Of a stretch of DNA of 64,000 bases, positions 1 through 64,000 are shown one piece after another. Origin of the DNA: Onchocerca volvulus (Eukaryota > Nematoda > Chromadorea > Rhabditida > Onchocercidae). The notes beneath the pieces were generated by a model that ran no database searches, was not told where the DNA came from, and was given only the letters and a program-made list of their open reading frames with translations. Location of the stretch: assembly GCA_000499405.2 (NCBI GenBank), contig HG738137.1, positions 14,377,661-14,441,660 on the forward strand, in the 5' to 3' direction. Both the position numbers and the translations under genes were made by a program. Within the stretch, counting starts at the first letter, position 1. The number at the start of each line of letters is the position of its first letter.

Positions 1-1579
1 ATTTCTTTGTATTGTTAAATTACGTGAGATCATGTTTAAGTCATATCTTTATGAAAGATGACATTTACGCTTTTTGTTTTTTCTAAAAACATTATACTTC
101 TCTTTTATGTACCAATATTAATTGATGGTTTTTTTTCACTTAATTAAATTAGATGATTCCAGTTACTAGAAGAATTTGAAAAAATTCCATGCATAAAGTA
201 AAATTAATTATTTAGAAAATGAAGGGAAATTAGCACAAGTAAATTTATTCAAATGCCGAAAAAAATTGAATTGATTGCAGTACTAAGATATAAGTTGAAA
301 GTACTAAATCATTTTTCATATTTCAAAAATCAAAATTATCAGATGCATTCTACATTTTAAAATGTTGAAAACTCTAAATTGTATTTAACATTTTTGCAGT
401 TTAAGTACTAAGAGAGATATGTTTAGCACTCATGTTTTAATTTTTTTTCTCCTCTCTTTTTGCTTTTCTTGGCCAAAGTTTAGCTTGATTATTTAATTTG
501 ATTTTGTTAATTTATAATTTTGAGTTCTAGTATCATTTTATTTATGATGATCTGGAATATCCATTACTAATTCATAATTTTTTATGTGATACATTGATAA
601 TACTGTCATTTTCATGAAAGATAATAGTTATAAACTACATGCTAAAAACATTATACTTCTTTATTTATATGCCAAAATTAATTGATAATCTTTTTTGCTC
701 AATTAAATTAGATATTTATAGTTCCTAGAAAAATTTGGAAAATTTTTCCACGAAAATTTTTCATTTTTTTTCTAAATTTTTTCAAAAAATTTTGCTCATA
801 TAAAATTTAATTAATCTTTTTGTATCCACAGTACCTAATGCTACCATCTCATTATAAATAATCATTTTGGATAAATTCCATTTTGGATGGATAAATTTAT
901 TTCTTATTAAGACTCATGCATTTCTATTATCGTCAACAAATAAATTCGAAAATGATTAGTTTGTTTGGTATATACTTGAATTTAATTTGACATATGTAAT
1001 CGATATCATGTCTGTTATTTGTTTATTGATTCATTTTTCCTCAATGCACGAGAAATTCATTAATGTTAATTTTTAAATTATTTTTTCTATTCATTTGCCA
1101 GGTTGTTAGTCCAGTATTGTAAGCCTAAATTATTACATAATGATTTCAATCATGAAAAATAATCGTTATTATTTAAAACAGAAAATAAATATACTTTTTA
1201 AATTAGTTTAGTATATCATTTTAAACTTTCAATATATCCATTATTTTTTTTCTTATCTAGCAGATGTTTTGGATGGAAAGATATTAAAGTTATGAAGATT
1301 GTTGGCTGACAATTAGGCTCATTTAATAGATATATACTTCAAACATTTCCTTATCATATAAGTAGTAAATGTTGACTTTCTTGTAGGAAAATGGAAATTA
1401 CATAATATCGATAATTAATAAAATTCGTTTTGTTTAATTCATTTGTTGGTTTTACTATTAGCCAAGTATAAATGTTTGGAAGAAGATAACGAAAACAAAT
1501 TCAGCTAATTCAAGAAAAAAATAATATTTCATGTTTAATTTCAGGAAAAATTTGAGAAAGCGATCCCTGCGGAATTGAG

Positions 1580-1580
<1 letters not shown>

Positions 1581-1607
<27 letters not shown>
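1581..1607. repeat. (TA)n microsatellite
   Basis: Uninterrupted alternating TA tract of about 27 bases in noncoding DNA upstream of the kinase gene. Confidence 0.85.
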
Positions 1608-1610
<3 letters not shown>

Positions 1611-3404
1611 GTAAGCTGCAAGAACATTTCCATATCTTTTTTTTTTACTTATTGATAATTGAAACAGTTGGTTTGTGATTTCAGATTTTCTTTTATCTTA
1701 TCATGATTAGGCGTTTATCTTCGTAGGATATTAGTTATGATTGATTTAAGCTTTCATTTCCACCACATTTGTTAATTATAAGTCTACTTTTCTATGATAC
1801 TCGAAGATTTTATAATTTCTCATTTGTGAGCTTGTTTTGATTAATTTATTTGTGAAAATTGTTTACTATTTATCTTAGAAAATTGTGCCAATTAAGCGAA
1901 GGTTTTAGTAACAAATGGAATTAATTATATAAATTTGTGTTTCGTGTGTATTTTGTTATGAGGAAAATGAAGCATATGCATCAAGTAATCGATGATATGA
2001 TTCTGCAATTCATAAATTTCCTAGCAACATGAAAAATTGAGAATATATATCTAAGACAGAATGTTTTTCTCATTCATTTTTCATCTTCTCAAAGCTTCAG
2101 GAAATATTTTTTGGGACAATCTGAGATAGTCATATCAAGATTTTTTTTTTTCAGTAAGCTATAACAAAAAAATAAAGTTAGTTTAGCAAGTTTATATGTA
2201 AGTGTTTACTAAATTAATTTAATTGTAACAATAATCGTAATATGTTAATTATAAAGTGTGAAATATGCATCTGTCGTGGAATATAAATTTATTATTTATA
2301 GATAAGAAATTTTTCCAAATTTATAAAAAAAGGAGATAAGATAGAGAACGTTGTTTATTAATCATTAGTTACAATTAACAATTATCACTGTCGATATGCT
2401 TACTATTGTTTCTTATAATTAACATTTTAAAGTGAGGGATTATGAAATTGATTTAGAGTTTAAGCTATACTGTTGGGAATTACATATCCATGGACTTCAT
2501 TTCCTTTAAATATTTTATTTCAGTCAATAATTTTAATTTCAATTTTCAAGAAAATAGTAAGAGAGCAACTTTTTGTTTGGTGAAAAAAGAAAAAAAAAAG
2601 AAATTACATTTTTAGTACAAAAATATTAGGCTAGTTAAATGCGATTGATTTTTACTTTAACATGTCAAGTTATGGGGTAATTCTTCTTATTCATTGAAAT
2701 TATTCATTGAAAAAGCGATTATCCTTTATTTATTTATTTTTTTTGAACTTATTTTTCTGGTTTTTTCATACCTTTTATGATAGCTACATTACCAATAAGA
2801 AAAATGATACAAGCAATAGATTAGAAGATCAACACTGTGGAAATCAATCTGAAGTGATACTTTTATAGTAATAGTTATTTTGATGCAAAATATAAGCTTT
2901 AGTTTTTTTTTTTTTTTCAAAGCAATCTTTTTTATAGATAGTACTAAAGTTTTCTTCTTTTTTTCTTTTCCTTTTCCTTTTTTTTTCAAAGTTATTTCAA
3001 CAAATAATTTTCTAAGAAGTCTTCAAATCTTTTTATGTTGAACATTTTTTATCGAGTTCAAGTTCAGTCTCATTATTTTTTGTTTCTTCATCATAGGTAC
3101 ATGAATTTCTTTTCTCTCTTTTTTTTTTTTTTTTTAAAAACGGAGATTGGAAAGGGAAGAAGATGATGCAATGATAGGTGAATTGATGCGTGGAGGATGG
3201 GTGATTGTCATTTTGCAAATTGCGGCTTCATTTTTCTTCCTCTTTTTTTTTTTTGTTTCTTCGTTTAAAAGAATTTTCAAAAAGTTTGCCAGTATTATTG
3301 ATTTTAGTTCACTGTGGTATAAAACAAAGATAAGGAACGAAAATTTTTAATGATTGATTAAATGAATGTTATTTGAATTATTTGCTTGCTTTACTAATTG
3401 ATTG

Positions 3405-3405
3405 C

Positions 3406-3445
<40 letters not shown>

Positions 3446-3458
3446 ATATATATATATT
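3405..3458. repeat. (TA)n/(CATA)n microsatellite
   Basis: Alternating AT tract broken once by a CATATACATA interruption. It creates a spurious open frame rich in Tyr and Ile. Confidence 0.85.
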
Positions 3459-5433
3459 TTGGGTTATTCATTCGCATATTTTTGGTTTAATTATTAGTTT
3501 GAAATTATTGATTTTTTCAATTTATTTATTGATTAATCAAGGCCATATGGATCACATAACTACATATTCTAAATAATGCAATATCTATTATTTATATGTT
3601 TATTTCGTAATTTTTTCATTTCATTCTTCAGTTTTATTTCTTTTTTTAGTAATATAACTTATTGTTATTTAACTTTTGTAGAAGAATGTGAAAAATATCG
3701 ATTATCGACTGGTTTTTATTTTTTGTCTTTTTTTTTTTTCAATAATATAATTTATTATAATTTGATTATTTCGTAAAAAAAATATCGATTATTAACCGGT
3801 TTGATATATAGGTATAGATGAATTATGAATTAGACATATAGATATATTATGGATTAGACTATATACATATAGATGTTTATATGTATCATAAGAAATATAG
3901 GTGTTTATATATATCATAAGAAATATAACAGGTAACGACAACCTATCGTACCTATCGTTTTTTTTTTTTCTCTGTTCAATTCAGAGAAAAATATGTTTTT
4001 AGTTCAAAAATTATTTCTGAAAACATTAACGATGATGTAACATAGAAAGAAAATGAACAATTTCTTATTTCTTTCTTTTTTTTTCCTATTTATACGGTAA
4101 CTTTTATTGAAGAAGAAAATACTTCAAATTGAAATTTATATGAAATTCATATGATAGCTTTGAAAAAAGTTAACTGAGCAAGATGAGATTAATTTTGATG
4201 CCATATAACTTTTATTTCATATTTTGATTCTTTATTGCATGTATATGTATATATATGTATGTTTGGTATTAAATAAGAAATAAGAATTGATTTGATTTTT
4301 TATTTTGTTTTTTTTGTTTTTTATTTTTTTCCAATTACCATATGTTAATAATAATAATATATTTATCTATTCTTTTTGACTTTTATTTTATTGAAAATTC
4401 TCCATTGCTTTCTCAAAAATCATCTCTCTTTTCAAGCCTTTCGTTCAAAATTGTTCATTTTTTATCTTTTTTTCCTACTTTCTTTGTCAGCTAACTTTCT
4501 TTATCTCCATTATTATTTCTCTTAGGCTAAAAATTTCTACTGTATTTTATATATATTTTGACAGCTGACATTATAAGCGAACGTCTTCCAAGAAATATAT
4601 CAACTATTCGAAGTTCTTCTTCTGGTTGATTGTTTGGTGCATCAGTTGCACTGTTAACCCCTCTTTCGCTATTTCAATGATAATGCATTAGTTTAGTTGA
4701 AATTTGAGAAGTCTATTTCCATAAGATCATAGTTCGTTCATTTAATTTTACATACTTAAATAATGAAATCGTTTGATTATTTCAATTGTTCAAATATGCA
4801 ACAAATAAGTAAATATCACGAAATATTATAATTTTCATTATTTTCATTTCATTATTCAAATCTTTTTCAAAGTTTAATATATAAAATAATATTATAATAA
4901 AAATGATTTGCATATTGGTCAATTTTTTTTTTTTTTTCATTTTCGTTTATTTCATTGCCTATTATCATTATTCGAGATAATTTGCCATTATGATTAGCTA
5001 AGATATTTTCAAATATAACACAGTTTTTCCTTTTATTTCAGATTTCCATTCCAATTCCAGAAAAGCAAAGCCTGCAGTTTGCTGTAGATTTGTAGATATT
5101 TTAAATTGCATCAAATCAAATTTGCTAGGAGTGAATGGTGGTTACGATCGTGTTGCAGTGCTATTTTTATTGCTATTATTCTGCTTTCTGGATACTTACT
5201 GAATTTACTTAAAAAAAAGTCCAAAATTTTTAAAGGCATATACTATACTAATTTTGTCAGGTCCAAGGAATTCCTTTTTTTTTCTCTCTTTTTTTGTGTT
5301 CCTTTTTTTCTATTGTCATTCATTCAGATTTCTGCTTTCATCCGTTCTAATCTGTCCATTCATTCATATTTCCCTTATTTCTATTTTCTTCAAATTTTAT
5401 TGAAGCAATTACTTTTCTTCTTCCACTGTCAAT

Positions 5434-17764
<12,331 letters not shown>

Positions 17765-17946
17765 ATAGAAAATATTTCTTCTTTTTTGAGTTTTATTATG
17801 TTTATTTTTGTGTAAGAACTATCAAAAAGTGCCTTTTTCCTTTTCTTCCTTACCTTTTTCATTTCTTTGTGATGGAAAAAAAGAAAATAGAATTTATACC
17901 TAATTAAGAAATGGATAAGACTTTTCTATTTCCGTTTAATTCCAAA

Positions 17947-17952
17947 AATAAA
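17947..17952 (+). terminator. Polyadenylation signal of the kinase gene
   Basis: AATAAA about 180 bases after the stop codon at 17762-17764, in a plain AT-rich 3' UTR. It is the first exact signal downstream. Confidence 0.55.
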
Positions 17953-17964
17953 ACTGACTAACTA

Positions 17965-19913
17965 AAACTAAACTAAAAAAAGTGAGAAAAAAATTCATTT
18001 CTATGAGAAACATGCAATACCAAGCAGATTCTTTGCTTGATTTGTTGAATATTTTTTTTTTCTAAAATTTAAAATGCAAATGGCTAATGCTATATTTGAC
18101 TTTTCCTGCAAATTTAGAGTTGAAAATTTTTTAATTGTTCAGAAAGAAAAATGAAATTACCATCTGGGTTACATTTAAGCAAAGATTTTTTTCAATTCAT
18201 CTTTTTGCACTTAGTTTTTCCTTTTTTTTTTTTGCTTGATTTTATTATTTTGCTTCTTTTTGCACTCAGTTCCTGTTAGAACCATTCGTTTTCCTTTTTG
18301 TCTCTTTTTTCTTTTTTTTTTTTTTTTTTTTTTTTGATTTTAATTTGGTAGCGATTTCTTGTTTATTTCTTCTTTCATTAAATTATTTTATCAAATATTG
18401 TTTTGCCATAAATTTAATCTTCAAATTCTATTATTACAGGAAAGGCTCAAAAAATTTTTCCTTGTTAACTGTGTTTCAATTTTATCTCGCGATTGTTTTT
18501 TTTCTTTTTTTGTGAAGTTTTTATTCGAAAAAAGTAACGACTTATTTTTATGTGATAATAATATCACTTCGTAATTTAAATTGATTTTTAATCTTTAAAT
18601 AGTTTCTTTTTGTAATTCTTGTTTCCTAGGTTATCCAAGCTTATGATAGTTATTGAGTGTACTTTGCTTTTTTTTTCGGGAGAAAAGAGAGATATAATTT
18701 TATATCTAATTTTTTCAAGTCTTTCTATATTTATTGTTCTTAAAAAATTTGAAAATTTTTACACTAGTTAACTTTGGTTTAGTTGCAATCAAAAAAAAAG
18801 TCTAGAATGTTTCCATGATCATTTTTTTTTTCTACTTATTTGAAATCGCAGTATTTTCTTCTTCCTTTCTCGGATTGAGATAATGCAAAATGTATCGATT
18901 CATCATTTCATGCTTTGAAGATACTTTAAACTATTCTCTTAATCCGATCAGCTAAGTAAAATTCTATTATAACTTCAGTTTTTTTTAATACAGTACTGGT
19001 CGCTGAACTAGGGAATGATTTTGCATTTCAAATTGTTTTTAGCTATTATTTTTATATGATAATTTCCTCTGCTTATTGATTAATATTCTTTTTCTAGATT
19101 TTGATGATAGAAGGATATTGTTCTAAAATGACGTAAATATTTCTGTGCGTAAGAATATTTTCTACGAACCTTTTACCCTAATATATTTTGGAATTTTTCA
19201 TTTATCACCGTCTTATCAGTCATTCTGATAAACTCCATTTGAATGATTATCTGGAAAAAATTATTGGTCATAAGATAGGAAAATACTTTTCGGATTATAT
19301 GTTAATTCTAATTGAATAATGTATTTTTCTGTTCTTTTTATTAATTATTAAATAAAAATTTTTATTAGTTCAATATGATTATCATTCGTTATCAACACGA
19401 ATTTATACTGGCATTATAGACACATTCATGTTAGATATAAATATTTGGAATCGTAAGAAAACACATGATATGTCTTACGTAGTTATCAATCGTGGTAATA
19501 TATGGGAGAAATGTATATAGTGCATTATATTTATTGCTAAGTGGGAAATTCTGCAACATATTCTTATTCACTGGAATTTAGGTTTAATAGTTTTTTATCT
19601 CAAGTTATATAAGTGAATTTATCAGATTTTTATGCCTACAGCGAACAAAAATAGTTCATTTGTATTAAATATTTATGATAGTATAATCCATCGTTATTTT
19701 TGGAGCAAAAAAACAAAAGACAGAAATATTGTGGCTATAAATTTTTAATAGACATTTTGTTTAAACGAAGAAAGTAAGAGTTGTTTTTAAAAAGTGTTAA
19801 ATACAAAGCTTATCACGTATGCGAAAAGAGATGACACTGATGCCGGGAATCAGATTTTCTTTTTCAGATTGTCTTATTTGTGAAAAAAAATGTTGTAGCA
19901 AATATTTTAAAGG
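17965..19913. other. Intergenic AT-rich DNA
   Basis: Long poly-T tracts (for example near 18310-18336), no coding signal on either strand. A TTTTTCAG acceptor ending at 19867 lies 47 bases before the next start codon and is a plausible trans-splice acceptor. Confidence 0.5.
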
Positions 19914-20776
19914 ATGTCCCTAGAAGATGAAACTATTGAAAAAGAAGTTCAACCAATACGTAAAATTGGCTTAAAGGTTAAATTTTGTATTTTCAAAATC
20001 TTAGTTACATAGTTATTAATTTCGAAGAAGAAATACGAAGAAAAATATGGGGAGATAAAGAAATCGTAAATTGGAATTAAATAGGATCATATAGCAATTT
20101 AACAGTCACCATTAAATTCATTGCAAAACCATTTCCGATATCCTTTAAGAGCTATTTCTCCCTTATTAATTTTTCTTAAAGAACACTTGCAAATAAAAGT
20201 TTATCAAGATTTCTAATTCCTTGGAATTATTTTCTTATCTTTCTTACACTTTTAAATCTTCATACCGTCATGAATGCTATATATGTCTTTCAGGAAAAAA
20301 TTCAAGCTGATCCAGGATTTCCAACTACAGTTATATCAACAATAGTTAGCTTTACTCTATCAAACTTATTTTTCTACGGTATTACGGGAAATCCACGTGC
20401 TGGCATGTAATGTTTTCAATGTTTCTATGAAAAAAAAAAAAATGATAATTTTTTTTTTTCAAGAATTTTCTTAAATTCTTTAATAAAATTCCGAAAATTT
20501 TCTGATTTATCATTAATATTGCGTAGTAGTTTAGTGATTCATTAATACAGGCTTGCTGGTTTGATATCAATTCCATTATGTGTCATAACAAATATACTGG
20601 ATACGGAACAGGATTATAAAATATGGAAGGAAACAGAAGGAATGAGAGCACGTGGTCTGCCGGAAATATTAATTTCAAAAAAACCGAAATACGATTGGGA
20701 TTATTATGAACCATTGCGAAAAGAAATTGAACGATTTTACAGTAATGATGCCGAAACCAAGCAGGAAGCCAATTGA
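19914..20776 (+). CDS. Small membrane protein of unknown function (133 residues)
   Basis: I do not recognise the family. Three exons, 19914-19976, 20294-20406 and 20551-20776, join in phase to 133 residues ending at TGA 20774-20776. The N-terminus (MSLEDETIEKEVQPIRK) is acidic and hydrophilic. Two hydrophobic stretches follow at about residues 33-50 (TTVISTIVSFTLSNLFFYG) and 58-74 (GMLAGLISIPLCVITNIL), linked by a short GITGNPRAG turn. This gives a hairpin membrane topology. The charged C-terminal half (KIWKETEGMRARGLPEILI, then PKYDWDYYEPLRKEIERFY) looks conserved in style, with many Tyr, Trp, Arg and Glu residues, as in small mitochondrial or ER membrane proteins. That localisation is speculation. 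Clean GT-AG introns and codon-like composition argue it is real. It sits about 2.1 kb downstream of the kinase gene on the same strand, too far for a typical nematode operon. Confidence 0.75.
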
Positions 20777-21390
20777 TTTTTATTTCACTTTTTTGATAAA
20801 TATTCTCGAAACCAAGTGATCTTTATGCTTTATATTAGATCTTTTTAAAAGTTAAGATAAGTTGCCATTTCGCATAAAGTTTCTTTTTTTTCTTTTTTTT
20901 TTATATATTCTGTCTCGATGTTTCCTTATTGTTTCATCAGTTAATTTCTTTGGTAGATAAAGTTTCAAGTCAGGCATATGGGATAATATGTAATGCATAA
21001 CTTGTCTTAAATTTGACAATATTTCCAAAAAAACATTATATTAATCAGTGACAGTTTTTACCTTTTTGAAAACCTTGTTTAGCAATTCGTTGTGGGTGAA
21101 ATCCACTGATTACATTCGTTTCATTCATGCAACATTGGATTTGAATTCTTGGCTTGGCAATCCCATTTTTCTGTTCAGAATTTTTATTACTGTTGTCTAA
21201 CATAACATTGGATTTTGTCTAGAATTTTTATCTTTGTTATCCACGCAACACTGGATTTGAGTTTGGTTACTCCATATCACCCATAGCAAGTACAGTTTAC
21301 AATATGTTAATTACAGCGTAAAAAACAAAGTTTGAACACACAAAGATTTTTGATCATTTGAAAATATTTTTATAATGGAAATATTTCAGT
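20777..21390. other. Intergenic DNA between the small membrane-protein gene and the retrotransposon cluster
   Basis: No exon seen. Two related segments near 21120-21150 and 21205-21260 repeat phrases such as CAACATTGGATTTG and CAACACTGGATTTGA, suggesting an old local duplication or decayed element. Confidence 0.4.
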
Positions 21391-21394
21391 TATT

Positions 21395-21560
21395 TCCGAC
21401 AGTGATCCTTATTACAAAATGTGCAGGGTCTTCTTTTCTATACTTTTTTTCGAGCTAATAATTTATCTACTTTTGGTTGTTTCCTTTGGTTTGGATTTCA
21501 AGACCATTAGGTTTTGTTTGGTTTGTCAGAACTAAGGCAGAAGTTGTTGTGAAAAGCTTG
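21395..21560 (-). pseudogene. Fragment of a BEL/Pao gag zinc-knuckle region
   Basis: On the - strand 21401-21440 encodes a short Cys-rich piece (RRPCTFCNKDHC in style). The same piece occurs in the gag genes at 23.9 kb and 31.3 kb, where it lies next to the CCHC knuckles. Similarity to the 31.3-31.45 kb gag continues for about 120 bases. No open frame survives. It is an additional, separate gag relic, or the 3' neighbour of the main element. Confidence 0.5.
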
Positions 21561-22299
21561 AAATTTGAATTGAGCTATGGAAGGAACAGATTTATATTAA
21601 TTCCTTTATTCACAGTAATGGTAATCGAAGAAAATATAATTGGCAGTACAGTAGAAAATCAGGCGTGTAGTGAAGTAAACGTTTTTATTATGACTCTTAT
21701 GACTCTCTCTGGGTGATGTCGATTGGTTTTTTTGAGATGAATATGCTAGCAGCTCGGACAGGAGTAACGTGGCTTAAGATCGTCCAGTCAGAGCGAAATC
21801 AATTCGAAAGAATGATTAGTGGAAAAAGTATTTTTTTTTTTTTGGAATTTAGTGGGGGTACTTTAAATGTTAAGAATTGAGCCTGTTGGGATAGAATACA
21901 ATTGATAATAAAGTAATTGTAAGAAAAGAAGTGTTCATAAAGAAAAAAATGTTACGACAGTTTAATTGAATGCAAAGATAGTTACGGATCTGCAAGCACA
22001 AGATTTAATGATTTTATTAGTTGTAAACAGAAACGTTTAGATATGATTGTAAATTAGCATAGGAAATAGCACGCAATAAGAAATAAAGATGATGATTCAT
22101 CAGTAAATTTTACAAAATTTTAACTATTTGATTATAAAATTTTCCATAATAATTAGTTTTAATGTGAATCATTTTCGGTTTTCCTGTCATTCCCGGAGAG
22201 AGTGGTTTACTTATCGTATTTCTTTTTTGTTGAATAATTGATTTTTCATTTGGAATTGGTGATTTCTTTGTTGAACTTCGAGTTCGTCAAGCAGTGGGT

Positions 22300-22961
22300 T
22301 CTTCGGGTTACACAGTTTCACTCATAGAGTTTTCTGATTGATCTTTTTGTTTAACTTCCAAAATATATAACATATTTATTGGCCGGTTTAAACTTTTTCC
22401 ATGAAGCATTTCTATCTGAGCACTTTTTATCCTTCCATTCTTACTTACATTAAGCTTTGTTATCTTAGCTAATGTCCAAATACCACATGGGGTTCGTGAA
22501 TCATTTACAAGTATTGAAATCAATCAATTTTGAATCTTGTTCATTGATAGTTTGAAAAACTAACTGGAATTGACTGGCATTGTCGGATAGAATCAATTCA
22601 GGGTAGCCTTGTCGTGCTACAAATCTTCTGAGCAGGATAAGGAAACTTTCTGCTATTAAATCATCTACCAATTCGAGATATACTGCTCGAGTAGTAGAAC
22701 ACGTAAACAGAGATATCCACCTTTTTTCGATCCGATTTCCGTTTTGACTGTGATTGGGCCCAGATAATCTAAACCAATTCGTACAAATATTCTAGAAGGT
22801 TTTATTCGACTTTTAGGATTATTTGGCGTTGGTGGTAGTTTGAATGGTTTGGCCTTCCATCTTTTGCATCCCATACATTTGTTTAATACTCGCTTAACTT
22901 CTGTTCTTTCCTTTGGTATCCAGTATGATCTCCTTAATTCAGAAATTGTATGCGCCATCCC
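22300..22961 (-). pseudogene. Integrase core and C-terminal domain of the host BEL/Pao element
   Basis: After the 4.5-kb insert, the - strand resumes with the rest of the zinc-binding domain (RRSYWIP, then CMGCKRW supplying the Cys pair). A catalytic-core start follows (GLDYLGPITVK). A frameshift near 22715 and stops interrupt the core. The segment 22308-22523 (VNDSRTPCGIWTLAKI, SLNRPINMLYILE) matches the DUF5641-type tail that ends BEL/Pao polyproteins. Integrase would insert the cDNA into the genome; this copy cannot. Confidence 0.75.
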
Positions 22962-22997
22962 TGTGGAAATTGTTTGAATCCTTCTGGAAGATATTTT

Positions 22998-23660
22998 TGT
23001 AAGTGTAATCATGTTCTTGTTTTTGCTCTGAGCACTGTGGTTCTCTGTGTCGATTTCTAGGTTACTGTCGTTACCCTGCATACTGTTATCTCCTGCATAT
23101 GCAATTAGATTCGTTGAGTCGAGGGACTCTTTGAAATTGCTTTCTCGGAATTTGCTTATGTAGCCGCTTTCGGCTACCATTAGGCGGACTATTGAATTGA
23201 CTAGAGAGAATCCCGAGCTCATTGCGTGAGCTTTATCAAATTGAATGAATTTGAAGAAATAGTCAGCTCCAGTGATTATGTCAGGTTTCTGCCAGTATCC
23301 CGTCATATCTTCTAGTGGCAGTTGAGTCCATATAAATGCCATGTTGCACTGATTTACAGGAGTAATTTGCAGCTGATTCGTTAGGTAATTCACAGTTGTA
23401 ACTTCAGAGGGACAATTTCGTTATTTGTTGTTTTTATCCCAATACGTGTTTTGGTAACAACTGACGTTTTTGGATTTCTATCGCCAATGAGTCAATTTTC
23501 ATTTTTTCATAGTCCACTTCATCTAGTTTTAATCGCTTTGCCAGTTTCTTTAAAATGCTACTTATTACTGCACCACTGTCAAATAAAACTACGACCTTTT
23601 CCGAGATTGCAGGAATTTCCAGTTTGATTGTTTCGACCTATTTACATAGAAGCAAAACAT
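22998..23660 (-). pseudogene. BEL/Pao aspartic-protease region of the nested element
   Basis: The - strand encodes a retropepsin-like C-terminal stretch (PDIITGADYFFKFIQF, then SGFSLVNSIV) of the kind seen between gag and RT in BEL/Pao polyproteins. Upstream codons around 23400-23660 are in shifted frames. The frame runs on, by chance, across the insertion boundary into the host element's integrase. This creates a 242-codon chimeric open frame (22665-23393), not a natural fusion protein. Confidence 0.65.
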
Positions 23661-24730
23661 CTCTATTTCCTCGATTTCTTTGGTTTAATGTTGATTAACT
23701 GCCTTTGTTGATATTTTCTCTTTGTTCGGTTTGTCACATTGGATGCTATCTCCATATTTGATGTGGCATAGCACAGTATTGTGTGAACCTTTGCAGTGGA
23801 AACATGAATATTTCTTTTTGCTGCAGTTACTTTCCTTATGTCCTGGATGAAGACAGTTTATGCAAGCACTGTTTTCTTTCAGTCGTTCCATTCGCTGCTT
23901 AAGACTGGGATAGATCTGACATTCGTTATCCCAATGATCCTGCTTGCAGAATGAACAAGGTCTTCTCGTTTTTTCAATCTTTTTTGAGTTAGAATTCTCT
24001 CTTGCTCTATTTTTCGATGGTATGGTTGTGGCTAACGGTTGTGCTATGGTTGTATGGTTGTGGCTAACGCCGAGGTTTTATTCCTAGCATGTTGTATGTA
24101 TGATCTCGACTTGCTTTTGATTGGTTTTTATACTTTCTTAAGATTGAGGGATTGGCTTCTTGTTACTTCTTCATTTCTCTGAACAAATTTTCCGAGAAAT
24201 AATCTCAATTTGGTAACTGACCATAATTCCTGTTCTTCTTTTTGCTGATAAATTTTATCTAGAATCCAGATTGGCTATTTATTTTCGATCATAATTTCGA
24301 TACTGGATTGTTCCAAATTTTCGCCCATTGCTTCTAGTTGTTGAAGTATTCTTTCGACAGCTTCAGCTGTTGTTTTCCATTCGCGATCATTTTTCTTGAC
24401 CGAATGCAATTTGTTGTGAAGGGATTTTTTGATTATATGGGATTTTCCGAACTTTTCTTCACGAACTTTCCTTATGACTTAATAATTTTCTGGGGTTATG
24501 CCATAGCCCCTAATGGCTTTTGATGCGTCTCCTCTAAGACATGCCATTAAATAGTTGAGTTTTTTAATATCTGGAATATTTTTCGATGCACTGCTGCATC
24601 AAAACTACTCCAGAATTCTCTCCATTCTTTTGGATTACCATTGAATATAGGCAGTAGCAATTGTGGCAAATTCACTGTTTGATGAAGTGCCATTTTTGTC
24701 GATTCCTTTTGGTAGTTGGTTCGTCCTTTG

Positions 24731-25286
24731 TGTCGCCGATCTTCTTTACCGTAACAATAATAAGGTTCTTGTTTTTTATCGTATTGTTATCGAATATTTC
24801 GCGGCATCTCAAACTTGGGTAATTAAACCTTTATTACAGAAATTTAGATAACACAACAATGTACGAACAATTACAAATCAATTATATCAATAAAATAATG
24901 TAAATGACGATTTATTAATATGAGAAATGGGGATAAGGATATTATTAAGAAGAAAATTGAAATATCCGAGTGGAGGATCCAATCGCATGCTTCGTTAGCC
25001 TTCCTTTAAAATGATGCACAAAGAAGCATCTCCATAATATGAGAAAGCTTTTTTTTGTTAGCGCATGAGATAGCGCTTTTATGGTATGATTTACAACAGT
25101 ATAAAACAAAGGTTAAAACATTTAACATAGTCATAAAACAAACTTAAGCTACTTAACAAGGCCATAAAACTGAGTCATTTAATTTGTAACAAAGAAATAA
25201 ATTTTTTACAACCATCAACGGTTACAAATTATTTCCTTTAAAACAAAGAAATCACATTCCTCTAATCCTCGCTCATTTCAGCGACA
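24731..25286 (-). mobile_element. Solo LTR A (SL1-containing family) with target-site duplication
   Basis: 556 bp bounded by TGTCGC...GCGACA inverted termini. CTTTG is duplicated at 24726-24730 and 25287-25291. It is about 80-90% alike by eye to LTR B (26589-27029), longer through extra sequence near 25125-25240. Sense is -, judged from the AATAAA signal. It carries an exact 22-nt SL1 match at 24808-24829. No internal genes, so it is a solo LTR left by LTR-LTR recombination. Confidence 0.85.
24808..24829 (-). promoter_or_regulatory. Exact SL1 spliced-leader sequence inside LTR A
   Basis: On the - strand the 22 bases run from GGTTTAATTACCC to GTTTGAG, identical to the nematode SL1 leader. The base before its first G is the end of an AATAAA signal (complement of TTTATT at 24830-24835). 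The base pair after it is AT, so there is no GT donor in this copy. Confidence 0.9.
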
Positions 25287-25660
25287 CTTTGTCTGGTGTT
25301 GGCTCAGACGTTGGAGTACTAACTCACAGTCACTTTTATACATTTTTAAAATTATGATCGCTTTTTTGCCTTCGTTTATTAAATTTAAAATACCTCTTTC
25401 ATCTTCGACGATTTGAGCATATTTTTCTTCTTCTCTCTTCCTTGTGGTAGTCGGAGTTGCTGGATACATTGTTTCCATTCTGTGTTGGCAGTTTCGAATG
25501 TGCCAGTTGTAATTCGAAACGCATTTTTTTTTCTGGCTTCGTATTGTTGCGTTTCTTCTTTGGTCACCATTTGATCCAGCAGTGTTAAATCCATTTGCTT
25601 AATTTCTTCGAGAAGTTTTTCCATTTTTTTCTTTCATCGATTGTGCACCTTTCGTAGGGG

Positions 25661-26520
25661 AAAGATAGTTTCTAGTTGATTTATGGGTTTGGATTTTAGA
25701 ATCGTTAGGCTGGAGATATTTGTGCTGCTGTGACTTGACTATGTAAACAATAGCCTTTATTTAGATTTACACGATATTAGAAACAATATCGCACTTTAAA
25801 ACAACAAATAATGTGAGAAAATAAAACAATGCGAGTAATATAAAGAATACCAACAATAAATCTTCGACGAATGATTGATTGCTTGTGCTTCGTCAGATTG
25901 CTTGATATTGGCTGGGAGCGTTTGCCACTGATAATGATGTAGGAGCCTGTCGTTGATGTAATTTCCTTGTTGCTGATAAATTGAGATATCGACACTGGTA
26001 GACAACGCTTCGTCACTAATCTTGATGAATTGATGATCGGAGTGTTGGGAGATCGCTGTCGCCTCTGTTAGTGATGTAATTTAGCACTGATCCTTCTGTC
26101 CAGAAAGTTTCGCTTTTGTATGGTCATCCAATAGGGGCGGAAGTTTTACATTAATCATGCAAAAGGGATTGATATGGATGAGATTAAAGAATAGGAGATA
26201 ACTAATGCTTGAAACATTTAAAGAAAGAAAAGGGATTTCGTCCCTACATTATTACAATTGACTTTATGGCGGCCATTGGCAACTCTTTAGACAAAGGGTA
26301 TGACATTAATCCTCACAAATTTACAGACGTTAGTATATTTTGCAAACACTTACAGCATATTTTACAACTCTTAAACAAAGCAAATAAGCATTAGTGGATG
26401 ATTAGATGAGGAGAACAGTGAGCTTTGTGCGCAATGAGATTACAAAATTTTTGTTACAAACAATATTTGAATTCTGTCAGCATTTCGGTTTACCGACACC
26501 TTTAATTATTATGGACGACA
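25661..26520 (-). other. Leader region of the nested element
   Basis: About 860 bases between the primer-binding site and the gag start. Only short open frames are present and none resembles a known domain. It may hold the packaging signal or another decayed insertion; I cannot tell. Confidence 0.4.
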
Positions 26521-26523
26521 TTT

Positions 26524-26540
26524 CCCGGCTCTTGGCACCA
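26524..26540 (-). promoter_or_regulatory. tRNA primer-binding site of the nested element
   Basis: Read on the - strand, TGGTGCCAAGAGCCGGG follows the 5' LTR after a 7-base spacer. Its complement, CCCGGCTCTTGGCACCA, looks like the 3' end of a tRNA (T-arm, acceptor stem, discriminator A, CCA). I cannot name the tRNA. Confidence 0.7.
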
Positions 26541-26588
26541 AAAAATTTGTTGGAATTGTTTGAATCCTTCTGGAAGATATTTTAAGGA

Positions 26589-27029
26589 TGTCGCCGATCT
26601 TCTTAATCGTGACAATAATAAGGGTTCTCGTTGGTACCTCAAACTTGGGTAATTCCTTTATTACAGAAATTTAGATAACACAATAACATACGAACAATTA
26701 TAAATCAATTATATCAATAAAACAATGTAAATAATGATTTAGTAATATAAGAAATGAGGAAAAAGACATTATTAAGAAGAAATTTGAATAACCCAGACGA
26801 AGGAACCAACCGCATCCTTCGTTAGCTTCCTTTAAAATGATGCACAAAGAAGCATCTCCGTAACATGAAAAAACTGTTTTTTGTTAGCGTATGAGATAGC
26901 GCTTTTATGGTATGATTTACAACAGTATGAAACAAAGGTTAATGCATTTAGTATAGCCATAAACGGAGTCATTTAGTTTGAAACAAAGAAATCACATTTG
27001 TCTGATCTTCCTCGCTCATTTCAGCGACA
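26589..27029 (-). mobile_element. Solo LTR B (SL1-containing family) nested in another LTR
   Basis: 441 bp with TGTCGC...GCGACA ends. AAGGA is duplicated at 26584-26588 and 27030-27034. Closely similar to LTR A over most of its length. It sits inside the 5' LTR of the 4.5-kb nested element, so it is one of the youngest insertions in the pile. Confidence 0.85.
26638..26656 (-). promoter_or_regulatory. SL1 sequence with a 3-nt deletion inside LTR B
   Basis: On the - strand the element reads AATAAAGG then AATTACCCAAGTTTGAG. Three bases (TTT or equivalent) are missing from the 22-mer; the rest is intact. It is followed by GTACC, a GT donor-like context. Confidence 0.85.
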
Positions 27030-27494
27030 AAGGAGATTGTTTGGGAAAGCTTGATGTAGTTATTTGAGAAAGTGTAGGACAAATGCGGGAGAGGCTTAAT
27101 AAACACTTTATTTGGTGTTAATTATAAGCTTCGCGAATAATGGAATTGCAATTATTATAGCGCAAATAATGAAATAAAAATAAAGTTATATATGGAATGT
27201 AGGAGCGTGAAATAGAAATTTTTTGTGAGCATTGATCGAGAAGTGTTGTTGAGAGTAGTCGAGCAAGAAGCAGTCTTGTTGACTTTTAGTCTTGTCAGTA
27301 ACAGACTGTTTTATCGAAGACATTAGAAATGCGTGTTCAGGCGAGACAATATAAACAAGAAGCGCAAATTGCTAATATTTGAATTTCCTTAACAGTACAA
27401 ACTAATATAATTTCCTTGACAACATAAACTAATAAAACCAATTTCCGATACTTTAACAACATATACTAATAAAACTAATTTCGATTTTCCGACA

Positions 27495-28794
27495 ATCCCT
27501 GCGTGAAACATTTCTTCGTGATAGTGTTGTACAATAAGTTCTGTTATTTTGTTATGTCTAGGGAGATATATTGAGTATAATACACCTTTTCGTTTATTTA
27601 GGAGTTGTAATCGATGTACAAACTACCAAAAGTCATCTGCGTAGTGTAAACCATATTTTTCCGTTTCTTTTGCTGTCAATCCTTCTGATTGAGCTTGTCT
27701 GATTAGTAATTCCAAAGCAAATTCATGTTCATATGAAGTAATAAGATTCCCTTCTATATGATTCAACCACGGAATTTATTCTTGGAGATTAATTTGAGAA
27801 ATTTCAAGGCTCTAATGGTAGCTTCTATCATCCTTGAAAATTTGCTGAATCGGCTTGTGTCTATAAACTTAATCCATGTTTTCGCGAGATTCTTTTCAAT
27901 AATTGAGACCATTATCTTTTTTCCTTCTTCATCTTTTAATTTTTCTTCGTATAAACTTTCTTCGTATTCATCATGAATATTATATTCCCATTGAGGCCAT
28001 TTCGATTCTTCATTTTTTAGCCACTCGGGTCCTGTCCACCAAGGTTGAAAATTCGCTAATTGATTTGGTGAAATTCCCTTTGTAGCTATATCCGCAGGAT
28101 TACATTCACTTGGAATATATCGAAATGAGCATTGGGATGTTCGTATCTCTTCAACTCGATTCTGTATAAATCTTGGTAGAAGATGTGACTGATTTTGTAT
28201 CCAATGCAATGCGTATTGCGAATCTGACCATAAAGTTATTTTCGCATTTTCAAAGTCTAACTGTTTAATGACGAATTTGACTGCTCTTACTCCAATCAAT
28301 ATTGCTAGCAATTCTGCTTTCGGTATTGTCATGCCTTTAATTGGAATTATTCGTGACTTGGCGAAGATCAAGGATATTTTTGTGCCTTGCTGTGCATATA
28401 CTGCTGCAGCATATGCGCTAGTAGAAGCATCCGTAAATACCTGGAAATTTAATTGTTGTGATGGATCAATTGCTATACGTTGAATTTTCTTCATTTGGAT
28501 TGGCCATGAATTTATAAGCGATTTCCAAGTTTGAACTTCTTCTTCTTCTAACTTTTGATCCCAAGAAACATTCTTTTTCCAAAGAGTTTGGAGGAAAATT
28601 TTGAGTGATACCATCGTTGGCACTAAGTATCCTAACGGGTCAAATTGAGAAGCAATAAATTGCAATATTGTCCTTTTTGTTGGTTCCTGGTTGCTCCATG
28701 GTTTCAAAATTATTTCAATAGAATCGTTATGTGGATTCCAATTCATACCAAGAATTTTCTTCGTTTCATTTACCTCGGCAAGATCCTGTTCTGG
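27495..28794 (-). pseudogene. RNase H and N-terminal integrase of the host BEL/Pao element
   Basis: From 28794 downward the - strand encodes the RT/RNase H linker typical of BEL/Pao ([19 protein letters not shown]). RNase H follows with its acidic residues visible in FTDAS, PKAEL and LWSDSQYAL, and the C-terminal [15 protein letters not shown] motif. A stop at about 27763 ends the main open frame. Beyond it, 27500-27760 still shows the pre-integrase linker and the His pair of the integrase zinc-binding domain (YHEEMFHAG), in shifted frames. The 4.5-kb element is inserted directly after it. Confidence 0.85.
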
Positions 28795-29544
28795 TGTCGT
28801 GAAATTTTAATTGAATTGAATTGAGTTGTTGAGAGGTCCGACGAGCGCCAATATTACTACCAATATCTTGACCAGTGTTGATAGTCGTTGACTTGCGTTG
28901 ACTCGAGTGAGTGAGTTGAATTTGGTGAGATGTGTTGACTGGACTTGAAGTGTGTTGAATTAATGCCGGATTGGAATAATCCTTTATTGGTACAAAAAAG
29001 GGAAATGAATAGTGGAAGCGTAACCGTGATGATTTGCAAACGTAAATGGTAACAATGATGATATTGTAAGCGAGATACAAGCTTATATTTGTTAAGTAAT
29101 GGGAGTGGTTTTATTAACCAGCAGAATACAAGAAAAGTGGATTACAGTTTTCTCATGCTATGTAGGAGATGGTTGCATGTGAAACACATTTTTTTTTTGT
29201 TATAGATTAGCAAACAGATGTGCATAATTATCCATGTTGAAATGAATACAAATTAGATAACTGATTCATCTCTCAATGTGGGAAAACGTTTTAAATTTGC
29301 ATAATGAGATAAATCCTTTATCTAAGAGATGCTTTACAAAAAAAATAATTTTAACAGATGTTCAAGATAAGGATGTAACAGATGTTTAAGATTATCTAAA
29401 GAAATTTACATAATTTTTTCAAATAGAATAATTTTTTATAGTGTAAGTACATAAAAGTTAAAACAAATCAAAAGAAGAAATTTATTTTTTATTTATTTAT
29501 TAGTTTAAGATTTGTCGAGTTTCGCGAAATTGAAATTCGCGACA
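28795..29544. mobile_element. Solo LTR of a third family at the RT/RNase H border
   Basis: 750 bp beginning TGTCGTGAAATT and ending AAATTCGCGACA (imperfect inverted ends). TCTGG is duplicated at 28790-28794 and 29545-29549. The reading frame of the host element is continuous when the insert and one TCTGG are ignored. No internal genes and no SL1 match. A TTTATTGG (AATAAA on -) near 28982 suggests - strand sense. Confidence 0.85.
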
Positions 29545-30680
29545 TCTGGTATTTGCGCGTTGAATTCTTTATTGTTTGAGAAAAATTCTCTTATATTCAT
29601 GGAAGCATCCTTGAAGATCGATTTCATTTCCTTATAGATTTGTAACGGGTTTTTTGTTTGTTTGATTGGTAAAATAATGTTGTCGACATAAAGGTTTTTT
29701 CTGATTTCATGGGCAATTTCTGTTCCATAATTTTCGAGATGGTGGTTTAGAGTTGCGGACAATAAAAAAGGTGATGATATTATTCCAAACGGAACTCTTT
29801 GGAATCGATAACATATTAAGTTTTCTTCTGTAACTGGTTTTCGGACATCCTTTAACCACAGAAATCTCGTGCAGTTCCTTTCAGTCGGCAGCAGTTCCAA
29901 CTGTAGAAAAGCCTTTTCTATATCGGCTATTATAATATTATCCATTGCGCGGAAACGAAGTAATATTCCTGCTAAATCAGGGAGTGTAGTAGGTCCTCGG
30001 TACAAAACATCATTGAGACTTTTCGATCCTTTGAGATGAGCTGAGGCGTCGTAAACGATTCTAAGTTTCGTGGTCGATTTATTGGGTGTTATCACTTCAT
30101 GATGTGGTAAATAATGGATAATTCCCACCTGTTTCAATTTATCGTCTACCTCTTCAATAATACTGGATTGCAGTTGATTTTTGATTGTTTCATCATACAT
30201 TGAAAGTAGATGTTCGTCATTCTGAAGTCGTTTAACCAATGATTTCAATCTCCCAAAACACAACATAAAATTATCATTTAACTTGAAATTTGTTTCTTTC
30301 CAGGGCCACGATACTTGATATCGACCGTTTATTTTCGTAATAGTTTCTTTAAATCGTTCTAAAACTCCTTCATCGTCATTACTATCAGGCTTTTCTTGTA
30401 TTCCTATAACTTCTAATTTCCAAAATTGATCGATATCTGGAGTGGTTTTATTAAAGAGTACAGTTGTTGGCACAACTGATACGTTTGGTGATGTCACATT
30501 TTGCGTGATATCACATTTCGGATGAATTATTTCGTTGACATTATATGATTCCTTTATATATCCTGTACCGGTCAATATTGGACCAACCTTGGTCTTTATT
30601 AAGGAGAATCCTGATTTTGCTTTTCGACTCTTCTTGAATTGTATGAAATCTGAAAAATAATCAGCTCCGATAAGTATTTT
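29545..30680 (-). pseudogene. Protease C-terminus and reverse transcriptase of the host BEL/Pao element
   Basis: The - strand keeps a long open frame (29505-30575; its last 40 bases lie in the solo LTR). It shows IIADIEKAFLQLEL (first catalytic Asp), the FGIISSPFLL region and the active-site box as YVDN, where YVDD is usual. This may itself be inactivating. Upstream (30590-30680) lies the DYFSDFIQF piece of the protease. The RT would copy element RNA to cDNA. Confidence 0.85.
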
Positions 30681-32600
30681 GGGGCGTTTCTTCCGTTTTA
30701 ATTCGCCATCTAATCGGATTTGATTCAGAATGGTTAATACCTTATGTTGATCGAAACGACTGGTAATGGATTGGTCAAATATTCTAAAACACTGACTTTG
30801 AGTGGTATAATTCTTGAGTCTGTAGTTTTTATTCCGATTACTGTTGTATAACTTGGGTAGGACGTTAGCTGTTTATTAGTGAAGGTGGAAGTTTTTATCA
30901 TCAAATATTCACCTTCTTCTAGATTCAATCACCGTGCTAATTTTCTCGAAATTAACGATGATTCTGAAACTGTATGAAACACTACTATAGCGTCTTCTTG
31001 AATCTTATGCATGGTTGGATTGACGACTTTAATTTTCTTACATAAAAGTAGAAATTCATCCTTTTTTTTGTTTTCCATATCTTTTCATCTGGTGTAATAA
31101 CGTTCACAGAGTTATTTCTTTCCTTGTCTAATCCAACATATTGTTCGTAGTCCTTGTACTTATTTTGACATAGCGTTGTGTTGTGATAACTTTTACAAAA
31201 GAAACAAGTTCGTTTTCTATTTCTACAATCATTTGCAGTATGTCCACTTTCGAGACAGTTGTGGCAAGCATTCAATTTTCTCAAACGTTTTATTCTTTAT
31301 TTCAGAGTGGAATAAATATGGCACTCATTGTCCCAATGATTCTTATTACAAAAGGCGCAAGGGTCTTCTTATTTTGGTTCCTTTTGGTTTTCCATTTTTT
31401 TCAGATTTCTTTGGCACATTCGTTACCAAAGCTAAAGTTTCAGGGCTATGTTGTAAATATGACTTTGACTTACTAGTGAATACTTTTTGCTCTTTCATAT
31501 TCAAAGACTGACTTCTCATTACTTTCTCATTTATTAGTACGATTTCCTCGAGAAAGCACATTAATTTTTTCACTGACCATGACTCTTCTTTTTTTTGTTG
31601 ATGAACTTTATCTAGTATCCAAGTGGCAATCTGCTTTCTATATTATCTCGATGCTAGACTGTTCCAAATTTTCTCCCATAGCTTTCAATTGTCGAAGTAT
31701 TCTTTTAGCCACTTCAGTAGTTATTTTCCATTCAATAGCTCAGACTGTCACTCATTACACAGCGATTTTTTTTATGGTGAATGGTGATTCGCGGGATTTA
31801 TCAATGAGAACTCTCCTTGTTACATCATAATTTTCAGGAGCAATGCCGTACCTCTTACTGCTAACTAGTCGCGTGGCCGGCTCCAGCTAGTTCGAAAGTT
31901 CCTAAACAGGCGCCTTATCTATATAGAAACATGCGCCTATTCGAATGCAACGTTATATCGAAATTTCAAATCAATCGGAGGAGAATCTGAAACGTTATGT
32001 AAAAATGAACAATGCAGAAAGTAGGCGTGGTCAATAAATTCAGTCGGGTCACTTACTTTTATCTATCAAGGTGTTACAGAAAGAAAAAAGTATGTATATT
32101 TAAAAAAAAAAAAAAAAAAAAACATGCGACGCATTCGAATGCCACGTTATCTCAAAATTTCAAAAGCAATCGGTGAAGAATTTACAATGCTGTGTCAAGA
32201 ATAACAACAAACATATTTTTATTTATATAGACAAGCGTTCCTTTTAGACAAGATACTAGATAATTCAGCTTTTGAATATCTGGTATATTTTGAAAATGCA
32301 TAGCAGCATCAAAGCTATTCGAGAATTCCTTCCAGGATTTCGGATCTCCACTAAATGTGGCTAGTGGCAATTGAGACAAGTTTATTGTTGCATGATAGGT
32401 GGAGGTTTTTTTTTTTTTTTTTTGAGATCGACTCTCTGATATCTACTTCACTTAAATGTTCATTTCAAACTAATGATATCTTCTCTTGCACAAGTTAGTA
32501 AATTTAAGATACCTTGAGTCGTCGACTATTTCGGCATATTTCTTTCCTTCCTTTTTTGTTGATGCAACTGTCGTTCTTTAAATGAGATCTAATCACTTCT
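30681..32600 (-). pseudogene. Gag and N-terminal protease of the host BEL/Pao element
   Basis: The - strand reads an N-terminal gag piece near 32440-32600 and a capsid start at 32245-32379 (LPLATFSGDPKSWKEF, a DUF1759-type motif). After the insert at 31866-32237 the capsid resumes (YGIAPENYDVTRR). CCHC knuckles lie at about 31190-31290 (CHNCLESGHTANDC, CFFCKSYHNTTLC) and protease-like residues at 30734-30980. Frameshifts separate the pieces. Confidence 0.75.
31866..32237. mobile_element. Dispersed repeat inserted in the host gag
   Basis: About 370 bases interrupt the gag frame. It contains two related segments, 31944-32015 and 32125-32200, each with an ATTCGAATGC(A/C)ACGTTAT...AAATTTCAAA...CAATCGG core, and a poly-A run at 32101-32120. 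It ends in TTTATATAGA. The same core recurs at 52210-52300. Ends are uncertain and no clear duplication was found. The layout resembles a truncated non-LTR (RTE-like) or SINE tail; this is inference. Confidence 0.55.
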
Positions 32601-32669
32601 GGATGACTATTTCGAGTATATCAGCAGAAATATTGGAGCTTTAGTAAAACTTCTAGGCATAATTACCTT

Positions 32670-32720
32670 ACCTCGGGCACCAAAAATTTGTTTTTCACTA
32701 CAAATTCTTGGTGCCCGAGG
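32670..32720. repeat. Palindrome built from two opposed primer-binding sites
   Basis: Arms 32671-32690 (CCTCGGGCACCAAAAATTTG) and 32701-32720 are complementary at 19 of 20 positions around a 10-base loop. On -, TGGTGCCCGAGGT is the primer-binding site of the host element. On +, the same TGGTGCCCGAGGT occurs facing away. It looks like the head-to-head junction of two element leaders, where a 5' LTR would be expected. Confidence 0.7.
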
Positions 32721-35270
32721 TGAGATAAGTAATGTCTGAAATTGTGGTTATTTGGGATTGGAAGCTGGTGTAGATGATTTTGTTTTGTAACGAATTTTTT
32801 TGATATGATGGACTGTATTCGTCCTAACTACGATACACAATGAATTGATCGATAATACAAAATGTTGATAATATATCGATAATTGACTAGGGATGTTATC
32901 TGAATAGGTGGATTAGAAATTTTGGAAGCATTGATAAGGATAAAGCAGCGTAGTAAAAAGCAATGAATGATCGGATGGTAAAATTGGGCGAATGAAGAGG
33001 AAAAATGAATGCTAGATGAAAGAATGGGAAATCGATTGTCTGGCACCTCTCCAAATAACCCGTTGAAATTGTTCACATATGTAAAGTAGTTTCGTACAAT
33101 GTACAACATATTCCTATAGTGCACAGAGGAAAACGATAGCGCAGAGAAAAAACATAAAGAGATACGAGAGAGACAAAATTTACAATATGTTAGCATAGCA
33201 CAAAGAAAATTGTTTACTTCATGTTAGCATAGCACAATAAAATTTGAAACATATTGTTTACAATTTCTAAGATCAATATTTTTGACTTAAGAGTACTTTT
33301 GCATTGAGAATATTTCGGTTTTTTTTTCGACAAATACTGATGGTATTATCATTACCGACAACAGGTATTCGCCAAGAATTCACGATACATCCAATGAAAT
33401 TCATTTATCTCACAGGGATTTAGTTTTTGCCTGATTTCTATCATCCAATCTACGTTATTAATATCCTCGACATTTTTCCAGTTTAAATATCATTCCTATC
33501 TTTCAGAGTAGCCTAATTTTTGTTATTTCAACACTAAACGCTAAAAATATTGGTCAAGTTATTTTAAAATTCTTAGTTAAATCATTAAAAAAAAAAAAAA
33601 AAAAATTTTCTTCTGACTTTTCTTATTTTTCTTGCTATTCATGATCAAGAAAAATATTTTCCAAAATTTTCCTCTTATTTTTCTTTCCCTTCCTTTGTTT
33701 ACTTTCACAAATTTAAATTTCAGCAATTAGTAAAATAAAAAATGAAAAGAACGAATAAAGGAAAATGAAAAAAAAAATCAATTAAAATAAAAAAAATGTA
33801 GAAATGAGTACCAACAAAGATAGAATTGATTTGTGAATTTCGGTATAATTTTTTGTTGCCATTTATTGAAACTAACAATTAATTAAAATCTGTTTCAAAA
33901 GACATAGTTTTGAAACGATAACACATCTCAAAAAACGAAATTATCGGCAAAAAAAAAGATAAAACGATAATAAGCAAAAAATGAAATTTGGAATTACTTA
34001 TGGTAGAATCTTAAAATTTTATTAAAATTCCTCTTTCGAAATTATGTTTATTGTTCTATTATAATTCAAATATTAATAATAATCAAAGAATTTAAAAATT
34101 AAGTTTGCAGATAATTAAACGAACTTAGCACTGTGACTTTTTAAAATTCAATTTTTTTTTTTTTCTGAATCAGCGATTCCAACTAAATTAGCATTTAATT
34201 AGCATAATGCTAATTTTAGCCAGGCAGAATCCATTTTTCTATTTATTCGATCTTCAATTTCTGTTTTTATTTATTCATCTTTTTTTCGAGGCAGTCATTA
34301 ATAATCTAGTCAATATAATTGCTCATCAATTAAAATATGAGATTTTTTCGAGATATTTGATAAGTTGCAAATAAAATCTGTAGCTGTCGGAATTTCCATT
34401 TGACTATTCAGAATCTTCTTTTTCACTGTTTAGAATCTCATCATGACTCTAATATTAAGTTTAATATTTTGTTAATTCAATGGCACAAAATGCTATTGTT
34501 TTCGTTTCTTCCTTTTTTTCTTTTTTTGATTTTGCTTAATAAATGGTTTGCAAAAAGTAAAATAAAAAATAATGCAAGAAAGAAAATTAGATTCACCGTA
34601 AAAGCTAAAAATAATTTGCAAATTTTCAAATTAATGAAAGATTAAAAATGAAAGAAAGATTCAAAATGGTTGAAATATTTAGACGTTTTTAAAATGCAAT
34701 TCAATTGCAATTCATTTTAATTTCTCGTAATCATTCAATTTTAATTTAATTATTATTTATTATAATAAATATATTACTACTCTTTTGTATTTTTTCATCT
34801 ATATTTCATCTTATTTAATGAAAAATTTAAATTGAACAAAAGATTTATTGATGAATGTTGATGGGTTATATTCAAAATTCATTGACCTATTTAGATTTAG
34901 GAAAAATATTTGAAAGAAAATCATATTTTTCGAAATTTATTTCATCTATTTGTTTCTTCCTTTTTGCCGATAATGCATACAAATCTAAACAAATACATCC
35001 GTTTAATTTATCATTCACAAAAAAGAAAAGAGGAAAATAATGACAATTGTTGTTTGATTGTCTCATTTCTTCTTTTTTTTTGTTTTTTCAAAGAAGGAGA
35101 AAATTTCGTTTCGTTTCTTCCAAAAAAAAAAAAAAAAAAGGAAGACAAGGAAATCTTTTTCTTATGCTTCGTTTTAAAAGGAAGACAAGGAAATCTTTTT
35201 CTTATGCTTCGTTTTAAAATTTCAACATTGAATTTTATCAAACATTTGACAATTCGATTGGTCGTTGTTC

Positions 35271-35306
<36 letters not shown>

Positions 35307-35850
35307 TATTGGTAGCGCGAAAAATTTATTTGAAAATCAGAAATCCTCCAAAATAACTTTTTTTTTTTCATTTGTGTTTCTTTTCATATTTTCCGCATTT
35401 TTAATGTCATTTATTTCAACTTTTCGCATATCACTTTCAGAATAAATTGAATCAGAGCAGGATGAACAAAAGAGGAGGAGAAAAAGGATTTAAAAAGAAA
35501 AAAAAGAATTCCATTGGATATTTAATCCAAGTCATCCGAGATTTCGACTAGTATTTGAACTCGATATTGCATCGTAGATTTTATATTTTTGTCCTTAAAT
35601 TAATATTTAAGTAACAATTTTAGGTGTACTAGTATATTGATAATTTTATCCAAATTTCTATCTATTTCGGATTTATTTTCATGAAATACTTGAATGGAAA
35701 TATTGAGGAGGAATTAAATATATCTATCTCTGATTATTCTGAAATTTTTTTATTTCATTAAATTTTCAATTTTTTCCAATCAACCATTCTCGACTATTCT
35801 TTAATTCTTTTTTTCGAATTTCTTGACAAAGTTTTATTTTTGCAGGAAAA
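32721..35850. other. Region between the retrotransposon nest and the collagen gene
   Basis: The first few hundred bases (32721-33250) may be leader or LTR remains of the opposed element. They are less A/T-homopolymeric than what follows. The rest is AT-rich with long poly-A and poly-T (33586-33604, 35270-35305). No exon is supported. A TTTTTGCAG acceptor ends at 35845, five bases before the collagen start, and is a likely trans-splice site. Confidence 0.45.
35141..35220. repeat. 40-bp tandem duplication
   Basis: Two consecutive copies of a 40-base unit beginning GAAGACAAGG and ending CGTTTTAAAA(G/T). Identical except at the last base, so the duplication is recent. Confidence 0.9.
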
Positions 35851-38800
35851 ATGCAACAATATCATTTGCATACTCCTGCTACTTTTGCAGCTACCGCATG
35901 TGGAATAGCATTTGCTGCATTAATTATAATATTTCCAATAATTTTAACTGAAATAACACAAATGGAAGAAGAGTTAGCACTACATCGTGGTCAATATCAA
36001 ACTATGTCTGATACCATTTGGCAATATTTAATGGAAGAAAATCAACAGTTACGCTTAACTCGTGCCGTACGGCGAAATCGATCGCAATGTAAGTTCAAAT
36101 AATCTGACATTTCTTGATTACTTTTTAATTCATATGCAATTCAAGATGAATTGATGAATGAAATGATTTTAGTTCATCATTGATTTGTATGATTCGATCA
36201 AATATTTCCCTCCAAATCTCTTTGTTTTGTTTTCTTTTCTGTTATCTTTATTTCAGTAAAGTTTGTTTTTGAAAATGGAAAAAAATGTTTGAAAAAAATT
36301 TTTTTGTTTAAATAAGAATGGTTTTTATTTTTTCCAAAATTCAAGTTGTAATTTTTCATAGATGATGGTGTTGGAGAAGAAAATGGTTATGGGAAAGGAA
36401 TAGCAGAAAATGGAGGTGTGAAAGGTGAAAATGGCTGTCCTCGGGGACCACCTGGACCACCTGGTGAACCGGGTGAAAAAGGTTATGAAATGTTCAATTA
36501 TTGTTGCTTTTTGGTAGACATTTAATTTTAAAGATATGCATAATAAAAAAATTTTGGAAAAATTTCATTTAAAATTTAATAAAACCAAAAACTCCATTGA
36601 CAATAATTCGAAGTATTTAGGAATAGCATTTCAGGAGTGAATGGTTTGGATGGAATACCTGGTAAGGATGGTATTCCAGGTATTGCAGCGGTACCGTATG
36701 CAGCTTCAGAAAAAGGTCCATGTGCGCCATGTCCACCTGGAAGACCTGGTTTACGAGGCTATAAAGGAAAAAGAGGACCACGTGGACCGATTGGTAAAAA
36801 AGGCGAGATTGGAATGCCTGGTAAATGAATTTTGCATTTTTTTAATAAAAACCTAAAATTCATTTGAGGAATAAATATGTATCGGAAACGGTTTATTTCT
36901 TTCCCGTTACTATAGCAAGTAATTTCTAGTACTTATTTCTCTTCAGCTACTGTAGCATACCATTTCCAATATATAGTTTTCTCCAGCTATTGTAGTAAAT
37001 TATTTCTAGTATTTATATTCTTCAGCAATCGTACAAATTATTTCCAATGCTCATTTCTTCCCAACTTAGTGCTTATTTTCTTCCGGCTTTTCGAATTTTC
37101 AATATAGGAGAGCTAAACATTGGAAAAGGCAATTTTACGCCAAATAATTAATGATAATTTTGATAGTTATTATTGAGAATGAACAAAAGAAAATTTATTT
37201 TATAGAAATATATTTATTTTTAAATTTTAAGGACGTGATGGGGCGGTTGGTGACGAAGGACCTGAAGGTGATATTGGTCCAGTTGGACCACAGGGTCTTC
37301 CTGGTGAAAAAGGTTAGCAAGTAAAAGCATATTTTAAGTTGAAATTTTCTAATAAATTGTACTAAAGTTTCTTTTTTTTTTTGCATATATAGCATAAGGA
37401 ACTGTTATGTTATATACTATGAGTTATTTTAATAAAATTATATAGGTAAAGTTAATTTATTGGAGCAAAATTTTGATTAATTTAAACTTTTTGTTCAATT
37501 TCATATTCGACGTAATAAATGCTTTGTTACAGGTTTACCTGGACTAGATGGTTATCAGTATATTCGTGGTCTACCTGGAGAAAAAGGTGAACCTGGACCA
37601 CAAGGACCGGAAGGAGATCAAGGTCCACCTGGCGAACGTGGGGATCAAGGCGAACAAGGTAGTTATAGATTTGTAAATAGAATAAAATTTTTAAAATTTC
37701 AATTGATTAAAAACATTTTGATCACTTTATTTATTAAGGATTGCCTGGAGAACCTGGACGTCCTGGACCACCAGGTCCAGAAGGACTAACGGGCGTTCCT
37801 GGACCAGAAGGACAACCAGGACCAGTGGGTATGTTGTTTTAAATTTTAATTATATGAATTCCATAATTTTTTAAAATTAACTGGTTATTTTTTTAGGTGC
37901 TGATGCGGAATATTGTCCTTGTCCGGCGCGTGATGGTAAAGGGTACGATACCGGATATGAACAGACAGAGAAATCACCGGCTAGTAAGACTGTAGAAAGT
38001 ACCAATGGATTAGCAGATGTTTATCAGAAAATTAAACCAGAAGGAAAAACTGATAAAGTGACAGGAACAACTAAAAAACCACCAGGAATACGTACGAAAA
38101 ATGGTAAATGATTATTAGAATAATAAAATAATCGAATAAATAATCGAAAACTTTCTATGCAATATAAACTGATCATTCATTTATTTTACTAATGCTATTA
38201 TTCAAAAAAAAAAAAAGAAAGAAACAAAAAATGATAATAATATTTTGAAATTTATCAATAAATAAATAAGTGAATAATTTATCAAAGAATTCAGTCATTT
38301 CTATTTCTTATATACATGACTATAATAGAGCATCTTATTATAGTTTTTCCACATCATTCAACGTTTTGTTATGGTAAATAAAATTAGCATAAAGAAATTT
38401 TATAAAAAAATTGAATTAATGTTGAAAAAATTTATGACACAATATTTATTTTCTACATTGTTACATATTTCTTTTCAAAATATTTGTCCGATTTTTTTAA
38501 TATTCATTTGCATAAATTTCAGCAAATTTATGTTGCTTAATTTAAACTAATTATATTATTACAATTAAAATGGCATCATATAAATAGATGATAACAATTG
38601 AATTTGTGTAGTTTTAAAATTAAAAAAGAAAGAAAAATTAATTGTCTTCAGCTAAAGCCTTCAATTAGCAATTAGCAAATATTGCTTATCGCTAATCTCG
38701 ATTCAAATATGATAATAATATTTTATATAACGAAAATTCGTTAAAAATTCTTAACGATAAACATTAAAGCTAATTTTTTTTTTTTTTCAAATCTGATATT

Positions 38801-39169
38801 TTGAATTATAATTATCATATCTGAAACGACAAAGTTTTAAGGTGGAAACAGATATGATGATTCCGCCAAAATATTCGAATAATGCAAAGCTTTGTTTTTT
38901 TTTTTTTTTTTCACTTATAATTACTAATCTTTTTTTCCAGGACAAAAAGAGAAACCATTGGGAAACGGTTATCCTCCAGCTATAGTAAGATTAAATAAAT
39001 TTTGAAATATTAAAAACCAGTAAATTTCAAATTAGAAAAAAAATCTTTGAAGGAAATTTTAGTTAATTTTGCAAAAATCATTATTGATATAAATATTAAA
39101 TATTATTTATAGGGGAAACCGGATGAAGCACAAACTGCGCAACCTTACAAGAAAGCTGTATTCGCATGA
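35851..39169 (+). CDS. Cuticle collagen
   Basis: Structural protein of the nematode cuticle, secreted after trimming and trimerisation. Nine exons (35851-36088, 36362-36481, 36635-36820, 37232-37312, 37533-37658, 37739-37828, 37897-38103, 38941-38984, 39113-39169) give 382 residues. The N-terminus has the nematode cuticle-collagen domain: a membrane anchor at about 10-33 (TFAATACGIAFAALIIIFPIIL), a helical linker and a basic RAVRRNR site fitting subtilisin-type cleavage. Gly-X-Y blocks start at about residue 105 (GCPRGPPGPPGEPG). They are broken by GPCAPC and continue to about 270, ending at YCPCPAR, so there are three Cys clusters as usual for cross-linking. A nonhelical, Lys- and Thr-rich tail of about 100 residues follows, long for this family. 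Introns within the helical part all split a Gly codon after its first G. The start follows a TTGCAG acceptor by five bases. I cannot assign a specific col or dpy name. Confidence 0.9.
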
Positions 39170-39338
39170 AGTTTGCGACATCGAAATTAGAGAAATTTTC
39201 ATCAAGATTTGTTCCTGAGAAATATATTAAATTCTTCAAAGCATTACTATATATGAATAAGTAAAAATAACTTTTTGAAATGGAAATATAAAATTTTAAT
39301 ATGAAAATGTTTTAATTTAAATAAGCTTCACTGATATA

Positions 39339-39353
39339 AATAAATTCAATAAA
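39339..39353 (+). terminator. Polyadenylation signals of the collagen gene
   Basis: Two AATAAA hexamers (39339-39344 and 39348-39353) about 170-185 bases after the stop codon. Confidence 0.6.
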
Positions 39354-41854
39354 TATAATTAATCTTTTCTATTGTATTATAAGCAAATATAAAAACAAAT
39401 TACTCGATAATATTAATCTATCAAGGGATATGTATACATATATTAATCTGAAACAGTAACAACAATTCAAATTTTGTTGAAAAATATTTAGAATAACAAA
39501 AAAAAGGATGAAGAACACTTTTTTAAAGTTATGCTTACATATTTATTTATTTATTTATTTATTTTGAAGATATCAAGAAAACTTTAAGTTTAATCCATAT
39601 AACTTATACTTTTCTGAACACCCAAAAATTTGAAGACTGCAAAATATTGATTTCTTGTTCAATACTTATTGTATCACAGCAATGAATGCACCAAAATTTT
39701 AATTCGACATACATACTTCGGAAAAAAAAATTATCACAAAATAGTTGAAAAAAAAGCTAATATATACAGAATAATGCAAATAGATTTAAAAAATTAAATA
39801 GAAATTAGAAAGATGTCCTTTACAATTATTTAATAACATCTATAATATTACTAGAATGTTATGTTATTATTATTATAATTATTAAATTTTAATGAAATAA
39901 TCATATAATTTTAATGATGGATAAATTGAAAAATTATTCGAATAAAATGATTTTGATAAATTTTTCTGAATTATGAAATTCGCTTTTTAACATTTCTTTT
40001 CGTAATAAATTCATCATAATTTTTAATCAGAAATCAAAATAGTCATATACTTTTAATAATTTAACGTAATATAGATAACATACTATGCCGTCGTAAAGAT
40101 TATATGTTTTAATATTATCATCTTTTTTTTTTTTTAATCTAATTAATTGAAAGTTTTTAGGCAAATTTTTGCCTTCTTTTTTCAAGTTACTTTAATAAAT
40201 TGCCAAAAAAACGCTTATTATTCTCTTCCACCTGCTTGGTGAAAATCATTATGCTAATCGCAATGCTAATTAACCAAATAACTTGTATTAATGCTAATGC
40301 ATAATAATTGCAGCGCTAATCCATGATAAAATCAAATGTAAAAACCATTTTAGTTTTTGATTCGATAAATAAAATGATTCTGTCACAAATGATATTCTCT
40401 CTATCTTATGTTTCGCATTATATGAATGTGACAGTATTTTTTTTAAAAGAAAATTCTAAAAGGAGTGTTTAAAAGAATATAATAGTTCCAAAATTCTTTT
40501 CCAATATGATTTTTATCAATCTGAATTTGAATTTGCTTCATAGCTGAAAACATTTAGCCTAATGCAGCATTGCCATCAATCTGCTCTATACTAAATTATT
40601 TTTCATGTCAGTAATTCTGCCAAAAATAATTTTCATTGTTTTTGGAATATGAAATAATGAATAGTAAAGAATGCAAGGGTCTGCCATCAGTGCTTCATCA
40701 TGTGACAATTTTAGCGATATTTCAAACACTTTTGACAAAAATGTATATAAAAGCGTGAAAAGCCAATACGATACAAAAAAGGATAAAAGTCTTGTCCATA
40801 AACCATATTTGTTTTCTCGAATTGTCTAGCTTCTCTCTCTATTTATATGTTTTTTCTTTTCAAAATAACTGTAGGAATCTAATTGCCTGGAATGCATGAC
40901 TTAACTATCGTTTTGAGAAAATATTATACCATTGATGATGAATAGTAAATAGATCTTGCGATAATAAATGAGTCTTTTTTTTTTTTTTTTTCAGTAACGA
41001 TTCAGTAAGCAAATTCGCATGCTTCTTCTTTCATCTTCTATGATGAATTGTCCTATTGTGATTTTGAAAAAAATTTAGAGTACGTGATCATATGGTCAAT
41101 ATAAAACTACCGATTTTAAGCGTCATTGAACCAACAGAAGAGAAATATTTCTTTTTAGCTATACATTTGCTGTACTTCTAATAATTTCGACATAGTCTTA
41201 GGTTATTTTTCGAAAAAATCAGTCCTGAAGAAGCCATGAAATTTTTGTCATTCGTGTATATTGAAATGACATTTTCTTGAGGAATTCTCCCATATTTTCA
41301 TACATTACATGAAGAAAAATAATTGCAAGTTTTTAATTCATAATTTTTTCAAGATGTTTTAAATAATTTCCATTAATAGAAGCATATATGAAAAGGAATT
41401 TCTATTCTCCATGACGCAATTTATATTCTTTATATTTATATCCTCAATAAATAATTAAAAAAATTAACAAATGTCATGCATGCGGTTGTAGTATTCTTTT
41501 TCATTTATGGTAGGGATTTATGCTTATTAATATATGCTAATTAATTCGCATTTATGCTTATTAATTTATATGTTTATATACCATGTCATAAATATGTTGT
41601 CAAGGAAACAAATTAAAAAGAAAAAAGTTACAGTGCTATTAAGGAAAAACGCTATGGAAGCGATAAATATTTAGTTATGTTTTAAAACGAATATTTGCGA
41701 TTTCCTAAAGAAGCATTAGAAAAGACGAAGAAATCCCATGAAATTAATGACTGGTATTTCTGGATGATTACTATAGAAAAAATTCATTATAGATGATTTT
41801 ATCTGCAGGAACTATAATTATCTGTTTATACGAAAATTTTGTATCTTAATGATC
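39354..41854. other. Intergenic AT-rich DNA
   Basis: No exon on either strand. Repeated small phrases such as ATGCTAAT occur around 40245-40325, and a similar TATGCTTATTAAT repeat near 41520-41570. Nothing else stands out. Confidence 0.5.
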
Positions 41855-42266
41855 TGTCGGGAAAGTTGTTTTGTAGCACGAGCGAATCTCAAACTCGGAA
41901 ACTGACGCAGCGGCAAAAATAAAAATTATCGTGGAATTTGCTTGTTGCACAACCTCAAACTTGGGTAATTAAACCTTTATTATAAAATCACATAATTCAA
42001 AACGTGTGAAACAATTAAAATATCACTCGATCAAAGTACAATTCTCACGAAGGTAACCTAATCTAACCGATTCCGGAAACACACCCTTCCAAAATGATCC
42101 TTTGGTCAGGATCATCTTCTTATTTGTAGAGGGAAGATCCAGCTAAAATTTGATCCACGATAAGGCGCCATTTTTAGCGCATGAGAGCGCGTTCTTTTTG
42201 GCGCGTGGCCTTGACTACAGTATTTGAATTATTGATTGAACATCAAAAGAACAGTTCGAAACGACA
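41855..42266 (-). mobile_element. Degenerate LTR C (SL1-containing family)
   Basis: Matches the reverse complement of LTR D (46768-47200) over its centre. Shared parts include the SL1 segment, the AAGAGGC/GATCC block and the GCGCCATTTTTAGCGC...GAGAGCGCG block at 42170-42205. Ends are diverged: TGTCGG at 41855 and ACGACA at 42266 are the best candidate termini, with no target duplication. Sense is -. It is older than LTRs A, B and D. Confidence 0.7.
41954..41975 (-). promoter_or_regulatory. Exact SL1 spliced-leader sequence inside LTR C
   Basis: On the - strand the 22 bases equal SL1 although the rest of this LTR is diverged. It is preceded directly by AATAAA (complement at 41976-41981) and followed by GTTGTG, a GT donor-like context. 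Confidence 0.9.
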
Positions 42267-43155
42267 AAAATGATTGAAACATACAATTGATATTATGAAG
42301 TTTATCGGAATTTTCGACATGATTTTCCATTTTCAAAATGTATCAAATTTTATTTTTTTCAATGATTATATTATTGAAATTTCTGAATGTTACATGCTGG
42401 ATATAGCTAGTATTCTGATACAGATTTATGATTCCAACTGCTTAGAAATTTCAATCTACATCCCAGTACTAATCAAACATCGAGAAAGATTATCGAAAGT
42501 AATGATCAAACAATACTATTTGCCGTTAAATAACGAAGTCTCATAATATACACAAACAAACATATAGTAGCTACCACATTTCAAGTTTCATCTAATTATT
42601 TTAATAAAGTTTCATAATAACTTCAATAATATCTTTTTGAGCGATAAATAATTGTAAGGAGGCGGGATAACAACTTCAGGAATGTTGGTTAAGATGAAAT
42701 ACTTAATTGAGATATTTCTATCATTATTATTGCTATAACTAGTTCTGTCACATCATCATTCAACGCGTTGCTGATATCCTAAGAAGAGACGGGCGAAATC
42801 TTTTCATAGTGTCTAAAATAAAATTATAATATTTGTTTTCAAACTAAATTCGAGTTTTTATGTTGAATTGAATATTAAACTTTCAACAAAATGTTAAAAA
42901 CAAAGGAATAATTAAAATTCGAATTTTTTGTTAGATGCATATCCTGAGATATGAAGAAAAGCAATTTATTTTTGATTTTTTTCCAAACTTCCGCAGGCAT
43001 ATCACTTATGCTTATTCCTTTGATCATTCCGACTTCATTGATATGCCGAGATGATCAAAACAACAGCCGCATAGATCTATATTAAATAGGACATTACATG
43101 ATATTTCAATTTGACTACCTTTTTGATATTGAAAGAAATTACCATTTTCAGCGAA
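42267..43155. other. Upstream region of the seven-transmembrane gene
   Basis: Contains a 90-codon open frame (42274-42546, +) without a recognisable domain, splice context or neighbour match; I do not call it a gene. A TTTTCAG acceptor ends at 43151, four bases before the receptor start. Confidence 0.4.
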
Positions 43156-45555
43156 ATGGACTTTTATAATGATGGCAGTAATTTCAATGACACTAATAGT
43201 TTGGGCATTCCTGAATGTGCAGACTTGGGTCTATATTGCTGTAAGTTAATAATTGCAATCCAACTTTGATGAGTAATATCCATATGTGGTGAATTCTTGA
43301 ACAAAATATTTAAGAATTCAAAAATTTATAATTTTACTCAAAAAATATGTTAAATCGATTTAAGAACGAAGTGGTTCAAGAGAAATTTATCATCTAATAT
43401 AACACATCTACATTTTTAAACCTAAGAATTAGTATGATTATATTATTATCAGCTCTGTTTCATGAAGTAAATTTGATATCAGTTATTTTCTGATATCATA
43501 AAGCAATAAATGAAAATAGAAGGATTTTCTGATAGAATATAGTAGTACGTTTTCTAGCAGAACTGTACACTGCGGAGAATTTAATAGCGTACATTTCAAC
43601 GATCGGCAACTTCATCTTTATTCCTTTCATGTTGTATTTAATATTTGTGAAAATGAAAGATGGTTTTTTGAAATATTTCACACTGAATGTAATGTTCATG
43701 TGTATAACGTCATCTATTGCTGTTTTCGTAGCCGATGCAATTTACATCAGCAAACTTTTTCATCGCTTAGAAGGAAACGAAATTTATCTGTAAGTTCTGT
43801 TCAAATTTAAACAAAAATTCGTTCCGCATACTTTATTCTTGATAAAATTGCTTTATAATGCTACATTCTTTGTCCGTTGTATTACAATTAGTCTGCTTGA
43901 ATCAGAAATTCCTTAAAGAAATTTCAGTAATGTTACGAATCATTATGCTTATATTGAAACATGGACAATACAATTTAACCATCTTGGATTCATGTGGTAT
44001 CATGCTTTAATGCTTTACGCAGCTATAGTTTCTTACTTACCTTACGGAAACCCGATTTTGTATACAAATAAATTTGTGAAAAAGTGAGTTCATTTTACTA
44101 CTCTTCAAATCTTCAACTTGCATTTGATTGAACTTCACGATCTCATAAAATATTTTTTGACGTTACGCATGGTTTTGAAATCGTGAAATACAGTTTCAAT
44201 ATTCAAGTAAGATATAAAATATGTCTAGTAGTCGATTTCTGGAAAAATGCTCATTCGTCTTTTTATTTATTCTTTTTATATACAATCTTGACTTGAACGA
44301 TAATCATTGTTCTTTTTGTTTCCATCCTTTTCTTCTATTTTTTTTTTTCAGGAGTCAGATACCGCATTATGTTGTTTTACATATTTCGGTACTTCTTTGG
44401 GGAGGTTTTACGATCGTAATGTTGCACCAAACCGGATCTTCTGACTTGACTCATATTGCATTGTTTATCGCATTGTTCATTGTTGCTGTGATGGTAAAAT
44501 TTTGCAAAATCTGAAACTTTGCAAGATTCTAGATCATCTTATATTCGAATCAATCATTCTGGTATTAATCATTATAAGTCAATGCAAAAACATATGAGGA
44601 TGTAATTTTCTCGGGAACTATGCCAAAAAAGAAAAATAATTCTGTTTAAACTGTCACTGATCATCAAACACTTCTTCCCACATCCGGGATGAATTAAAAT
44701 TTGTTAGGGTAAAGAAATTTTAAATGAGGTACTCATTGTTGCAGGGAACGATTAAAATCAATAAATGCAACCTCTTGGGATTGATACTATCCAAGTTTCA
44801 AAATTACAACACAAACGTTTATGCACATTTATTATATACACTTATTCCATTGAAGTCATTACTTTGCCAATGCTTGGTAAGTTTTCATCGTTTGGTTATT
44901 CTAATATCAATTCAGGTCAATTAGTGGTCGAGAAAACTTATCACAACATTGATGCATTTTACTACGTTTATAATCTTTGCTAAAACTTCTGCCAGCCATA
45001 GATTCTCTCAATCCTCTTCAAATTTCAAACTGAAAGTAAAAGTATAAAATACACTATTCTTATCAGTAATCAATATTCTTATCTTTGAAGTAGGAATCGC
45101 ATACTTGTAAAATTAGAACTTAAAATCTTAACTCTATGATGAGAGTGTTTTACCAAATTTTTGTACTCAAAATTGAAATATTGATAAGGCACTAATACAA
45201 GCATATTTTTAGTTCATGCATGCGCACAGATTATTTGTACATTTGCTGGTTGCAAATACAACGTTGAGGAGAATAATTTCAGATCTATGCTCTATACAGT
45301 AACTTTTTTTTGTCGTCGGGTAATCATTTAAGAAATTACTCGCTTTTTTTATCATTGATTATCTTTTGTCATTTTGTAATGCGAATTTCTCCTGATGAAA
45401 TTTTCAGTGTTACTTAATTTTAGATGCGAGTGATTTTCGTTGTTTTGATTACGATTCTCGCATATGAGCCGTTGCGCCGTGCAACTTTTTCAATGTTCAT
45501 AGGAAAAAAGTGGACGACGGAAATCAAATCAATTCATAAGCTAGAAATAAAATGA
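43156..45555 (+). CDS. Seven-transmembrane receptor-like protein
   Basis: Probable serpentine (GPCR-like) receptor; ligand and class are unknown. Exons 43156-43240, 43558-43789, 43928-44083, 44352-44493, a probable exon 44745-44876, and 45424-45555 give 292 residues. The N-terminus is short and acidic, with potential N-glycosylation (FNDTNS) and Cys residues (ECADLGLYC). It is followed by hydrophobic segments: [109 protein letters not shown] and [15 protein letters not shown]. The fifth exon is inferred. It is exactly 44 codons, phase 0 at both ends, open in only that frame, and its inclusion gives seven rather than six segments. A basic C-terminus follows. An upstream TTTTCAG acceptor suggests SL trans-splicing. 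AATAAA overlaps the stop (45547-45552). Confident as a gene, moderate as a receptor. Confidence 0.75.
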
Positions 45556-46767
45556 AGTTTTTAAAAATAAAAAAAATCTATCAGTATCATCAAGTTCTAA
45601 AAAAATACTTTTACTAATGATAAACCTTGTAGCTTTTTTCTTTTCTTTTTTATGAACCTTATCATAGTTGATGAGATTTTTATGAAACTAAAACTTATCA
45701 AGTTTATATTGTTTTTTTACGTAGTTTCCTGTTTGATTGTTTCCTTTTTTTTTTTTCTTTGTGGACTCCAAAATTATTCTTTAAAATTATTTAATGAAGG
45801 AACAAAAAAATCAATTATTATTTGTTTTTTAATTGACAAATGAAAAAGTATTTACTGCTTTCTTCATAAACTTACCAATCATGTTTTACGGTACTTATTT
45901 TTTTTTTTTTTTTAATTCACGTAACTTCCCAATAATTTCATGTAATTACAGAATTATTATGAATGTTGTATTTAAGTGGACAAAATTTAATCACTGAATA
46001 TATTCAATACAAACAACATGAAATAAGCACAAATTAAACGATATGTTAAATTATCACTTTAAAAATTTCAACGAAAAAAAAAATCAATAATGAATATAGT
46101 GGTGGTGGATTTTTAAAAAAGTTATAATAATATTAACATGAATTTCATAGATTTATAACAATTATTATAAATGTAATTGATTGCATTGAAATGATTTACA
46201 AATTTATAATTGTATTAATGAGATTGGATCTCGATCCAAAATATTAAATTTTTTAAATAAAGAATATTGAATTTTTTAGATAATGAATATTGAAGTTTTT
46301 TACATTACTCCAAATTATTATTTTTTTGAATAATGATTTGCGAATTTATATTTGTATTAATGAGATTGGATCTCAATCTTTTCGTTTTTAATATTTTTCC
46401 AAAATAGTAGATTTTTTAAATGAAGAATATTGAATTTTTCAGGTAATGAATATTGAAGTTTTAAGTAACGAATTATTAGAAATTATTCTAATCGTTCGTC
46501 TCATTTATGAATTTCGAAATTACAAAAAAAGTTGTTTAATCAATTTCATTTTTAGAAATCAATATAGTATTTGACATATGTAACATAATATGCTATGTAT
46601 ATTGCGTATAATTAACCAAACAACCCGTAAACCCTAACATACTTCCAAAATTGTTCGTTTTTTTTTAATTAATTAATTAATTTGTTTTTATTTATTATTT
46701 ATTAATCATTGTGTACTTGTTATTATTTATTATAATTTACTTATGTTGCTTTTCTTTTTTTAGTTGT
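45556..46767. other. Intergenic AT-rich DNA
   Basis: No exon supported. Contains an imperfect tandem duplication (46191-46470) described separately. Confidence 0.5.
46191..46470. repeat. Imperfect tandem duplication, unit about 140 bp
   Basis: Both units carry AATTTATA(A/T)TTGTATTAATGAGATTGGATCTC, then GATTTTTTAAAT-like and GAATATTGAA...GTAATGAATATTGAAGTTTT. Units start near 46191 and 46333. Divergence suggests an old event. Confidence 0.75.
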
Positions 46768-46986
46768 TGTCGCTGAAATCGCGAGGAATAGCAGAGAAGA
46801 AGTGATTTCTTTGTTTTCCAAATGTATCTCTGGTTTGTTTGTGTGGATATATTTCTTTGTTTATAGGTCAAATGGGTTTGTACTTTATTCCTTTGTTGTA
46901 GTCAAGGTTACGCGCCAAAAAAAACGCGCTCTCAGGCGCTAAAAATGGCGCTTTATTGTGATCAAATTCTAGCGGGATCCTCCCTC

Positions 46987-46994
46987 TATAAATA
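46987..46994 (+). promoter_or_regulatory. TATA-like element in LTR D
   Basis: TATAAATA about 115 bases upstream of the SL1 segment on the sense strand. LTR C has the corresponding site as TACAAATA. It could be the core promoter of the element. Confidence 0.4.
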
Positions 46995-47109
46995 AGAAGA
47001 GGCTCCTGACTATAGAATCATCGTCAAAGGATGTGCTACCGCGAGGTTAATTGGTTGTATTGATATTGTATTTGTAGTGTATTGTCGTGTTATCATATTT
47101 TATAGTAAA

Positions 47110-47131
47110 GGTTTAATTACCCAAGTTTGAG
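47110..47131 (+). promoter_or_regulatory. Exact SL1 spliced-leader sequence inside LTR D
   Basis: The 22 bases equal SL1. They follow TTTTATAGTAAA, which holds both an acceptor-like TTTTATAG and an AGTAAA variant signal. They are followed by GTTTCG, so GAG|GT could be a donor. Confidence 0.92.
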
Positions 47132-47200
47132 GTTTCGATGACATTACAACAAGAAAGAAGAACTCTCAATAATTGTCACGGTCATCGAAGATCTGCGACA

Positions 47201-50200
47201 GTTGTGTTAAGGGTATGGTGTTGATAAGGTTACACTGCGGAAAAATCCATAAGATAGCGATCATTGAAGACGATCAATAAAAGACGATGAATTAATACTT
47301 TGATTTCTTACAATTAAATTACTTCCTAAATAAGTTAATTAGAACGAAAGATATATAATGAAAAATTAAAAATGTTGTTATGAAGAACAATATTTTCACA
47401 AAATATTGTTAATAATAAAATACCATGCTACTAATCATACGACTTAATTACTAATGACTATATTCTTTAGCATTGTTGAATAATTATTACCAATTGTAGT
47501 ATTCAATTTCTAATGCCATATTCTTTGATATTCTTGTAAAATTTGTAGACTAAAAAAAAAAAACCTAATTTCGACTTGTTCCAATATACTTTAAATATGA
47601 ATAAAATATTTAAATTTGCGTTTTAACAGGCTTGTTTTTTGTGTTAAAAATCAACAAGGAAATAATCGTAAAAATAATGATCAAGTAAGTTTATTAACCG
47701 AATCTGGAATGTTGAATCGACTTATTAAATAAAGCATCATTAAATAAAAGGATCAAAAATCCAAAGTTTATAGAATTTATCAAAAAATTTGGCAAAAAAA
47801 TGCCAAACTATAATTTAATTTTTATAAAAAAACAAAGAACAAAGTCCACTCATATCAACAGACTGATAGAACTATCAATGCACTGATTATAGGCTGCTTC
47901 AAAAATTTTTTTTCTTTTTAAAAAAGCAAAAATGTTCCTCCTCGTTCCATAATTCTTATTTTCTTAAAAAAAAAAAAAGGAAAAAATTTCTTCGGTTCAT
48001 TTAAATTTGGTTTAAAGAAAAAAAAAAAAACTTTGGAAATTACTCGTTTAAATCATTTGCAAAATTTTAAATAATCATTAAAATGTCTGAATTATATGTG
48101 AATAAACAATATTAAATGCATTCTTCGTTATCTGCTGACTAATTTTTTTTTTTTTTTTTTTATTGCGAAACGATTCCAGCCTTTTCGTTTCTATTTAAAT
48201 TCACACAAAAATTTCAATTTCTCGATATGATTGCACATTTTTTTACAGAAAAATTGATTGCAATTGTTTCTCACATTTGCTTTATGTTGCTTTTTCATTT
48301 TTTTTTTTTTTTTTCATTTTTCCCATTATTCCCATTTTTTTTTAAAAAAAATTGGCTATCTATTCATTTTATTTTATTCCTTTCTTTCTTTTTTTTTCGA
48401 ATTAAAAAATAAGTGCTTTTTTTAAATTCATAAAATTAAACTATTATTGTATAGCTAAAATTAAAATGAGCAAACATTATATGTATAAAAAATTTCAATT
48501 ATTGTAATCGATAGTGACAGTTCAAATTATTTCTTTTTCTTATTCCGCAACATTTTTTTCTCGTCATCAATTAAATGATTGATTGTGAAACGAGAAACTT
48601 TTATTTTCAAAATATTTTGAAGTGTAAAATGATAGTTATTTACGACTTTAGTTGATTCATAATTTTGATGATATGATGCCGATTGTAATGATAACAATTA
48701 ATACGGAATTTTTTTTTTTTTTCGTTTTCTATCTGTTCAAACATTACATATATTTATTAAACTAAAATAATTACGATTCATATATATTAAACTGAAATCA
48801 TTAAACCTTATAAACAATTTTCAGATTATTTTATTGAATAATTGAACTTTTGGAATTTTAATGATTTAATTTAAATACATATATTAATTGATTCATTTAA
48901 ATTTCAAGATAGCTTCATCAATTGATTAATTTATTTATTTAAATTTTAATAGTGATTCGATAGTTTATTTAAAATGTTGTAATTTGCTTCATCGATTTTA
49001 TCAAATTCATTTATATTTTAGTGACGCTTTGTTCAGCTGTCTAATTGCTAAATATTTACAATTATTATTGTGATAATTACTCATTTACTTATTTATTTAT
49101 AAACTTCTCCTTACTTATCGGCAAATTTTTCTTTTTCCGAAATTTTATTCATTGTTTAATTAATGCAAATGTATGCATAAAGTTGCAATTAAAATTAAAA
49201 TATTATTTAAATTAAATGTTAAATATAATTTTTCAGAAAAATAAAATTGAAAATTTCTCTTTTTGGCTAAAATTGATAATTTAAATTAAATTGAATTTTC
49301 GAATTATTCAGGATTCAATTATTATTTTAAAAATGCAATAATCAGCATGCAAAAAAATGATGTATAATTTTAATTTGAATGGAAATAATAAAAGAACTTT
49401 AATAAATAATATTAAAATTCTCTTCTTGAGAAAAAAAAAAAAGATATTAGTAAAGGCAAAAGTTATAGATACACAGCAATAAAAATGTATCTCAACAATT
49501 AAAAAATTAGGTAGCATTGCAAATGGTAAATGCAACTGATAAGAAAATTTATCATTGAAATATCTGAAAGTGCCTTCTACGTTCGCTTTCCATTTTTGCT
49601 CCAAATTTTATTTTATTTTATTTTTTATTTTTTGATTTGAATAAAATAATAAAATAGTATAAAATTTTCGTTTTTTTTTTTTTTTTCTAAATAACAGTAA
49701 TCTTTCGATATGTGTTAAATTCAATAAAAAAACAAGAACAGAAAACTTTGAAAATAAAAAAGCTTCAAAATGTAACAAACAATTTTTTAACAAATTGAAA
49801 ATGAAAAAAAATGTTACAAATTTATCTTTTACATTTTTAACTATTATTACTATTTTTTCCAGAAACAAATACAAAATAAAAATGTGAAGAAAGAAAAAGC
49901 AAAAAAAAGAAAAGGAAAAAAAAAATGAACTTTAAAATGCAACAATTAATTTTTCAACAATTTTGAAAACAGAAGTTTTAAAATGCTATAAATCATTTAT
50001 ATTAATTTTGCTATTGTTATTATAAAATAATAACATTGATTTGTGAAAAAAGTAATAATCTAATTAATTAAAATGGCCAGATACGATTGAAGAAGCAAAA
50101 GGAGGAAAGTAGGCTAAATTTAGGGATTGAAAAGAGCGGAGGAGGTAGAAGATGCGAGAAAAAAAAGAAACAGAAGAGAATTTTAATTCTAAAGTTTAAC

Positions 50201-52130
50201 ATTTTGAAAAAACATAAATTATCCAGTTGGTTGCAGATTTTATCACAAAAAATTTCCTCAATTATCGAACACTTATTGTGGGCCGTAATATTTGCTATTA
50301 TCCTGAAAATTTAACTATTTTATCATTCAATATTTTGATTATTCTTGTAAATTCTTTGTTTAAATTATTATTATTTTTTGTTTAAATTATTATAACTATT
50401 GTTATTGTCATTGTTACTTTTCTTCCCTTTTGTTTATTCTTTCTATTTTCTCCTATCATTAATTTTTTTTAAAACTTCAATATCTTCGTCTGAAACTATT
50501 ATTAATAATGTTTTGTGCGGATGAAAAATAAAAAAGAAGAGAAAAAATTCGAGAACTAGCGGGAATCAGTGAAACAACTGTTATCGAAGATTTTTCGTAT
50601 TTTCGTTTTTTCGTTCTTTTTTTTTATGCTTTTTTATTCTCAATTTTTATTAGTATTTTATATCATTTTCTTGCTATTAGCGGTTAAGTAAAGTAGTGTA
50701 AATATTATTCAAATCAAAATAAATAAAGTAGTGTAAATATTATTCAAATGCAAATATTATTCAAATTTAATTAACCGGAATTTGGAATATTTGAATAATT
50801 GATTAATTAGCAAGAATGATTTCTGAATTTTTGATAATAATTTTAGCAATAAATTGTTAAATGATATTTGTTATTATTATCAAAATTATATAGTTTATGT
50901 AGAGTGAAATGGAATGTAAATACGTATTTCTTGGCTGTAATTGTCAACAATATTTATTTAATCAACTTTATTTTTTTATTGAAAATTGACAGTCTTGATG
51001 TTTTAATATTTTTAAATACAATATTTCAACTTTTAATTTTAATAATAATTTTGGTGATAATTTGGATTTAATAATTTTTAACAATTTCTGATAATAATTC
51101 GATGAAAATTCAGTAATAATTTATCATTTACTAATACTAATAATTCGTTTCCAATTTTTCAGAGAAAAAAAAGTCTTTTTGAAAAAAAAAAAAAAACATT
51201 TTACAGAAAAAAAATTTTTCTGAAAAAAAAAACGATTGAAAAATTTTAAATCAATAAAAACAATCTGAAATAATAATAAAATTCATACATACATGCCATT
51301 TCATACAGCTATTTGTATCATAAATTAAAAAGGTGGTATTTTACATTAATTTTATGTTAACTTCAATATTAATATTCCCCACATTAATAGATTAGTTATT
51401 ACCATTGACATATATATGTATATTTCACAAAATTTGAAAAATTACAATAATTTATAATTATTTCATGAAAATTATTTGACACAAAAAAAAAATATATATA
51501 TATAGATATATATATATACTTCAATATTTTGCTACTAGTTGCTGAAATTGCTTACTTCATCATGACTGAGCATCAATTTATTATGATCAAAGATCATCCA
51601 TATAATCGATTGTTATGCTATGATAAAAACATTGCTTTTCACCAAACAGCAAAATGAACAATTGTTTTTTTATCAATCTAACTAATAACAAAATTACATG
51701 TATAGTTTAATTTTTAATGAAGTTATTTGTTTCAAATTATTGCACTAAATGTTTTATAATTGTACGAACATTCCATTCCAAATTGACTTTTGGACCAAAA
51801 CTATCAAATTGCAACTAGTCAATCCGAATGTTAGTAACCTTGGCCTATCTATCATCTCGAAACTTTCTGAAATATCATCATCACTCTTTCTTTCTTTCCA
51901 AAATTAACTCCTTGTGAAAGATCATTTTCGGTAATTATATCCTATCTTCATCTTCCATTCTTTTCATCCCCGCTTTCCCCACCTTTTCACAATTTAGTTT
52001 TAATAGGACAAATGTATTATATATATATAATTAATGGCAACACATTAATCGAAATTTAATCTTCATTAATTCAATAATTTCTTAAACATTATTTAAGTTT
52101 ATTTATCATTTTCCTAAATATATTATAAAT
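47201..52130. other. Long intergenic AT-rich DNA
   Basis: I find no exon. There are many homopolymer runs. The stretch 49800-50300 is A-rich and yields low-complexity Lys-rich frames. A small tandem repeat of AAAGTAGTGTAAATATTATTC lies at about 50690-50760. (TA)n with a GATA interruption lies near 51492-51520. Confidence 0.5.
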
Positions 52131-52340
52131 ACTAGCTGAACATCACCCCCGGTTTATAGAAATAAAAATGTAAATGTTTGTTTATTAAAAAATCTTAAAT
52201 CTCCGAAAATTCTTAAACATACGCCCTATTCAAATGCAACATTAAATTCAAAATTTCAAATCAATCGGTAAAAACTTGAAATGCTATGTGTGGAAATGAA
52301 AAACGAATATTATACATATATTTTTTTAAATATAGATTTG
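52130..52340. repeat. Dispersed repeat related to the one in gag at 31.9-32.2 kb
   Basis: Starts CTAGCTGAACATCACCCCCGG. It contains TCAAATGCAAC...AAATTTCAAATCAATCGG, shared with 31945-31980 and 32133-32175, and ends in TTTAAATATAGAT. Position and end sequence suggest the 3' tail of an RTE-like or SINE family. No coding part is present. Confidence 0.55.
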
Positions 52341-52772
52341 ATTCGAACTAATGACAATTTTTTTTTTTAAATATCATAATATTTAAGAAAAAAAAAATAA
52401 ACTCAAATATTGTTTAAGAAATTATTATTGAATTAATCTAAATTTAATTTCGATCGATAAAGATATTCGATTATTATTATTAATTGTTAATTATTATTCA
52501 TTAATTATTAATTATTAATTGTTGATTATTAATTATTATTTATCGTTTTTTATTTTTCATTTTTTAATTTATTAGTAATTTTTTTTTTGTTTTTTTTTCT
52601 TTCAAAAATTTGTTGATATCATATATTCTGGAAATTTGTAGTCAAACTAAAGATTTGACTAATTGATATTATCTTAAATTTTTCTATTATCTCCCTAAAC
52701 CATTTTAGGGGAAATTTTTTCGAGAAATCGCAATTATGAATGTATATATGTTTCAGAATTTAATTAAAAATT

Positions 52773-55700
52773 ATGCCATTTACAATAAATAATATATTTG
52801 GATTACTTGGACATACAATTGGATCACATCCAATCCTGTTTATATTTTTATCACTTTCACTTTTTAGCATATCACTTCTTGGACCATTATTGAGGTAAAT
52901 TTATGAAATATTTTCGATAATTTTTTATAAATCATTACATAAATCAAATATTTTATCTATAATAATTAAACAAAATTATAATTAAATACAATAATACAAA
53001 ATTTTTTCGGCTAAAAGTTTGCTTTTTTTTCAAATAAAAAGATATTGAAATTTTAATTATTTTGAGGAAATTAGAAATAACAATTTTTTTTTTGAAATTA
53101 TTCTTTACAGGTTAGATATAAGAGTGGATATTAAATCAGGTTTTAATCGTGAGGATACGGCTTCAATGCAAGAAATAAGTGCCCACAAACATTTTTTCAA
53201 TAATACGGTATTTTGCATCTTCTTTTTCCTTTTTTTTTTTTTTTTTTTGAAAATCATTAGATTTGTTTGAAGAAAGAAAATTAATCAATAAAACATATTT
53301 CATTCATTTAGCAAAGTTAGAAAAAAAAACGGAAAATTTATCATTATTTCACATAATATATTTAAATTCATATTACTTAATAAAAATCACTATATCATAA
53401 ATTGATTGGACATAATAATTGATAACTTATCTTGAAGTTGATTAAAAAAAAGATATTAAAAAAGTTGAAATGAAATTATTTTGCTATTAGATATTCTTGA
53501 TGGAAATATGATAAATGAAATTGCCAATCCGAATAATCTTACCAGTTATTGTAAAAGAAGATAAAATTATCAACGCAAGCCAGTTGATTATCAATTATAA
53601 TTAGCAAATTTTAGCGCAAAATAAAAGGTTGATTTATTCTCGATCTCGAAATATTTTAGGGTGAACCATGGTATATGGCATTATTTGTAATAGCTAGAAA
53701 TGGATCAATCCTGGAAACAAGAAAAATTGATGAATTGACAACATTTTATAAATATATTACTCAAACGATGCCAATAAATGTAAACAAAACAACGATACAT
53801 TATCGAAATGATTTGTGTGAACCATTTTGTGATTTTAATTCGCAATTATGGAATCTTTTGGTATGAATTTACTTCTTTTTTTTTTTTTTCATTTTATTAT
53901 TTCAATTAAAAAAAAAAAAAAAAATTACTTTATTTTCCTTTTCAAATTAATTTCATGCAATTTATTTGCAATAATTTCAATTTTATTTTCAATAAAATAA
54001 AGGAAAAAGGGGATAATAAAGGCATTTTGATCTTTGATCCGATGGTAAAATGTTTACAATTTGATTTGCTTTATTTCGTATTGATCGTTTTATGTCTAAT
54101 TTTTGCAAAACAACAAATGTAATATTGCAGAATTATCGATCATTTTTCAAAATCGTTTATCCGCTAACAACAGTTGGACCATATAAAGTAAACATTGGTA
54201 GATATATTTTTAATCGTACAACCGATGAACAAGGTTTAATTTTTGCTAAATAAACGTTGGAAAAATTTAAATTTGAATTGAATTAATCATGTAAATAAAA
54301 GTTCTAAATATCCATAAAATCAAAATAGTGTTTTTTTTGTTCTTTTAAGCGATAATATTATCAAAATTAGTATTGAACTATACAATATTCATTATCTTTT
54401 TTAAAATTTCCTATTCCTTTATGTCACTGATAATGTTGAAATTACATATATTTGATAATAGATTACCAAATTTGTCTTTTTTTTTCAATCTAATTTCTTA
54501 TTCCTTTTCTTACTGTTAATATGTTAGAATTATGGATAACGAATTATCGATTATATTCTTTTTCTTTTTTTTTAATTTTCTGCTCCTTCACCTTACTGAC
54601 AATATGTTGCAATTACATATATTTAGCAATGAATGATAAAATTCATCTTCTTTTTGTTTAATTTTCCATTCTTTTATTTACTGATAATTTATTCAAATAA
54701 ATAGCAATACTAAGTAATTAATTTCCTATTCTCACAAACTTACTTAAAACGATTATCTCATAAATCAATGCTATTAATAGAAGTTTATTATGATCGCAGA
54801 ATTATCGATCGTGAAAAATCATGAAATTATTGTTGTCTAATTTTGATCAATTGAAATTTGCAAATCAGTGATAATTTAATTGAATGAAATTTTAGTGGTT
54901 AGTTATAAAAATAATTATTCAAAGCATTTTTCTTCTTTTTTCATTTCATTAAACATTTATAGGTGTTGTAACAAGCGTTGGTACTATAGCAATATATTTT
55001 ACAACTTTTATCACAGATAATATCAAACAAAAACAATTGGAAACATTTGAAGAACAAGTTCTAAGGTTTTTTTTTTCCTTCGATAATTTTCCGACAATTT
55101 TTATAAAAAAAAAAAAAAAAAAAGAAAAAAAACAAATTGCTGATTACATTTTCACTATGCAAAATAAAAAATATGATGAAATTTATCAAAATTAAGCATG
55201 CAGAATTAACAACAAATATAATGAATATTATTCATAATTTGGCTATTTTCAATTAGAAATATTTTGCTTAAATATTTCAATTTATGATAATTGTCTTATC
55301 AAAATAATAAAAATCGAAAATAATTATTTGAAAAAAAATGTAAAAATTTCAAAAGTTCATATCAAAAATATATAATTAAATGGATTTTTAATATATTTTT
55401 TACAAGAAAAAAAAAAAAAAAAAAAAACGAATGTTTTTAGAGAAGTATACGATCATAATGCTAATTCAAATAGTACGGTAACATTGATACTACATGGTAT
55501 ACATACCGTAAAAGGTGAAATACGTCGAGGAATTCACTTAGTACTTCCTTATTATTTTACTGGTAAATTTGTATTTAAAACATAAATTTTTATTTATTTT
55601 TTTATCATCTATCTGTAAGAAATAAAGATTGAAATTTAAAATTTAATTGGAATACATGTATGATATTAATGAATAATTTCATTTTTTAATTCAAATAAAT

Positions 55701-56298
55701 GCTATTATTGATTGCATTCATTGTAATTTGAATAATTAGATGATGTTATCAGTGGATAATTTCAATTATCAGAACTATTATAGTAGTATATATTATATGC
55801 TTGCTTTTTCATTGATAAACTAATATCAATTTCAGGAAGTGTCTTACTAGTATTATTTGTTACTATAAGTTTACTTTTGGTAGCCTTATGCTATTCATAT
55901 CCAATTCGACATTCACAACTAATTTTACCTCTAGCAGCAATCATTTCACCAATCCTAGCAGCTGTATCAGCCATTGGTCTAATACTTTTGGCCGGTTATC
56001 ATATCAATATGCTTGTCCTCATATCACCTTTTTTAACACTAGCTACAGGTATAGGTAAGTCTTATCATATGTGTCCCACTTTTTCCTATGCTTTCTTAAG
56101 TTTTTACTGTACTTGGTCATAAAATTATTAGTGAAATGGAAATTTTTTTGTAAAGGAAAAATAAAATCTCAATTTTCTTAACAAAAATAAGAAAATTATT
56201 ACTTTTTTATATCTAAAATGTCCTGTGTCAAAACAAAATAAAATTCTAAAATTAATTAATTTAATAATTATTATTAATTATTATTATTATTATTATTA

Positions 56299-56336
<38 letters not shown>

Positions 56337-59300
56337 TATTAATTAATTAATTAGTGTACAAAAGTTTATTTCCAAAATTTCAATAATCCAGAAGAAGAAT
56401 TTACACCAGTTCATCAATTAGTAATAAATGTTTATTGTGTTCATTTAATCCATTTATTATCTCTGTTAGTTTACCATTTTATATTTATCAATCCAAATTT
56501 AGTCGTTCTTTTCTTTTTTTCGTAATCTAAAATCAGTTATTTCTTTTTTTTTTTAACCTTTCTATATCACATTTATTAATTTTATCATTAATGATTATTT
56601 AAGCAATAATTTGAAGCAACGAATTGCTTCACATATGTTTATAATGCAATTGACTAAATGCTCCGGATAATAATATGTTCGGAAAAGAAAATATAACCGG
56701 AAAATATTGTTTAATTGTCCAATTTTTCCATTTAATATATCAGTTAATGGGCAGACAGTATACAATTTTTTTTTTTTTGTCATCTTTATTTTGCGAATTA
56801 ACAGTATATTGGTTATTGTTCATTCAAATTTTTATTCTATTTTCATCTTTAATGCTTGAAATTATATTGCATTTTTCTATTAGAAGCAATTTTTCCCTAA
56901 AACTTTATATATTTTTCCATCGAATGCAAAAAATTTTCCTTTTTTTTTTTATATGTAGCAAATATTATTGAACAGGTAATTTAAATTTCAAATCATTTGA
57001 AGGTGTTGATGATGCATTTTTATTGACAAACACTTGGCTAAAATCAATAGGAATTCCGCATGCTTTAACAGCTGCTGAAAGGTTATTTTATCAGTTTAAA
57101 TCTTTTAAATTTTTCAAGATTTTTTTCTTCTTTTAATCAAATTTTTGGAATGTTTTGTTTTTAATCAAATTACTTAAGTAAGTTTCTTTTTTTTCAACAT
57201 AATATTATATTAGATTGTATTTCAGGTTACAGATGGTACTGGAAAAGATTGGAATAGGCATGACAGTTACTTCATTAACAAATTCTCTTGGATTTGCACT
57301 AGGTTGCATTGCTCCAGCATATGAAATGCAACTTTTTTGCGCCGCAGTATCACTCTCGATGTTGCTCGATTTGTTATTCCAGGTAAGTTGAAGTAAAAGA
57401 GGAAAAAAAAAACTTAAAAAAAAAAACTTAAAAAAAAACTGGTTTCATTTTTTTTCAATCTTAAAAGACTTTAAAAAAAAAAAAAAGCGAAAATTTTAGA
57501 TTAATATTAATTACTGATGCAAATTTGATTCTTTTATATGATTTTTTTCTTTTTTTTTTATTTTAAATAAGTGAAGAATACAAAATGCATACGTATGTAT
57601 ATACAAAGATGTGACTTTTTTTTTTTTGAATATTTTTGAAGATATTATTTGTCTAAAATTTTTTGAAATTTTGAAATCCATTAATTTACCAACTACCAAT
57701 TTGTTAGCTTTTCTTCTATGCGCCAATTCAAGTGATGCTAACTCATAATGAACCGGCTATCGTTTATAAACAAATCAAAAAGAAGAAATCAACATTTTTT
57801 GAAGGAATGCGACGAAATATTATCGCATTTTGTAAATGTAAGAAATTTTTTTAATTTAAAAACTTCAAATCCTATTATTTTTTATTTATTTCAATTGGTT
57901 CATATTTCTACAGCAAACTTCTTGTTTATTCTTTATACTTCTTTTTATTTTTGTTATAATTTTTAAATTTCATGCAAAAGAAATTAATTCTGCATATCGG
58001 AATATATATACATATATTTGCTTACTTTTAATGCTTACTAATTTTCATATTTATTGAAAAAATTATTAATCAATCGAACGGAATTTATTGTATCAATATT
58101 GCTTAACTAAAAACTTTACTAATTAACTAAGCGAACTTCATCAACATATCAACATTACTTAAGTCTACCCATTACTTTCCTTAAGAAATTTAATCGAAAT
58201 GTTATGCTAGCATTAATTATTTTCAATTAAATGTATTATAATTATCGAATAATTTAATCCTTTAATTAATTTAATTAGTGTGAAATAAAAACGAAAAATT
58301 AAATGTTTGTTTTTTCAAATTCCTTAGCCATTATCTATTTACTTAAATCTTAAATATTATTTAATATAGTTAAAACAATGAGAGAGGAGAAAATTTTGAA
58401 AATAAAATTAAATTAGTATAATAAAATAAAAATATAGAATAACAAGACAATAAAAAATGTTTGTAATGTGACTGTAAATTCAATATTCATTATTGAATAT
58501 ATATAATATGCAATATATTATATATCATTTAATAACGATATAATCATAATGTCTATGATATATTTGTGTATAAATATAAACAAATAAGTATTCTTATCGG
58601 AAAAGTTTTTCATATTGTGAAAGAGGAAAATCTTGGTGAGAAAAGTTTTATTGGTTGACGAAGATCAATATTTTATTTTATAACACAGGCGAACTAAAGT
58701 TCGATAATATCATGATTATAATTAATCATTTGATTGTAGTAGAAATGGATTGAATATTGATGACTTAGATTGAATTGGAGGGTATTGATTGTCGAGTGAG
58801 TTTGAGTGACTGTTGACTAAATATTAAGTTGATTGAGTAACTATTAAGTAATTTCTGAGTAACTGCTAATTAATTACTGAATCGATGGCCGCTAAAAGTT
58901 TCTTTTTATATCTATAATTTTTGATTTTGATTTTGCAATCGCTTACAACATGCTGTACAAAGGATTTGGTTATCATGACTAAAAAGATGAGAGATCGACA
59001 ATGCTTACAATTTTAAAAACAAGCTTTAGCAAATCGAAAGATGAGAGAACAAAGGCCTTCGTATCAGACGAAAGAATGAAATATTGATAAATGACTCATT
59101 TGAGTTTGAGAAATATCACAAATTTCTATCATGCAAATACTTTGATTATTCTATCATATTTATATTATAAAAAATCTCGATTTTACCGACAATTCTTATA
59201 TTTAATTTTCTTGCTAGAAATATTAAAATTTTAATTATATTCATGAAATTCTTGCGCTACTACGAATTTCATTCATCACTTTTATTATGCAAGAGGAAAT

Positions 59301-61810
59301 TAATTACACAATTTAATTTTTATGATCTATGTTCCTTTATTATTTCATTTTTCTCCCCCAAATTAACATTTTAATCTTCCTTCATTTTTGATTTTTTTAG
59401 ATTACAGTCAATTCATTGCATCCTTTTGGGCGGCATTAATTGCTGTGGCAATATTAATTGCATATTTTTATTTTGCAATAACTGGAATTCAAGCATTGGA
59501 TACAAACGTTGATGGTAAAATGCTTTTACCACCGGATTCACAAAGTCTTGAAGGAGTTCGAATAATGGATGAAATTGTAAGTTAGAATTAATTTTAACAA
59601 TTCAAATATTTTAAACTCGAAAATTCTCTTCTCAATTTTATTTTCTTCGAATCTTTTTAGATTTTAAAAATATATTATGCATTTTTCGTCTTCTTTATTT
59701 TTGGTTTCTTCAATATAACGATAAAATTTGATTTCCATTTCTGTGTTGAAATTTACGATGTTCTATAATACTTAATTATATTTGCATTCATATATGTATT
59801 TTAGATTAATCTCTTGAAATTATCCCAAATTAACCATTCAGAATTTTAAAATCATAAAAGAAAATATTTATTATAGGTTTGGCCAGATTATTTATCTATC
59901 AATTATATTATGCGGAAACCACCCAATTTTTCTAATCCTATTGAATATCGCAATTTCACGGTAATCAAATTATTTTCAGGAATTAAGAAAATGTTGAAAG
60001 TACTGAATTAATCCAAAAAAAAAGAAAGAAATTCAAATTTAACTTTTAATTCTTGTTTTCCTTTCAATAATTAAGTAGGAAAGTACACTTTACGCTACTA
60101 ATATTTATATACAAGTATTAATTTTATTTATGACACATTTCATTAATAATGCGTAATAAGCGAAATTTTGAAAACGAAATTGAGCAGTAATAAAATAAAT
60201 TAAATTGAATGAAAATGAATTGGAATAAAGATGAATTTGAACTCAAATAATTCGAATTGAATTGTGCTTGAATAAATTAAAATGAAATGAATTTCCAGTT
60301 AATGATACAAGAAATGGAAAAATCCGAAAACTCATTAGGTTCAGCTGCAACAATGCATTGGATAAACGATTATTTACGATATCTTGCTAATCCGCATGCT
60401 ACCAATCTTGATGTTATTTTTGGAATTTCTGGTGTAGAAGTTAATGGAACTTTTTATATGGAAAATGGTGCAATATTGATTAATCATAAATTAAAAAAAA
60501 AATTAGATTCCGGAGTTATACTTTAAAAATATTGCAATAAATAAGTTAATATGGATTAATTGCTGATCAGAAATTGATTAAATTGAATAATAAATCGAAC
60601 AATTAGATGAATATATTTTACTTGAAAAAATTTATAAAAGATTTATTACTTCGGAATTTTACTTGACTGTATATTTATTTAATATATTATTTTATCTATT
60701 GAAATTATTTAAAAAAAAAAAAAAAAGCGAGAAGAATTTCTTAGGTTTGGATATGTCACAGTTCGATTTTTTCATCAATACCGAACCATATACAGCATGG
60801 AAAATGGGTACTCATTACATGCGTGATTTACAAAATAGGTTAGAATTTTGAAAATGTTCATTTGAGTAAAACTAACTATAATTAAATAAATAATCCGAAA
60901 TCAAAGATTAAAATGCATTCCAATTTATTAATCGAATGATGGTAATTGTAATCATGTCACGAATGCATTTTGTTAATGATAAATTGTATTTATAATAAAA
61001 AAAATCCTTTTTGTTTGGAATTGAATTTTTTTATTTTTTTTTCTTTTTGTTTTTAACTTATAATAACCATTATCTTTTTTATAATAACCATTATGACTGT
61101 CAGAATATAATAATATTTGAAAATCTTCTCTTTTTTTTTTTTTTGAAGGATTGTGATAACGTCAATGATTATAATAATGGGTTATAATGGTACCTCATCG
61201 TTATCTGATAAAGCAAAATTATTACGTTCATGCCGTGAGATGTGTACACGTTACACGCAATATGATATGATACCATTTGATACAGATGCGGAATTAATTG
61301 ATATTATATTATCTGTACCTTCAACTATTGTCAGGTAAAATTTAAAATATCATTTCTCGTTTCTTAAATTCATACATGTATATTATACCAAATATTTAAT
61401 TTTACTTGTTGATTAATAATATGATATATCTCATTTTTATTTCAAATAATTAGAAATTAATCTCAATTTAATTTATTTAGAATGAAAATGAGGAATATAA
61501 ATCATAAATAGCAGAAATTTGAAATTGAAATTGTTGTTTACAGTAACTGTAATTTTTTTCTCTACCAATGATTCATTTTAAAAAACTTATGCTAAAAAAG
61601 GATTATAATTTTCTATCAATTTTTAGAACATAGCATTCAAGAACGTTTCTGCTAACATTATCAAATTTTAATTGAAATTAAAAAAAATTAATTTTTATTT
61701 CAGCACAATATTAGTGACATTTTGTGCAATCGGTTTAGTATGTTTTATTTTTTCTTTGAATATCAGAGTATCCATTCTTGCTATTCTATCAGCTGGATCA
61801 ATTAGTACAG
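52773..61810 (+). CDS. Patched-related (PTR) protein, 3' part missing from the window
   Basis: Multi-pass membrane protein of the nematode patched-related/RND family, involved in cuticle, molting and trafficking in known members. Seventeen exons join in phase: 52773-52894, 53111-53207, 53660-53860, 54003-54044, 54131-54233, 54963-55065, 55441-55562, 55836-56054, 57003-57081, 57226-57382, 57708-57837, 59401-59576, 59877-59960, 60299-60467, 60745-60838, 61149-61334, 61704-61810. They encode about 730 residues. TM1 is at about 13-40. A large luminal loop follows (GEPWYMALFVIARNGSIL, LCEPFCDFN, FKIVYPLTTVG). The sterol-sensing-type bundle is at about 264-415, with GIGVDDAFLLTNTWL, the conserved Gly/Asp-Asp motif. 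The second half begins at TM7 (FIASFWAALIAVAILIAYFYF), with its loop and TM8 (STILVTFCAIGLVCFIF). About 150-200 C-terminal residues (the last four membrane segments) are not found before 64000. The next exon may lie beyond the window, past a Helitron fragment, or the gene may be truncated. Confidence 0.9.
54003..54044 (+). other. 42-nt micro-exon of the PTR gene
   Basis: Phase 0 at both ends, coding 14 residues (EKGDNKGILIFDPM). The acceptor AATAAAG has a weak polypyrimidine tract. It is retained because flanking exons stay in frame either way and the sequence fits the loop. It could be alternatively spliced. Confidence 0.6.
56265..56340. repeat. (TTA)n microsatellite in a PTR intron
   Basis: About 20 near-perfect ATT/TTA units, interrupted once by GTT, between PTR exons 8 and 9. 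Confidence 0.9.
58600..59200. other. Possible decayed LTR in the 1.6-kb PTR intron 11
   Basis: Less homopolymeric than its surroundings. It has Ser/Asp-codon-like GAGTGAGTTTGAGTGACTG phrasing and AAGTTTTATTGG near 58645, similar in style to the solo LTR at 28.8-29.5 kb. No target duplication or clear ends. Weak. Confidence 0.25.
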
Positions 61811-61844
61811 GTAAGTATTTTCAGGTAAATGTTATTTCTAAGTA

Positions 61845-61918
61845 TATGTATATACATATATACATATATACATACATACATATATATATATATAGTGATT
61901 ATATATATATATATGTAA
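61845..61918. repeat. (ATACAT)n/(TA)n microsatellite
   Basis: Alternating TATACATA units passing into (TA)n, just after the last visible PTR exon. Confidence 0.9.
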
Positions 61919-62029
61919 TAGGATTAAAAGATAAATATTTTTTAAAATTAACAATAAAATTGTAATATTCCGTAATAAAATTGTAATGTATATAAATAAA
62001 AATGTAAATGCTCCCTGTTATCCGAACGG

Positions 62030-63170
62030 AACTTTGCAAGTTCTCCACGGATTGTTTTCAAATTCTAATACAATCTTGAATCGACGTCGGCATCGGGTAT
62101 TTCAACGCATATTATAGTATCGATTTCGTTTGAAGTGATTTTATCATAAAGCCAGATTAGTATATGGGCATGTCGCAATCCTCTCTCCTGCCATTCTACT
62201 AAGCAGCGCACAACCCAAATACTTCATGTTTTACCATGAAATCCAGCAGCGATTTCAGCTTCTGTCTGAAAACCCGTGCTGTGACGTCATGTCTATCTGT
62301 CGCCAATTGCCAAAGAAGTAAGCGATTTTGTATATCCCAAGCTGGATTGCATGTGAATGTAGTGAATAGGTCTAGACGCCCGAATTGGCGAACCTATGCA
62401 ATTACATCTTGAGCGTATTTACGCATATAACGTGGAGTGCCTGCATATTAAGATGGCAAAATCGTTAGTCTTCCAACTTTAGTTATATTATCGTCATTCA
62501 CAACTTCATCTTGCAAATGAATGTATTGTTCAGAGCGAATATCAAATTTTCTGTTTCGATTTCTGCATACAAATCTACGATATTCTGGTGAAACAATTAA
62601 CGGCATTTCAAAATGTGATTATCTTCATTCTCTTGAATCATTAATTGGTATAAATAATAGTTCACTGCGCTGCATTTCCTATCTGTTTCTTCGCCACTGA
62701 TTGGATTTATCATCTTAACGTTGAAGTGATATCCATCTGCACCATTCCAAAAAATGATTGGATATTGCAAAGCATCGTAGCTTCGATGTGTTTCTGCAAT
62801 TTTTGTCAATTGATCATTTCTCTTGTGAAAAACAATATCTCTAGATTGGAATTCATCTCTTACTATAATAATTGTCACTTCGTCTATAGCTGATATTGAA
62901 TCTTCGCATGTGTTCTCTAGCAGGCGCTTTGTCAGCATGAGTAACAATCTTGTATGTATCAGATGACATCATGTCAATTGCTGTTTTGAACAAACGCACT
63001 AAATTGTTATTTTCGTGAAGAAGCTGTTGCAATTGGAGAATGACAGACTTTCCTGTGTCGGTATGAATTCCGTAGCATGCATTTAATTCATCACTGCTAT
63101 CACCAATGAAATACATTTGGCAGCGGAGGTAGGGAGTCGGTTTTGTGATAAATCTGTCCATTCACTTTAA
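62030..63170 (-). pseudogene. Helitron replication-initiator/helicase N-terminal fragment
   Basis: Rolling-circle transposon protein. Read on -, 62853-63161 gives YFIGDSSDELNACYG and LLHENNNLVRLFKTAIDMM. After a frameshift 62597-62947 gives DEFQSRDIVF, ETHRSYDALQYPIIFWNGADGYHFNVKM and MIQENEDNHILKC. Further down 62080-62200 gives a G-R-HAHILIWLYDK stretch with the HUH-type His residues region. These follow the order of the Helitron-like N domain. Frames shift several times and the helicase half is absent, so it is a relic. No 5'-TC or 3'-CTRR end could be placed with confidence. Confidence 0.75.
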
Positions 63171-64000
63171 AAGTTGGCATGAATTGTGTTGTTACGATTT
63201 CTGCGCCGGGCGACGTCATTTGGAAGCACAAGTTGTATTTTCAGATTTTAAATAAAAAAGATTTGATTCGGCGGTATATCCGGCAAGCAAAGTTTTTAAT
63301 GGCTCTAGTAGTTCTTCAAGTTAAGGTAGTTTATTTTTTCCGCGGCGCAACACATTCCTTTCTTTTCTCCATTGAATTTCAAAGTCTTGCAATAAGGACA
63401 TATTCAGTCATAGTGCTGATGAGAACATACGAGCTCAAACTGGTATCATCAACTAGATTGTATCGGAATGCAGGGGATTACAATTGCGTGATTGCTGAAC
63501 ACGAAGTCGTGTTTGACGCTGATCAAGAAATACTAAAGTTGAATTAGCGCAACATAGTTTTAAAGTGACGACAAATATGTTTACTGCCGAGACGCTCCAA
63601 TTCACAGATAAAGACAGATCGACGTAGCAACAGCAACAGTTCGGAATACCAAGGGTTCAAGTTCGACAGTTCAAAGCGACACAACAATAGCAACAATCCG
63701 ATAATTCACTTGAATAGTATTACTTCTCTATCAGCGACAAAGGAAAGAATAACTCAGTGATCAATTTGCCTGGATGTTTTCTAATTGTTTGTTGCGAAGA
63801 ATTACTCTTCATCAAATCAATAAACCTTTCTCAACAGCATTCATCTCTGTTGAGAAAGGTTTTATTTCAATTCACACTTACTGCTAACCTAGTCTAATCA
63901 CAATAGCAAGAATCAGTTTCCAACCCAACCAAACTACAAATCAAATTACAAAGTATCAGTTTTTTTTTTTTTTTTCCCATCACTAGAAATATGCTCTTTC
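63171..64000. other. Right-hand end of the window
   Basis: More GC-balanced than the host intergenic DNA, so probably still transposon-derived. A 122-codon + strand open frame (63179-63547) has no recognisable domain and may be antisense to decayed Helitron sequence. A hairpin lies at 63822-63862. No PTR exon was found. Confidence 0.4.
63819..63866. repeat. Hairpin with AATAAA on both strands
   Basis: Arms AAACCTTTCTCAACAG (63822-63837) and its exact complement (63847-63862), loop 9 bases. AATAAA opens the left arm on + (63819-63824), and the right arm gives AATAAA on -. Confidence 0.75.

What the first reader, a model, noticed from the sequence alone, without database searches (positions are those of the whole stretch)
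46768..47200. Nematode SL1 spliced leader embedded in LTRs of a retroelement family
Three LTR copies (24808-24829, 41954-41975, 47110-47131) contain the full 22-nt SL1 leader without a mismatch. A fourth (26638-26656) has it minus 3 nt. The copies differ elsewhere, yet the leader is exact even in the degenerate LTR C. This points to selection on, or repeated renewal of, this segment. SL1 normally reaches mRNA 5' ends only by trans-splicing from SL RNA. I recall a report of a spliced leader inside the LTR of an Ascaris element (Tas), which should be checked; for this family I know of no description.
Basis: partly seen in the sequence, partly recalled or inferred. Interest (0 to 1): 0.92.

Follow-up and report, generated by a model that had tools for sequence, protein, structure and literature searches.

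The report
Worm retroelements carrying host spliced leader
In a filarial worm genome, several families of virus-like mobile elements carry a copy of the worm's own 22-letter mRNA leader at one fixed place in their end repeats, with scars suggesting that the worm's leader-adding machinery rewrites it as the elements copy themselves.

Summary
Three exact SL1 22-mers lie in the window where shuffles give none. LTRs A, B and D are bounded by 5-bp target duplications, so SL1 is inside the LTR. Of 434 exact SL1s genome-wide, 220 continue as SL RNA genes do and 184 have AAA directly upstream. SL1-bearing LTRs read here form at least six groups whose U3 bodies do not match each other. In copies found with whole LTRs as query, SL1 is the most conserved 22-mer (D) or among the most conserved (A); an AATAAA-like hexamer abuts it in 46 of 56 and a purine follows in 56 of 56. 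Ten lineages, by a nearest-relative criterion, carry an extra TTTGAG or one-base variant after SL1, exactly what trans-splicing at the internal AAG of an LTR-borne SL1 would leave.

Best reading: SL1 is the R region of these BEL/Pao elements, supplied at the RNA 5' end by trans-splicing and so rewritten from host SL RNA. RNA evidence is missing. Foster et al. 2020 already reported SL1 flanking Brugia PAO elements and inferred leader addition; the LTR-internal placement as R, conservation tests and scars are what this adds.

The parts
46768..47200 (+). LTR D, solo LTR (433 bp), TGTCGC...GCGACA
   Evidence: 53 matches listed in the genome, pieces included
46763..46767 (.). target-site duplication GTTGT, left of LTR D
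47201..47205 (.). target-site duplication GTTGT, right of LTR D
47110..47131 (+). SL1 22-mer in LTR D; proposed R region; 69 nt before LTR end
47104..47109 (+). AGTAAA, poly(A)-signal position (AATAAA in 39 of 56 LTR-homology copies)
47132..47200 (+). proposed U5 of LTR D
   Evidence: inference
24731..25286 (-). LTR A, solo LTR (556 bp), TSD CAAAG, lying next to degenerate gag-like sequence
   Evidence: gag-like is my reading, no family match
24808..24829 (-). SL1 22-mer in LTR A
26589..27029 (-). LTR B, solo LTR (441 bp), TSD TCCTT
26638..26656 (-). SL1 lacking three T in LTR B
41855..42291 (-). LTR C, degenerate; limits approximate, 5' limit uncertain
41954..41975 (-). SL1 22-mer (outer copy) in LTR C
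41888..41899 (-). decayed inner SL1 tail (TCCGAGTTTGAG) before a second U5-like stretch in LTR C
27763..28806 (-). Pao peptidase A17 fragment of a neighbouring BEL/Pao element
   Evidence: PF05380, E 8.5e-46
29505..30872 (-). DUF1758/reverse transcriptase fragment of a BEL/Pao element

Best explanation
SL1 is the R region of these BEL/Pao LTRs, and the host's trans-splicing apparatus supplies it. Steps, marked shown or inferred. (1) Shown: SL1 lies inside the LTR at one fixed place, in most copies with an AATAAA-like hexamer directly upstream, and with a short U5 (about 30-140 nt) downstream. (2) Inferred: the hexamer of the 3' LTR puts the RNA 3' end in or just after SL1, so the RNA ends U3-SL1-poly(A). 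(3) Inferred: transcripts start upstream in the 5' LTR. The stretch up to SL1 acts as an outron, and SL1 from SL RNA is trans-spliced at ...TTTGAG|R, giving RNA that begins SL1-U5-PBS. (4) Inferred: strong-stop DNA ending in the SL1 complement anneals to the SL1 at the RNA 3' end (first strand transfer). Both new LTRs then carry the freshly added SL1. (5) Shown, read as scars: when the acceptor used is the AAG inside the LTR's SL1, the product is SL1+TTTGAG+U5. Several lineages have exactly this 6-nt addition while their nearest relatives do not. Rewriting from a host RNA would keep the 22-mer exact while U3 and U5 drift.
For: Position inside TSD-bounded LTRs (exact 5-bp TSD at the aligned ends in 21 of 56 copies). 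Hexamer within one change of AATAAA in 46 of 56 LTR-homology copies; purine after SL1 in 56 of 56. Conservation: D family SL1 0.0157 versus 0.0774 for the rest, only 3 of 412 windows as low, all overlapping SL1; A family 0.0345 versus 0.0896, 14 of 535 windows as low, all within the stretch from 22 nt before SL1 to 4 nt past it. D x A cross-family identity 0.952 in SL1, best non-overlapping window 0.823, mean 0.594. Six U3 groups. With a cluster-3 LTR as query, 17 of the 25 partial alignments that span SL1 end 0-3 nt past its last base. Scar: 7 exact places genome-wide, control 0; nearest relatives of ten scar lineages lack it, L149 being 99% identical to unscarred L065 and L068; 6 exact 6-nt tandem duplications in 146 copies compared with their nearest relative, all at SL1, none at 5252 equivalent microhomology sites elsewhere. 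In winC, L088, L159 and L161 the outer SL1 is perfect in three and has one change in one, while an inner SL1 tail before a second U5 has decayed. One LTR pair (L093/L094, 99.8% over 559 nt, A17 between) has SL1 at both ends. C. elegans Cer1 mRNA can receive SL1 (PMC3315495, passages).
Against: GAG is a poor nematode 3' splice site (recalled). [quoted passage not shown] On trees, internal versus terminal changes in SL1 do not differ from the rest of the LTR (Fisher p 0.69 for D, 0.18 for A); A has two internal SL1 changes, which strict renewal in every cycle should not allow, and the one in D (L019/L021, neighbours) may be a local duplication. In family A the 22 nt upstream of SL1 are as conserved as SL1. 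D and A LTRs stay alignable through U5 (75% over 156 nt), so the edge at SL1 is not sharp in every comparison. Acceptor use at AAAG|G should leave tandem SL1s; none was seen in the held copies, and the genome-wide search did not complete. Four of the six scars in the control (L149-L152) were fetched because they had the scar; none of the 56 LTR-homology copies has it.
Confidence: 0.58

Rival explanations
1. One ancient capture of SL1 into an ancestral BEL/Pao LTR, then ordinary inheritance under purifying selection because the stretch is a working R or poly(A) region or a translation leader; the host does not rewrite it.
For: About 50-90 nt upstream of SL1 are also partly conserved between groups, so they probably share one ancestral SL1-bearing LTR. 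Internal changes in SL1 exist in A.
Against: Nothing in R function alone demands identity to host SL1 across six U3 groups. Scars recur at the one internal AG. Most divergent partial alignments stop at SL1 nt 22 or within 3 nt (17 of 25).
Confidence: 0.25
2. The LTR promoter starts transcription at the first G of SL1, so the element encodes its own SL1-like 5' end and mimics trans-spliced mRNAs without trans-splicing.
For: SL1 lies where R should begin. In cluster 0, 11 of 24 copies have TATAAA 20 nt upstream of SL1, near where a TATA box could serve such a start.
Against: Does not explain TTTGAG scars. Outside cluster 0 the recurrent TATA-like words lie mostly 100-200 nt upstream (D: -123; clusters 1 and 3), and clusters 4 and 5 largely lack them. 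The abutting hexamer is poly(A)-signal-like.
Confidence: 0.1
3. The TTTGAG insertion is polymerase slippage between the two AGs of AGTTTGAG, unrelated to splicing; SL1 conservation then needs another cause.
For: AG TTTG AG offers a 2-nt microhomology. The ATTGAG and GTTGAG variants could be mutated duplicates.
Against: 0 such duplications at 5252 equivalent microhomology sites in the same copies; but four of the six scars counted there had been fetched for the scar.
Confidence: 0.15
4. Chance, assembly artefact, or SL RNA pseudogenes.
For: SL RNA genes are abundant (220 copies with the SL RNA continuation); two of the loci read (L130, L131) look like decayed SL RNA genes.
Against: The LTR copies read lack the SL RNA continuation, many sit in TSD-bounded LTRs, they lie on C1-C5 in the capped lists, and they cluster with Pao peptidase on the same strand: 8 of 24 hits within 8 kb, 1 of 24 on the opposite strand, 1.2% at random.
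Confidence: 0.02

Closest known systems
SL1-flanked PAO elements of Brugia malayi (Foster et al. 2020, PMC7181701; passages read)
   Same: Exact or near-exact SL1 next to BEL/Pao elements, sometimes at both ends on the same strand; the authors infer leaders added to expressed elements and integrated with them.
   Different: In the passages read SL1 is 'flanking' within 1 kb. They mention no placement inside the LTR, no poly(A)/R role, no rate comparison of SL1 with the LTR, and no scars.
Tas of Ascaris lumbricoides (Felder et al. 1994; not held)
   Same: Nematode BEL/Pao element. That its LTR holds SL is recalled only.
   Different: Could not be checked.
Cer1 of C. elegans (PMC3315495; passages read)
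   Same: Nematode LTR element whose spliced mRNA can receive SL1.
   Different: Ty3/Gypsy; SL1 is added to a subgenomic mRNA, the 8-kb RNA was not trans-spliced at that site, and no SL1 within the LTR is mentioned in the passages read.
Loa loa BEL/Pao LTR repeat RF4 (PMC4586141; passages read)
   Same: About 600-bp filarial BEL/Pao LTRs, with some LTR stretches shared with O. volvulus.
   Different: SL1 is not mentioned in the passages; no word beginning 'spliced' occurs in the main text.
Bombyx Pao (title seen in a reference list)
   Different: Insect element; SL trans-splicing is not known there (recalled).

Membership tests
BEL/Pao LTR retrotransposons | Pao-type pol: peptidase A17/DUF1758, RT, integrase | tested here: met
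   PF05380, PF05585, PF00078, PF17921 in window fragments; A17 between paired SL1-LTRs L093/L094 and L109/L110. The window's SL1 LTRs A, B and D are solo, so the link is through these neighbours and pairs.
BEL/Pao LTR retrotransposons | LTRs with short terminal inverted ends and 4-6 bp target duplication | tested here: met
   TGTCGC...GCGACA and 5-bp duplications; exact at the aligned ends in 21 of 56 copies
BEL/Pao LTR retrotransposons | Primer binding site just inside the 5' LTR | tested here: inconclusive
   One 5' LTR (L110) is followed by TTTTTTGGTGCC; the matching tRNA was not tested
SL1 as LTR R region | Poly(A) signal just upstream of R's 3' end | tested here: met
   Hexamer within one change of AATAAA in 46 of 56 copies; cleavage site itself not mapped
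SL1 as LTR R region | RNA 5' end equals start of R | not testable with these tools
   No RNA data
SL RNA gene or pseudogene | SL1 followed by 5' splice site and SL RNA body | tested here: not met
   No RF00198 match in the window; the LTR SL1s read are followed by other sequence
SL-gene-targeting retrotransposons (SLACS/NeSL type, recalled) | Element inserted into SL RNA genes | tested here: not met
   SL1 is interior to LTRs whose TSDs differ from copy to copy
SL1-flanked PAO of Brugia | Same-strand SL1 at both ends of a PAO element | tested here: met
   Four of 24 A17 hits have exact same-strand SL1 on both sides; three of them (C3:11.02M, C2:22.59M, C3:4.51M) have one on each side at 2-4 kb

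The most novel reading that the evidence does not exclude
A retroelement lineage has handed one of its own essential replication sequences, the R region, to the host: every cycle host SL RNA writes a fresh SL1 into the LTR through trans-splicing, so this 22-nt part of the element's DNA is effectively encoded by another locus.
Probability: 0.5. Interest if true: 0.88.

Novelty: new variant of a known kind. Interest (0 to 1): 0.68.

Why it matters
It would explain how LTR elements survive in an animal that replaces the 5' ends of most mRNAs: trans-splicing should remove the 5' R that strand transfer needs, and using the leader itself as R turns this into an advantage. It also gives a DNA-level record of trans-splice acceptor choice (the TTTGAG scars), and predicts that elements should track SL sequence changes between nematode species. 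It warns that genomic SL1 matches near Pao elements are not SL genes.

Tried and rejected
SL RNA pseudogene in the window: rejected. Chance: rejected. SL-gene-targeting insertion: rejected, SL1 is interior and the TSDs vary. A clean 'neutral after insertion' signature from private versus shared changes (D private 0.0125 versus 0.0165, shared 0.0031 versus 0.0609; A private 0.0078 versus 0.0162, shared 0.0267 versus 0.0735) was not confirmed by the tree count, so I do not rely on it. A common TATA position was sought and is not uniform. Second full SL1 copies near SL1 were sought in the held copies: none, and best second sites are no better than shuffled SL1; the inner tail in LTR C relatives rests on its junction with homologous U5, not on that scan. 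Literature: searches listed no title or abstract start describing SL1 as R region of an LTR, and I read passages of seven papers only; most subscription journals are not held. A sample of cluster-0 LTRs by whole-LTR homology was located but its letters could not be fetched, so for the groups other than A and D SL1 retention was seen only in copies chosen by SL1, most of them also by the AAA before it. The LTR homology queries themselves contain SL1 (22 of 543 and 558 bases).

Full report
Source. The window lies in a 94.7-Mb assembly. Contig C3 is 25,485,961 bases, C2 plus C1 total 31.2 Mb, and C4 and C5 are 16.6 and 16.0 Mb. Cotton et al. 2016 (PMC5310847, passages) give four scaffolds of 16-31 Mb and an X of 25.5 Mb for Onchocerca volvulus, so the source is very probably that filarial worm (inference).

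Observation. Exact SL1 occurs three times, with none expected, plus one copy lacking TTT. LTR D is 46768-47200 with GTTGT duplicated on both sides; LTR A has CAAAG and LTR B has TCCTT. All three are solo LTRs, so SL1 is a part of the LTR: 69 nt before the end of D and 77 nt before the end of A. LTR C is degenerate but its SL1 is exact.

Genome scale. Of 434 exact SL1s, 220 continue GTAATTG as SL RNA genes do, and 184 have AAA directly upstream. Six match a pattern with a base other than A at -3 and other than G after SL1; I fetched five of them, and two of these (L130, L131) look like decayed SL RNA genes. The remaining two dozen or so were not classified. AATAAA+SL1 with up to 3 mismatches gives 665 places, control 0; that count can include array copies. 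I read 80 SL1-centred loci, 75 of them chosen for AAA or AATAAA before an exact SL1, plus three window LTRs. By U3 similarity they form six clusters of 24, 22, 13, 10, 8 and 3 copies, plus three singletons. Between clusters the U3 bodies give no match at that threshold, though the last 50-90 nt before SL1 are partly alike and the LTRs share TGTC/GACA-like ends. SL1 is preceded by exact AATAAA in 63 of 81 of these copies, a figure helped by the choice, and in 39 of 56 LTR-homology copies.

Link to BEL/Pao. Window fragments carry Pao peptidase A17, RT and an integrase zinc domain. The genome has 141 A17 matches. Of 24 with at least 60 bits on C1-C3 (one overlapping 25th row left out), 8 have an exact same-strand SL1 within 8 kb and 1 an opposite-strand one, against 1.2% for random sites; four have it on both sides. 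The other 16 have none in that list, which holds exact AAA-SL1 only. L093 and L094 lie 5.6 kb apart on one strand, are 99.8% identical over 559 nt (to the end of the stretches fetched), both with SL1 and with A17 between, so the arrangement was carried by an element active fairly recently. L110, a 5' LTR, is followed by TTTTTTGGTGCC, a PBS-like start.

Conservation in copies taken by whole-LTR homology. Sixty loci were cut from the LTR-D and LTR-A searches (30 of 53 and 30 of 45 listed matches). With L036 and L055 dropped (29 and 29 copies), SL1 differs in 1.6% of cells versus 7.7% (D) and 3.5% versus 9.0% (A). In D no window that does not overlap SL1 is as conserved; in A the 14 as-conserved windows all lie in the stretch from 22 nt before SL1 to 4 nt past it. 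SL1 is exact in 21 of 29 D and 15 of 29 A copies. Between D and A, SL1 identity is 0.952, while the best other 22-nt window is 0.823 and the mean 0.594. The tree count gives internal changes 1 versus 7.9 expected (D) and 2 versus 7.7 (A), but terminal changes are also low in D (8 versus 24.9; A 17 versus 22.6), and the internal/terminal contrast is not significant. I conclude that SL1 is constrained or rewritten during element replication, but that this sample cannot date when its remaining changes arose.

Edges. Anchored on SL1, identity between clusters falls from 1.00 at nt 22 to 0.49 at the next base, where it is nearly always A or G. The following T is shared at 0.92, and beyond it identity is mostly 0.2-0.4 (these copies were chosen by exact SL1, so only the flanks are informative). 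In a search with a cluster-3 LTR, 17 of the 25 partial alignments that span SL1 end 0-3 nt after it. D and A, by contrast, stay alignable through U5. The base after SL1 is a purine in 56 of 56 LTR-homology copies, as expected for AG|R at a 3' splice site, and in 77 of 81 others; the four exceptions are TTTGAG scars.

Scars. TAATTACCCAAGTTTGAGTTTGAG occurs at 7 places, control 0. Counting near variants, 14 of 152 held copies have TTTGAG, ATTGAG or GTTGAG after SL1; 13 of the 152 (L149-L161) had been fetched for a match to that pattern. Five of the 83 SL1-centred copies have it (L072, L073, L087, L088, L132) and none of the 56 LTR-homology copies. Nearest relatives of L088, L132, L149, L150, L151, L152, L153, L157, the L072/L073 pair and the L087/L154-L156 group lack it, giving ten lineages, eight with the literal TTTGAG. 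This is a nearest-relative criterion, not a tree; loss of older scars is not excluded. L149 is 99% identical to unscarred L065 and L068. Against nearest relatives, 146 of 152 copies show six exact 6-nt tandem duplications, all at this site, and none at 5252 places with the same kind of microhomology; four of the six are among the copies fetched for the scar, two (L088, L132) are not. Joining SL1 to the AAG inside an LTR-borne SL1 gives exactly this product.

Position dependence. winC, L088, L159 and L161 have a perfect (three) or one-change (one) outer SL1 near the hexamer and, ending 54-71 nt further in, a decayed tail TCCGAGTTTGAG or similar abutting a second U5 (ATTCGTTCGTGCTA or similar). 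That U5 matches the one which in L115 directly follows an intact SL1. The inner copy has been allowed to decay; the outer has not.

Mechanism. The simplest account of all this is SL1 as R: specified at the RNA 3' end by the abutting poly(A) signal, supplied at the 5' end by trans-splicing, and joined by strand transfer. Shown: location, conservation, edges, scars. Inferred: transcription start, use of ...GAG| as the usual acceptor, poly(A) site, and rewriting per cycle. Purifying selection on an inherited R without rewriting is the main rival.

Known and new. Foster et al. 2020 already reported 120 intrinsic SL1s in Brugia malayi, 60 within 1 kb of PAO elements, and inferred leader addition. 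Cer1 mRNA of C. elegans can receive SL1. I found no description of SL1 as an LTR R region in the searches listed under Tried and rejected, in a library that lacks most subscription journals.

Noticed in passing
L001, L008 (G000:C1:212-243 kb): SL RNA genes form a 313-bp tandem array; only RF00198 reached threshold in the two stretches scanned, so no 5S rRNA gene was found within these units, unlike the 5S-linked arrangement recalled for other nematodes.
   Followed up: partly
window 41855-41975 and L088, L159, L161: Tandem SL1-U5 arrangement inside one LTR; the spacer seems to resemble the PBS region (by eye). Recalls the tandem R of Bombyx Pao (title only).
   Followed up: partly
L011, L017, L018, L026, L030, L031 (D-family LTRs): These copies have a second match to the U5 end of LTR D shortly beyond the first, suggesting a U5 duplication in a subfamily.
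   Followed up: no
L035 (its LTR-D copy, just upstream of SL1): The hexamer-GGTTT stretch is duplicated with a T run between the copies, and the following SL1 is shortened.
   Followed up: no
window 36436-37796: Collagen-like Gly-X-Y repeats on the + strand (by eye).
   Followed up: no
window 35136-35215: Exact 40-bp tandem duplication.
   Followed up: no
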